The translations under genes and the position numbers were made by a program. From assembly GCA_015501585.1 (NCBI GenBank), contig JADNRY010000216.1:39682-103681 (forward strand): a DNA stretch of 64,000 bases, written 5' to 3'. This stretch comes from Rhodocollybia butyracea (lineage: Eukaryota; Basidiomycota; Agaricomycetes; Agaricales; Omphalotaceae). Position 1 is the stretch's first letter. Each line of letters starts with the position of its first letter. Under the pieces are notes generated by a model that saw only the letters and a list, made by a program, of their open reading frames with translations, searched no databases and was not told where the DNA came from. Positions 1-64,000 of this stretch are shown one piece after another.

Positions 1-980
1 GCTCATATCTTGAGTGGTGAAATTCCATTCAATGTTTTGCAGGCTCTCAACTCTCCCGATCATGCAGAGTGGGAAGCCGCTTGTCATTACGAGCTTAACC
101 AGCTCTTGTAGACTGGGACTTACTCTCTCGTTCCACCACCTCCTGACCGTAAGGCCATTGGTACACGCTGGGTCTTTGCTATCAAGCGCAATGCCAACAC
201 TCAGGCCATTGAGGTCTACCGAGCTCGACTTGTAGCTCAGGGTTTTACCCAAATTCCGGGTATTGACTTTGTCGATGTCCACGCTCCGACTGCTCGTATT
301 GAATCCATTTGTGGTATTGCAACTGTAGCGGCCATCCAGGATTGGGAAATTCATGTCATTGATGTGAAATCTGCTTATCTTAATAGCACCATCCCTGATG
401 ACCAGCCAACGTATGTGAAGCAACCGCCCGGATTTGCAGTCAGAGGAAAGGATTCGTGGGTTTGGAAGCTTAACAAGGCACTCTATGGACTTAAGCAGTC
501 TGGTTTTCTCTGGTATGAGAAACTAAAAAGTGTTTTGGTTGAACTTGGCTTTCAGGTTTGCATTTCCGATCCTTGTGTCTTCTTTTGTCGTTCTTCCGAT
601 GGAATAATCATCATTGCAACTCACGTCGATGATCTAGCTCTCTTTGGTTCCTCCATTCTACAGATTATTCAATTCAAGGATGAGTTCCATACTCATTTTG
701 ATATCTTGGATAAGGGGGAGATCTCTCAATTTTTGGGTATGACTGTTACTCGTGATAGATCTGCTCGAACCATTTCCTTTTCCCAATGTTCCTACATCTT
801 GTCTCTCATTTTGCGTTTCCGACTCGATGATGCTCACCCCGTTGGAACACCCATGGAAAAGACGGTATTGTCCAAAGCTGATTGTCCTTCTGATGATTCT
901 CCTGAACAGAGAGAGATGCGCTTGGTGCCCTACGCTGAAGGTGTTGGTTCTCTCATGCACGCCTCCACTCAAACGCGCAT
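1..980 (+). pseudogene. Ty1/copia reverse transcriptase fragment (truncated)
   Basis: Read in frame 1, the sequence encodes a copia-type reverse transcriptase (RVT_2). It contains the motifs GTRWVFAIKRN, RLVAQGFTQIPGIDF, VDVKSAYLNS and a catalytic-site variant HVDDLALFG near 620-650, and ends near the conserved YAEGVGSLMHASTQTR around 930-980. A TAG at 109-111 interrupts the frame. After about 980 the expected continuation toward RNase H is absent and the sequence becomes unrelated, so the copy is cut at its 3' side; its 5' part (gag, protease, integrase) lies outside the window. In a live element this enzyme copies retrotransposon RNA into DNA inside cytoplasmic particles. The family call is secure and the copy is certainly dead. 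Confidence 0.9.
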
Positions 981-3370
981 ACTCCCGGGAGACTTCAAAC
1001 GGTTTAGCCATGAGGTTAGGGATATATTTGCCCATTAGAACACCGGGGTTGATATGCGCTATTAGGCCTAAAATTGGCCTAAGGCATGTAACCGTACATT
1101 TTGACACTTTGTACGTGTTATACAATGCAATAAGAGAGTTATACGGAGCCCAAGCGTGATAGCTGTTGCCGAGGCAAAGAACTTAACAATAATACTCAGC
1201 GAGCCGTGAAGGTACGCCCACAGTCACAGCGTAGCCTAGAGCCAAGCTAGCAAGGATACCTGGGCTGCCCGGAGATGTAACGCTAGATCGTCAACCTAGT
1301 TATACCCAAGAGGGTAGACTCTCAAAACTACAGGACATCTCGAAGCGGGATAAGTACTAAGCCAACGCGTTACTCAAGGGAAGGAATTATGAGTGAAGGC
1401 ACCCCTCGCACTAAGACCCCCAACAAGCTATGTTAAGATGTGGACTTTACAGTCCGTAACAATGGACCAGAACGATCCCGAGGAAACCGTAGAGATCTAT
1501 TCGCGGCACCGGTCGTAACCATGAGGACGGTAGAAACATGCTTAGCGGTCCTATGGAAAGCTACGTGCCGGGATAGCCTTGGCAAATCGAAACATTTGAT
1601 CTTAGAAATCATACACGGGAGGTCTTATCCGTTAAAGCCGACTATCGGGAAGCACTTGTACATACTCAGCGCAGTTGCTCGAGATTATAATAAGTGGTGT
1701 CGTTGGAAAGCTAGATAACAGGCCTTCTCGAGAGAATGTTAATCACACTCAGGATGGACAGAACTATCCGAGGAATAGAATGAAACTCACCCAAGGGAAA
1801 CCGGGCGGCGAGTGATCATGAAGCGTAAAGGTACTCCTGACCCGGAGAATTGTGGAGTAATTGGAGAAACCTTGCTCGGATCAAAACACTCTAAAACTAT
1901 GTTAATCCTCACGAAATCATATTTTACCTCTGATATATACCAAGAATGGACTATTTCTTTATTGTGTGTACCATATATAGGCTGGAGTTTCCTTTCTGAG
2001 CCAGATTCCTCTGTTCCACTCTCTTTCCGTCTCTCTCCGTATCTGTTTCATCTATTTTTTGTATTAAACTCTCTCTACTCAGTATATAAGCCAGATATAT
2101 TTATTCAAAAAGACAAGTTACTTGCCACCTCCCCTGTACGAGATTGGTTGTGTTCCTTCACCTCAAAGTTTCTTGCCCTCGACTTGACTGCTAAGACCAG
2201 TGCTCCGTAGAACATCCCTCGGGACTAGTAGCGTGACGCCTCCTGACTTGGTTATCTTTAGAAAGTAATAAACTTCACGAAGTTACTTGCCACCTCCCCT
2301 GTACGAGATTGGTTGTGTTCCTTCACCTCAGAGGACCTTTCCCTCAATTTGTATGTTAGGAAGTGAGCTCCGTAGAACGTCCTCGGGACTAGTAGCATGA
2401 CGCTTCTCTACTTAACTACAAGTTGGTTGTTAGTTTCTTCACCTAGTAGGTAGCTGGTCACCTCTCTACGTGTTCCCGTGGAGAAGTGTTAGTTGCTTCA
2501 CGAAGTTGTTAGCCAGTCTCGACGCTTTACCGCGGAGTGACTGATAGTTTCTTCAAGGAGTTTGATTTACTGTCATATTACTTGCTCGGCGGAATTTGCC
2601 CTGTAATAGAATTTCACAAACTTCCTTTGGCGCACTTGAGAATCTGATCGAGTCTTGAGCGTGTGAGTTCCCTCGAACTCCAGATCAACCTTAAATCTAG
2701 TTGCTTCCTTAGAGGGGACGGTTTCTAGTAAGGAATTATTCGGCTCCAGAGTGAGGGTTCCTTATTGACTTCCCTGTGAAGTTAGGCAAGCCACTAAGAT
2801 TGTGGTACGGGTTCCTAGTGATTAAGTTCACTCACAATATCGTAGCTTGGCCCAGAGTTTGGTTGAGGACTTTACGGCGTCACAGCAGCTAGTGCCAGAG
2901 TTTGCCTAGGGTTGTTGACAAACCTCGAGATTACTATTCTAGCTAGAGCCAGAGTTTGCCTAGGAGAATCTTAGTTTCGTTGTATTGGTTTTGGTTTTGA
3001 TTATTTGGTTTTGGACACATACACATTATTGGTTTTGGTTTGGTTATGTTGATTCGGACATCCCGACGTTCCCTTGTACATATGTACACCCAGCTGGGCT
3101 TCCCTCGACTCAGTTCTAAGAGTTGTCCAAGCTTAGTCACCCATGTTAACGCATCGGTCTTGAACCTGGAGCAACCGCGTGCATACCTCCGATACTATCA
3201 AACTTTCCCTCGGGGAATCTCTGACAACCCGCCCTCGCTCCCTTACATATCAATAGTCTGGTTAGGTGCGGTAGTGTTTTTGTTAGGTTGTTTTATAGCA
3301 CCTTTCACACACCTACACGTAAATACCCAAATAGCGCTGGATCAATTTTCTTGGAAAGGTCTAATCAAAC
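981..3370. other. Gene-free stretch with LTR-like composition
   Basis: No convincing coding sequence on either strand. Around 1850-2110 there are several TATA-like motifs (for example TATATA near 1973 and TATATAA near 2090) and pyrimidine-rich tracts, resembling a retrotransposon promoter/LTR region, but I could not define LTR ends or a target duplication. A pair of long direct repeats lies at 2114-2404, and a shorter motif, CCAGAGTTTGCCTAGG, occurs at about 2894 and 2948. It may be the leader or LTR of an element inserted into the copia fragment; this is inference. Confidence 0.4.
2114..2404. repeat. Direct repeat pair, period about 166 bp
   Basis: A block of about 50 bp beginning AAGTTACTTGCCACCTCCCC (near 2115 and again at 2280) and ending near TTCCTTCACCTCA is repeated almost perfectly. 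A second block, GCTCCGTAGAAC...GGGACTAGTAGC, follows in each unit (about 2202-2240 and 2368-2404). The intervening bases have diverged. This is a two-copy tandem duplication inside the non-coding stretch. Confidence 0.8.
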
Positions 3371-3399
3371 ATAATGAGCAATGGAAGCAGTATGCTTGC

Positions 3400-6300
3400 A
3401 GATGATACTTACGCGTTCGATCTTCATGGCAATATTTCCGTTGCACACGCCGACACGGCAAATATGAACAGTAAGTTCCTCACCGGGGATGGCCATACCA
3501 ACAAAAGAAGCATCGTAGCTATTCATCAATTAGTATACAATGGTAAGAGGGAGATATGAGAAACTTACGTGAAATGTGTCATCACCATGACACAACTTCC
3601 AGTAACAGGGCGTGATGCAAGTGCTCCTCCCGGCAGCGACTTTGTGAATAGGAGTGAATCCCATCAAAGGCTTATACTCGAACTGCAAAAAGACCGCTGG
3701 AAAGCTTCATGATGACCTTTTTGTTTACACGGGGGAAGAACAAGCGCCGGATAGGATTACTGGCATAGGAAGATCCTTGAACAATACTCGGAGAACCAGT
3801 GGGAGCGAGCATCCAGTTCAATTCAGAACCTGCGAACGCAGTGAGCCAAGAATCATTGGAAGGAAGAGATTTACTGAACTGGTAAATGATCTTTGTTGGA
3901 TCTGGTGACTTGGGCACCAGAGATATCCTCAACGGCGCGAGGAAGGGAAGCAAGATATTCGGTAGCAGGAACGGCGGAGGTATCACCAGAATAATGTTTC
4001 TGCAGGACTTCATTAATAAGCGAGGGATTGATATTTCCAAGCATGTCCTTGATGCAAGGAGTGCTTGGCAGCAGCAGGACCTTGGAGAATGCAGAGCTTC
4101 GATGTCCTCCGCAGCCCACAAAGAGTCCTAAGAAAGCATAAGAAAAAACGACAACAAAAAAGGTAGGAAATTACCTTCTTAGACCAGACCTCAAATGCTG
4201 CACCAAGGACTGGAATGAAAGGAACGGGCTTCTGGCCGCACCATTGAGAGATTGCTAAAAAGAAGCCGGAATCATTGCAGAAAGAAGTTGCTTGGTGGCG
4301 AGAGGGTAGGCCTTGAAGAAGGCTGCAACCATGGCACGACTTCCGAAAAGGAAACCGCTGAAAGGCATTGGCTGAACTTTGTAAGCGGAGGACCACTCTC
4401 CAGTGAGGTAAGGCCAGGCATCTTCAGCAGCACCGAAACCAGAGCTGCCAACAAGGATGAGGTTTTCCTGTTTGCGGATAGCATGGTAAGTGGAGAGAAC
4501 AGGCTGATGGAAGTTCCTTTGAGTGATGGCCTCCGGCACAGCCACCAGTCCATTGCTTGATGATAGGGAAGTCGGGATTAGCAGCAGCGGTATTGATAAC
4601 CTGGTGAATGCCATCGACAGAGCCAGGCTTTAAGGCAAGGTGTTCGATACCAGCAGATTTAAGACCCTCAATGATTTCCACGGCCTTTTCGGTACTAGGA
4701 ACACCAGCACCAATCATCTCCTGCCAAAGAGGGAACTGGAAGCCAAACTGCGTGGGATTGATATAGATTGAGTTAAGTGAGATTCCCGTGCCCTGAGGAA
4801 TCTTGGATTGGGTTTCCAAAACCCTCGACTGATGGGCATTGGCGTTGTACTGGCCACCTCCAGCCAATTTGACATGATAACCAGCCGCGAGAACAGTGCT
4901 CATGAACCCGGCCTGAACAGTAGAAGGAGTCATACCTGGGACCATGATTGGAGGCTTGCCCAAGAGACGCGAGTTGAAGGGGGTATCAAGATGAATTGTT
5001 CCATCCCTGCAACACGGGCGTAAGTAAACAACCAAAATTGAAAAAACAAAAAATACTCACTTGGTCTTCACAAGATGCTGAGTGTACTTTTCACCCCAAT
5101 TGTCCTCCCGGTCGATCAGATTAGAGCTGCATAACTCAGCATCACCCTTGCCGCATACACCGATAACGATGACACATGCACCTCTCCCATTGAAGTTCCT
5201 CCCGGTGAGGGGACCGATACCACTAGACCACCGGGACCAAAATCCAATGTGTGCGTAGCAGACTTGGGGAAATTCGTAGCCTTGGTCCAGTGGATAGGCG
5301 AGGTAAATATCTGGCTGCAAAGAGCACGAGTAACGGAAGTCTTGGATGATCGCAAATCATCACCTACAAGAATCTTAGTATATAGAAACGAAATAGATAG
5401 CGATAGTCATACCATTTTCAGTATGGTATATGGGAATCCTTATGTCCTTAGGTTGCCAAAGTTCCTCCCTTTTCAAATCCTCCTTCAAAAACTTCTCTGC
5501 AGCGTTCTCAAGATAAACACTGTGGAAGGGAACACCAACCACCAAGAAACAGGCAGAAATGCGGGGTTTACGCTGTGAAACTGCGATCTCGCTTTGATCA
5601 GCTCCGCTAGGAGCCTGGATCTTCCTCAGGTTGACAACAAGGCCATGCAAAGCATGCGAGGGCCCGTGACAACCAGCGCACCACGAGGACCATTATGAAG
5701 GGTGGCGTGAAGCTGGGAGTGGTTTTGAGGAGATGAGGCTCGAGTCTGGTCAAAGAAAGACCGGTGATAGGCAGCATGGGACTAGGTGTACCTTTGCCAC
5801 CATCAATAGAATCCTGAATTATGCTGGGTTCAAGAGAAATAGCAGGGAATGCCTCTTGACCGCGGAAACCACAAAAGAAAAGCCATCGGATGGCCTTGGT
5901 TGCATTATGGGTAAAGGACTTGAAAGAAGAAGAGGCTGCAGCAGCAGCGGCAGAGACAATACCTTGAGAGTGGCCGGTAGAACCAGCAATGTGGTCTGAA
6001 AGCTCACCAGGAGTGAGACCGGTAACTTTGCATACAATCAAGTATTGGATGAGTTGCGCTAATCTGATGAGGGGAAAGGGCGCAGGGACGGAGGCAAGGT
6101 AGGAGACTGGGGGACGAGGCTTACTGCCTGAAAGCTAAGAAGCAGTGTTGAGGTTATGTGCGTAGAAAGAAGAGCCTTGTTTCTCGGCCAGAGAAATGGG
6201 GATTTCCGACATTGTGGAAATGAATGGCGCAACGAAAGGGTTGTACACGCCATAGAGGAATTGTAATTCGGCGAGGTAAACTTTGTTAGTACCTTGACCT

Positions 6301-6722
6301 CCGAAGAGCGCATATATCTCTCTGGATGCAGCAGCCGCAAGCAGGGCGGGCTTTGGTCCTGCAGGATTTGCGGCAACTTTCTGCTCTGCAAGAACAGAAG
6401 AAGCCCAGAAGAATGAAGTAAGAACGACTTTCCGGACCTCTGTGTTGTAGGCAGAGGAGAGAATGGGTATCTTTGGTGGAGAGGTATGGTGCGGTAAAGA
6501 AATGGAAGTGGGCTCTGGATTCGGGCGGTTTGCGGATTTGGGTGGGCTTCTGATTTGGGTGGGTTTCGGATGCGGGTTAGGCTTTTGTGCGGGCTGTAAG
6601 AATATTGAGTGATTTTTTTCAAAGTGGATGAAAGTAGCGCACCATGGGCGCGCAATTCGCTGGGCCCAGAAAAAAAGGTGAGACAAAGTGGAGATTTGCT
6701 CCACAAAGGCAGACAGCGGCAT
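3400..6722 (-). pseudogene. Fungal type I fatty acid synthase, N-terminal half (decayed)
   Basis: Read from 6722 leftward, the order matches a fungal FAS beta region. The acetyltransferase start has ALFGGQGTN and YLASVPAPFPLI, the acyltransferase nucleophile motif is GSTGHSQGIVSAA (about 5960), and then comes RKIQAPSGADQSEI. The FMN enoyl-reductase domain follows, with PIMVPGMTPSTVQAGF, GYHVKLAGGGQYNA and LKPGSVDGIHQV (4560-4970). Then GFGAAEDAWPYLTGEW, CIKDMLGNINPSLI, GSPSIVQGSSYASNPIRRL and a hot-dog-like GMAIPGEELTVHICR (about 3420-3490). Visible damage: TAG at about 6135-6137 where Trp is expected, frameshifts near 5710, 5655 and 5235, and missing sequence between the ER part and the hot-dog part. 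At least one intron keeps normal sites (about 5009-5061). The live enzyme makes palmitate-length acyl-CoA in the cytosol; this copy cannot. Confidence 0.93.
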
Positions 6723-6864
6723 CCAAGTTCAGTTCAGGCACTTCTGCACTCCCAATTAAGAAGAATCCTCCGGAACCCTCAGCAGAACTTGGCGCAAAGA
6801 TGGTGGTTCTCGCAAACCTTCTTTTGATCAACACCCACAACGACTGCGTGAAAATTGCAGATGT

Positions 6865-7371
6865 TCACAGTCGATGAGGATGTACCTTTGACGTTTCATG
6901 ATGCGGATCTGGCACCACCCTCAGGCGTCTTTGCCCAGAACTACGCGAGGTGGGGATTTTGGTTTGGACGCAGCTTGTTTGCTCACGCTGGTCATTAGAG
7001 CTGTTCATAAAGAGAACCAACCGCACGATTGGTTGGTATCATGGACAACCTTCCAGGATGATCGCAGAAATGACATGGGCGGTCATTTTTACGTTGCAGA
7101 GTATGGGATTCGCATTCAAGCAGCTTCAAACAAAGCCGTGTTCTGGAAACCTAGTGACTGGCATGGAACCAGTCTTCCTATGCTGGAACCTGATGCAAAG
7201 GGAGATGGGCCACTACTGCAGAGTGGTTTAGCCATTGTTACTTCACCTCGATTGCCCAAAGCTTTTGCTAAATTTCGCCAAGGTGAACTGACTGAGGCTG
7301 CGATGAGGCGAGAAGCAAGTGTGAGTGAAGAGATTGGACTGGAAGATGCATTCGAAACCATTACATTTTGA
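6865..7371 (+). pseudogene. 2OG-Fe(II) (TET/JBP-like) oxygenase fragment
   Basis: An exon beginning after an intron-type CAG encodes DEDVPLTFHDADLAPPSGVF. A probable intron (about 6948-6995, GTGGGG...CATTAG) joins it to AVHKENQPHDWLVSWTTF, GGHFYVAEYGIRIQAASN, KPSDWHGTSL and a 70-residue tail ending at 7371. The GGxF strand followed by a late W-H-G-T motif resembles the double-stranded beta-helix of basidiomycete 2OGFeDO/TET-JBP-like proteins; a clear HxD iron motif is not seen. No N-terminal part is recognisable upstream, where the decayed FAS copy begins on the other strand, so this looks like a truncated copy. Such fungal oxygenases are often found near DNA transposons, and here a Plavaka transposase follows 140 bp downstream. 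The enzymatic assignment is an inference. Confidence 0.45.
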
Positions 7372-7512
7372 GGCTGTATCTATGTTGATAGTAGAACCGA
7401 TGCTAATTCAAGTTTTGTTATGGTTATGGATATGTGTATTTAGTTTCGGAACGAAAATCACCCGATTCTAACTTGCCATTTACTACATTAGCCCGCACAA
7501 CCAGCTACTTCT

Positions 7513-9914
7513 ATGTCCTCTGCCTCCAAATTATCGTACCTCTGCAATGGATGTGGAAAACCTTTTAAGCGCACTTGGCATCTCATTCAGCACCTCAAGC
7601 TCACTCAGAAACCAAAATGCCGTGATGCGCATGAAGCGCTCAAAAAGACCATCCGGCACAGCCAGTTCATGCCTCGAAAAAATCCTAGTGTTTCCAGGCG
7701 TACTCGCACTGCTGCAGCATCTCAGGAGAACAAGCTTGACAATGACTTGAACAAAGAAGAACTGCAACAATTCCAGGGCGACTTTTTCGGCCAAGATTAT
7801 AGCCCAGATGATTTTCCCGGGTTTGACAAAGGTCCTGCAGTGCCAGTCGGCAAACCGAATGTAGACTCAGATGAAGACTCAGATGAAGACGGGTGCAGTA
7901 GCCTTGCACCTGAACTTGAGCAGACATGGGAGCCTAGGCGGGAACCTGCATTGATTCCAGAGTCCGATGATATGGCCGTAGATGAGTCCGAAGATCTGGC
8001 TCCACCAAAGGTGAATCCGCTTTTGCGAAACCTTCCTTTGCATCGGGATGATATCTATGTTGAAGTTTTTGGAGGGCGGGCTGGAGCTATCATCGACACT
8101 GGGACCTTCATGCCAGTCTCCTATGACTCAGAAGATGGGTACCAGCTCTACGAGTCTCAAATTCCAGGGATTTGTGACAACAAATGGTCCCCTTTTGCAT
8201 CGAGATTGGATTGGGAGGTAGCCCAATGGGCTAAGATGCGAGGATCAAGCTCAACTGCCTTTTCTGAATTGCTGGCCATTGATGGTGTACGTGCATCGAA
8301 TCATTCTTTGGTTGCAAGGGTAACTAATTTGCTCCCAAGGTCTGCAACACCCTGGATCTTTCATATCGGAACAGTGCGGAATTAAATAAGATCATTGACA
8401 CCGAACTTCCAAACCAACGACCTTCGTTTGCCTGGGCAGAAGTGGTTGTGGCTGGAGAGGCATTCGACCTTTTCAAGCAGCCATTACTTGAGTGCATATG
8501 CTCATTGTATGGCGCTCCTCAACATGCACAGTACTTATGTGTGGCTCCAGAGCGGCATTACTCCGACACGGACAAGACAAATCGCCTGTACCATGATATG
8601 TACACTGGGAAATGGTGGTGGAGCACTCAAGTAGGACCTTTCTCTGCCATTGATCCCAATCAAAAGTTCTAAAGCTTTTACTAGAAGCAGCTTGAGAAGG
8701 ATAAACCAGGTGCCACTGTCGTTCCTGTTATTATCTCAAGCGATAAGACCCAGGTCACCTTATTTCACAACAAATCTGCGTACCCTGTGTACTTGACTAT
8801 TGGAAACCTTCCAAAAGAAATTCGGCGAAAACCATCCCAACAAGGCCAAATTCTCCTTGTGTACCTTCCCACTACCCGCCTCCAGCACATAACAAACAAA
8901 GCTGCCTGACACCGAGCTGTATCCAATCTATTCCATGGCTGCATGGCCAATATCCTTGCTCCCCTGAAAAGCACAGGTATCGGCGGCATTGCCATGACGA
9001 GTGGGGATGGCATTAAGCGCCGCTGCCATCCCATTCTTGCAGCCTACGTTGGTGACTATCCTGAGCAGATGCTAGTTACTTGTGGTTACTATGGCGAAAG
9101 TCCAGTCTGCGGGGTCACCAAAGATCAGTTGGGTGAATATCCTTGCACTGCTGCTTATCGAGACCATGTTCAATCAGCTGGTGCTGCAAAACTTATTGGT
9201 ACTGATGAATGGATAAAAGCGTGCCTTGACGCCAACATCAAACCAGTTCAGCATCCTTTCTGGGAAGACCTCCCCTACACCGACATCTTTTGTGCAATCA
9301 CACCAGATATCCTTCACCAGCTTTACCAAGGTGTTATGAAACATCTCATTGGATGGATAACAGAACTTGTTGGAGCTAACAAAGTTGATGCGTGGGTGCG
9401 ACGGCTTCCAGCAAAGCATGGTATTCGGCAATTCCACAAGGGAATTACCTCTCTTTCTCGCATCAGTGGACTCGAACATAAGCAGATGTGCACTTTTTTA
9501 CTCAGCCTAGTTGTCGATGTTCCCAAGTTAACGGCCTCGCAGTCACAAAACCTAGCTTCAGGGACTCAGGCTTTGCTCGACTTCATATACATTTCATGTT
9601 TTCCAATCCAGAGTGACAAATCATTGGATTCTATTGAAGCTTCGCTTGGTCTCTTCCATGAATACAAAAACATTTTCATTGAACTAGGTGCTTGAGAACA
9701 TTTCAATCTTCCGAAAATTCATTTCTTATGCCACTACGTCCGCAGTTTCAAGCTCTTTGGCTCATCCAACAACTACAACACCGAGACAACAGAGCGCCTC
9801 CACATAGACTTTGCAAAGGATGCCTATCGAGCGTCCAATCACAAGGATGAGTATTTGCAGATGACGAAATGGCTGGAGTGGCGCGAAAAGGTCTTGCATC
9901 ACACTGCGTACCTA
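7513..9914 (+). pseudogene. Plavaka-type transposase, N-terminal and central part
   Basis: Starts with ATG and a C2H2-like zinc finger (CNGCGKPFKRTWHLIQHLK, with the terminal Cys in PKCRDAH). An acidic linker follows, then Plavaka landmarks: ICDNKWSPFASRLDWEVAQWAK, ELNKIIDTELP, IISSDKTQVTLFHNKSAYPV, GDYPEQMLVTCGYYG, DIFCAITPDILHQLYQGVMK and TTERLHIDFAKDAYRASN. Breaks: a frameshift near 8345, stops at 8670-8672, 8682-8684, 8907-8909 and 9693-9695. The reading resumes in the same frame after each stop, so these are point lesions. At 9914 the gene is interrupted by a Harbinger element and continues at 13423. Plavaka transposases are DDE enzymes of the CMC (CACTA-like) group, common in Agaricomycetes. 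Confidence 0.9.
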
Positions 9915-9996
9915 ATGGCTGTTCAATTCTAACCGCGGCAAAAATCGTGAATGCTCATGATTCAATCAAATGAGAGCCGACAATGCCGCATGATGC
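9915..9996 (+). repeat. Harbinger left terminal inverted repeat
   Basis: About 82 bp, matching the reverse complement of 13338-13419 with scattered mismatches and small gaps; a 14-bp core, GATTCAATCAAATG, is perfect at both ends. The outermost bases GG(G)CTGTTC resemble the GGGCCTGTTC ends of the small element at 25359-25893. Confidence 0.85.
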
Positions 9997-10020
9997 AATA
10001 ACCGGACAGGCCCGGACCTC

Positions 10021-11465
10021 ATGCCCTCACACCGTTCCAAACGCCGCAAAGCTGTGGGCAAGGCCCTCGAGCATGCTGGCGACGCTCTACTCAACCTTGC
10101 TTTGTCTCTTGAACTTGAGCACGAACTTTCTTCTTTGCCTTCAGCTTTGAACTTGGAGGATTTATATGAAGTCAATGAAGAAACAGAAGACATTGAAATG
10201 CTCAGGATGACTGGGAGGGCCGTTCAGTTAGTGGGTCTTGGGCTGGAAAATCCGTGTTGGGGCTGAGGGAAAAGAGGCAGCTACTTCCAATTTCCCAAAT
10301 CTGAGGACTTTTTCCACAGAAGTTTGAAGTGGCCTGACCGTTGGTTCAGGCATCGATACAGGTATGAATATTAATTTTGATGATGTGCATAGAATGGGTC
10401 GGGATATGTTCTTTAAGCTGGTCAACATCTTGGAAAAGGACCCAATCTTTCAGTCTACCGGCACTAAGCCTCAACGACCAGTGGAAGATCAACTTAGCTG
10501 GAGATATGGCGCCATTGGCTCTGATGTACTCACCACTGCTCAGAACCTCTCTCTTGGTGTTGGCAGTGTATGTAATTACTGTGACCGTGTTGTATTAGCT
10601 ATACGACGGCTCAGAAATCGCTTTATTTCCTGGCCTAACGTTGATCGCAAGGGTGTCATTTCCAAGTCTATTGAAGAGTGTAGTGGCTTTACCAACTGCT
10701 TAGGGTCAGGCAATGGCTCTCTTATTCGGCTGCTTGTTATGCCCAATGTTCATGGAGCCATCTACCTGTGTCGAAAGAAGTTTGCAGCGGTAAGTATGTT
10801 TTTTTCTTCTTTGATACAACACTGATTGGTTTTTACAAGTCAACGTTCAAACAACAGTCGACCACAACCTTCGGTTCACGTCTTTTGAAATGGGCTGGCC
10901 TGGGTCAGTATCAGATATGACGATATCGAAAAACTCAGATATATGGGCTCGTTGACAAGATTACTTTGCAGCAGGGGAGTATATACTTGTTGACAAAGGT
11001 GCGTTTCAGCTCACTGGACTTAAATAAAAGTGATCTAAATATGTTTCTTCAGGTTATCCTACTACGCCATACTCTGTCCGGCCTTTCAGCGAGCCAGAAA
11101 TTGATGCTGCTACTGTCCAACAGCAAAAACGCATGCAAGCCTTCAACAAGACACTTTCCAGTGTTCGCATCGATGTTGAGCATGTGTTTGGCCTTCTCAA
11201 AGGCCGATTTCCCTCACTCAAAGGCATAGGCACCCACCATGACATCCAGGACACTTACCAAGTCATAGAAGCTCTCATGACCATCCATAACATGTGTATC
11301 AATTTTGGCGACACTCCGGAATACATTCCCAACTTTGACACCTCTCACCCGAAACTCTGGATGAAGTCAAAATTGTTGGCAAAAGAATTGACGGAAATAC
11401 AGCTATTCCGGCACATGAGACGGAAGCCTGGCTTTTGGCCAAAGGACGAGAGATTTGAGCAGTAA
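10021..11465 (+). pseudogene. Harbinger DDE transposase (DDE_Tnp_4 type), broken
   Basis: An N-terminal region (from 10021) leads into SLKWPDRWFRHRYR (about 10321), then NINFDDVHRMGRDMFFKLV and RPVEDQLSWRYGAIGS, with VGSVCNYCDRVVLAIRRL. After an intron of about 50 bp (10790-10839) comes the first catalytic region, VDHNLRFTSFEMGWPGSVSD. A second intron (10999-11052) separates VDKGYP, carrying the second catalytic Asp, from the first. The third region, RIDVEHVFGLLKGRFPSLKG, supplies the Glu. The gene ends at 11465. Lesions: a frameshift near 10360, a 1-nt mismatch at the first intron junction, and TGA at 10953-10955 (probably from CGA). The DDE residues themselves are preserved, so inactivation looks recent. 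The enzyme would cut and paste the surrounding element. Confidence 0.92.
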
Positions 11466-11518
11466 TGATGGACAAATTAATACCGTTTAACATATGATAG
11501 TAATTAATGGAATATTTT

Positions 11519-13072
11519 CTACGGACACAGGATACTGAGCAGTGCTTCGTTGGCAGCATCCTTGAGTGCATCACTGACATTTGGCATTTGAAGAATTGCC
11601 TGTGCAGCATCAAAGCGCCTCTTGTCCTTTTCCATGATCTGTTTCTCTTCATCCTGCTTTTTCTGATACTCCCATTGTTCAGCCTCTCGTTCCAACCGCT
11701 GTCTATCCATATCTCGTTGCGCCTTCTGCTCCTCTTCTTCACGCTGCTCTCGTTTTTGTTCCAACACTAGCCTTTCATCTTCCTGTGTAGACTCACGCAT
11801 CTCCTTTTCACGCAACAAAGCAAGTTGGATCTTCATTTGCGCAACGCTCTCATCAAGATACCCACTCTGTTTAGTCAGCAGCTCACTAGATGCTGCTGCG
11901 ACACTAGCTCCAGCACTCTTTGGGGTTTTTGAGTCCAGTTTCGGTGTTTTGGCAGGTTTTGGAACAGGTTTGGCCATGGATTTCGGAGCGGCTGGTGTAG
12001 CGAGAGTTTTTGTGGAAGGTACGTCAGAATCATATCCGAAATTTTCATCGTAATTCAGGATTTCTCGCCCAGGACTGGGTGGCCATTCGTTTGCACCTAG
12101 TTGAAAATTGTTGTCGTCATCATCAAATTGCATCTGCTGTGTTGGAATTCCAAGGTCCTGATCATTGCTGTCCAGTTGGTCTAGCTTGGCATCCTCATTG
12201 CTGTCCCCTCCATTTCCAGTGGGACTTTTATCATCTTCCGAGAGGTCACCATTTGAATGGCGTGGAATGGGACGGCTGACATTTGGACTTTCATGGTATC
12301 TAAGAACCAGGTTAGTCAATTCATAGGCTTAATTCTATGTTACTCACCGATTATTGAACAGCTGGAACCAGCCTTTCGAATACCATTTGTCAATCTCTTC
12401 AGCCTTCAGTGTACCAACTTCCTTTCCTGTTCTTTTTGCCCGAGCCAGTTGCTTACGGTACATTTTCATCTCCTCAGTGTCATTGTTTTTCCCATCTACA
12501 TCTTGCTCATCTCCATCTCCTCCTCCACCTGTTACTCCTTCAAATGCGCAGATATTCTTATAGACCCTGAATGAACGGTCCCATAGACCTGTCACGCTGT
12601 GGAAGGTCTTTTTAGGAAATAATTCTATGCCAATCTGTCAAACATTGAATGTCAGTATATATCTCGCCTTAGGTATGCATATAAATACCTTTTTAAGTGT
12701 TGCACTTTTAAACTTCCTTAGCTTCTCGAAGGTTTCATCCCTGTTCGGTGCAAGAAGCCGTTCATAAAACTGGCTTTTAGCACTGTCAGACCAACGTGTG
12801 CCTTCCTTTTCAACTTCAGTCTTCTTGCGCTTTTCTCCCTGCTGGCTGCTTCCTTGCTCTGAAGGCCGTTTATGAGACTTCGTAGGTGAAGGCTGAGTCG
12901 GAATGGAAACTAATGGCGGGCGTTCCAGTGGGACATAGGCCCTTGGGTTTGGAATAGCTGTATGTGTCGGATATCCAGGAAATGCTAGCCCTGGTGGGTG
13001 CACAAGAACTCCTTCCTCTGAATTTGGAGTTGCAGGATGTCTATATGGAGGAGTTAGATAGTAACCATACAT
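11519..13072 (-). CDS. Harbinger companion DNA-binding protein (Myb/SANT-like), intact
   Basis: Three exons join in frame: 13072-12689, 12634-12348 and 12299-11519, with GT...AG introns of 54 and 48 bp, giving about 483 residues. The N-terminus is proline-rich. A basic linker (KSHKRPSEQ, GEKRKKTEVEKEG) precedes a trihelix-like DNA-binding domain spanning exons 1 and 2, with TRWSDSAKSQFYERLL and FHSVTGLWDRSFRVYKN, three spaced Trp/aromatic positions as in SANT domains. Exon 3 is acidic, then a Lys/Pro/Ala linker, then a long charged coiled coil (MKIQLALLREKEMRES onward) ending DAANEALLSILCP. In PIF/Harbinger elements the second gene binds the element ends and recruits the transposase; that role here is inferred from the family. 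It converges on the transposase, with 53 bp between the stop codons. Confidence 0.88.
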
Positions 13073-13337
13073 ATAAGGGTGCCGAGCTGTTTGGCTTGCA
13101 GCAGGCGTCAGAGGATATTCTGGTCCCTTTGTGTATATTGTTTTTCAATGGGTAATTAAAATGCCTCAGAAATGAAATCATACCCAGTCATTATTACTTT
13201 TGGTACTGTCCATGCTCTAATGTGTGTAGGCGGCTCAACAGAGATTGAAAATGGTACGAAATAAATAAAAGGGTCGCGCCCTTCTAGTACCTACAGCCCG
13301 ATGCTCCGTAGTAGTCCCGGTCATTGCTCCGGCCAAG

Positions 13338-13419
13338 CATCAGGCGGCATCATTGGCCTCCCATTTGATTGAATCGTGAGCACTTGCGATTTTTGATGCA
13401 ATTAGAATTGAACAGCCCT
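13338..13419 (-). repeat. Harbinger right terminal inverted repeat
   Basis: Inverted partner of the left end; it ends ...GAACAGCCCT immediately before the second CTA target duplication. Confidence 0.85.
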
Positions 13420-13953
13420 CTAGAATGGCGCCGCTCTCGGGTCCAAATCACTTCCCATCCCACTGGCAGATCTACCGTTGTACCTGGGGTGCGCTACGGC
13501 TTTCCTGGCTCTCAACGCTCACTTTTAGACATGAGATGCCCTCTCGACCAGCACCTCACAAAATATTCTAGTGTGCAGTCAGTATCCTTTTTGAAGCTCA
13601 AAGATACAGGGGATTGGGGATACAGTGCAACCCAGTTTGAAAAGGCGCTCCGAAAATTTATAGCGCAGTTCCAGAATCCAGGGTGGTCACCTTGTCAAAT
13701 TGAGGAGATGGCAGTTTTTCTCGCTCTTCCTTTCCGAAGTGTTGCCGTCTGGCACAGAGTCAACTTTCGAAACAAAGAATTGTATGCTAACAAGACTCTT
13801 GATGTTGTTTCCTGCCATCCACGCCGCTATAATTCCCGCAACCAGGTCACCGAAACCTCTAATTTTGCGAATTTTGATGGTTACTCACCATTGATCACTC
13901 CATGTACATCCTCCTGCCCACATATTGGGAAATATAACACCTGGAGGGCGTAG
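13420..13953 (+). pseudogene. Plavaka-type transposase, C-terminal part
   Basis: From 13423 the frame reads EWRRSRVQI and continues to a stop at 13951-13953, through HPTGRSTVVPGVRYGF, KALRKFIAQFQNPGW and LPFRSVAVWHRVNF, which match the usual C-terminal region of Plavaka transposases (a late FIAQF and LPF-x-V-x-VWH block). The frame continues exactly from the codon CTA at 9912-9914 once the intervening element and one copy of its 3-bp target duplication are ignored. This proves that the two pieces were one gene. It carries no catalytic residues of its own. Confidence 0.88.
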
Positions 13954-15250
13954 CTAGTATACTACACTACTCAGATATGTATTCCAAACCTCAGACCTTG
14001 AGAGGCCATGCCATTACTGAGCCCAACTTCGACTCAACACCACCTGTATGTAATGATATATTTCCCTATTTGGACATACAGCTTTGACCTCCTCCGGCCT
14101 AGAGCTGGCAATTACAGCTTATTCTCTCCACAGAATGCTCTAATTTTGCTTCAGGTATATATATACTATGTAGAAATCATGTCTGTACCACTAGTATATC
14201 AAACATCCCTACCTTTACTTCGATTTTTTAAAGCACAGCCACAGTCCCAAACCTCGAAGCAGGGCCACTATTACACCACATACCAGCTTTAATTTCGCTC
14301 TAGGTACCTACTGTGCATCTATAAACACTGTGTAGACTGCTATTAGGTAGAATACCCATGCATAAACAAGCTTTTAGGCCGCTTTGCTGGCATTCTAAAT
14401 ATGGTAATAAAACAGCTTTGACCGCCGCTCTGGCTGTGATTTCGCTTCAGGGACCTCTGATATATCTAAAGACACTATGTACATCCCCATTAGCAAGGAT
14501 ATCTGCTGTACAAGCAGGCTTTTAGGCCGCTTTGCTGGCATTCCCAATTAGGCAGTGATGTACAGCTTTGACCGAAGGTAATCTAAATCTTTTCATTCAA
14601 TCCAACCCATTACGGTGCCCCATCCATCGAGGTACAGTGCTAAAATATCAATACACTATCCATAGCCTTTTTTGGGCTAGCTACCCATACAGAAACATCC
14701 CAATTAGGCTCGTAAATTGCCTATTTTAACGAAGCTATCTAAACCGGCAATCGGCGAGTCACATGACCCCATCAAATGTGTACCCGCGCCGCCGCTTTAG
14801 CCATAGCTTAATATGGCCAACTGTTATATTTCTAAATTTGGCTAAAACAGTTGTAATGTGACATGCAGATGCAAGCTTCATGTTACACACAGCGAAAAAT
14901 TCCCTAATTCAGTAATTTTTCAAAGGCCAGGCTGTGACATATACCACATTGCAATGCAGGCACATTTGCTGCAGTGGACAGAACCATCTTAAATTGCAAT
15001 GCAGGATGTGGCCACATCCATCTTACATTGCATTATGGGCTCCACATCGCCTTGTCCATTTGCTGATAGCCACATTTACTTTAATTTGAAGATGTAGGAT
15101 GGTTGCTCGTTTTGGAGAGCTGCAGATTTGGTACTAAACTTTATAATTGCTTATCCATTGCTTTCCCTTTATTTCTGAAATCTTTTCTTTGACAATTTTG
15201 TACTTTTTATTAATTCTCAAAATTATCCAATTGTGCAAAATTGCTCAAAC
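13954..15250. other. Gene-free stretch after Plavaka
   Basis: No coding sequence supported. It contains subterminal-type direct repeats (see the repeat at 14370-14543), three copies of CAGCTTTGACC (near 14080, 14410 and 14562), two copies of TTGCAATGCAGG (near 14950 and 14993), and increasing AT content toward 15250. It may be the 3' terminal region of the Plavaka element; I did not find its inverted-repeat ends. Confidence 0.5.
14370..14543. repeat. 26-bp direct repeat pair
   Basis: A perfect 26-bp sequence starting GCTTTTAGGCCGCTTTGCTG occurs at 14370-14395 and 14518-14543. Each copy is followed within about 30 bp by CAGCTTTGACCG. Paired repeats near a transposase 3' end are typical of subterminal transposase-binding sites, but no function is shown. 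Confidence 0.8.
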
Positions 15251-15257
15251 TTATGTT

Positions 15258-15377
15258 ATCTTAGCCGCCTTTTCCATATTTCGCGAATACTTAGGCGATC
15301 TTAGTTACCTTTTCCATATTTCGCGAAAACTTTGGTGATCTTAGTAGCATTTTCAGTATTTCAAGAAATTTTTTCAA
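15258..15377. repeat. Three tandem 40-bp repeats
   Basis: Units start with ATCTTAG at 15258, 15298 and 15338. The first two share CTTTTCCATATTTCGCGAA; the third is more diverged. The repeat is AT-rich and has no reading frame. Confidence 0.85.
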
Positions 15378-15390
15378 AATTATGGAATAT

Positions 15391-15710
15391 TTCGAGTGGG
15401 TGGTTTTCCTGATGATGGCTGCAATATGTGGGTTGGATATAGTAGTACAGTTGTTCAGTAGCAAACACGTACTTGTGCCCTGAGCACTGAGTTTGCCGCA
15501 TTCCTATGCTTATCCCACAGAACTTCTGCCTTCTTTACCATTTTGCCTGGAGAGTTGACCCCAAAGCAATGTTTTACGTCTTGGAACTGACTTGGGCCTT
15601 GCCTGCCTTGGCTAATACCGGTATAATATGTTTCATAATGGGGATCAACATATCCATTGCTGGGTCTATAGTAGTCTACCAAGGCATACATCAGGAAATA
15701 TGCTTCTAGC
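15391..15710 (-). pseudogene. Orphan exon of the modular secreted-protein family
   Basis: Encodes YYTGISQGRQGPSQFQDVKH and HRNAANSVLRAQV, the same module half as exons at 26.6-26.9 kb and 27.2-27.4 kb (consensus YYxGIxHGxxGPNQFEDxxxC). The flanking intron-like DNA (TGCAATATGTGGGTTGGATA near 15420) is shared with 26589 onward. No signal peptide or partner exons are adjacent, so it is a leftover piece of a duplicated gene. Confidence 0.75.
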
Positions 15711-16480
15711 CTATGCTTCCCTAGATGAGCCTCAGGGCACAGAGGCTGTCTAGACTCTAGAGTGCCCTATGTTGCCCTTACTGTTCCTTGGGAACCCTGG
15801 AGGAAGCTTGGAGTTTGCCTTGGATGAGCCTGCTGCCTGATGCTGCAGAGGCTCTTTTAAACTGCTTAGGAATCCCAGGTACTCTAGGTCTTCTATGTCT
15901 CCTGCTAGGAAAAGTCTGGGATGTTGAAACTAGATTCCTGCTTATGAGTTGTATCTAATCAGTAATGTGAGTCGACTAGATGCACTTGCTATACGATCAA
16001 TGAACTGTTGATATATGCTATGTTGAAGCTCACCCTCAAACACTAGATGCAGCCTCTACGCAGGTTCGTATAGATGTAGTCAATTATGTCATTCGCTATT
16101 AGTCTTATGATACATAGCTTGTACGCTGCCTTGCAGTACCTATGAACATTATCTGTAGAATTACCATACGGACTCCATCTTCTAGGGTACATTATGCACA
16201 TGTATATATGCACTCATACATTGTTATAGGGTTTATTGTATTCTGTAGTATAAATACTGTAGATATTTTCCTGTAACAATAACCAAGGATGCTACTACTC
16301 ATCTGGACACTTGTTCTGGTCTCAACAAGCTCTCTCACATCTCGTGTAAACACCCTTACACTCTAGGTGAGTGTGCTGTCAACCATTTGTTGACTGACCG
16401 CTGTTTCTACAGTCCCGAGTATGGTTTCTCAAGACTGTTGGTGTTTGGCTAATTTGCCAGGATCTGCTCTTAGAAAAATG
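15711..16480. other. Gene-free stretch, LTR-like
   Basis: No coding sequence. The segment from about 15923 (TGTTGAAACTAG) to about 16350 (ACACCCTTACA) has the look of a solo LTR, with TATAAATAC near 16250 and a short leader, but I could not find a target duplication. It separates the orphan module exon from the first full array copy. Confidence 0.35.
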
Positions 16481-16693
16481 GAGGCTCTGGTTGCCGCTCC
16501 TCCTGATCCCTTGAGAGACTGCCATTTAGCCAAGACAAAAATATATCATGCCTATTGAGAAGACCATAATATTAGTTTATTTATCAACAAGTTGTTTCAC
16601 TCCGGATATTGATTAACTAGTTGTACAAGTTAGTGCGAGCGGCTGGCAGAGTCCCTCACGAGGCATGTAGAGCTCGAGCCATCGTTCTGTCAG

Positions 16694-17368
16694 CTAGTCT
16701 TTTTGGTAAGTTCTGGTGATGCTCAACCAAACTTCTAGCACTAGCTTAGCATATATCAGTGGCCTCATCCTACTGAGGATCACAAAATGCTTTATAAAAT
16801 CGGCGCCCAATGAGGTAAATTCTTGTGTAGCGCCAGGGTAGGTATGCTGCAAGACAAGCTGCGGGCCAACCTGACGATAAATTGCCATATATCTCTGATT
16901 AACCTCCACGCCGGGACGCTTGTAATGTACGAAAACTACCAAAGGTAATATGAGGAACACAAAAAAAAATCACATTCAAGAGCAAGTACTCACCACTTGT
17001 CCCTGTCCACCCAAAACATGGGGTCTCAGTTGTACAGATTTGTGAGCCGTCAACCTTGAAATAAAGCCGGCAATTTTGATCAATTCTTGTCCATGGAGCC
17101 TCACGAAAGTCACAGTGATAGGTGGCTGCAATATTTAGGTTGGATCTAGTAGTACAATTACAAGTTCACAAATACTTACAGGAAGCGGCGGTGGTGGAAG
17201 CTGTCCTGGTGGGGGCGGCGTTTGTAGAATCGGCCGTAGATGCTGCACTTGGCTTGAAGACCCGGCTGCTTCTGAGTATTTGCCGTCTGGCACCGGCATC
17301 GGAGAACATACTGAAATTATGGAGCTAGCAATAAGGGCGAGCCTGAGAAGAAGAAGAGCAGAGCGCAT
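16694..17368 (-). pseudogene. Secreted-protein family member A (damaged)
   Basis: Exon 1 (17368-17180) encodes a typical signal peptide, MRSALLLLRLALIASSIISV, and a proline-rich linker (QTPPPPGQLPPPPLP). A 54-bp intron (17126-17179) precedes PITVTFVRLHGQE, equivalent to TMTFMTLQGQ in member B. An internal deletion then shifts the frame: RLYFKVDGSQ and the family signature PCFGWTG lie in a different frame. The last exon has NQRYMAIYRQ, LGADFIKHFV and an extended tail to 16694. The start was chosen because the signal peptide matches members B and C. Function unknown; secretion is predicted for an intact relative. Confidence 0.7.
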
Positions 17369-18023
17369 TTTCGTGATGGCTGTTGCAAGGGATCAAAAGG
17401 GATACAGATTTCCCAGAAAGCTGTACTTGAGTAGGGGACTGACCAGCAGAACTGCTAGAACATTTACATCCACAAGTTGCTTTTATTCTAGTGTAAAGGC
17501 CATATAGGAGATATGATTGATCGAAAGGACGTGGTATTCTAGCTGCTCATCAATACACCGGACTGTAGTCAACAACACTGTGTTTGTTCAACATGATCGA
17601 TTCACGGGAACAAGTTATGATGTAGTAAGTAGGCCATACACAGCTGTAAAATTTATTGTATTATCATACATCTTTATCTCTCAGGCTTGATACATACCAA
17701 GTCATAAGCCAACTTTGCCGCTTAATACTATGAAAACCTGACCGTTCATCTCTCTACCTTACACGTTAGCTGAGTGGGGGATAATAAGATTGAACACTAT
17801 GCAATTCTGCAACAAGGTAGCAGTTACTGATTCAAGCGATCAACTGCATTCATATCAAGTCAGTGTTGGTTGATCTCCGAGTTGCCGATAGAATAGAATA
17901 CTGAAGCAGACAGCTGTCCAAAGTTTCCCCTATCACAAGCGGTGCCAAGATCATTAACCACTGTAGTAAGACTCATGAGTGTGAAACGGAGATGTGGACT
18001 TTGTTTGGCCTCTATTAGTATCT

Positions 18024-18567
18024 ATTGCATGCATGCGACGCGATAGTGTATCATAATGTGAACTCAGTAAGTAATCTAAACCTCAGTAGTACACGAGTGT
18101 ACAACGACTCTGCATTGTGAAATATAAGTACCTGTGAACTCAGTAAGTAATCTAAACTATAAGTGAATATCAGTACGAAGAACACAAGTAAATAGACAAA
18201 TTAGCTTACCCTCAGTAGTACACGAGTGTACAACGACTGAGGGGAATAAAGAAAAGTATCGGAATATAAATAAAGTATCGATGCCGCCTCCCGAGGCGGC
18301 CTTTCAATGAGGCGAGTAAGTAAAGATCAAGGGACAAAGGTAAAGTATTTGCCTATAAGATAAAGAAAGGAAAAACTATCAGAGCGGAGAAATACCTCCC
18401 CTTATACCGGCAACGGGCCCGAGAAGCGGGACTCCTAATAGTAATGGGGGCGGTTCTAGCCTCAACACATAATGTCACTGTTACATTGAGCGAGAAAGTC
18501 TACTACTTTCCCGATTAGTTGAGGTTAGTAGTCTTTCTCTAGATTGATTTAACTTGTCAATAAGTAC
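18024..18567. repeat. Insertion unique to array copy R1, with internal repeats
   Basis: Relative to copies R2 and R3, about 545 bp are inserted between CTATTAGTATC and GCCCCTGTGAAAGACC. Inside, GTGAACTCAGTAAGTAATCT occurs twice (about 18058 and 18133), and so does CCTCAGTAGTACACGAGTGT (about 18081 and 18211). There is no reading frame; it may be a solo LTR or a non-autonomous element, but no clear ends were found. Confidence 0.55.
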
Positions 18568-18615
18568 GCCCCTGTGAAAGACCAGCTCGTGGTATAAGTA
18601 AGAGGTTAGAGCATT

Positions 18616-18790
18616 CAGTGTTGCCGCGGGTCGGTTCGAGAACCTACTGCACCGGGTTCGAACCCGAACCGAACCTAAGGTTCAGGTGCGGTTCGACAAC
18701 TTCTTTGAACCGAACCTCAAGGTTCAGGTGCAGGTTCGGGAAGTCTGTGAACCTGGGTTTGAGGTGCACCGAGGTTCGAACCTCCGAACC
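18616..18790 (+). repeat. Left subterminal GGTTCG-motif array of the hAT-like element
   Basis: Many copies of GGTTC(G/A) and its complement GAACC, including palindromic GGTTCGAACC, within 175 bp. The array is mirrored at about 21945-22094. Dense short motifs at both ends are typical transposase-binding clusters of hAT elements; binding is inferred. Confidence 0.75.
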
Positions 18791-19740
18791 CCATAGAATT
18801 TTTGGGTATAATTTTAGCACTGTGCACCAGGTATTTCAGGCCTTGTGTCTATTTTTCCTGGAGAACCAAATGTGAAGTGTTTCTCCTTGTCTCAGAATGC
18901 AATTATTTTCCTTGGGACAGTGTTTTTTTCATGCCTTGTAATCTTTTTTCTTGGCATGCTTGATCATCTGTAAAATCAGTGAACTTGCAACAGCTTGGCA
19001 CTCATAATATTAAGTGAAAAACTCCTTGAAAGTTGACTGCAGACCTGGTTGAGGCACACAAAGAAAGCTTCAGACAAGCTTCAGATATATAAGGCCATGC
19101 TAAACTCTACTGCAAAGCTTTGGGAGGGCCTAGAGGTGGGAAACACAAATACATCAGCAAAAGAGTAGGTTAACCGTATGCGGTGACAAGCGAAAACGAG
19201 GCCATACAAGCTGTGCATAGCTTGCAAGGTCGGCGGACCTTGTATGCGCTTGTTTTTACTGAATGGTCACAAGCGCATACAAGGTTCACAAGATTACAAG
19301 CTGATACAAGCCCTTACAAGCCCTACAGCCATTACAAGGCATAGCAGGGCCCTTTTACCTTAAGTGCCTATACTGAGCAATTTATGGGCAGTACTTTTCG
19401 TCTACTATTCATGATGAGGTGCATTTGAAATATGATTGATTACAACAGCGAGTGAGCAACAAGCAATGAGCGAAAAGTACAACAGTAAACAGCATTAACG
19501 AAAGAGTAAGACAAAGTCCATGGAAACGTGAGAGCGAGAGATACAGGCGTGAAAAAGTTCAAGAGGAAGAAGAGTAAAAGAAAATCCAATGGGAACGTGA
19601 GAGCAAAAATACAAAGTTCGAGCGCAACAAGTCCAATGCACAGTGTGATGCGAAGGTGGGATATGACCCGTATGTGATAAAGAAAAAGCTAGCATGAGGC
19701 GAAACTAAGTTAGGTGGCATCCGTGGCCAGTGTCGGCCGT

Positions 19741-20905
19741 GGGTGCTAAACGTCGTATGTGTCGTGCCTTTCATGCTGCGCGAATGATCGATGTAGTTGA
19801 AGGAGGAGCATGTGAGCCGTTTTGAGTGATTTTTCTTTGACGATGGCGCTATCTTGCCGCCCTTGAGGGTGACGGAATACCTTCCTAAAAGTAGTGGTGT
19901 AAGAGAGAGTAAGGCAATAGAAAGTGAGGACGTACTTGTTCCAGCCCTCCAACAAATGTACAACTCTCATCTTTGGGGTCGTCTTCAAAGCAATCCACAA
20001 TTTCCGAGTAGAGTTCCGCGTCGCTAAAGTCATCGTCGTTGCGGTTCCAAGTGTCACTGTAAGAGAGCGCAAAGCGGGCCTATGTAATCGAATCACTTAC
20101 AAGACAGAAGAACAGTAATCTGAACGCATACCTAGACAATGGCATATGCGATCTGACGACTGGTAACTTTGCATGCCATTCTTGACGGGAATGGACTTTT
20201 TGCTGAACCCTACCATTGAACGCAGAGCTGGCACCGAAGAAAATCGAGTTGAAAACCTACTAATTATCAGTTGAGTGAAGTGAGAAGTAAAAGGACGAAT
20301 CACCCGGTATAGAATAAAGCCTCGGAAGAGACCGTGCTCTGGGACCTTGAGATCATACATATCAAAGTTGTAGAGGAATGCTAGCCACTCGGATGCAGGC
20401 ATCGGAATTTGCGCTATTTGCAAAGAATCTATAACGAAAAACTCAGCATATATGCGATAAAACCAACTTTGAACAGTGATTTCCGATACTGCGTAAGAAT
20501 GATGAATCCGAGAGTGGATGGATAATTTCAACCACGACCCACTTTTGTCTTCTTGGCGCGTCTCGGGTCTTCAAATGGCATAGTTTCATAGTCGTGATCA
20601 ATGTTGTTTTTGTCGATGTAATCAAAGATGTGGTATTCACGAGCGGAATGAGCACTGCTGGCAATCTAAAGGCAAGAATTCAGCTGTGAATTGAAGAGAT
20701 AGCAATCAACGTACCGTCTCTCCAATGGTTCAGTATACAGAACCTGGCCCTTGAGCAATGCCTTACCAAACAGAATGCGGAGCTGTGGGCATATTTCACA
20801 AGTCTGAAGAGGAGTCCGACTCTTCTTTGGAGACTCGACGGCGCTTTGGTGGAGGATAAGTTACGGCGTTGGAACCAGAAGATTTTGCTGGCAGTTTTTT
20901 GGTCA
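19741..20905 (-). pseudogene. DUF6698-like gene, multi-exon, probably decayed
   Basis: Begins with ATG at about 20905 encoding MTKKLPAKSSGSN and a basic stretch (PPPKRRRVSKEE). Exon-like pieces follow: LRILFGKALLKGQVLYTEPL, AREYHIFDYIDKNNIDHDY, then MPASEWLAFLYNFDMYDLKV and PEHGLFRGFILYR, an intron, FNSIFFGASSAFNG, SDTWNRNDDDFSDAELYSEI, FEDDPKDES, and a WN-KVF end joined across an intron. This order (LLRGR-x-L, then a FFGPSSA-like motif, then a repeated E-x-FY/LYxxIVDxFED and WWN-x-VF) matches the DUF6698 family, very numerous in Agaricomycetes and of unknown function. Stops and frame changes between pieces suggest decay, but a complex intron pattern cannot be excluded. Confidence 0.55.
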
Positions 20906-21194
20906 TGATAGAGGTAACGAAAGAGAGAGCGCGAAAATCGCGTCGCATCATAGATCAGGTGACCTCGGACTTACCGAGATAAGATTAAAGGTAGCATAAG
21001 CGCTCATCACCGAGCTTATCCCATCTCATCGTTCAAGATTTTAAAGCTTTTTCTAACACCTAAGGACCCTGTGGACAAGTCGGTCTTGTACCGCTTGATA
21101 TATAGCTCATCTTTGCGCGACTACTAAGTAACATTCATACTTGGTTCGTAAGTACTGACATTTGTTATATAATTCACTCGTTTCCACCCGTTCC

Positions 21195-21480
21195 CACTTT
21201 TAAGGTCTTATTTGAGCATGTAAGAATCTCGCGGCTTGTCATACCCTGTATGGTCTCGTTTACACACGTAAGAATCCTGTGGCTTGTTGTACCTTGTATG
21301 GTCTCGTTTGCACATGTAAGAATCTGGCAGCTTGTAATGTTTCCACTGCTTGTTAGGCCTCGTTTACCCATGTAAGAATATCTTAGCTTATTATGGCTTG
21401 TAATCTCTTCACGCCTTGTATGACCTTATTTGAGCCTGTAAGAATCTCACCTCAGCTTGTTATGCCTTGTATTCTTCTCG
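21195..21480. repeat. Degenerate tandem repeats, about 60-bp unit
   Basis: About four or five units share CATGTAAGAATCT...GCTTGT...CTTGTATGGTCTCGTTT. The motif CTTGTA is in the opposite orientation to its copies at 19165-19345. Confidence 0.75.
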
Positions 21481-22737
21481 CTTCTTACATGCGCACAAAT
21501 GTTTCTAACATTTTTGCTGATGTACTATCCTCCAAGGCTTTTGCAAATAAATTTCTAAATTCAGACTAATAGCCATGACAGGAAGAAATAAACTACATTC
21601 CAATATTGAACACACCCACATTTATAGATGATATGGTTAGATTGTTGTCTCCAACTATCCAGCTTGTGATCTCTCAAAAAAGTAATTGCTTGCAGTGACT
21701 GCTGCATGAGTCCTGTCTGAGAAGTTTTAGCCTGGCCTTGAGCCCTTCAGCTGGGCTTGGAGGGTCCACATCACTAAAATTGTGCAGTGAGAGACATGGA
21801 AGGCAGAGGAGCATCATGCTCACAGGCCACCAGTGATTCTAGCAAAGTACTAAGTCAGAAAAATGCACTATCATGGGTACATACAGCCTAAATATGGCCA
21901 AAAAAGTAGGTCTGTAAATTAATCTTAGCAATTTTTTGAAACTTTTGAGGTTCAAAGGTTTGAACCTGGTTCGAACCCGAACCCGAACCTCCGAATCCGA
22001 ACCTGGGGTTCAGGTGCGAGGTTCAGAAAATGTCGAACCGAACCTGAGGTTCAGGTTCGGGGTTCGCGCACCGAACCGAACCCCGGCAACACTGAGAGCA
22101 TTGGGGTCCCTGGTTGACCTCAGGCTACATATTTAATATAACATTCATTCATCGGCATGTAGATTGACCGGACGTGTAGACTGAACAGATAGATGATAGG
22201 AGGGATGGACAGCCCTCCTCCTCGGTGTCTTGCGGAGATCAAAGAACTGACCGTTTCCAGTCGGTCGTCTTTGTTTGTCAAGAATAAATGAGTCTCGTAC
22301 AATTCAGTGCTGGTTGATCAACAATTTATGACTGACGGAAACAGCCAAGGCAGTGTTTCAGCGATATTCAGAACTGCCACATCCATTATAGTATGGTGAC
22401 TTTATGCTGCATGGTGAGTAGTACCTTGGTAGACGCATACTTGACCTTACCTGAGTAAGTATGTAAGATGGTCTGGACTCTCAGGCTCCGCGAAACTACA
22501 GAGTAAGTAGATTGTAAGATCCGAAGTTATCTAGACCCGAGAAATTAGCAGTAAAGAACAGGTTTTAGTCGATCTCAGGAAGGCTAAAACCCCATTGATT
22601 CTGGGGTTTCGGCGACGGGCTAACGGATAGAAGTGAAATTCAAACTTTGAGCGCAGGATTAGGTAGGTTTCCCTCTCCGTTTCCTTCTATTCTTAATACT
22701 TGTGTCTTCTTCCACATGTCATCAATTGATCTTTGGC

Positions 22738-23230
22738 TCACGGTCTACAAAATCTAACTGCTTTTTCCCCCGATTCATGTTCTAACCGCTTCACTACAAC
22801 CCCAGACTTATTTTGTATCGCGTACCATACAGCGGTGCCCGACGGCCCGACGGAGACAGACCCGCGTCTATTTTGAGCGCCAGCACGCACACCTTTCTTT
22901 GCAACACTGGTGGTCTGATTGCAGGACAGTAGACAAAACACGTTGGTCTTTCGATGCTAATGGACAGCTGAAAACTTACGCGGAAATACGACCATATTAC
23001 AAATCACATCACACTTTTATACCAAGCTTTTCTATATTGTCAACGATGTGCGGGTTACTGCGGCAAACGAGCTAGGAAGCGGGACAGTGGATAAATGGGT
23101 GCGTGTACTGAGTATATGTCGTCGTTGAAGCCACTGACTGATAATTTTACAGCTCAACCTGGATACACCGGATTTGGACTTGTGACAAAGGAAGTGCGAA
23201 AACCGTAGGGGACAATCCTAGCTCCTCGTG
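22738..23230. other. Gene-free leader of array copy R2
   Basis: No supported coding sequence. The segment resembles 35.76-36.0 kb (GGTAGGTTTCCCTCT, then TTCTTCCACATGTCATC) and is presumably the upstream region of gene X. Confidence 0.45.
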
Positions 23231-23232
23231 CA

Positions 23233-24325
23233 TTGTCTGGTCTGGAAAGCATAATAAACAACCAAGGCCTGGTCTACAGCTCCAGATTTGTCAACTCATC
23301 CAGAATTCCTATCGAGTCAAGGTACAAATATGTGCTACTCAAACGATGGGTTTTAGACCTAACTCTCAAAGACTTTTACGAGTTCTTCCGATTACGACAG
23401 CTCCAACGGCAGCCTCTCGCCGAAAGATTCGTCATATCTTCCCGACCCTCCACTTCCATGAATCTCTCAGTAGCAATACCGCAGGCACTGCTTCTAACTT
23501 GTATCTACCTACCTCGACCCAGCCCTTCCCCGGCCTATCCTCTTTCTCCTTTCCATCTTGGGTACGTCCGCACCAATAACTACGACGCTAAATCTGTTAG
23601 AAGACATCGATACCCGGGAACTGCTTAGTGGGGGCTCGAGGATATTTGCTGCGCAATCGAGGGCGCGTACGGGCGGACATGTCAGTATGGGGAATGTCGG
23701 AGATGTGAGAGATGATGGGAAAGAAGATAGAGAACGGAGAGAACAAGAAAGGACAGTGCAAGACGATCCGGAGTCTCTCTTAGCTCACTTGCGGGAGAGA
23801 TCGAGAGAAACACGAAAGGCTTCTGCTTCCACCCTCCTTCGTCATCTCTTCACCTCCTTCTCCAGTCCCACTTTTGCCTCCAACGACCCCAGCGTTTGCA
23901 CTAGGAAGCCCTCGTCGGTTTTCCTCCACTTGGATACTCTTCTTCACCAACTTCCTTACCGATACCCATACCGATACCCAAACGCTTTGTCCTACATGGG
24001 CTCGAATGTCATAGATGCAAGTGTTGGCCTCTCCCCGCCGTCTTCACCGCTAGGGAATGTTATTTCCTTCCCAATTGAGGGGGATCCGCCTCAGGGTCAG
24101 GGTCGGGGTCAGCAGCGGCAAGATGAGGAAGAAGCCTCTGTTCCTCTATACCCCCCGGAGCGTGTCATCCCTTCCTTCCCACCAACACACTCCTCACGTA
24201 GGCCCACGGACGTTGAAGCGTGGCTGAAGAAGATGAACAATGTATTTTTGGCTAGTTTGGAGGGGTTGGGTGGGGGACGGGGAAGACAGGGGGATTGGGG
24301 TTGGGGTTATAACAGAGAGTGTTGA
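23233..24325 (+). CDS. Gene X: unrecognised low-complexity protein
   Basis: The best frame is 23558-24325 (255 residues), with an upstream segment (23346-23579) in another frame that matches the second array copy through SSNTAG. Visible pieces: LLSGGSRIFAAQSRARTGG, a charged stretch (GKEDRERREQERT), ASTLLRHLFTSFSSPTFA, GLSPPSSPLGNVI, a Gln/Glu-rich stretch, PLYPPERVIPSFPPT and DVEAWLKKMNNVFLASLEGL. I recognise no domain. The counterpart at about 30-31.3 kb keeps the same pieces, but in broken frames. Conservation of these pieces in two copies suggests they were once coding; whether this copy is functional is unclear. The start is uncertain because an intron or a frameshift near 23570 is required. 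Confidence 0.45.
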
Positions 24326-25358
24326 TTCGAGTGTCTTACCATCTTTTCACTTTTCTCTCGGTACTACGCTCACCAGTACTCTCCCCCGTTCTCACACCTT
24401 CCCGTGCTGGTTCGATTCAGTGAGGGGTAACGCGAAGGCTTTGCGAGTGTAGGCGGGGTATATATCCTATGCGTTACTATATATATACTACGTAAACGAG
24501 GATGAGCTGTCATATGGTGCGTTTATTTACCAGTTGAAGTGGACGAAAAGTGTGCGGATGTTTCGGTTGTTTGATGTTCTGGGTGCTTCGAGTGTTCGAG
24601 GAAAGGGACTCCCACCACTACCACTAGCACCTACATCCTTACCCCTTACCCCAGCTCCATAATTTATGAAGTAGTTGCACTGAAAGATAGATGTATGGCT
24701 ATATGGGATACTTGTTAGTAATTATCAATTCTTGGCCACTCAATTTGTTATTCAGGCCTTTAACAGATTATTCTTGTTGCCTGGGTGTTATCATGGCTCC
24801 TTTTTTTTTCTCGGTGGAGATCAATTCCTGAATTCCTGAGTGTGTTCCTCAAGACTTCAAGTTGTGTTTCAGCTATCTTGCTCTTGCAAAAATGGAGGTT
24901 CAATTGTACAATGGACAACTTTGCGGTACGTCCCAGCGCCCCCAGAAACTACCTCTTAGGGGCTTTCAGAAGTTGTTGTACAAATTTTTCAAAACACCCT
25001 TTGAAATTCAGACCAACTTGTCCTGCTTGGAAGGCGAGAAATACGAGACCCCAGCTCTTAACACATGATTCATTGGGTTGCCGCTCCTCTTGACCCCGTG
25101 AAAGACCGCCACTGTTTAGCCAAGACAGAAATATATCACGCTTATTGAGCAAACCATAGTATTAGTTCATTTATCAACAAGTTGTTTCATTCGTCCCCTG
25201 GGATATCCATTTACTAGTTTTATAAGTTGTGCAAGTTGGCGCGAGCGGCTGGCAGAGTCCCTCACAAGGCATGTAGGATTCGAGGCATTGTTTCGTCAGC
25301 TAGTCTTTTTTGCTGAATCCTAATGATGCTCAAACAAACTTCTAGTGGCACTAGCTTA

Positions 25359-25893
25359 GGGCCTGTTCGGCAACAAAAATCTGGATTTTGTGTGATTTTG
25401 CCAGAGGCAAGATTTTGAAGACTTATATAAAATGTTCGGATCAGCTGGCCGGTCCCCATGACTCTGGAAATGTCATAAAATGACATAACTCCTGCCCTGA
25501 CATGTCGGACGTTCCTCTCGCTGTCCCGCAAGTCGTCCCGACCACTCTCAATGATGCCACACAGTGACCAACATGTTCTGGTCATCATCTTTCAAGTTTA
25601 ATGTAATTGTATATTATTGTTAAAGCGATTTTATTCCTCTACATTTTCTAAGCAAGTGAAACCTAAAGTAAAAACTACATTTGAGAGCGGCGGGCATGTC
25701 TGAGCATCGAGCGGGGTGTTGACCTCAACATGGAAGAAACGTCTGACAGGCTGTGACAGCATGCGCGTTTACACGGAGCGCTCAACTGGCTGATCCGAGT
25801 AATACTTACAAATGCTTGATGCCTTTTTTTATATGGTGGCAATACCTGGCAAAATCCAAACAAAATCTGAGATTCGTGTTGCCGAACAGGCCC
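25359..25893. mobile_element. Harbinger-type MITE, 535 bp
   Basis: Ends are perfect 16-bp inverted repeats GGGCCTGTTCGGCAAC, extending imperfectly inward through AATCT, GATTTTGT and GATTTTGCCAG to about 46 bp. It is flanked by TTA duplications (25356-25358 and 25894-25896). Array copies R1 (about 16743) and R3 (about 32270) read CTAGCTTAGCATA at the same place, the exact empty site. There is no coding capacity. The TTA target and GGGC..TGTTC ends indicate the PIF/Harbinger superfamily, as for the element at 9915-13419, though the two are not close in sequence. Confidence 0.95.
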
Positions 25894-26010
25894 TTAGCAT
25901 ACATGAATGCAGGAAACAAGTTGGACTATCTATAACTCAAGTATACGTTGTATAACCACCATTTCAACCTAAGCTTGATCAAGCAATGGGCACCCACATA
26001 TGACCTTATC

Positions 26011-27934
26011 CTACCTTGGAGGGATCACAAAATGGTTGATAAATTCGCTCCCCAATTTGACCAACTCAGCCTGAGCGTCCGTTTCAGGGTACATCTTCTT
26101 CAAGACAAACCGCGATCTCTCTCCCACCTCGTGCGCTGGTCTTGGTTGAAAAAGTGCCAGATATCTCTGCTTAGACTCCCCGCCAGGATGTGTGTGATGT
26201 ACGTTGGAAGCTACCAAAGCACATATGAGGAACACAAAAAAAACTAGATTCAAGAGAAAGTGCTCACCACCTAATCCTGTCCACCCATAACATGGGTTCG
26301 CATCTGTACAGGTTTGTGTGTCGGTTTCATGGCCCGAGTTACCCTCGACAAACTTGAAATAAAGCAGGCGTGGCGGATCCCCCCCAAAGTTAAACCCCAT
26401 TGAACCGCGGTATTCTACTGAGGACTGTTGGGGCATTTGGAAGATTTCCCGGATCACGTTGGTTATGGCCTGCTGGACCGCTGTATCATGGTTGGTGGAC
26501 AATATTTGTCCTTGGAGGGTCATGAATGTCATGGTTGGTGGCTGCATGGTAGGTGGCTGCATGGCAGGTGGGTGTATGGTAGATGGCTGCAATATGTGGG
26601 TTGGATATAGTAGTACAATTATTCAGTAGCAAACACGTACCTCTATCATGAACGCTGAGTTTGCTGCAACTTTAAGGGTGTTCCACCTGGCTAGTGCCCT
26701 GGCCACGTGTGGATGATAACCAACGCAATGATGCTGGTCTTCGAACTGATTTGGGTGTGGCCAATGTTCGACGCCGCCGTGGATAATACCAGTATAGTAT
26801 TCTGAGTCTTTTGAAGGATATGAGGCACACAAGGAAAACAAAATCTGGTAACAACTACCCACTAGTAACTGGTGCTGCCCACCCGAAGCATGGATTACAG
26901 CGGGGCCCACCGATTAATTTGAAATAGAGCATGCCATTCTGTGCGTGTGGCGCATACACACCCAAGTAGTTTACTTTGAATCCGGCATTCACTGTACCCA
27001 AAGCTTTATTGATCGCGTTGGTGATACTCTTTTTCCGGCGAAAGGGTTGTGCTTGCCTATCGCTCATGGCCCGACCTGTTTGGTGGTCAAGGAAGGTCAC
27101 AGTATACCCTTTTTGGGCCTGGCGATATGTGGTCATCAGGTATAGTACGACTACCAAGTTAGCAAACACTTACAGGCTGTCGTTGAGGTGGCGGTAGCGG
27201 CCCTGGTAGAAGCAAGGGTGGATGCGGCGCCATGAACACTGAGTTCACCGCATCCCTAAGTTGATTCCACACCTCTTTTGCCTTCCGTGCGACTGAGTCC
27301 CGTTTAGGGTTGACCGCAAAGCACTGATCGAAGTCTTCGAACTGATTTGGGCCTGGCGTGCCGTGTCTAATACCAATATAGTATATTGGCCTCCTGTTAC
27401 TAAGACTTCCCGTCAAGGCGAGATAGTATGCTACCAAGGCATATGAGGCACACAAGGAAAATTGAATTTGGGAACAAGTACCCACGACCTCGTGCTGCCC
27501 ACCCAAAACATGGATTACAATTCCCTCCAATCAATTTGAAATAGAGGATGCCGAGATTCTGTTTATGTGTCTCATATACACCACGGTATTCTATTTTGTA
27601 TCCCCCCGAAGTCAAGGCTATATTGATCGCAATACTGAGACCCAGACTATGTTCTATGCCTGTTGACACTTGGTCAGAGTTCGTGCTCTGCCCTGTGTGA
27701 TCAAGGAAGGTCAGAGTGTATTTTTTGGGCTGGCGACATGTGATCATCAGATATAGAGTTACCAAGTTAGCGAACACTTACAAGATCCGCTGGTGGAGGC
27801 GGTGGGGGCGGCATTGGTGGATGTGGCACTTGGCTTGAAGACTCGGCTGCGTCTTCGTTGTCTGGCAGTGGCCGAGAACATACAGAAATTAAGGAGCTAG
27901 CAATAACGGCAAGGAGAAGAAGAGCAGGGCGCAT
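26011..27934 (-). CDS. Secreted-protein family member B, multi-module
   Basis: Exon 1 (27934-27782) encodes a signal peptide, MRPALLLLAVIASSLISVCS, and a proline-rich linker. Exon 2 (from 27729, after a 52-bp intron) has KKYTLTFLDHTGQ and YFKLIGGNCNPCFGWAA. Exon 3 has RPIYYIGIRHGTPGPNQFED and VWNQLRDAVNSVFMA. The pair repeats in the next exons (GYTVTFLDHQ, GMLYFKLIGGPRCNPCFGWA; then EYYTGIIHGGVEHWP, ANSAFMIE). A final exon 26586-26268 (TMTFMTLQGQ, ANPCYGWTG) and an end exon 26210-26011 (ESKQRYLALFQPRP, LGSEFINHFVIPPR) close the gene. Most junctions are GT...AG and in frame; one (about 26827-26885) could not be joined in frame, so this copy may be slightly damaged. Predicted extracellular, with conserved paired cysteines (NPCFGW). 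Function unknown. Confidence 0.65.
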
Positions 27935-28979
27935 TTTTGATATGAATTTTACAGGGGATAGCAAGGGATACAGATTGTCCAGCAAGCTGTACTCGAGTGG
28001 GGGACTGACCGGCAGAACTGCTTGAACATTTCCATCCACAAGCTGCTTTTATTCCGGTGTAAAGGCTATAGGAGGTATGATTGATCCAAAAGACGTGATA
28101 TTTCTAGCTGCCCATCAATACACCGGACTGTAGTCAACAACACTGTGTTCGTTCATGATGATTCCACGGGAACAAGTTATGATGTAGTATACAGTTTGAA
28201 ACGCGGCTGTAAAAATCTATTGTATTATCATTCACACAGTAACATCATTATCTCTCAGGCTTGATGGCTTGATACATAATAGGTCATAAGCCAACTTTGC
28301 TGTTTAATACTACGAAAACCTGACTGTTCATCTCTCTACCTTACATGTTAGCTGAGTGGGCAATAGACAAGGTTGAACAGTACGTGATTCTGAAATAGTG
28401 TAAGGAGTACTGATTCAAGTGATGAATTGCAGTCACGTCAAATCAGTGTTGTTTGATCTCCGAGTCGCCGACAGAATACTGAAGACAGCCTTCCCAATTT
28501 TCTCCTATCACAAGCGGTACCAAGATCATTAATTTTGCTACGTTATAACAAGACTCATGAGTGTGAAACAAACATGTGGACCTCGTTGATATCACCCCTG
28601 TGCAAGACCAGTTTGTCTGTCACACTACGTATAAGAGCATCAAGGTCCCTGCGCTTGGGCTACATATTTAATATAGTGTTCATTCATCGGCGGGTTGGGC
28701 ATACAGATTGAAAGGAGAGCAGACTGAACAGTGGAGAGATGATAGGAGGAATGGACAGCATTCCTCCTCAGTGTCTTGTGGAGACCAAAGAACTGATTGT
28801 TTCCAGGTTTTTACACTGCATAGTAAGTACCTTGGTAGACGCATACTTGCCCTTATGACCCACCAGACTCGTACTAGAGTGTAAAGTCCCGAAACTCGGA
28901 CCGAGGCAAGAAGCTATCTAGCCCCGAGAAATTGGAAGTAAAGAACAGATTTTGGAATGAATCGGACCAGACGTTAGAG

Positions 28980-29900
28980 GTTGGTATCGGTGTTCTTTAA
29001 AAAGGGGGTTGCGGGGCTAACAGGATACCTACTTCCTATACATATAACAATAACTCGAACAAACCTTTATCTGACGATCTTATATCATATATCTACCATA
29101 CCTGTACCATACATCAGCATCCATATCTATACGTCTAGTGATTCTCTGCCCCCTCTCATTAGCTCACCCCATCAACGCACCGCCTATATCTTCCATCACC
29201 ACAGCCCTACTCTTCGCAAGCACTGCATCCATATCTATTATTCCTTTCCCAATCAAAGATATCCATTGCCCTGAAATGGCACTTTGGTCCTAATGCCTTC
29301 GAATCTAAAGCCTCCTCAGGAGTCTGCAAGCCAAGTCCCGTAGAACTGAACCTGGGATGTGTAGAAACCGAAGCGGTGCAGTAGGTGCCCGAGCACTCAG
29401 GGTTCGAACGTTCAGCACTTGGAGAATTTCCCAAGAATTTCCTTTGGCAAATCTGCGAGGAAGCGTCGGAAGGGCGTGTAATCGACACAATCAGATTCAC
29501 CATTGCGTAACGCCAGGCGCAGGAGAGCCGTCACGGGCCGGCCGCGGTGACTGAACTCGGGTATAACCGTAACCACCACTGAGCGCCATCGTGCGGCTAC
29601 TACAGGTTACACTGCAGCCGTGATTCGTGAAAATCTTTTCACTTCTTCTTGCAGCATTGGATACTCGACCTCTGCCTTGAAAATTCCTCTTCGGTTCTCT
29701 CTTATTCGACCCATCTTCGTTCTTTTTTGCTCTTTTCATTTCGACGTTGCCATTTTCAGTTAAAGAACCATCAAGAATCAGGATCGCATTCAGCTTTGCA
29801 CGACTCATTGGATTTTGGAAGTACCTCAAGGAGTACCCTGGCATATAATAAAGGTGTGTAACTATCATTCTCGTCGATACTCACAAGCTTATGGATTTCG
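28980..29900. other. Duplicated non-coding block of R3
   Basis: No supported gene. Matches 34740-35700 over most of its length: GGGGGTTGCGGGGCT, GCAAGTCCCG...AACTGAACCTGG, GAGAGCCGTCACGGGCCGG, CATCGTGCGGCTAC and CGACCTCTGCCTTGAAAATT. It is absent from R2, which probably lost it. It may be the promoter and 5' region of gene X. Confidence 0.5.
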
Positions 29901-29959
29901 GACAGACATATGTTGTCTGCCCAACGTGGGTGTAACTATTAAATTTTAGATCTACAGGA

Positions 29960-31260
29960 TCCCGTTTTTGCCTGTACAAACACACTTGCATTCGTGTACG
30001 CCTCGTCACATCTTCCCGACCCGGTACTCACCTCAACGATCCTCTTACCATGCCACAACCACCACTTCCCCGTTCATCCAGAATCAGCCCTCTCCGGCCT
30101 CGCCGCCCGACTCGAATCGCTCGGTAGCAATACCGCAGGTCGCTAGAACGTCGCACTAATACAAACACGAACACAAATGTGGGTGCGGTTACGGGTGCTG
30201 GTACAGGGAGTCCTGCTATTCGCCGCCTGTGAGGGGCAGTATAGCGAGCACGTCTCCTGCTAGGGGCAGCACGAGGGGAAAACCTGATGACACACCTGGG
30301 TCAGTATGGGTAGTAGTCAAAGTGATAGTAGCGAATAGCGGCGGAGTAGGAACTGTAGGACGGGATAGTGATAAGAGTGGGAGGAGTGGAGGGAGGGGAT
30401 AGGGAAGGCAGTGCGGTAGAAGAGATGTGTGTATTTCGTTCTTTTCTATTCTTTCTTTTCTTTGTTACTGTATGTCACTAACTCGTCCTCTCAGACAAGC
30501 CCAATCCTCACCGCAAATTCAGATCTCCAGGCAAGCCCTATCCACACGCATACCTGTCGCTCTTCCGATCCCCTCCTCCAAATTGACTCCGACGAGATAT
30601 CGCTGTTCATGCACCACTAGCACTACCCGGAAACCACTTAGTGGGCATGTGAGGATATTTGCTGCACAGTCAAGGGCGGGTACGGGTGAAGTTGTTGTAG
30701 ATGTAGGCATAGAGACAAGACGATCCGGCTCACTCAGAGTCCGCCTTTGCTGGAGGGACCAAGAGAGACACGAACGGCTTCTACTTCCACCCTCCTTTGT
30801 CATCTCTTTTCCCAACCCCACTTTCGCCAACTCCAACGGCGCCCAACGTCCGCATTAAGTCCTCGTCGTTTTTTCATCGCCTCATCACCAACCTCCTTAC
30901 CGATACCCAAACCGATACCCCAACGCTTGTCCTACACGCGTTTGGATATCATAGGTGCTGCTCTGGGACTCTCCCCGCCGTCTTCGCCGCTAGGGAATGT
31001 TATTCTTGTTGACGAGTGAAGAGGATCCGCCTCAAGGCCAGGGTCCGGCTCAGCAGCAGTAATACGAGGAAGAAGACTCTGTCCCTCGATACCCCACGGA
31101 ACGTGTCACATGCCATCCCTTTCCTTCCCATCAACACACTCCTCACCTATGCTCACCTCTGCGTCGGATGTTGAAGCTTGAAGCACGGGTGAAGAAGATG
31201 AACGAGGTGGTCCTTGCTAGTTTGGAGGGATTGGGTGGGGAAGGCAGGGGGATTGGGATT
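29960..31260 (+). pseudogene. Gene X counterpart in R3 (decayed)
   Basis: Contains the same pieces as 23346-24325, scattered over frames: SALSGLAARLESLGSNTAG (about 30085-30140), RIFAAQSRAGTG (about 30650), a LPPSFVISFPNPTFA-type segment (about 30790), LGLSPPSSPLGNVI (about 30965), YPTERV-like, and KMNEVVLASLEGLGGEG (about 31195-31240). Short indels and stops separate them. Confidence 0.65.
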
Positions 31261-32412
31261 ATGACAGAGGATATAGATTCGAGTGCCTACCTGCCCACTT
31301 TTCACTGTTTGTGCTATTACGCTCACCACTACTCTCCCCCGTTCTCACCCTGCTCGAGCCCGCCTTCCCATGTTGAGTGTAGGCGGGGTGTACATCCTAT
31401 GCGTTGCTATATGTATATACTACGTTAGACGTGCTGGATGAGCTGGTTGCACATCTTATGATGTGGTTTGTATACTGGCTGGAGTGACGGAAGGTATGCG
31501 GCGGCTGCGTAGGATGTTTCGTTCGTTTGGTTCTTTGGGTGTTCTGGGTGTTGAAAGTGTTCGAAGAAAGGAAGGGATTCCGGTTACTACTACTACCACT
31601 ACCACTTACTACCGCCTATTTAGTACGATACATTCTTATCCCTTCCCCCAGCTCAATGATTTGTGTAGTAGTTGCGCTGGAATATGAATGTATTGCTACA
31701 TGTGTGAATACTTGTTAGTAATTATTCATTATTGGCCACTCGATTTGTTGTTCGGGTCTTTGCCAGATTATTCTTCTTGTCTGTGTGTTTTCGTGGCTCC
31801 TTTGACATCAATTCCCGAGTTCCTGGGCGTATTCCTCAAGACTTCAAGTTGCGTTTTAGCTATCTTGCTCTTAAAATTGGCTCAATCGATCAAGGAAAGA
31901 TTTCCAGAACAAACCCTGTACATTGATGATCGATCCACACATCACTGTCAGTTTAAAGGCGTTCAATGTTCCAAGATCCCACAAACTATCTCTTGGGAGT
32001 TTTCAAAAGTTGCTCGTACAAATTTTTTAAAATACCGATTTGAAATTCAGACCAGCTCGTCGTGCTTGGAAGGGTTGCAAGACCATGATATTAGTTCATT
32101 TATCAACAAGTTGTTTCACTCGTGCCGTGGGATATTGATTTACTGGTGTTACAAGTTTTGCAACTTGGCGCGAGCGGCCAGAGTCCCTTGCAAGGTCTGT
32201 AAACCTCGAGGCATCGTTCTGTCAGCTCGCTTTTTTGCTGATGATGTTCAAACAAAATTCTCACACTAGCTTAGCATACATAAATTGTATCCGGCAAACT
32301 TTGACTACTGTATGTATAACCGAGGTATAAGTTGTATAACCGCCATATCAACCCAAGCTTGGTCAAGCGACAACCACTCATGTATGACCTTGCCCTATAA
32401 TTGGTGGGGGGA

Positions 32413-33149
32413 TCACAAATTTATTCTCAAATTCGGCGGCCATGGTGTTGAGCATGAACTCATGTATCGGTCCATCTCCGGGATTTTCGCCACTGACGGA
32501 GGGAATACACCCACCAAATCGAACCGCCCTACCCCAACGATGTGCGGTGCCCTTGGTCTTGGATGATAAACTGCCATATAGCTACATAGCAGGTGGCCTT
32601 CTATCTCGTAAGTTCCTAAAGGATATATGAGGAACACGAAAACAACCAGATTCAAAACCAGGTGCTTACGACCTATCCCTGCCCACCCAAAACATGGGTT
32701 CTGAGTTGTACAGAGTGCGCCTGTTCCATGGACCGGGGTCCCTTCGACAAACTTGAAATAACGCCGGACATGCTGCTGATCACCACTGTTGTAATATCTC
32801 ATTGAACCTTGGTATATTACTGAGGCGTGTGTTCCGAAGATATGCAGGATCATTGGGGTTAGAAGCGCCTCGGTTCCTGGATCATCGCCGCCTCCCAATA
32901 CTGCGCGTCCTTCGAGGGTCAGGAATGACATGGTATGTGGTTGCGACATAGGTGGCTGCATGATAGGTGGGTGCACAGGTAATTAGGTATATTACGATTA
33001 CCAAGTCAGCAAAGACTTACAGATCGAGGGGGCGCTGGTGGACCGTGCGCTTGGCTTGAAGACCCGGATCCCCCCTCGTTCATTGGCAGAGAAAATGCGC
33101 AAGATATGGAGCTAGCAATAAGGGCGAGAAGAAAAAGAGCAGAGCGCAT
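32413..33149 (-). CDS. Secreted-protein family member C, intact, three exons
   Basis: Exons 33149-33021, 32955-32670 and 32615-32413 join in frame across GT...AG introns of 65 and 54 bp, giving about 205 residues. The signal peptide is MRSALFLLALIASSISCAFS. A short linker (GSGSSSQAHGPPAPPRS) leads to the module: HTMSFLTLEGRAV, VIYQGSMRYYNSGDQQ, RRYFKFVEGTPVHG and CTTQNPCFGWAGIG, with paired cysteines. The C-terminal exon has TYEIEGHLLCSYMAVYHPRP and then diverges from the LGxEFINHFV tail of A and B. The start is fixed by the conserved signal peptide. It is the best-preserved member; small size, secretion and cysteines make it effector-like, but its role is unknown. Confidence 0.8.
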
Positions 33150-34680
33150 TTTTGATATGGATTTTACAGGGGATAGAAATGGATACAGATTGTCCAATGT
33201 CCAGCAAACTGTACTTGAGTGGGGGACTGACCAGCAGAACTGCTAGAACATTTCCATCCACAAGCTGCTTTTATTCCGGTGTAAAGGCCCTATAGGAGGT
33301 ATGATTGATTGAAAGGACGTGATATTCTACCTGCTCATCAATAAGTACACCGGACTGTAGTCAACAACACTGTGGTCGTTCATGATCATTTCATGGGAAC
33401 AAGTTATGATGTAGTAGGCTATACAGCACTGTGAAACACAGCTGCAAAAATCTATCGTTGCAACATCATTATCTCTTAGGCTTGATACATACTAGGTCAA
33501 TGGTCATAAGCCAACTTTGGCGCTTAGTAGAAAACTTGACTGTTCATCTTTCTGATTCAAGTGATCAACTGCAGTCTGATTCTCATGACAAGTCAGTGTT
33601 GTTTGATCTTCGAGTCACCGACAGAATACTGAAGACAGCCTCCCAAAGTTTCTCAGATCACATTCACAAGCCATGACCAAGGTCATTAACTTTAACTTTT
33701 CTGGGTCATAGTAAGACTCATGAGTGTGAAACAGACATGTGGGCTTTGTTTCGCCGGGCCAAACAAAGTCCACATGTCCGTTTCACAAAATTGGCCCCTA
33801 TTAGTATCACTCCTGCCCCTGTACAAGACCCAAGCAAGACCATATAACGCCGTGCGCAGCGCGGCAATCCCCGACTCTGATCTTCGCCAAACCATTATAC
33901 CAATTCGCGAATTAATGGCATATACTATAGATTTTCTTCATGTACAAAGAGAACACGACAAGGAATTCTAATTGAACCTGATTACCCATGCATGAACTCC
34001 AACAAGAGTGCATGCCACTGCATTTGTATAGTAATTACATATCATTAGTATATGGAACAGCGGGGGAGAACTGCCAATGGGACAAAATCCTCAACGTTTA
34101 TAAGCCCATTAACATTTTTTGTAGTGAGGAACAACTGTTCCTTCATAGATAACACATCTGCATCAGCAGCACCAAGAATCTCTTTTGAACAGACACAAAG
34201 GTTTTACTAATGTAAAGGCTGTGCGAATTGCCTCCACTGTTATCAGTATGACATCATTTAATCAACGTGAGAACTAATTGCCTCGGTTAAAGAAATTCGG
34301 AACATCAGATAAAAATCAGGACCACAAAGCCCTCCCTTCCCTTCGGTCAGAGTCGGGGATCTGTCTGACACACTAAGTATAAGAGCATCAAGGTCCCTGG
34401 TTGACCTTGGGCTACATGTTTAATATAGCATTCATTCATCGGCGGGGGTGGGCATGCAGATTGAAAGGAGGGGTAGACTGAACAGTGGAGACTCTGGAGA
34501 GATGATAGGAGGAACAGACAGCTCTCCTCCTCAGTGTCTTGCGGAGACCAAAGGACTGATTGTTTCTAAGCGGTCTTCAATGTTCATCTTTGTTCTTATC
34601 CTTATGACCGAAAAACAAGGTCATGTCTGGCCTTAAGAATTTGGGTACCCCTTGATCTGGCTCCGAGAAATTGGTGGTAA

Positions 34681-36050
34681 TGAACAGGTTTTGGTCTCAG
34701 ACTCTCGATCAGACCAGACGTTAGAGCCTGGTATCGGTGCTCTTTCAAAAGGGGGTTGCGGGGCTGCCAGGTTACCTACTTCCTACACTTATCCAACCAA
34801 ATAACTCGAATAAACTTTTCTATGACGATCTTGTATCATATATCTACCATACCTGTACCGTACAGGCCCCGTATCCATATCTACACATCTAATGAGTCTG
34901 TGCCCTGTTTCACCGACCCAAACCTCCTTTTGACTCACCCCATTGACGCACCCCCTATATCCTCTGCAGTGACACCACAACCCTACTCGTCGCAACAAGC
35001 ACTGGACCTCGACTGCATCTACTATATCTATTATTACTTCCTGATCAAAGATATCCACGGCCCCGAAATGGCACTGCTTCGATCCCAATGCCTTCGAATC
35101 TAGGTAAAGCCCCCTCAAGAGTCCGCAAGGCAAGTCCCGGAAAACTGAACCTGGTATATAGCCTGAGTGCGGAAACTGAAGCGGCGTGGTAGGTGCCCGA
35201 GGACTCCGTACTTGGCAGGGTTCGACCGTTCAACGTTCAGCACTCGGAGGGTTTCCTTTGGTGGCTCTGCGAGGAAGCGTCAGAAGGAAGGGCGTGTAAT
35301 CGAGGGGCTCACAACTAACTGCTCATAATCACAATCAGATTCACAGGAGCTGGCATGATTTTCGAGTTGATGCACGAAGTTGCGTGACGCCCGGCGCAAG
35401 AGAGCCGTCACGGGCCGGCATCAGTGAATTTGGGTGTAACCGCAACCACCGCCATCGTGCGGCTACAGGTTACACTGCAGCCGTGAAAATGTTTTCACTT
35501 CTGCTTGCGGCTTTGGACACTCGACCTCTGCCTTGAAAATTCCTCTTCGACCGCACAACTTCGACTGTCCCTTATTCAAAGCGTTTTTCTTTTTGCTCTT
35601 TTCATTTCGACGTCGTCGTTCCCAATTAAAGAACTATCAAGAATCACGACCCCTCCGATTTTGGCAATACCTCAAGTTGTATGTGACTATCATTCTCGTC
35701 GATACTCAAGCTCATGGATTTCCGACAGTCTGCTCAACACTTCTCGCTAGAGTCCAGATTATCCGATCTCAGGAAGACTAAACCTCCACTGATTCTTTCT
35801 CGGTGTGCTGCCAACCTATAGAACATGGGCCAATGGATAGAAGCGAAATTAGAACTCTGAGTGCAGGATGTAATTGACAAGGTAGGTTTCCCTCTTCGTA
35901 TCTTTCCAGTCTTATGTCTTCTTTCGCATGTCATCGGCTCCCAGTACTTCAAAGTCTGACCATCTTTTCTCCCGATTCATTTTCCAACCGCTTCACTACA
36001 ACCCCAGACTCTGCTTCCATATCCCTTCCCATGCGAATCGGTACTGTCGC
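34681..36050. repeat. Partial array copy R4
   Basis: Repeats the R3 leader block (28969-29870), then sequence shared with the start of R2 (ATCTCAGGAAGACTAAA, GGTAGGTTTCCCTCT). The order stops near 36050 without gene X or a secreted-protein gene. Confidence 0.65.
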
Positions 36051-36239
36051 TTGAAGTCAATCTCTATGCCTCAGAGGAAATGGACGGAACAGGACGGACC
36101 CCTTGTTGCTGCTGGTGGTGATAACAGAGGTGCGTTTATAACGATATTGCACAGAAGGTGTTACTCACTAAACGCGCAGATATGTTGATGAACTTGGAGG
36201 AGTTCCGGCATTCTTAGCTCACGCGCACAAAAAAACCCG

Positions 36240-37180
36240 GACAGCGTTCAGATTCGCTTTATCGCGCTGTCATTGTTAGACGGCGTCGGGAGATACTCTG
36301 GCAACGCCCAATTCGCAGGAATCGAAAATTCCCTGGGGGCTGTCCTTTCATACTTCCTCGTTCCACCTCCCGTACGACTGCTTTGTCCTGGCCTGGTTCT
36401 TATCCATCTCATTCACTAGTTGTACCCGTTGCGGACAGTGTTACCATAGCTTTTGATAGCTTTTGGCGGTAGCTCATCATTTCGGCGAGATGAATTGGAA
36501 TGGTGGAACGAGCCTCATGCGCTGTCGGGTTGCGTGACAGCGATGATAAGAGGCTGTTGTACTCGAACCATAATGCATAATGCATAATCTCTTATTATCC
36601 TTCCGGCGAATGCCCCTCTGCGCACTTTTCAACCCGGAAATCCATCGACGGCTGACAGGACTACTGGTGTTGTCTTCTGGTTTTTGGTCGAGCTGCAGAC
36701 CGGATCGAGCGCCATAAACACCCAGGCAACATTCGGACTTTCGGACTCGCTTTAACACATGACTGATAGTTCTTACATCGATGTTGTCTTAAGCATAGAC
36801 GGCGCCGGGAGACTCTGGAGAGTCGATAGCAATATCTGATTCACAGGGATCGAAGCCCGTCCTTTCACACTATATCTTGAATCCTCACCCCATATGGCTT
36901 TGTCCTGCTCTAGTTCATGCCTTCACTGGCTCCATCCATTGTGGATGGGATTTTGGCAGTGGCTGATTGTTTCGGTGCGATGAGATGGATTGTGGTGGAA
37001 TGGATTGAAAAACGGTTGCGTTGCATGGTTGGCTACGATAGGCGATGACAAGATTACGCCAGCTGATCTGTACCGTCTCATATTACCCTTCCGACCTATA
37101 CTGTTGCGCATTTTGAAACCCAAACCCATCGACGATTGACAAGACCACCAGCATTGTCTTCTGTCTTTGGTCCGCCTGCT
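36240..37180. repeat. Degenerate tandem duplication, about 500-bp period
   Basis: 36275-36690 and 36795-37175 share an ordered series: AGACGGCG(T/C)CGGGAGA, GAATCGAAAATTCC/GGATCGAAGCCCGTCC, CTTTGTCCTG, GATGGATTG-like, ATTACCCTTCCG-like, CCATCGACGGCTGACAGGAC / CCATCGACGATTGACAAGAC, and TTGTCTTCTG. No protein is supported in either copy. Confidence 0.6.
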
Positions 37181-37797
37181 AGTACCTCCCTCGTCAACTT
37201 CTCAGTTACCCTCACACCTCTCGTGCATACCGCAGGGCGGAATGCCGAATGCTATTTGGATGTATAGCTTTTGCATTAGTACAGACCTACACTGTCAACA
37301 GTTTTTTCTTTCATTGATTGGTGCTTCAGACACGACCGCTGTCTATCCAACCTTTCATATAAGTTATCCGAGCCCCGCCGATCTGCAAGTGTCAGTACAA
37401 TACGGCTCGGATTATCGTCTCAGCTCCTGATCAGTGTCACATGGTGCTTCTGGCCTTACCGGTGCGACGAACGTCTCGTTCCACAACCCGCCTTCCCCGC
37501 AGATGGTGCGCGCTTCCTTGGATGCATAATTCCATCCATTTGCTCAGGATTCGGTCATACGGAAGGTAGAGGGAGTTGAGTTCTGAGGTCGAACGGATTG
37601 GAAGATGATTGGGATACAGTGTTATTAGGCTCGCGATGGGCTTGAGATAGCTTGAGATCCTTATCGCTCACACGACGTTTATTTTAATAATCCACATACT
37701 CGTCGTTTTCCCAGTCATTTTCCTTTAAATTGGACACGCTTCAACGCTGCAGGGGTTACTGGTTAGGCCAAATCATCCTTCTTGAATCTTGACCACC

Positions 37798-38755
37798 ATG
37801 TCCCAGCAGGTTCTCTCTTTCATCGCCAAAGCCCACACAACCTATCATTCTGGGAGATACCTCAAATCGTCCAAGATCTTTCGGAAAGCAATCAAGAAGA
37901 TCTTGAAGGAAGAAAGGTTTAGTTTGAAATTCCCGTCTTTAGTGATCGTAGGCTCGAGTGACCCTCGCGAGGTGGTCCTGTATTGCTGGGCCCTGTTTAC
38001 ACACTTGTTTAGGGAAACAAATACAATGAAATTCGTGAATCAAGGTGAGTACTAGTGCTTTATTTCTGAATTCAATCTTAAGGCCCGACTGCGTTACGCG
38101 CAGCAACTGATCCAGAAGGGTACAAATTGCTCAACTCATTTCGTATTGGCCATACCCACCCTCGCCATGTGGCTCGATTCCGGACTGAAGCGGATAAAAT
38201 CCTACTGAAAGGGATACAAATTATCATGATTGGGACTATAGGACTTGTTGTATGGGACAAAAATGACCGAGTAATGGCAGCCAAACGGTACCGCGAAGCC
38301 ATCGACCTGGCGAAGACTCATTAAGTATTTGACTGCTTCGGTGATAGCTTCGGCGAAGCCCCGAAAGCAGGTTCTCAAGGCTTAAAGCATTTCAACCTAT
38401 GGGTTGCTGGAAACGTCAAGGAGATTAAGAACAACTTGAAGGTATTGGCCATTGTCGATGATCAGATAGCGAGTATAGCTGAGGCTCTTGGGGATCCGGG
38501 ATCTCTTGTAGGTAATCTACGGAAAGAACAGCTTCCGTATTCACACACAACGTATGAACTTGCGGGAAGAGGGACGTGAAGCTTTCGAGGTGCAGTAAGT
38601 GTATGAAAGCTGCCTATTGTGGGACAGATTGTCAGAAGGTGGACTGGAGGTATGTTTTCTATTTTCTATCTTCTTTTGTCTCGCGTTGTAGCTGAGTTAT
38701 ACTTCTATTATCCAGGAAGCACAAGGGTACTGTCTGTGCACCGAAGAAGGATTAA
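37798..38755 (+). pseudogene. MYND zinc-finger protein with TPR-like N-terminus (decayed)
   Basis: Exon 1 (37798-38044) encodes SQQVLSFIAKAHTTYHSGRY and YLKSSKIFRKAIKKIL, a helical repeat-like start. After an intron of about 41 bp the frame reads PTALRAATDPEGYKLLNSF and DKNDRVMAAKRYREAIDLAK. A TAA (38322-38324) interrupts a frame that otherwise stays open to about 38575. After a frame change come CGKRDVKLSRCSKCMKAAYC and GTDCQKVDW. A 66-bp intron (38650-38715) leads to KHKGTVCAPKKD and a stop at 38753-38755. Cysteine spacing (CxxC, YCxxxC, HxxxxC) is that of MYND fingers, which bind proline-rich partners; the first cysteine of the finger appears lost. Nonsense and frameshift mark it as a pseudogene. 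Confidence 0.8.
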
Positions 38756-38775
38756 AAATGTCTTTGTCGATATAG

Positions 38776-40850
38776 TCATTTGCGTGTACAGTTTCTATAC
38801 CTCACTATAGAATATGATTCTCTCAAAGACAGTTTTGCGTTGAATCTGGTCACCACACCACCGCTTGGTCCTAGTTTTAAACGTTGATATACCCAGTGAG
38901 GACTCTGCGTCATCCGCTGCTGGCGCAATCCCGCTGGTACTATCAACCCCATACATCCTATTACGTCCATCCACCGTATCCATTTTATCACCTGTCACCC
39001 ATAGCCAACACATCACTTCTTTCACTCCCCCAAAGCAAAACCCTCGCCCCTGCCTACACGCCCCTACCCTTTACAACTCCACACAGCATCATCACCGTAG
39101 ACCGAGTTGCAAGCTCGTCCGCTCCTCTCCCAATGGTTCCGGCGTTCAGCACTTGGATCATGTCATGCTCCTCCTCCCACATGATCATGGGGCAGGCTTT
39201 CTTTCCATGTGTATCCCATGAGTTCCCTGGTATCACACACAAAGCACTTTTTGTCAATGCCCGCCTTGCTCATGATCACTTCCAAAAAGTTCTGAAAATT
39301 TTTCTTTTGCTCAGCTTCCGAACGAAGTGTCGATTAGACTGTTAGTACACATTTCTTTGAGTCGTTGATGTACTCAAAAAAAAACATCTAATCATTCACT
39401 GCATCCATTCGCTCCTCTTTGCATCCACCCACTTCCCTAGTACTAGTCAACTTCACCGCCTGACACCGCCTCGAAACAGCCTCTGCGCAAGTTGTAAACG
39501 CTATCAATGGCTAGATATATGACATACATTGAAGGTTATATACATATGCTTAAGACTGGTTTGATAGCGGCAGCAAAATGATGTGATTGGTCAATTCACA
39601 TGTCATACTGCTTAGGTGCTGCTTAGGCACTAGCATAGCTAGGAGGAGGCTCATCTCTTAAGCCTCTTGCCAACGTTGAACTTGTTGTGGAATAAGTGAT
39701 CTGGTTACACTTGTGCACTCGGTTGTTAGACCTTTAGTACAATTGTCTGGGTCTCCCCCAGGACCTCTACAGTATTTATACTACCTACAATACCTTCTAG
39801 AATATTCTACATAGTACTGGTAAGTAGGCTGAGTAAGGACTGAGTAATACTAAAGAAAGTACTAGAACATTCCAGTACAGACTCAAATCTACAACAGAAC
39901 TCCTCTCCTCTTCCAACTGTGTGAGACAATTTATGACCTCTACCAATCTCTGCTGCATCAAAGCCATCCTGTGCTCTGACCCATTGGAAACTGTCTGCTC
40001 TAACATCACGTGTAGAGAGTTTTGGATATTCTGATAATCCTCTGCACTACGGATTTGCTGGGTTGTCAATGGGAGCATTCTTGCTGATGAGCCGGGTTGG
40101 GTACTATGCTACAATTCAGGTTAGATTTGCACTACCCAAAGGAGAAGAGTTGCAAGAGAAATCTTACCTGCAGTGCCTCAAGTATAGTAGCTGTTTCTAT
40201 TTTCAAGTCATATGCATCCGGGCTCATTTGTTGCTCCAGCAATTTTTCACACTGCGTGCAAATCCCCGTAAATTTTGCTGGAAATAGTAAAATTATGTTA
40301 AAATTGTATGAATAATTTTTGGCATAAATTCTGATGTTTATGGTAAAGATCTGTTAAGTTTATATTAAGTGAAAAAAATCCAATAAAATCATTGCTTTAC
40401 CATAAAGTGTGTAACTTATGCTGAAACTATGAAGAACTAATGATAAAGTTGAGTTATGTTTATTGTAATATTTTGAAATGAGCTTTTAGCATAATTCTAC
40501 ATTAAGGTAACAAATTTATGCAATTATTTGAGTATGATACTGATAAGATTGTAGTGGTTTAACTATAGAATTTTGTATTGCATTCCATAAATCTTTGAGC
40601 AGAAATGGAAAAGTTATGTGAATAAATATCAGCATGAATATCTTTTTTTATCTTATGGTATTCATGAACTTATGATAATCAAAAATTTAGAGCCATTGTA
40701 TTTGTTTAACATAACAGAAGAAACTTACAATGAAGCCATAAGAGAATTCTTCCAGATTAAAATAAATGTTATTTAGGTAATGTTCAATTGATAGAAAAAT
40801 TATGATAAACCAAAAAACTTCATGTTAGCTGAACTTTATTATAGTAGACA
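38776..40850. other. Gene-poor, AT-rich stretch
   Basis: No gene confidently supported. A short minus-strand frame (40078-39797, containing RMALMQQRLVEVINCLTQLE) could be an exon but matches nothing I know. Around 39660-39890 the sequence is LTR-like, with TATTTATACTACC near 39773. From 40260 to 40920 the composition is very AT-rich, with many TTATG and ATAA words and no frame. Confidence 0.5.
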
Positions 40851-41110
40851 ATGGCTATGGTAATATAATTATTAGTAAAAGCTAGCATGAATATAGCATA
40901 AATAATCAAATTTACCGAAAAATTTCAATAACCTTTTAGATGGTCGTGTTGGCTGTCGCGCGTAGAAAAGTTGTAGCCGAAGAACGCATCGATGTCTATC
41001 CACCGACGAATCCATTGCGCATGCGACAATGGTTTTGACCTTTATTTAGCAATCCCATTCTCCACACACGCCCCATTCCCACCCATGCCACTTATACACC
41101 CTTTTAACCC
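40848..41110. repeat. Repeat left of the gypsy element (pair with 50150-50385)
   Basis: Shares GGTAATATAATTATTAG, ATAATCAAATTTAC and CAATAACCTTTT-like words, then CTATCCACCGACGAATCC, GACAATGGTTTTGACCTTTA, TTAGCAATCCCATTC and CCATGCCACTTATACACCC with 50150-50385, in the same order and orientation. Both lie outside the gypsy LTRs. Confidence 0.8.
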
Positions 41111-41208
41111 GCACTTCCCTATTTCCGCTTCTCTCTCTCTTATGATAACGTCGAGTCTCAAACGATGTATTCCCCCACTGGTCGTTCCCCTAACAAGACT
41201 ACTCAACC

Positions 41209-41848
41209 TGTTACGACCATGCCGCATCGGCATCCTTCGGATCATCACCGGATCACCTCTACTATCATCCCAGCATCATTCCGATTCCATCCCGTCTATT
41301 TCCGTCATCTTATCTCTTTTCGTTATCTTCCTATCTTATCTGTTATCTTCGTCCGATGACGTACCGCCATCGGACCTTTCGGATTACTTTCTAATTGGTT
41401 CTTATTATCTTTCGATTATATTCCCTTTCCGATCTATTGAGTATTATTGTCTTATGATTGTATTACTTACTTCGGTCTTCCGTATACGTTTCCGACTATT
41501 GTCTTCTACCGATCCGGAAGCCCCGGACTCTTAGTATATAAGTAGTGCAACCTTGTACAGTAGTCCTCAGTTTAAATATCAACTTGGATAAACCAGACCT
41601 TCTGTCCGACTAAGTTCCGCCTTAGTCTATCCATCACTCGTCTTACTCGTCGGCCGTTACATCGGCCGAATCTATCTTTATCTCCTGAACTTCATCTTGG
41701 GACTATTCGGCGTGACGAGGGTCTAGCTAATAGCTATACCGCACGTCCCACTTCTTCTTCGATCTCCGATATCGGTCCGAGACCCACTTCGTCAATACAT
41801 ACCTTTCAGATACCGATCGGTTCCCTTCGGTCTTGCACGATCTTAACA
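41209..41848 (+). repeat. 5' LTR
   Basis: 640 bp, TGTTA...TAACA ends. TATATAA at 41535-41541 and the predicted RNA start AGTTTAAATAT at 41569-41579, 34 bases downstream. Confidence 0.97.
41535..41579 (+). promoter_or_regulatory. LTR TATA box and predicted transcription start
   Basis: TATATAA at 41535-41541, followed 34 bases later by AGTTTAAATAT. The latter is placed as the RNA 5' end because it is complementary to the site just after the LTR. Confidence 0.7.
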
Positions 41849-41850
41849 GT

Positions 41851-41861
41851 ATATTTAAACT
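41851..41861 (+). other. Self-priming primer binding site (Tf1/sushi type)
   Basis: ATATTTAAACT, beginning two bases after the 5' LTR, is the exact 11-base reverse complement of AGTTTAAATAT at 41569-41579. In Tf1 and related chromoviruses the first 11 bases of the RNA fold back to prime minus-strand synthesis instead of a tRNA. No tRNA 3'-end complement is evident to me here. Confidence 0.75.
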
Positions 41862-41912
41862 TGTACTCGTTAACGCCGTATCTGACAAAACTGTTTTTTT
41901 TTTAAAAAACAA

Positions 41913-43690
41913 ATGCCTCCAAGAAAACCTCCTAGAATTCGGACAGTCTCTGAAACTCGGATCCAGCCGACCGAGACTCCTAATCCCTTTCTGGCCAATG
42001 CTCAGTCATTTTTGCCATACAATGATTCTATTTCTGCGGCCGGAAACCCTCGCCGACGTGGCTCGGGTGGCTTCGGACCCGCAACAGCTGTTCCGAACAC
42101 TTCCGTCTCTACTGAGGCAGTTCTAGGTAACATCAATGTCGACCAATACAACATTAAGGAAATTCCCAGTGCTAGTGGTACTGCATTAGTCCTTACTCCT
42201 CGTCGCGGAAGGATTGCTTCGGCACCTTCCCCTTCCTTTGCCGAACAGCTCCAAGGAGCTCTCTTCTCGAACCAATCTCGTACCACTACGGGTGACGACC
42301 GGCCTCCGATTGTCGAACAACCAGAGGACACAGGAGAAGGAGAATTTGCAGATGAAGGTGAGAATCCGGACGATAATCCTCCCGACAATCCTCCCGATGA
42401 CCCTCCTAACAACCCTGATGGTGATGATGGGGATGCTGCCCCTGATCCTCCTGGACCCCCTGGATCTCCGGACGACCCAGGTAATGGTGGTGGTGGTGGT
42501 GGTCCTCCGCCGCCCCCTCCCCCAGGTAATGGTGGTGGTGGTGATCCTCCCGGCGGTCCCCGCCGCGGAGGTAGATTTCTCGATGCTCGCGGCCAGCCTG
42601 ATGCCGGTGCAGTATTGGAACTAATGGACAAATTCGGAGGATCTATCGATTCCATCGCAAATGCGTTAACCCTCCTCGGTGGCAAGTCAACCGAACCATC
42701 GGAAGGCAAAGCCAAAGTCAAGGAGCCCGATGTTTTCGACGGCTCTGAACCTCGGAAACTCAAGGAGTTTCTCGTTTCCCTTTCCTTAGTCTTTATTGAC
42801 CGCCCATCATACTTCACTGACCAAAAAAAGGTCATGTATGCTCTTTCCTTCCTTAGCGGATCCGCTCGGGAATGGTTCGTACCGGACATCCTGGATCCGA
42901 ACCCGATAAACCCCCGGCATGGATGAACTCCTTTTCGGCACTCGTGAAGGAACTTCAAGACCATTTCGGTCTTTTCGATGCCCAGGGTGAAGCCGAGGAC
43001 AAACTCGGTAATATTCGGATGAAGGAGAATGAACAGGTTCGGAAGTATAACACCCGATTCAATACCTTGGCAGCAATGACAGGATGGGACGACATCGCCC
43101 TTAAGTGGGCTTATCAGCGTGGTTTGGCGACTAGGATCAAGGACGAGATGGTTCATGGTCCAACACCGGCAACGCTTTCGGCATACCGCGCCAAAGTGCT
43201 TGAGATTGATAATCGGCACTGGCGGCGCGAAGAGGAACGTAAAAGAGAGGTCGCAAGGTCTTCCGGAGGTGGCTCCGGCGGTAAAACTTCCTCTCCGACG
43301 AAAAAGGGTTCTCCGAACTCTTCCTCTCAAAATAATCCTTCGCAGAATTCTGGTTTTAACAAACCAAACAACTCTTCCCAAGGCTCCGGACAGCAACCGA
43401 AAAAGCCTTGGAACAACAACAACAAATCGGGCCCTTCAGGTTCCGGTTCCAACAAGTCTGGATCTTCGGTCAGCTCTGCACCGAAACCTTACGCCAACCT
43501 TCTCGGCGCCGACGGACGACTTAAGCCTTCCGAAGTGGAACGCCGAAAGAAGGGAGGCCTGTGCATGATTTGTGGTGGAAAGCATAAAGCAGAGAATTGT
43601 GATAAGAAGAGGTCAGGGGATTCTCGTGCCCGGGCCACTTCGACCAAGGAATCTGCGACTAATCCAACCGATACCGGTTCGGAAAAATAG
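41913..43690 (+). pseudogene. gag: gag of the gypsy element (frame changes near 42905)
   Basis: Starts MPPRKPPRIRTVSETR. A very proline/glycine/aspartate-rich segment (about 42360-42560) is followed by the retrotransposon gag domain: KVKEPDVFDGSEPRKLKEFL, VMYALSFLSGSAREWF. At about 42905 the frame stops being usable and continues in the -1 frame with AWMNSFSALVKELQDHFGLF, NEQVRKYNTRFNTLAAMTGW and DIALKWAYQRGL. A basic Ser/Asn-rich region and a zinc knuckle CMICGGKHKAENC (C-X2-C-X3-H-X4-C, one residue shorter than the classic knuckle) end near 43690. The change point contains AAACCCC in X-XXY-YYZ register, so programmed -1 slippage is conceivable; a 1-base deletion is the simpler reading. Confidence 0.88.
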
Positions 43691-46395
43691 TCCGCAGCTC
43701 CCGGACCCCGGTACGAAACGGGAGCTGCGTTGATCAGGTTCGTGCCTCTGGGGAAGTCTATCTCAACGCGTCCGCTCTTTCCGATTATGAACGATCACTT
43801 ACAATTTCTTTATCTACTGAATTCCCTCTTCCCGAAGATTCCGATGAATCTTCCGCTCTTTTAAAGTTTATTACTCTCGTAGACTCCGGTTCTACCGATT
43901 GTTTCCTTGATTCCCGTTATGTAAATTTAAACTCTATTCCAACCTCTTCGATTCCACCGATCAATCTCCGACTCTTCGATGGTTCTCTTTCTCCAAAACC
44001 AATTTCCGAAGTTGCGACTTTGGAAGTTCGGTTTCCGTCCGGCGAGCTGCTACCTCTGGCATTTTATGTCACTTCTTTGGACTCATCTTGTAAAGCTGTT
44101 TTAGGATACAGTTTCTTGTCCCGCTACAATCCGTTGATTGACTGGGTCACCAGAACCATTACTTTCCGTAACACCGAGCACCCTGTTTCCGCTCAGACGT
44201 CTTCGCTTCTCGGATCCGCGTTAGGACCGAAAGCACCGGTTTCCTCCACGAAACCACCTACTATTCCGATTCGGCCGGCACCTTCGCCGCCGACTCAAAC
44301 TCGCTCTCGCCAACCTCGTCCTCTATCAGACAGGTTTCCTTTCGAACCAATCTATTCCTACCCTTCGGTTGCGCAAATGGCTTCGCGTTTAGAAACTCCT
44401 GAAGTTGATATCGCACTAGTCGGCGCCGCCGCCTTCCATAAGGCTTGTCAAGATTCAGGTAGGGAACCGACGCTTCTCCGGGTCATTGACCCCGAAGTAT
44501 CGGCACACTATGCAGCATCTGGTCCTTCGGCCAGGAGTGCCTCTTCCGAGGCACTTCCGATCCCTGCAGACTACCTTGACTTCGCCGACGTTTTCGATGA
44601 AGTCGCGTCCGAGGTTCTTCCTGAACATCGTTCTTTTGATCTCAAAATTGATCTGGTGGAAGGCGCTGAGCCCCCGCTCGGTCGCCTTTACCCTCTCTCT
44701 CCAACAGAGCAGCAGGCTCTTCGCGATTTCTTGGATAAGCAACTCGCTACCGGTGTCATTCGACCCTCTTCCTCTCCGCATGGTGCTCCGGTCCTCTTCG
44801 TACCGAAGAAGGACGGTAAACTTCGGCTTTGTGTGGACTTCCGAGGATTGAACAAGATTACCAAGAAGGATCGCTACCCGCTGCCTCTAATCTCGGATCT
44901 TTTGGATGCTCCGAAAAAAGCTAAAATCTACACCAAACTCGACCTGGCCCACGCCTATCATCTCGTCCGAATTGCCGATGGCGACGAATGGAAAACCACT
45001 TTTCGGACCCGATGGGGTTCCTACGAATGGTTAGTTATGCCCTTCGGTTTGACTAACGCTCCCGCGGCTTTTCAAAGGTTCATCAACAACATATTCTCGG
45101 ACATGCTCGACGTTTGCGTCATAGTTTACCTGGACGACATCCTCATCTATTCCGACAATCCAGAACAGCACTTGGAACACGTCCGCGAAGTCCTTCGGCG
45201 GCTCCGTACAAACGGCCTTTTTCTCAATCCTGCGAAGTGCTTCTGGTCGGTCGATACGGTCGAATATCTCGGTTACATTCTCTCTCCGGCAGGATTGACC
45301 ATGGCCGAAGATAAGGTTAAAGCTATTGTGGACTGGCCGGTTCCTCGTAAAGTCAAAGACATCCAATCTTTTCTCGGTTTCGCTAATTTCTACCGACGTT
45401 TTATTTATAATTATAGCGACATCGTCGTACCGATGACTCGTCTTACCCGGAAGGGTGTGGCATGGCTCTGGTCGTCGGCATGTCAGGATTCCTTCGAAAA
45501 ACTCAAGTATGCCTTCACACATGCACCCATTCTCACACATTGGGAACCAAATTGTCCACTTATCGTGGAAACCGATGCTTCCGACTACGCCTTAGCGGCT
45601 ATCCTCTCGATCCGACTCTCAGATGGAGACATCCATCCAATCGCTTTCCTCTCTCGGACCTTCCAAGCCGCCGAGCTCAACTACGATACTCACGACAAGG
45701 AGCTCTTAGCCATTTTTGAGGCTTTCAAAGCCTGGCGGCACTACCTCGAGGGTTCGGGAGACCCGATTGATGTTGTTACTGATCACAAGAACCTCGAGTA
45801 TTTCTCTACTACTAAAGTACTAACTCGGCGACAGGTTCGGTGGTCCGAATACCTTCACACTTTCAACATGATCATTCGGTTCCGACCCGGAAAGCTCGGT
45901 GAGAAACCGGACTCCATCACTAGACGTTGGGACGTCTACCCAAAAGAGGGGGATAACGGCTACGCGCAAGTTAATCCACACAACTTCAGACCTATCTTTA
46001 CTAATGAGCAATTGACCGCGTCACTCCGAGCTACCTTCCTTGAAGGACCGGCTCTCCGAGCTTCCGTAGTTATGGACATCAACTCACTTCACCAGTCCAT
46101 TCGGTCTTCCCTTTTGCTCGATCCTCAGTCAGTACAAGGTCTTGAGCTTGCAAAAGCTCCGACCGACTCCCGATGGAAACTAGGTTCTGATGGTCTATTA
46201 CGATTAGACAATCGGATATTTGTTCCCAACAATTCCGACCTGCGACTTCAGGTTTTACGATACTTTCACGACCATCCTCTCTCTGGTCATTTCGGTCAAA
46301 ATCGGACCCTAGAGGCTATCCGACGCCAATACACTTGGCCTAAGATTCGGACCTTTGTTAGGGACTATGTCTCTTCTTGCACTGTATGCAGTTGA
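43663..46395 (+). pseudogene. pol: pol of the gypsy element: protease, RT, RNase H, integrase start
   Basis: The frame is open from 43663, overlapping the gag end by 28 bases in the -1 frame, with GGAAAAATAG at the overlap. An aspartic protease motif, FITLVDSGSTDCFLDSRY (about 43867), is followed by reverse transcriptase: GVIRPSSSPHGAPVLFVPKK, LCVDFRGLNKITKKDRYPLP, KLDLAHAYHLVRI and the active site VYLDDILIYS (about 45127). RNase H has IVETDASDYALAAILS, DKELLAIFEAFKAWRHYL and VVTDHKNLEYF. The integrase HHCC finger has HPLSGHFGQNRTLEAIRRQY and SSCTVC. TGA at 46393-46395, probably from CGA, cuts the frame at the integrase finger; the frame is otherwise open into the catalytic core. Confidence 0.95.
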
Positions 46396-47026
46396 AACAA
46401 GTCTCGCCGACATCGGCCGTACGGACTACTCAAACCTCTTCCGGTTCCGACTCGACCTTGGGATTCAATTTCTATGGATTTCATTGAACAACTTCCGGAC
46501 TCCGATGGCTATACCGCCATCTTGGTTATTGTGGATCGCGCTTCGAAGCAAGCCATTTTTATTCCTACTTACGACACTATCACCTCCGAGCAACTTGCCG
46601 AGTTGTTCGTCTTGCATGTTTTCTCTAAGCACGGAGTTCCCTCGCACGTTACATCGGACCGAGGTTCCGAATTCGTGTCTGCATAAGATTCGGACCTTTG
46701 TTAGGGACTATGTCTCTTCTTGCACTGTATGCAGTTGAAACAAGTCTCGCCGACATCGGCCGTACAGACTACTCAAACCTCTTCCGGTTCCGACTCGACC
46801 TTGGGATTCAATTTCTATGGATTTCATTGAACAACTTCCGGACTCCGATGGCTATACCGCCATCTTGGTTATTGTGGATCGCGCTTCGAAGCAAGCCATT
46901 TTTATTCCTACTTACGACACTATCACCTCCGAGCAACTTGCCGAGTTGTTCGTCTTGCATGTTTTCTCTAAGCACGGAGTTCCCTCGCACGTTACATCGG
47001 ACCGAGGTTCCGAATTCGTGTCTGTA
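46341..47026 (+). repeat. 343-bp tandem duplication inside integrase
   Basis: Copies 46341-46683 and 46684-47026, both starting TAAGATTCGGACCTTTG and ending near GAATTCGTGTCTG. I see one internal difference (GTACGGAC versus GTACAGAC). 343 is not a multiple of three, so the second copy is out of frame with the first. Confidence 0.95.
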
Positions 47027-47436
47027 CTCGGCCGACCGAGAAGTTCGCCGAAAAGTATCTTGGTCCTTTCAAGGTCCTTGAGCGCTCCGGCTCCCTTTCC
47101 TATAAGCTCCAACTTCCGGACTACCTTCGCCGAATCCATCCGGTGTTCCATGTATCACAACTTGAGCCTTCGATTCCGAACTCAATTCCAAATCGGATTC
47201 AGCCACCTCCCCCACCAATTGAAGTTGATGGTGAAGAAGAATACAATGTGGCGGAAATCCTCAACTCGAAGATCGACCGAAGGTACAAACGTTGTCCTCT
47301 ACGATACTACATCCGATGGGCTGGTTACGAAGGAACCGATGACGAGTTCGCTTGGATTGCGGCCAACGAGCTACATGCCGATGAACTAGTTCCAGCATTC
47401 CATCTTCGGTATCCAAGCAAACCCGGACCTACTTAG
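46396..47436 (+). pseudogene. Integrase core (duplicated, deleted) and chromodomain
   Basis: Both duplicate copies encode the integrase core start, SMDFIEQLPDSDGYTAILVI (first Asp), and SHVTSDRGSEFVS (second Asp). The segment that should hold the catalytic Glu is missing: after the second copy the sequence jumps to TEKFAEKYLGPFKVLE and LPDYLRRIHPVFHVSQLEP in another frame. The C-terminus is a chromodomain with EEEYNVAEILNSKIDRRYK, LRYYIRWAGYEGTDDEFAWI and a stop near 47436. Chromodomains steer integration of this lineage to particular chromatin. As written, no active integrase can be made. Confidence 0.93.
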
Positions 47437-47789
47437 TCCTTGTGCGTACTTATATTTTGATTTTTACATCACTTTTCCAAGCGTCCAACAATGGACGTCG
47501 GAGGGGTTCGATTGCCGTGATAGCAAATTGAGCGATCACCCTTTTCCTTATCATTTTCTTTTTTCCGACTTTTCCGATTCCGGCTTCGGCCGCATTTAAA
47601 CTCACTTTAATCCTTACATTTCACTCAAGTTTTTAAAACAAAGCTTTTCGATATTATATACAATTACTTTTATGCCCTTACGGGCCGACAACTTTCCATA
47701 CGATAAAACAAAAAATCCAAAAAAAAAAAAAACTACGAAGTCCAAAAGAATTATTACGCAGGCCGAGGCTTCGGCCGACGGTTCTCTAC
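47437..47789. other. Non-coding gap between pol and the antisense gene
   Basis: About 350 bp with no reading frame. AT-rich with A-tracts near 47705-47735, next to the converging ends of pol (plus) and the antisense gene (minus); it probably serves as 3' untranslated sequence for one or both. Confidence 0.6.
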
Positions 47790-48842
47790 CTACTCTTCCT
47801 CTCCCTCTCCATCTTCATCACCGCCTTCCTCCGTATCCTTCTCCTTCCCTTTTCCCTTCGACTTGGGTTTTGGCCTCGACGGAGTTCGAAGTGGCCTCCC
47901 CTCCTCTTGGAAACCCCGGCGCGTACCAACTAAGAAACGTCGGAGGGCCGACAGTTCCGCCGTCAGGCCTCCGACCTGCTCCTCCAACGTGCTCGAGAGC
48001 CGAGCAACCTCTGCTCGCAGTCCCGCCACCTCCGCCGATAAACCCTCGCTTTCTTCTTCCACCTTCCTCCGGCTTTCCCGGCCGACGAGCGAACACTTCA
48101 CCTTTGAAGTGTTGCACTCAGAGCAGGCCTCGGTCTTCCCGCCTCGCCGAGTGCAACCCAACTCCTTCGCCTCGCACCGAACGCACTTCTTCCCGCTCTT
48201 CTTCGGCTTCTTCGGCTCCGGTTCGTCGTCGCCGTCGTCATCGTCATCGTCGCCATTGTCGGGGGATGGAGGATCATCCTCGGGACCTGAGTCGGGGACC
48301 TACAATGGGTTAGAAAAGAAAAAAAAAAAAAACTTTCTCAAGTCCCAAAACGGACTCACCCTCGCGGCCGACTTCGGCGCCGCTCTCTTCCTCTTTAACC
48401 CACTTGGGGTACTCGGCCCCGCGACATTCTCCTTCTGCGCTTCCTGCTGACGCCGCAAGGCAGCCGCCATCCTTTTCTCTCTCTCCTTGGTCGCCTTTTC
48501 ATCGGCCGACGCTGCTTTCGACTTGGCAATTTCGTATGCCCGGAGAGTCTCGGCCGCCCGCTTCTCCTTGGCTTTCCTCTCTCGCTCAGCCTTTTCGCTG
48601 GCTTCCCTCGCTGCCAGCTCGGCCGCTGCCCTTTCCGCCTCCCTCTGCTGCTCTTCGACAAATAAACGGAGCCGCTCGGCCTCTGCTGCTGCGGCCTCCT
48701 CCTGTCGCTTCTTCTCCTTTTTCGCCGCCCGTTCGGCCGCCTTCCTCTCGAGTAAAGCTTTTGCTTCCGCTGCTGCTTCCTCGGCTTTCCTGAATTCCTC
48801 GTCGGAGTCGTCGGATACGTGCGAGTTGGAGCGAGAAGGCAT
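47790..48842 (-). CDS. Antisense zinc-cluster / coiled-coil protein encoded inside the gypsy element
   Basis: Two exons, 48842-48360 and 48299-47790, join in frame across a 60-bp intron (GTGAGT...TTGTAG), giving 330 residues. Residues about 15-150 form a very Ala/Glu/Lys/Arg-rich coiled coil. A basic GLKRKRAAPK stretch, an acidic run and KKPKKSGKK follow. Then a six-cysteine cluster: Cys 200, 203, 210, 220, 223, 230 (C-X2-C-X6-C-X9-C-X2-C-X6-C), the spacing of fungal Zn(II)2Cys6 DNA-binding domains. A second leucine-heptad coil lies at about 236-285 (LSAEVAGLRAEVARLSSTLE). The tail is a basic-then-acidic low-complexity region. It lies opposite in direction to gag-pol, between pol and the 3' LTR. 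It is the only intact gene of the element. Nuclear DNA binding is inferred from the cluster, basic patches and coil; the target is unknown. Confidence 0.85.
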
Positions 48843-48894
48843 GGTAATAAGAAAATTGATGGGGTACTTAGGGAAATTTTGGATTTTGGCACGA

Positions 48895-48905
48895 CCTTAT
48901 ATACC
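48895..48905 (-). promoter_or_regulatory. TATA box of the antisense gene
   Basis: On the minus strand GGTATATAAGG, with TATATAA at 48903-48897, lies about 55 bases upstream of the ATG at 48842. It is outside the 3' LTR, so the antisense gene seems to have its own promoter. Confidence 0.6.
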
Positions 48906-49067
48906 CAGGCGCTTAGACTCTATAGGATCACAGGAACGATAAGCGGAGATCTCGGTGACGTCTTAGAATCTTCTAGACTTTCTCACATCACGGTGACCCT
49001 GACTCTCGGCCGATATACTATCGGTCCGACTTCGGCTCTGGACTTAGAGGCTTTCAAAGGCTCAAGC

Positions 49068-49082
49068 CTAAGAGGGGGATAC
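49068..49082 (+). other. Polypurine tract before the 3' LTR
   Basis: AAGAGGGGGAT lies immediately upstream of the 3' LTR, the expected plus-strand primer site. Confidence 0.75.
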
Positions 49083-49722
49083 TGTTACGACCATGCCGCA
49101 TCGGCATCCTTCGGATCATCACCGGATCACCTCTACTATCATCCCAGCATCATTCCGATTCCATCCCGTCTATTTCCGTCATCTTATCTCTTTTCGTTAT
49201 CTTCCTATCTTATCTGTTATCTTCGTCCGATGACGTACCGCCATCGGACCTTTCGGATTACTTTCTAATTGGTTCTTATTATCTTTCGATTATATTCCCT
49301 TTCCGATCTATTGAGTATTATTGTCTTATGATTGTATTACTTACTTCGGTCTTCCGTATACGTTTCCGACTATTGTCTTCTACCGATCCGGAAGCCCCGG
49401 ACTCTTAGTATATAAGTAGTGCAACCTTGTACAGTAGTCCTCAGTTTAAATATCAACTTGGATAAACCAGACCTTCTGTCCGACTAAGTTCCGCCTTAGT
49501 CTATCCATCACTCGTCTTACTCGTCGGCCGTTACATCGGCCGAATCTATCTTTATCTCCTGAACTTCATCTTGGGACTATTCGGCGTGACGAGGGTCTAG
49601 CTAATAGCTATACCGCACGTCCCACTTCTTCTTCGATCTCCGATATTGGTCCGAGACCCACTTCGTCAATACATACCTTTCGGATACCGATCGGTTCCCT
49701 TCGGTCTTGCACGATCTTAACA
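49083..49722 (+). repeat. 3' LTR
   Basis: Same length as the 5' LTR. The differences I see are ATATTGG for ATATCGG and TTTCGGATACC for TTTCAGATACC, both in the distal third. Confidence 0.97.
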
Positions 49723-49727
49723 CAACC

Positions 49728-50149
49728 CGTTTCCGCCTAGGTGCCCTGTTCCCTTTCAAGATATGTCCTTGTAGTTCTTTACCCGTTCCGTGTACTTTCT
49801 GTGCAATCTACTCACTTTCGATCCCGATTATCGCGCGTCCACTAGAACTTCCCACCAGAACTTCCGCTTCCGCTCATAATCGTCTTCGTTTCCTTTTGCA
49901 CTTCGTGGGCTCTACCTTTCGAGTCGGATACTCATCACTCCTAGGCTTACTCTCCGAGTTCATTCTACTACTCTTACTGGTCCCGCTCAGTGATTCTATG
50001 TCGTTGTCGTTCCCAGATCGAGTATGCTCCCGCCAGACTCCATCGACAGAAACATCCCGTCGCTGTTATCTGTCGGAAGCTTCTTCCAAAACCCACACTC
50101 TAAGGATCTGCCTAGATCCTCAGTAGCGCTACTACTAGGAGTTTCTTAT
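49728..50149. other. Right flank of the gypsy element
   Basis: No supported gene. Pyrimidine-rich, with no clear similarity to the rest of the window; it continues sequence that on the left ends at 41203. Confidence 0.4.
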
Positions 50150-50385
50150 GGTTATGGTAATATAATTATTAGACTTCTAGAAACAAAATCTAGTATGAAA
50201 TAATCAAATTTACAGAAAAATTCCGATAACCTTTTGACTCCCGGGGCCAGTCTATCCACCGACGAATCCGCCACTCCATTTGAGCGTGCCATTAAGCCAT
50301 TCCGACAATGGTTTTGACCTTTATTTAGCAATCCCATTCCCCATGCCCGCCCATGCCACTTATACACCCAAAAGCCCGCCCATCC
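50150..50385. repeat. Repeat right of the gypsy element (pair with 40848-41110)
   Basis: Direct-orientation partner of the left repeat, with small indels. It may be two copies of an older short element or an old duplication into which the gypsy element inserted. Confidence 0.8.
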
Positions 50386-50879
50386 CCTTCTCAAAATTCG
50401 AGATTCTCGGCTGTGGCAAAATCGACGGCATCCCCCATTTATTACTCCCAACAATTCCGTCATTGGGGAGATGTGTCCAACGTCCATTACCTTGCCGCAG
50501 AAGCCAGCAAGATTCTCTCCAGATAGGACATGATGAATCTTGACCTCTCCTTCAGAGCCTGGATAAGTCATTAGTTTCATACGCTATGTCAGGTCGACAA
50601 GCTCCTTGTCCGAATTGGGTGTCGATTTTGATTTGAGATCCTGAAGCCCAAACTTAGTCAGAAACTGGTCCCAGTAGGCCAGCATGGATAGTGTACCAGC
50701 CTCATACCTAGAGCGAAATGTACCGCGTCAGTCTCCTTTATCCGATACCTGCTTCCGATTTCCTCCTTTGCTCTAACCATTTCTTCCTTCGACGAAGATC
50801 CACCTAACGTGTCATTTGTATAGGTCCCCGTCATCGTCTCCTTTAAATCCAGCTTCCTCGACCTTACGCATTGATCAGC
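50386..50879 (-). other. Unrecognised minus-strand coding remnant
   Basis: On the minus strand the sequence reads TLSMLAYWDQFLTKFGLQDL, then after a TAG MKLMTYPGSEGEVKIHHVLS and GFCGKVMDVGHISPMTELLG. It looks protein-like but I do not recognise it. It lies beside the copia fragment at 50880-51215 on the same strand and could be part of that element or host sequence. Confidence 0.35.
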
Positions 50880-51215
50880 TTACGAGTGAGTGTATCCCAA
50901 ATCTGATCTAACTGCTTCCACCAGTTCCTCCCTTCCTGCTTGCATTGACCCGGATACTGACTTCTTCACCCGCATAACCTTTCCCGATCCTCTACCTTCA
51001 AAGCCTTCAGGTGGGCGGACATCCATATTCTCCTTCATCTCCGCATTCAGGTAAGCCGAGGCAAAATCAATCTGCCAGATGAAGTATCCGAGCGAAACCC
51101 ATACCGCTATGAGGATCCTGAGTGATTCAAATCTTAAAACCGCTGTAAAAACCTCGAAGTAATCAACACCTTCCACCTCCGTTAACAACAAGCCTAGCCT
51201 CAACTAACCGAAAAC
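50880..51215 (-). pseudogene. Ty1/copia reverse transcriptase remnant
   Basis: The minus-strand frame encodes GVDYFEVFTAVLRFESLRIL, VSLGYFIWQIDFASAYLNAE, MDVRPPEGFEGRGSGKVMRV and KKSVSGSMQAGREELVEA, aligning with the copia RT block around the first catalytic Asp (QIDFASAYLNA). It ends at a stop near 50880, with the YVDD half missing. It belongs to a different lineage from the copy at 1-980 (FESLR versus IESIC at the same place). Confidence 0.88.
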
Positions 51216-51449
51216 ACTGCTCATAGCTTTCGTCTAGGAACTTCTTTCCCCAGTCGTTGCCGTGCCTTCGGAAGATCTCCGGGATGGCTACAATCCGCCT
51301 TCAAGTGACTACAGACAGTCCTCTTCTTTGTCGCTCTCGTGTTGTCAAAGTCCGCGCTCATAAAGTGGGGTCCCGTCAAAGTCGCCTGGTTAGTGCATCC
51401 GCATTCCACCTCCCGTACGCTGGCCCTGGAGGGCGGGAGTCCACCGAGT

Positions 51450-52500
51450 GCTTTTAAAACCGCTAAATCTGCGAACGTGAATAAAAAACTTCTCATTACC
51501 TGGTATCCTGCCCATTATGAGAGTTTGGAGAAGGATTTTAACGCAGCGCGCAACTCTCCAGAACTGGAACGATGTCAGGGACATTCCAGTTGTTTCCAAT
51601 TTTAAAGCCGGGTCTCAAGTTAGTGACTGCAAAGATTCGGCTACCAAGTCACATAAGAGATCCATGAATGGATCAATGAAGGCTAAGCTTCATAAGGGAA
51701 AACAACAGAGCGTTGTTTCCGAGTCCGAATCTTCAAAAGATTCGCAAGGCGGATGTTAAGCCCCTTCAGGATGCTTTCAAGATTTCGGACTCTAGTTCAG
51801 ATAGCCATTCGTCTTCGCCTTCGAGTGACCCTGATGTCCCGTCAAGCTCTGAGTCTGACTCGGATTCATCATCTGGTTCTTTCCGTACTTCTTTCCGTAC
51901 TTCGAGCTCTAATTGTCATCGTGGACGGGGCATAAACATAAGACTTGTCCTGCTAAACAGAAGGATAAGAAACATCAACGCAGGTCTAGAATCTCGCGCC
52001 CACGTACCAGACCTCCAAATCTGGAGTCATTTCTCAGGCTCCGACTTGGGGTACAACGAGAACGACGCAGACATTTAGTCAAAATCAGGGCAAGAATGCG
52101 GATGCGCTATATGCCGGGGCCCCACTTTTATGAGCGGGGACTCAGAAACTCGTCAGCAATTGCAGTTGCCAGCAGAGAATTTGAGGGCTGTGAACATCCT
52201 CGTGCTAACTTTGCATCATTGGCCAAAAATTTACCAACGGAACTAGGCTCCACCTTCAATGCAGCCTCCCGTACCAAAGAACTACTACCGGGTGCTACCA
52301 TCAACCCGCTGTGGGTATTCGCTCACAAACCGGAAACATTGTGGATGAGGCTAGGCTTGTTTTTAATGGCAGCATTTGTGCAGTAACCGATTGGCAGGTC
52401 GAGATCATAGACGACAAAGCGGATGCGGTTATCTTCCGAATCGTTGAAGACGATGAGCTGGCCCCCACGGACCTCATCGATTATCGCTAAGTAACCCAAT
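51450..52500 (+). pseudogene. Possible retroelement gag remnant
   Basis: Pieces in several frames: MRVWRRILTQRATLQNWNDV, a very serine-rich acidic region (SDSSSDSHSSSPSSDPDV, about 51790), a knuckle-like CHRG...GHKHKTCPAKQ split between two frames (about 51914-51955), and DEARLVFNGSIC...RIVEDDELAPTDLIDYR ending at a stop at about 52490. The order resembles the gag end of a copia or gypsy element, but the assignment is weak. Confidence 0.4.
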
Positions 52501-52559
52501 ACCCCACTTCTTCTCTACAAGCTGGCTCCCCGCTTCAGATTGATCATCCGACACTTGCA

Positions 52560-52660
52560 GTTCGGCCTCGAAGTTGGTGACCTCGGCGAAGTTGGCAAAC
52601 CTGGAGAAGAGTTGGCGAAGTTGGCGACTTTGCCGACCTCGGCGAAGTTTGCGTGTGAGA
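52560..52660. repeat. Short tandem repeats of GAAGTTGGCGA type
   Basis: Five to six imperfect copies of (G)AAGTTGGCGA / CTCGGCGAAGTTGG. No functional interpretation. Confidence 0.6.
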
Positions 52661-52814
52661 TACCATGCCCTCCGCGCAATTTTCTCCCAAAACATGGTCT
52701 CGCGGATCACTTTTCTAGAAAGAACTCACTCGAATCTCATACATTGACAGAATCCTGAACAAGCGGTACTATAAGTAAGATAAGATAAAGGATCATCTAT
52801 CATCGATCATGCCA

Positions 52815-53000
52815 AGAAACGGCCAGACATCCAAATTTAGTAGACCCACCTTGATGCCACAATGGTAAATTTTTCTGTCTGGCACGTGGTTCAGATTTTT
52901 CACTTTCTTCCTGAACATCCAACATGAATGATTTTATAACAATTAAGGTGAAATGTTGAGCAAGAAACTCACCGCCATTGACGTCTATTAGAATTAGCTT
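52815..53000. repeat. Repeat shared with 61607-61840
   Basis: GACATCCAAATTTAGTAGACCCACCTTGATG, GTCTGGCACGTG, CACTTTCTTCCTGAAC and TGAAATGTTGAGCAAGAAAC (cut here into short words) recur in order and orientation at 61607-61840. The second copy also has an inverted neighbour: LRDIRITLID on the plus strand (about 62146) resembles RIADIKLILID on the minus strand (about 52990). Confidence 0.75.
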
Positions 53001-53039
53001 GATATCCGCTATACGATACGATAGGTCCCCAACTATACG

Positions 53040-54640
53040 TTGCAACTGAAAAGACATTACATTACAGAATCCCTTCGTTAGCTTTGAAGCTGGAGATGAA
53101 TTGCACGTAGAGCACCGGTAGTCAACAAGACATGATACCTCTATTTCCCCAATCCGAGGCTTCGAGGCTGGACAACTGCTGGAAGAGAGGTTCGCTGATT
53201 TGTACTACGACGGGATCTCAGATTCATAATGTTTTCTCTCAACCGACCGAAACCTTACAATCCGAACGCGTTGTAAGAAATCTTTTGATGTATAACGAGA
53301 TATCCACGATGAGTAGTGATGCATTGATATCCAACTAAAAAATCTAGTATAGGCACCCACTAACCAATTCAACGAAAGAACTGGCCATCCGTAAGCAGAA
53401 AGGCGGACTCGGGTGAGGGAGGGATGTGGATCTCGCAATAGGATCCGGCAAGAGTTCATGCAGAGACAAAAAAAAAAAAAGAATTGTTGTACTGGTGTGA
53501 GTTTTGATGATATTTCGATAGATACGGCGGACGACACTAATATAAACAGGCGGATTCTTATGGTTTGGATGGTGTTGGAGCCCATTGTGGGGAACTGGAT
53601 TCGCGAGGGCACAGGTTCGATTGTTGTATTTGCGAATGTAATGAGAATAAAATGGATAATTACATAGAATACCTCATCAAATGAACAGGATATGATACCG
53701 CATTTAACTCATGGGTATCTTGGGAAGGCATGGTAGGATCGCTGAATATGCTGAAACTAGGCGGACACAATTCCGACCACCACTCTCCTTCCCTATTCCT
53801 CTAATCGACAAACTCGCATGGGCGGATTCAACTCCGCCTTCAAATTAGTTTGCGCTGTCTATCTTTTCTTCTCTCTTTTAATCTTTCCGATAACTTCACG
53901 AATGGGTACAACTCCATTTAACTCTCTAGCAACGGATCCAACTCCGCGCTGTCTCTCTCTGACTATCCCATTGTAGACTCTTTCCATTCTGTTCTAACAC
54001 ACACATGCATACTGACTTACGCCTGGCTCACCTCAAATTTGCTTTTAACGCGAAGATGCTGGACCGAACATACTGTGTTGACAAATATTTTAGGTCTCAG
54101 GACAAAACTTGGCTCGAAAAACTGGCCTTATTGGTAACTGGAAGAAAATTGGGTTCCACCCAAATTTCGGGATTTAAGATAAAAAAAAACTGGTCTGGAG
54201 ATGGCTAAGAGGGCTTATATCTCACTGGTACGTCCTTTTATTTCATGAAAATCCAGTTTTTTCGACGTGATTTTCTGTCTGCTCCGATTCTGTCCTGCAT
54301 ATATGGAGGCTTTTGTCCCGAATTGGTGCTTATTACCAAGCCTGTAGTCCGAAATTTCCGCGTTGATAAAGCTTTTGGATCTTTGAGCTGCTACTGGGCC
54401 TATCGATGTGCTGGAGCATCAAAAAAAATCAAGTATGTCCCGCATATCTCCTCTTTCTTTTGCGCATCTTATCGCTAATTTTTCAAATCCGGTGTCGTTC
54501 CCATATTGTCACCCCATACGAAGGCTAGCGCTTGTATGTCGTCAGGCGTTTGAATTCTCACTCGCGTTGAGTACAAGACCATTATCCTTATCAGGCCACC
54601 GCTCAGGAACTCTCTGTTGCTTCGACGCCGGCTTCTAACA
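53040..54640. other. Gene-poor stretch
   Basis: No supported gene. GGGCGGATTCAACTCCGCC (about 53820), with CGGATCCAACTCCGCG (about 53935), resembles CATGGGCGAATACAACTACG at about 62740; otherwise nothing recognisable. Confidence 0.4.
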
Positions 54641-54659
54641 TACGCCCTTGGATACATCC

Positions 54660-55510
54660 CTCTGATGTCCAATCCCTTCGTTCTCAAGCCACCTACTCCT
54701 CCAAGCTTCCCATGTTCACCGCTATGGACCATTCAGTGCAAATGTTCCCCCCGGAACGTGTGTCAAGCACAACATCAAAAGTTTACGGTTTTTTGGTGAG
54801 TTTACAGTGTCTTTTGTTTCTGTGAAATTGACGCTCATTGTTGGGTGGGTAGTGGAAGGCGACGGGGCAATGGACAAGTATGAGAAGCAAGTGGTGAGGG
54901 TAAGGGAGTGCCAGAAGGACGAGTTGGTCCCGCTTTGTATACAACCTCGAGTCAGACTTGATCCCGCATCTGTGCATCTCGTGTCCCTCCTACGTGCCTT
55001 ATCCTTCATACGCTTCACCAGCCTCAGACTCAGACTTGGATGCTGACACTGAAGACGGAGATACGGAATCATCTATGTACGTCGTACGATATCGATACTT
55101 TTCATTGGAGCATGGCTGAAAATCGATGGACCAGTTCCGACGGCATGAAATCGACGCGCAAGACTTCTTATAACACTGGTGCATCTTTTTTACTTCATCT
55201 TTTGGCAGCGATCTGATCATGTACTACTCCAGGTCAATGAGGCAAAGCGTCTCTGGAAGCTTTGTGACCTGGGCTCTGCGTCGGACACATCCGAGAACGA
55301 CTATCTTGCTAGTCGCTTCTACCACCCTCCCGAAAAAGTGAGGAAGTTTGTCTATTCTTTCGTCTTCATTGCTAACTTCAAGCCTCCTACTCCTCTGAGC
55401 TTTCCATGTTCACCGCCACGGGCCCATTCAGTGCGAACGTGCCAAGCGCAGCACCAAAAGTGTCAGAGACTAAGTCGGGTTCTTTGGTAAGTTTACAGCG
55501 TCTCGTTGTA
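54660..55510 (+). repeat. Diverged direct duplication flanking the kinase fragment
   Basis: About 54685-54810 and 55380-55505 share CCTACTCCT...AGCTTTCCATGTTCACCGC, CATTCAGTGC, AACGTG...CAAGC and TTTGGT(G/A)AGTTTACAG, the last looking like a conserved 5' splice site. The pieces may be repeated exons of one decayed gene. Confidence 0.6.
55180..55345 (+). pseudogene. PRP4-like CMGC kinase fragment
   Basis: The frame from 55179 contains VLLQVNEAKRLWKLCDLGSA followed by SDTSENDYLASRFYHPPE. This matches kinase subdomains VII-VIII of the splicing kinase PRP4/PRPF4B, whose activation loop reads CDLGSASDxSENxITPYLVSRFYRAPE. Here the ITP triplet is missing and the APE is PPE. Only about 45 residues are recognisable, with no ATP-binding half nearby. 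A captured or decayed piece; the live gene phosphorylates spliceosome proteins in the nucleus. Confidence 0.75.
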
Positions 55511-55659
55511 GGTGCGTTATTCTTTAACTCTTGGTGCCTTACTTTTCTTCAGGCGGTCAGGGAAGTTGTAAGTAGGTGGTTTGTATATCACACGTATTGA
55601 TAATATTAGCCATTATTGTAGTAGCTAGTATTATATGCATTTTATTAGGCCCTCGAGAT

Positions 55660-55935
55660 CAGACTACTCGAATAGCAGTCAATATGAGTGAGTAAACAGT
55701 CGTTCTGAGTGTCCTGATCTCGGTCAATATGAGTGCTCTGAACAGTCAGACTGACTGCCCTCGGCAGTCAATACGAGTGCACCAAACGTTCAGATTGACT
55801 GTCCGGGACAGTCAGACCAATTTCCGTTTACACTCATATTGACCGTTCCAAAACAGTCATCCTGATTGTTTGTACAATCAGGATGAGCGTTTGTACAGTC
55901 AATGTGAGGGTTCTTAAACAGTCATATTGATTGTC
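55660..55935. repeat. Cluster of ACAGTCA / TCAATATGAGTG motifs with hairpins
   Basis: About a dozen ACAGTCA-like words in both orientations in 275 bp. It includes a 15-bp perfect inverted pair CGGTCAATATGAGTG (55721-55735) / CACTCATATTGACCG (55831-55845). It also has a 12-bp hairpin CATCCTGATTGT-TTGT-ACAATCAGGATG (55858-55885). Non-coding; lies just downstream of the zinc-cluster gene ending at 56069. Confidence 0.85.
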
Positions 55936-56068
55936 GCCTCTTCCCGTAGTGAATGTCTAACATTTAAAAACAGACATTTTATTTACAAAAAAAACTACAA
56001 CGATAACTACAACAAGAAAACAAGAAAAACGAATGAACAGACAAGACAAAAACAAGAAAACTACGACT

Positions 56069-58961
56069 CTAAAAACCACTCTTCGCATTCATATGTAGTG
56101 GATTATGGGGGTTAGGGACGAACAAGGACTCAGTTTGGACATGCACCTCGGGAATAATTCCGCCCGAGTGCTCTTGCCCTGGAATTACAACATCCTCACG
56201 AATCGCCATCTGAGACACCTCCCGCACCTCTTCGTTCAGCTCATCCTCTCCCTCCTCCTCCAACTCATCCTCTTCCTCATGCAACCCAGGGATATCCGCA
56301 AGGTCCACATACTCGATCTCTTCCATTGGCGATGGCTCCCTAGGAGGATTCGAGTTGGGAGTTTGAGAGGACACAGGTGGAAGGAGATCGGACCTTGACG
56401 CAGTACCGAGACCGGGAACTGTACTGGAAAGCGGCGAAAAGGAAGGAGCAGGCAGGGGCAAATAGTTGACAGAAGAATCAGTAGGGGTGGGAGTATAGGG
56501 AAGAGCGTCGAGATCAGCCAGCAATTCACGAATCGCTTTTTGAAGAGCAGGGCTCTCGGGATCCTTCAACGTATAAAGCGGAAAGAAATCGGGACTGGAC
56601 TTGAGGTATTCGCCATACCAAATAGTACGATCGGCATCGAATACAGGCTCAATGGAAGACACCATCGACTCCATCCCAGCATTTCGCAGTGGGCTGTGAA
56701 CTACGCGACTACTGGAAGTTTCCCTCAGGAGCCGACGGACATGAGGGAATTGCAGGTCGAAATCTTCGAGAACAGTACGAAGAGCCAATTGAGCTCGGCA
56801 AGCTGCGTTGGTGATAGCAGGAACCACTTCTGACAAAGTGGATTCGATTTCGACATCAGCCAGCAATTCACGAATCGCTTTTTGAAGAGCAGGGCTCTCG
56901 GGATCCTTCAACGTATAAAGCGGAAAGAAATCGGGACTGGACTTGAGGTATTCGCCATACCAAATAGTACGATCGGCATCGAATACAGGCTCAATGGAAG
57001 ACACCATCGACTCCATCCCAGCATTTCGCAGTAGGCTGTGAACTATGCGACTACTGGAAGTTTCCCTCAGGAGCCAACGGACATGAGGGAATTGCAGGTC
57101 AAAATCTTCGAGAACGGTACGAAGAGCCAATTGAGCTCGGCAAGCTGCGTTGGTGATAGCAGGAACCACTTCTGACAAAGTGGATTCGATTTCGACAAAC
57201 AGAGGATTGTCCAACACCGCCTGATCCTCGAAAGTACGAAGGAAATTGTTCAAGCAGAAGAGTGGATCTGCAGCCCGCTGCTCGAAACGCCGTACAAACC
57301 TGGGAACATCCAACTGACGAAGCATGATTGCGTACTCCAGCGCGACATTCCGCTCATTCACCAAGGCCTCCCGGTCAGATTGAAGATCCCGCACCAGGGA
57401 CTCGGAAGAAGTGCCCACCGAAGACATCATCATATCCTCGAGTACCCGTATCTCTTTTTTCTTCTCCACGAGAGACGACTCGAGCGCACTGATTTCCCAT
57501 GCAACTCGACGACTTATCTCGGCAGTATGATCACTACGGCATAATACCTCCTGATGTTGATACGATAGGATGTTGAAGGACCGATTCGCCTCCTTCAGAT
57601 CTCTTCGTAAACCGTCAATTATGGCCTGTAGGTGACAAACATTCTAGGACCAAGGCTCAAATAAGGAACAGGACAACAAAGTAATTGGGAAACATACCTG
57701 TTGAAGTTCCGACACGTTCACTGCATTCTCGGTCGGGGGTACTCGCTCAGCTAACTGCGCTTCTAGTTCCGTCGTACGTTGGCGAGATCGACGATATTCT
57801 GCAGTTAACAACGCCGCCGACGCTTCCACATCCTTGACACGGGAAAATAGCACATCAGCCCGATTGCGTTCCACTATAGCGTCGGCCGCCAAACCCTGGT
57901 TGCGATCCCCGAGCACTTGTACTTCATCCAATAGACGATTTCGCTCCCCCAGAAACCGCGCTGACCTTTCCTTCTCTTCCTGAAGTTGAAGAACCGCCGC
58001 CCGGTATGCTTGAATAAACGTGGCCGGAATTACCTGTCCCTCCAAGTCGAGGCCTTCAGCAGGTCCTGCGAGAGAGGATTCGGTTACAGGTTGATTGGGA
58101 TTGGGGGGTTCGGGATGTGTAGGAAGAGCGGGAGGAGGGACGGGTTTAGAGTTGGTAGAGGAAGATTGCGAATTACCAAGGCGAGGCCAAACTACTCTGG
58201 AAGCCTCGTCAGGTGTAGGAGAAAAGCTGCGCTTTCGGGTGATCACTTGAGGCAAGTTCGTAGGGAGGGGAGATTCCGGCTGAGTGATTGGGAGATCGTT
58301 GACGGGAGGAACTACGGGATCGTCGGTCGCAGTAGAGGACGGAACCCTTGGTTTAGCAAGAGCGGGGATCGTGAACCGGATACTAGGCTGGGATTTATTT
58401 GTGGTCCCTCGCTTCCCGCTACCCTTTTTCGATGTCTTATCTTTCTTCCTCTCGCGCTTGCTCTTCTCGGAATCAACAGTCTTCTGCCATGGGTCCTCCT
58501 CCTTCTGGCGTTGAATAAAGCTGCTCAAGCCTTTACGCTCCTCGCTACTCGCTGGAAACATTGCTTCGCGCTCAAAGTCGACACGCTGCAAGACTTCAAC
58601 ACTGCTATTATCCCGTTCGATGATATCTAAAGCGTCGCGAAACAGTTCCGTAGGAAAGGTAAAACCAGTACCATGGGGTGTTAGGACTTCGACAGCTTCG
58701 GCCACGGAAATTCCTTCGAGATGAGCGTAGGTGCAAAAACGCAGCATCCTGGCATAATCACACGTCTTATGACGGCCGTGACAAAAACTGCAGACGAGGG
58801 ACGATGGCGGGCGTTTGCAAGATTCGTCGGTTTGAGTCCGGCAAAGAGTGCACTTCACCTGGTTCTGTACCGTCGCAAAAAATACCAGCGCACTCGATAA
58901 TCATATCCACGTCGAGCCCATGGATACGGAAACATTGAACCCGGTGTTGATCTTCGGACAT
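56069..58961 (-). CDS. Zinc-cluster/coiled-coil family member 1 (near-intact)
   Basis: Exon 58858-57698 and exon 57625-56069 join in frame across a 72-bp intron (GTATGT...CTACAG), about 905 residues. An upstream ATG at 58961 (MSEDQHRVQCFRIHGLDVD, matching member 2) needs a 1-base change in a T6 run near 58890 to reach the main frame. The cluster is C-X2-C-X7-C-X8-C-X2-C-X6-C (CTLCRTQTDESC, VCSFCHGRHKTC), followed by MLRFCTYAHLEGISV. Next comes a disordered Lys/Ser/Pro region (ERKKDKTSKKGSGKRG), then a long coiled coil (AAVLQLQEEKERSARFLGER onward through exon 2). Then LEYAIMLRQLDVPRFVRRFE and a duplicated 114-residue domain (VLEDFDLQFPHVR, IEPVFDADRTIWYGEYLK, FFPLYTLKDPESPALQKAI). The tail is acidic (EEIEYVDLADIPGLHEEEDE) and ends FVPNPHNPLHMNAKSGF. 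Zinc/DNA binding is inferred from the cysteines; function unknown. Confidence 0.75.
56513..57196 (-). repeat. In-frame 342-bp tandem duplication within member 1
   Basis: 56513-56854 and 56855-57196 are nearly identical and encode two 114-residue copies differing at a few residues (for example HVRRLL/HVRWLL and VHSPLRN/VHSLLRN). 342 is a multiple of three, so the frame is kept. Members 2 and 3 have one copy. Confidence 0.95.
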
Positions 58962-59063
58962 TTCGAGCAATGTTAGATGGGGTTGGTTGTAAAGAGGAAG
59001 AGTTGAAGTTGAAGATGAATAGGGATTACGCAGCACAAATTCAACCCTGCGTGACTTCAACAA

Positions 59064-59846
59064 TCGAGAAGCTTCTTTGACTCATTTGGAATTCACGTAC
59101 TAAGCCGGTTGCCGGTTGCCCGACAGTACCCGCGCGCTGGCAACGCATGGCAATGAGTTCCTCGAGGGCTCGGAATTTGAAGGGAGGGGGGAGTAATGTC
59201 ATCCCCCGTACTCGATCCCCCGTTCCGCCTGTCACCAATTCATTTCGCATCAGTCGCTCCCGCTCATTCCCGCCTAATTCCGCTAATTCCGCTTCTCTCC
59301 TAGTCAAGATCAGACGTTAGACATAGATCTAGACGAAATATCCGATACGAGTGTTAACCTGGTAACCAAACCCTTAAGCTCTTAAGAGGCTGACATCGTC
59401 AAGCCGCGATCCATCAGAGGGGCCTGTTCTAGGCTTATACGAGTGTATAGAGTAGAACTCGAACTCTGCGCAAAGGTGTTGTGAAATCGATAAAAGGCAC
59501 ATTGAATGGTAGGCGGATGCTAAAGCGCTGACCATCCGAAAGAGATAGATCAGAAAGAGAGATGAGTCGAGTCGAGATACGGGAGTGTGTTTTGTATAAC
59601 AATTCTATGCACGGAGAGTCTAAGGATACGGTAAGAAATACAGTAGGTGGAACAAGGCGCATCTGCGGGAAGGTAAGCGGAAGTAGGCACTACATCTAGA
59701 GCAGTGAAAGGAGATATGTTATGTAGCCACCGGGTCACGAAGGCGGGTGGATGACGACATCCCTCAAAGGCTGAGGTAGAAGTAAAATGTACAGGGCATG
59801 ATATCACCCCCTCCGAGTCCTCGAGGAACAGCTTAGAGACCTGAAA
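59064..59846. promoter_or_regulatory. Intergenic region between divergent members 1 and 2
   Basis: About 780-890 bp between the two divergent ATGs, without a supported gene; presumably holds both promoters. No clear TATA box was chosen. Confidence 0.4.
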
Positions 59847-61545
59847 ATGTCTGAACCTGAGCACCGTGCCTTGTGCTTCAGCGCTTCAGCTTCAGGTCGC
59901 AGAGCGTCGATATGGCAAATATTGTTGAACATTCCCGGGTGTTTGAAGAAATCAGGCAATATGTTCGGTGTTCTCTTTGTGCTTCACAAAAGCTCCCTGT
60001 CATGTGTCGCCGATCCACCAACTCACTTGCTTGCACCCCCTGTTCTAGTCGCAAACGGACCTGCGATTTCACCACTCTGCTCCGTTTCTGTGCATATGCT
60101 CACCTACAGAACATATCGGTATCCAGTTCTATCAGTCGTCTGCAGTAGGTCGATGTTGGCTACGAGCGTCGAGTTCCTGTCCGAATTATACACACAGGCG
60201 CTGTTAGCCTTTAAGAAACACAGCTCAGCGACCCATTTCATAGCTCGCATAAAAAATTACTTTGAGTCACTGCAAAAACGAATCAAGTTACGCGTGTATA
60301 GGTACAGTCCAACCAGGACTTGAACCTGGATCCTACCGAGAACTACGGAAATATACCATTGAGTCAGCGCGTGTTAACCTCTACCAGAGAAGTGTGGTCC
60401 AACTGAGAGCAGAAGAGTCAAGGTCCCATGGTCTTGAGGAAGAGGTGAATCGGACGCGAGGGGGTCTGCAGTGGGCTGCCAGTACGTATGCGGGCTTACA
60501 AGCGGAAGTGAACGTGGAACTGGCTCGTGCGGATATGCTCAAAGCTCGAGTGCAGGCTCTGGAAAGGTCGTCTTCGAAGGCCACTAACGAATACCTGATT
60601 GTAAGCAGGGAGCTCGAAGCAAAATTAGATGAGCGTTTTGCCCCGGCGGATACAACTCCTGTCGATGCGAAATTGCGACAGGTGGCTTTCTCGCCGTTCC
60701 AATGAGGGTTCCGTTGACTTGTTGTCTTCTCGTCAGGCCATTAGACTCAGCAGACCATCGCTGAATTGCGGACGGAGTTGAGCGGCGTCAATCGCTCTTT
60801 CACTATCCGCTAATCATTGAGAGCTTTTGCAACACAATGACTACGTTGTGGATGTCAATCGTGTTCTCTTCAGTGATTTTTCTGAGTTGGCGGAAAAGGA
60901 GCGTGAGGCTGAGGCGAGTTAGTGGTGAACTCAGCGAATGAGAGTCCGACATCATTGGTTGACGAGATGCAGGCAGATCGGAAACGTCTCCTGGAGAGCA
61001 CGGCTCTAGAGTTTGCATCCATGCTTCGCCAGCTTGATCTTACTAATTTCATGCAGCACTTCCAGGAGCAGGTTCCCGAACCGCTCTTCAAGCTTCAAGC
61101 TCAAGATCCATAACGTTATGCGAACACCTCCTTCCAGTGATATGACGGCTTGCGCTTCCCCCTTGTCGCCATACCTTCCGTTACCAATGCCGCTACTCGC
61201 GCCCAAATTGCCCTTCGCGCAGTGCTGGAGGATTTCGATATGCAGTTCCCAGAGGTTAAGAGTTTGCTGGAACTTAGGATCTTCGCCACTATGGAGCCAG
61301 TGTTCGATTACGACAAGGTAGTCCGATATGGAGATGGTGATGTCGATGAGCTGTTTCCGTTAGAGACGCTGAGGGAATCTTTCTTTGCGCGACACAATTC
61401 GGTCACTCCTATTCGACCTGGAGATCGCGGCCTATACTCCCGCTACACCTTCGTCCATTGCCTCGAACCCAGCTGATTCGCCCATCAGCTATTCCCCTGT
61501 TGGAAACCCGTCCACCGGAGGTCGTAGAAGAAATTGAATGTGTGG
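59847..61545 (+). pseudogene. Zinc-cluster/coiled-coil family member 2 (decayed)
   Basis: ATG at 59847 gives MSEPEHRALCFSAS, equivalent to MSEDQHRVQCFR of member 1. A frameshift near 59905 leads to MANIVEHSRVFEEIRQYVRC and the cluster CSLCASQKLPVMC, ACTPCSSRKRTC (C-X2-C-X8-C-X8-C-X2-C-X6-C), then LLRFCAYAHLQNISV. After stops the coil returns (RSVVQLRAEESRSHGLEEEV, ELEAKLDERFAPADTTPVDA, 60380-60690). An intron with normal ends follows at the same place as in member 1. Further pieces: MQADRKRLLESTALEFASML, VLEDFDMQFPEVKSLLEL, EPVFDYDKVVRYGDGDVDEL and VVEEIECVVP near 61530. Several frameshifts; not functional. Confidence 0.85.
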
Positions 61546-61606
61546 TGCCATGAGGCCATAGCGACGAAAGCATATGGGCAAACGTTCCACAAAAAAAAAG
61601 AAACAC

Positions 61607-61840
61607 ATACAGCATCCAAATTTGGTAGACCCACCTTGATGACGGACTGTATATTTTCCCGTCTGGCACGTGATTTAGATTTTCCACTTCTTCCTGAGTG
61701 TTCAAGCTCAAGCTCAAGCTCAAGAGCAAAATAGCGAATTATTGTATTCGTAGTGTAATGATACGTACTTAGTTAACACGAATCAATTTCAAGAAAATAA
61801 CCTGAAATGTTGAGCAAGAAACATTGATCTTGCTGTGATG
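61607..61840. repeat. Repeat shared with 52815-53000
   Basis: Second copy, with an insert of repeated CAAGCTCAAGCT words near 61707-61728. Confidence 0.75.
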
Positions 61841-63020
61841 TCGCGGACATCGGCGATAAAGGACTATTCTGAACGACAGCGAAAAGGGCTTTTTACTTTG
61901 CTTTGGCTGTTGTACAAAGAGTCAAAGTCCTATATACTACTTTCACTGCTATTTTTCTACCATGGCTGATATTGCGCGCCTCTTCTGTTTCTTGTGCTTG
62001 TTCACAAGGGGTGGATTGGGGATTGTCCCGTTGGTCGCCAGCGGGTACTCTTTGTCTGATTTATCTCCAGCTTCAAGCTTCAAAAGCTTCAAGGCTAACA
62101 AAGCGATTCTGTAAAGTCTTTTCACTCACAATCGTACCACTTCGTAGTCTGCGAGATATCAGGATAACTCTAATCGACCCTGGTTTTCGCCAACAAAGGA
62201 TTTCTTAGTTACGTACTCGTACCATTGCTGGCCCATTCAATATTCCATCCATACATAGCTTTGTTCTACTTGTGGCTGGTACAAAAGCCTTTCTCCACAA
62301 AGGCCCCGCAAAGTTCACCGACTCAGGACGAAAAGATCCGCGCAGTCAATCTGGGGCCCGTAGTGTAGACAAAGTATAGACTAGCGATTAGCATTTAAGA
62401 AGCGATAAACGAGCAGAGAAATAGGTCGGAAGTGAAGACAAAAAGGTAGAGGGAACTGCGAGTTGGGCGGAAGAGGGAATAAGGTAACGGACCCTGGCAA
62501 CAAAGTTTAGAACGAAGTCCTTCGCCTCTTGAAGAAGGTGATAGGGATGCTCACAGAGAGGTCGACTGGCCTAATGGTGCGGCTGTGCAGGCCCGCGAGC
62601 TCAAGTGTAACCGTGACCGTGATGACCCTCATAGTCGCATGCAAATCGCCGAGGCTTCCTACGCGAACGGAGGTCGTTGCAACCAGACCTACTACGCTCC
62701 AACTTTCTTTTCACCTGTTCCTTGTCGACACTTCGCATGGGCGAATACAACTACGCCTAAGAAACTTTTTCTACCTCGTACTTTATCTGTTTCTCGTCTC
62801 TTACCGAATGGATACAACTCCGACAAGCACTGGGACGGCGGTTCCAACACCGTCTCCTTTTCTATTTCTATTTCTCAATTCTCTATTTACACAAGACTTT
62901 CTCCCAATGCAAAACACGAACTCACGACTTTCTCATATAGACTTTCTATATACTACGGAATACAAAAAAGCAATTAGATACAGGTACAGTAACGAATATT
63001 CTCCTTTCATCCCGTCACGA
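61841..63020. other. Gene-free stretch between members 2 and 3
   Basis: No supported gene on either strand. Contains a short plus-strand piece LRDIRITLIDPGF (about 62146) that resembles minus-strand coding sequence at about 52990, and tandem GCTTCAAGC words near 62070-62090. Confidence 0.45.
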
Positions 63021-63024
63021 CGAT

Positions 63025-64000
63025 TCACAAGGTACCACCTGTGGAACTGGCTTCGCTAGAAGGAAGAAACAATGGATTTCGGGGATTGGGTACAAATGAC
63101 GGGGACACGATATCACGAGTCACTTCAGTAGCAGTCGATACCAGTTCCGTTGACACCTCCGATACCGTAGCACTCGCGTTATCCACAGCGGCTGTGGTCA
63201 GCATGCCACTGGATCGGTCGCCTTCACCGTCATCTTCTTCTTCGTCGACCTCACCCTCTTCAACGGTTGGGTTGAAACCAAAAATCTGTTCGTTGCTCAT
63301 GTATTCGATCTCTTCCATTGCCTCGGGCGGATGTTGGAGGACAGGTAAAGCAACGGCAGACGTAGGAAGCGAGGGCGATGGAGTGGCGATAGGGAATCCT
63401 GCTGGGCGAGACAGGTGGGGTTGAAGGCGAGGCGGGAGTATAGGACTTGATCTGCAGTTTCGACAGGAGGGAACGGATTGCTTCCCGCAAAGAAGGGTTT
63501 TGAGTGTCCCTTAACGTCTCTAAAGGGAAAAGCTCGGCACCCGATTCCACCACATCCCATAGTGGATTATCCTGTCATAATTGAACACTGGTTCCGAGGC
63601 GGAGATAATGGACTCAAACCCAGAATTACGAGATAGGTATGCACCATCCGCCTACTCAAGCTACGCTCCAGAAGACTCCGAACCTCGGGGAACTGGGAAT
63701 CAAAATCCTCCAACACCGTACGAAGAGCAACTTGGGCACGGGTAGCAGCGTTGGTAACGGTGGGAATGGCGATAGCAAGAACTGAAACGAGCCTCTCGGA
63801 ATAACGGAGAAGTCGCCATATCGCTAGAAGAAGTTCGAATTAAGTTGTAGATTCGGAAAAGCGGCTCGGCAACCTGCTGTTGGAAGCGCCATACGAAGTC
63901 GGTAAGGTTCAGCTGACGGAGCATGGATGCAAACTCCAGAGCTATCTTGCGCTCCTGCTGCAGGTGCCTCCTATCCGCCTGAAGTTCCTCGACCACTGGA
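63025..64000 (-). pseudogene. Zinc-cluster/coiled-coil family member 3 (partial, frameshifted)
   Basis: Runs off the window end; only the C-terminal half is seen. From 63996: VEELQADRRHLQQERKIALE, FASMLRQLNLTDFVWRFQQQ, then after a frameshift near 63785 AIPTVTNAATRAQVALRTVL and EDFDSQFPEVRSLLERSL. Then ESGAELFPLETLRDTQNPSL, a frameshift near 63405, and the end EEIEYMSNEQIFGFNPTVEE, an acidic run and SFVPNPRNPLFLPSSEASS. The terminal FVPNPxNPL motif is shared with member 1. At least two frameshifts in the visible part. Confidence 0.85.

What the first reader, a model, noticed from the sequence alone, without database searches (positions are those of the whole stretch)
47790..48842. An intact antisense Zn2Cys6-like gene living inside a chromovirus
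The gypsy element carries, between pol and its 3' LTR and on the opposite strand, a two-exon 330-residue gene. It has its own TATA box (48897-48903), a spliceable 60-bp intron and a six-cysteine cluster with exact fungal binuclear-cluster spacing (C-X2-C-X6-C-X9-C-X2-C-X6-C) between two coiled coils. gag, pol and integrase are all broken, yet this frame is open from end to end. An extra antisense ORF is known in some plant gypsy elements, but an antisense, intron-containing gene with a transcription-factor-like zinc cluster would be unusual. It could bind the element's own LTR, act as a regulator or silencer of copy number, or guide host genes. A retained intron is only possible because the gene is antisense to the genomic RNA.
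Basis: partly seen in the sequence, partly recalled or inferred. Interest (0 to 1): 0.87.

Follow-up and report, generated by a model that had tools for sequence, protein, structure and literature searches.

The report
Antisense zinc-cluster gene in mushroom retrotransposon
A mushroom jumping gene carries, on its opposite strand, an extra intron-containing gene for a transcription-factor-like zinc protein that selection has preserved, which suggests that the element brings along its own regulator.

Summary
The window lies in Rhodocollybia butyracea (two proteins of its contigs are deposited under that name). A Ty3/gypsy element (41209-49722; 640-bp LTRs with 2 mismatches, TSD CAACC) carries between integrase and 3' LTR, on the opposite strand, a two-exon gene for 330 residues. 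It is a standing part of the family: of 41 related integrase ends that I paired, 37 have it antisense and downstream. In 20 copies start codon and GT..AG are always kept, and every alignable cluster codon encodes cysteine. Variants shared between copies are mostly synonymous (58 of 100, 35.7 expected); singletons look neutral (37 of 113, 39.3 expected). Homologues exist in Lentinula; 113 of 127 proteins retrieved have the six-cysteine motif. The exon-2 model matches only Zn2Cys6 domains in the PDB (22 of 22 Foldseek rows, best E 0.32). Other gypsy families here carry a different antisense gene at the same place. Antisense accessory ORFs are known in plants and in Botrytis Boty, so this is a new variant of a known kind. 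Best reading: a DNA-binding dimer that tunes the element's own transcription, comparable to HBZ. Expression, splicing and DNA binding are untested.

The parts
41209..41848 (+). 5' LTR, 640 bp, TG...CA; TSD CAACC at 41204-41208
49083..49722 (+). 3' LTR, 2 mismatches to the 5' LTR; TSD CAACC at 49723-49727
41886..43690 (+). gag, in two overlapping frames in this copy (DUF4939, weak Ty3_capsid, Retrotrans_gag matches)
43663..46395 (+). pol frame open for 910 codons: RVT_1, RNase H, integrase H2C2
46338..47023 (+). 343-bp tandem duplication inside integrase (2 mismatches between the units); breaks this copy's integrase
46739..47389 (+). rest of integrase in another frame (rve match, 30.1 bits, just under its cut-off of 32.6)
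48360..48842 (-). antisense gene, exon 1: 161 codons, long E/A/K-rich coiled-coil-like stretch, basic KRKR near its end (48384-48395, read by eye as a possible nuclear signal)
48300..48359 (-). intron, phase 0; GT..AG in 20 of 20 copies, CTAAC in 19 of 20, length 49-67 bp and a multiple of three in 8 of 20
47790..48299 (-). antisense gene, exon 2: acidic stretch, six-cysteine cluster, coiled coil, charged tail
48093..48185 (-). C-X2-C-X6-C-X9-C-X2-C-X6-C cluster (residues 200-230); in 20 copies these six codons are TGC or TGT in 117 of 120 cells, gaps in 3
47901..48050 (-). predicted long helix after the cluster (exon-2 residues 84-133; blocks 91-130 have mean pLDDT 95-98)
48843..49082 (-). 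region between gene and 3' LTR that should hold the antisense promoter; nucleotide diversity 0.019 in the 120 bp next to the ATG and 0.029 in the next 120, versus 0.065-0.071 at third codon positions; blocks kept in related families
48897..48903 (-). TATATAA box, in 19 of 20 copies; also in L035 and L038, not in L029
49006..49029 (.). two CGG/CCG inverted repeats (TCGGCCGA, TATCGGTCCGA) upstream of the antisense gene; both also in the LTR (41661-41669 and 41770-41780); candidate binding sites, lead only

Best explanation
The feature is an accessory gene of a gypsy (chromovirus-like) lineage, placed tail-to-tail with pol. It is transcribed from its own TATA promoter next to the 3' LTR, so its intron survives reverse transcription of the sense genomic RNA. 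The spliced mRNA encodes a probably nuclear protein: coiled coil, acidic stretch, Gal4-type Zn2Cys6-like cluster, second coiled coil. The protein most likely dimerises and binds CGG/CCG inverted repeats in the LTR and in its own promoter, adjusting (I think mainly limiting) the element's transcription, much as HBZ does in HTLV-1. Shown here: gene structure, conservation of place and intron, purifying selection, homologues, cluster and (at modest scores) predicted fold. Inferred: transcription, splicing, nuclear location, dimerisation, DNA target, and the sign of the effect. My estimates: real selected gene 0.95; Zn2Cys6-type fold 0.85; DNA-binding regulator of the element 0.5; repressor rather than activator 0.6 given that.
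For: Place: of 41 integrase ends at 75% identity or more, 37 have the gene antisense and downstream within 4.5 kb; 27 of the 37 distances lie between 340 and 415 bp. Structure: ATG 20 of 20, GT..AG 20 of 20, TATA 19 of 20; intron lengths vary without keeping the frame; GT..AG and CTAAC also stand at the same place in the three relatives checked, L029, L035, L038. Selection: shared variants 58 synonymous of 100 (expected 35.7, none of 2000 shuffles reached it), singletons 37 of 113 (expected 39.3); pairwise dN/dS 0.13 (exon 2, L009/L038), 0.12 (exon 1, L029/L035), 0.23 (exon 2, L029/L030); pol shared variants show the same trend. Homologues in Lentinula; 113 of 127 proteins retrieved carry the motif. 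Fold: 22 of 22 Foldseek rows are Zn2Cys6 domains, best PPR1, probability 0.97, rmsd 1.1 over 32 columns, E 0.32. The profile's PDB sequence rows include PPR1 (E 0.14), Gal4 and LAC9 over the cluster. Candidate sites: CGGCCG 16 against 2.5 expected, TCGGCCGA 5 against 0.23 in the element counted with one LTR.
Against: No transcript, splice read or binding data. Pfam Zn_clus stays below its cut-off in every member scanned (best 19.4 bits, cut-off 21) and is not listed for the window's exon 2 as a whole. Foldseek E-values are weak (none at or below 0.001), and VIA Z, which only re-aligns Foldseek's own rows, is at most 3.8. CGGCCG is not enriched in the related L029-type family (2 in 7 kb of L029). 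The candidate sites are not better kept than the LTR at large: 24, 19 and 22 of 28 LTRs against a mean of 0.85 and median of 0.93 for all LTR 7-mers; the promoter site is exact in 14 of 20 copies. Sharing of words between LTR and promoter is not significant by itself (P 0.05 for 9-mers, 0.09 for 11-mers). Several copies share a frameshift (one 11-bp loss in exon 1 in 4 of 20; a 2-bp net loss in the exon-2 tail in 7 of 20), so the gene may be dispensable in trans, unless these arose repeatedly at short repeats. One sense frame with the same wobble position shows nearly the same synonymous excess (26/49 and 27/51 against 30/49 and 28/51); protein homology, not wobble alone, decides for the antisense frame. 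The related copy L029 lacks the TATA box.
Confidence: 0.5

Rival explanations
1. The protein acts in the nucleus on the integration step, for example on nuclear entry of the pre-integration complex, target choice or chromatin at the insertion site, rather than on transcription.
For: Plant antisense accessory proteins have been discussed in connection with nuclear import and transposition itself (PMC7264820, passages read). Position next to integrase and co-occurrence with it. Coiled coils and a basic patch fit a binding partner.
Against: The cluster resembles sequence-specific DNA-binding domains only. A well-kept region with a TATA box before the gene suggests control separate from gag-pol.
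Confidence: 0.2
2. The antisense RNA, not the protein, is what matters: it pairs with the sense RNA and feeds silencing or interference, and the frame is a by-product.
For: Antisense transcripts of retroelements can act through double-stranded RNA (PMC7264820, passages read). The promoter region is well conserved.
Against: Selection acts on codons, cysteine codons vary only synonymously, and related proteins exist in another genus. An RNA-only role predicts none of this.
Confidence: 0.08
3. A captured host transcription-factor gene that now acts on host genes, to the benefit of the element or the host.
For: Zn2Cys6 regulators are a fungal family with dozens of matches in this genome (72 at E 1 or better). 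Three homologues match Zn_clus across both halves of the cluster (P0008, P0009, P0012).
Against: Searches of the genome with two Lentinula homologues give no credible non-element relative: all hits at E 0.05 or better lie at element copies already known. The gene decays neutrally after insertion, so the host does not preserve it (singletons). Ancient capture remains possible.
Confidence: 0.1
4. A chance open frame on the non-coding strand.
For: The protein is of low complexity outside the cluster, and such frames arise easily in GC-rich repeats. A sense frame with the same wobble gives a similar synonymous excess.
Against: Selection, conserved intron, homologues in Lentinula and a consistent fold.
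Confidence: 0.02

Closest known systems
Antisense additional ORFs between pol and 3' LTR (aORF-3R) of plant gypsy elements: Grande gene23, RIRE2, Retand (PMC7264820, PMC11963269; passages read)
   Same: Place, antisense direction, presence in most copies; own promoter upstream of gene23 reported for Grande; nuclear protein in Grande; predicted DNA binding for the Retand TRP28 domain.
   Different: Different protein: no TRP28 (PF04195) match here. Here an intron and a six-cysteine cluster; the word intron has no occurrence in the main text of either of those two papers. Host is a mushroom.
brtn, the additional antisense gene of Boty-like gypsy elements of Botrytis cinerea (Zhao et al. 2011, Virology; not read, seen only as cited in passages of PMC7264820 and PMC8365987)
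   Same: Fungal gypsy element, antisense gene between pol and 3' LTR.
HBZ of HTLV-1 and the APH proteins (PMC10186651, passages read)
   Same: Antisense gene near the 3' LTR, spliced transcript, nuclear protein with a dimerising transcription-factor domain.
   Different: bZIP, not zinc cluster; promoter inside the 3' LTR and TATA-less; HBZ acts through interaction with CREB-2. No relatedness claimed.
Gal4-type Zn2Cys6 regulators (PPR1, GAL4, LAC9, HAP1, PUT3, Leu3)
   Same: Six-cysteine spacing, predicted two-helix cluster fold, coiled coil after the cluster.
   Different: Cluster lies mid-protein between two coiled coils. In the window and L029 families only the second half (CSECNTSKVKC in the window) resembles the first half of Zn_clus. 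No Pfam cut-off reached. No middle-homology region looked for.

Membership tests
aORF-3R (antisense additional ORF, pol to 3' LTR) | Antisense to gag-pol, between pol and 3' LTR | tested here: met
aORF-3R (antisense additional ORF, pol to 3' LTR) | Present in most copies of the family and conserved | tested here: met
   37 of 41 paired integrase ends; selection
aORF-3R (antisense additional ORF, pol to 3' LTR) | Transcribed antisense | not testable with these tools
   No RNA data; TATA in 19 of 20 copies
Zn2Cys6 (PF00172) | C-X2-C-X6-C-X5-12-C-X2-C-X6-8-C spacing (recalled) | tested here: met
   113 of 127 proteins retrieved, linker 11 in 111 and 9 in 2
Zn2Cys6 (PF00172) | Profile match above the curated cut-off | tested here: inconclusive
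   20 of 32 alignment members match at E 0.1 or better, the best with 19.4 bits against a cut-off of 21; window exon 2 not matched as a whole, its second half 14.7 bits
Zn2Cys6 (PF00172) | Binuclear cluster fold | tested here: inconclusive
Zn2Cys6 (PF00172) | Zinc and DNA binding | not testable with these tools
   needs protein
Chromovirus (Ty3/gypsy) | Gypsy order gag, RT, RNase H, IN, with LTRs and TSD | tested here: met
Chromovirus (Ty3/gypsy) | Chromodomain at the integrase C terminus | tested here: inconclusive
   Chromo E 0.0011, 19.3 bits against cut-off 25.1, after an SH3_Tf2-1 match, in the copy L010
Retand TRP28 proteins | PF04195 domain | tested here: not met
   no such match
HBZ | bZIP domain | tested here: not met
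   bZIP_1 only 13.5 bits, cut-off 27.6, profile positions 18-51 of 64
Boty brtn | Sequence homology | not testable with these tools
   paper not held, no sequence at hand

The most novel reading that the evidence does not exclude
Mushroom chromoviruses in general carry a self-contained antisense regulatory unit behind integrase: own promoter, intron-containing gene, and an exchangeable coiled-coil protein, of which at least two unrelated-looking kinds occur in this one genome. In this lineage the protein has become a Gal4-like factor that reads CGG palindromes in the LTR and in its own promoter. This would be a retrotransposon latency switch built like HBZ but of independent origin, widespread in shiitake and its relatives.
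Probability: 0.35. Interest if true: 0.86.

Novelty: new variant of a known kind. Interest (0 to 1): 0.72.

Why it matters
Antisense accessory genes of retrotransposons are described as having unknown function (PMC7264820, PMC11963269, passages). Here one has a recognisable DNA-binding-type domain, a possible target (LTR and own promoter), dozens of copies for evolutionary tests, and relatives in Lentinula including the cultivated shiitake. That makes the question whether retrotransposons encode their own transcriptional regulators directly testable. It also shows how a retroelement can keep an intron-bearing gene. And it suggests that many Lentinula proteins deposited as hypothetical or Zn(2)-C6 fungal-type are transposon genes.

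Tried and rejected
Rejected: chance frame; separate host homologue in this genome (none credible); direct Pfam identification of the window protein (no Zn_clus); the idea that CGGCCG enrichment is common to the related family (not so) or that the sites are better kept than the rest of the LTR (not so). A first protein search with the joined 330-residue protein, region 190-285, gave nothing; the exon-2 alignment found relatives. Literature: nine searches ran and one was rejected. Among the titles and abstract starts listed (one search listed 20 of 23, 12 of 46) none names a zinc-cluster antisense gene in a gypsy element; the one hit was not opened. Two fungal gypsy surveys (PMC3248453, PMC2864245) have no occurrence of 'antisense' in the main text. 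The Lentinula loci could not be read, so their place in elements rests on copy number, often short contigs, and one gene model (LENED_008927, P0112) that joins the zinc cluster to integrase sequence 79% identical over 33 residues. One search scored only the 7988 candidates sharing most words, with a query made largely of Lentinula proteins, so absence of other genera from its list is not evidence.

Rows dropped or limits: one search scored 126 of 545 candidates, so integrase ends are a sample. The 85 gene rows there were picked by hand, with repeat fragments of one copy left out, so the pairing counts are approximate; 28 of the 85 gene rows have no listed integrase end upstream. L025 was left out of the diversity table because its upstream flank is foreign. 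The selection tests drop, in each row but the window's, columns within 4 bases of a gap. The pol, gag and IN controls used 16, 12 and 19 rows.

Full report
HOST AND ELEMENT. The window is part of contig C513 of a 95.6-Mb assembly. Two homologues of the finding are deposited as Rhodocollybia butyracea proteins on contigs of 42403 and 185902 bases, the exact lengths of contigs C840 and C212 of this genome. So the host is R. butyracea, a litter-decaying mushroom of the Omphalotaceae (PMC8480192, passages). Several Zn_clus matches come in pairs of equal score on two contigs, so both haplotypes may be present. The element spans 41209-49722, with 640-bp LTRs that differ at 2 of 640 positions and a CAACC target duplication. 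All 9 fetched copies with two full LTRs have matching 5-bp duplications, all different, and LTR divergence of 0.31-3.48%. They are independent and fairly young insertions. Pfam finds gag, RT, RNase H and integrase. The integrase end, read in copy L010, has an SH3_Tf2-1 domain and a weak chromodomain, 19.3 bits against a cut-off of 25.1.

THE GENE. On the minus strand, exon 1 (48842-48360), a 60-bp intron and exon 2 (48299-47790) give 330 residues. Exon 1 is an E/A/K-rich coil that ends in a basic stretch. Exon 2 has an acidic stretch, six cysteines with C-X2-C-X6-C-X9-C-X2-C-X6-C spacing, a second coil and a charged tail. Without splicing the frame stops at the acceptor TAG. The gene lies tail-to-tail with pol.

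COPIES. The DNA of the gene matches 47 places in the genome, including fragments. I read the top 20 copies with flanks, some cut by contig ends. The start codon is kept in 20 of 20, GT and AG in 20 of 20, CTAAC in 19 of 20 and the TATA box in 19 of 20. Intron length runs from 49 to 67 and is a multiple of three in 8 of 20. The six cysteine codons are TGC or TGT in 117 of 120 cells; the other 3 are alignment gaps. The spliced frame is complete in 6 of 20 copies; the others carry frameshifts or stops.

SELECTION. Each variable site in the exons was sorted by how many copies carry the rarer base. Of 113 singletons, 37 are synonymous; 39.3 are expected if each change is dealt to sites of the same base and CpG context. 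Of 100 variants shared by two or more copies, 58 are synonymous against 35.7 expected, and none of 2000 shuffles reached that. So codons were protected while the lineage was multiplying, and decay is neutral after insertion. pol shows the same trend for shared variants, 63 of 133 against 47.0; its singletons also show a mild excess, 80 of 213 against 66.3. Control on all six frames: one sense-strand frame that shares the wobble position is nearly as good (26/49 and 27/51 against 30/49 and 28/51). In the window copy it has a stop in the exon-1 stretch and none in the exon-2 stretch; the other four frames show no excess. Homology decides for the antisense frame. Across larger distances dN/dS is 0.13 (exon 2, L009/L038), 0.12 (exon 1, L029/L035) and 0.23 (exon 2, L029/L030). 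Exon 1 L009/L038 and both L009/L029 comparisons are saturated at synonymous sites.

RELATED ELEMENTS. A second family (L029, L033, L035 and others) has pol 83% identical to the window's in protein (L029). Its antisense protein is about 38-45% identical over the cluster and coil. It keeps exon 1, an intron with GTGAGT, CTAAC and TAG at the same place (L029, L035; the nearer relative L038 has GTAAGT, CTAAC, CAG), six cysteines (linker 8, read by eye in L033, L035 and L036) and blocks before the gene such as GTGCCAAAATCC. A CGG/CCG repeat there is intact in L029 and degenerate in L035 and L038. TATATAA is present in L035 and L038, absent in L029. Pairing integrase ends with gene hits: of 41 ends at 75-100% identity, 37 have the zinc gene antisense within 4.5 kb downstream; 27 of the 37 distances are 340-415 bp. 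The integrase list is a sample, 126 of 545 candidates scored.

HOMOLOGUES ELSEWHERE. A profile of exon 2 returned 10 rows at E 10 or better, 5 of them below 1e-5: two R. butyracea, two Lentinula, one unnamed. A second profile, made largely of Lentinula sequences, gave 233 proteins at E 1 or better; of the 120 listed, all 117 that bear a name are from Lentinula species. Full-length members have the same order: coil, acidic stretch, cluster, coil, charged tail. The motif is in 113 of the 127 proteins retrieved; linker 11 in 111, 9 in 2. Several are named Zn(2)-C6 fungal-type by UniProt. One L. edodes model, P0112, joins the cluster to integrase sequence of this lineage. Their genomic context could not be read.

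PROMOTER AND SITES. The 120 bp before the ATG have nucleotide diversity 0.019 and the next 120 bp 0.029, below the intron (0.046), third positions (0.065-0.071) and the 80 bp downstream (0.076) (19 rows). CGGCCG is the most over-represented palindromic hexamer of the element: 16 against about 2.5 expected; TCGGCCGA 5 against 0.23. TCGGCCGAT and TATCGGTCCGA stand 13 bp apart before the gene and recur in the LTR, but sharing of words between the two is not significant alone (P 0.05 for 9-mers, 0.09 for 11-mers). The sites are not better kept than the LTR at large (24, 19 and 22 of 28 LTRs; mean of all 7-mers 0.85), and the related family lacks the enrichment. This is a lead for binding sites, not proof.

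OTHER ANTISENSE GENES. Six more distant gypsy families (36-47% identical integrase) were sampled just past integrase. Three have clear antisense frames (L042 308 codons, L044 289, L041 174). L040 has a weaker one (142 codons, about as long as its longest sense frame) that aligns with L042 at 27% identity. I do not count L043 and L045: their longest antisense frames, 332 and 197 codons, look unrelated, the first with RNase-H-like sequence by eye. The L042 type has 26 matches in the genome; four members of 59-68% identity have pN 0.18-0.24 with pS 0.65-0.82, that is strong constraint, and the frame edge in L042 and L046 looks like a splice acceptor. The L044/L041 type has 17 matches. 20 of 43 distant integrase ends have one of these two types downstream and antisense, 23 have none found. 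The four proteins scanned have no Pfam match above cut-off, and I see no cysteine cluster in them.

MECHANISM. Best reading: a spliced antisense mRNA makes a DNA-binding dimer that regulates the element. The intron can persist because the sense genomic RNA carries its complement, which is not spliced (inference from established retrotransposon biology). Comparison: plant aORF-3R genes and Boty brtn are the known class; HBZ is the functional parallel. Membership in either named protein family is not claimed.

LIMITS. No RNA data; copies chosen were the closest 20; hand-pairing; literature limited to open papers read in passages, and Zhao et al. 2011 was not read.

Noticed in passing
L042:172-1095 (-), L046, L047, L048; L044, L041, L049: Other gypsy families of the genome carry a different antisense gene right behind integrase (coiled coil, no cysteine cluster seen, no Pfam hit above cut-off). 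Four members of the L042 type have open frames of 301-317 codons with pN 0.18-0.24 against pS 0.65-0.82, and in L042 and L046 the frame seems to begin at a splice acceptor.
   Followed up: partly
window 46338-47023: A 343-bp stretch of integrase is duplicated in tandem with 2 mismatches; either a real mutation or an assembly slip.
   Followed up: no
L030, L031: In two relatives the promoter-like region of the antisense gene seems joined directly to the second half of the cluster (shared reading ...GSTLPSIE...), which suggests a multiplied derivative with a shortened antisense gene.
   Followed up: no
L017, L018, L026, L028: The same 11-bp loss in exon 1, at a short GCGGC repeat, occurs in four copies: recurrent slippage, recombination, or spread of copies with a broken antisense gene.
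   Followed up: no
P0112 (LENED_008927, Lentinula edodes): A deposited gene model fuses the zinc-cluster gene to integrase pieces; many Lentinula 'Zn(2)-C6' proteins are probably transposon genes.
   Followed up: partly
G000: Several Zn_clus matches come as pairs of equal score on two contigs, so the assembly probably holds both haplotypes.
   Followed up: no
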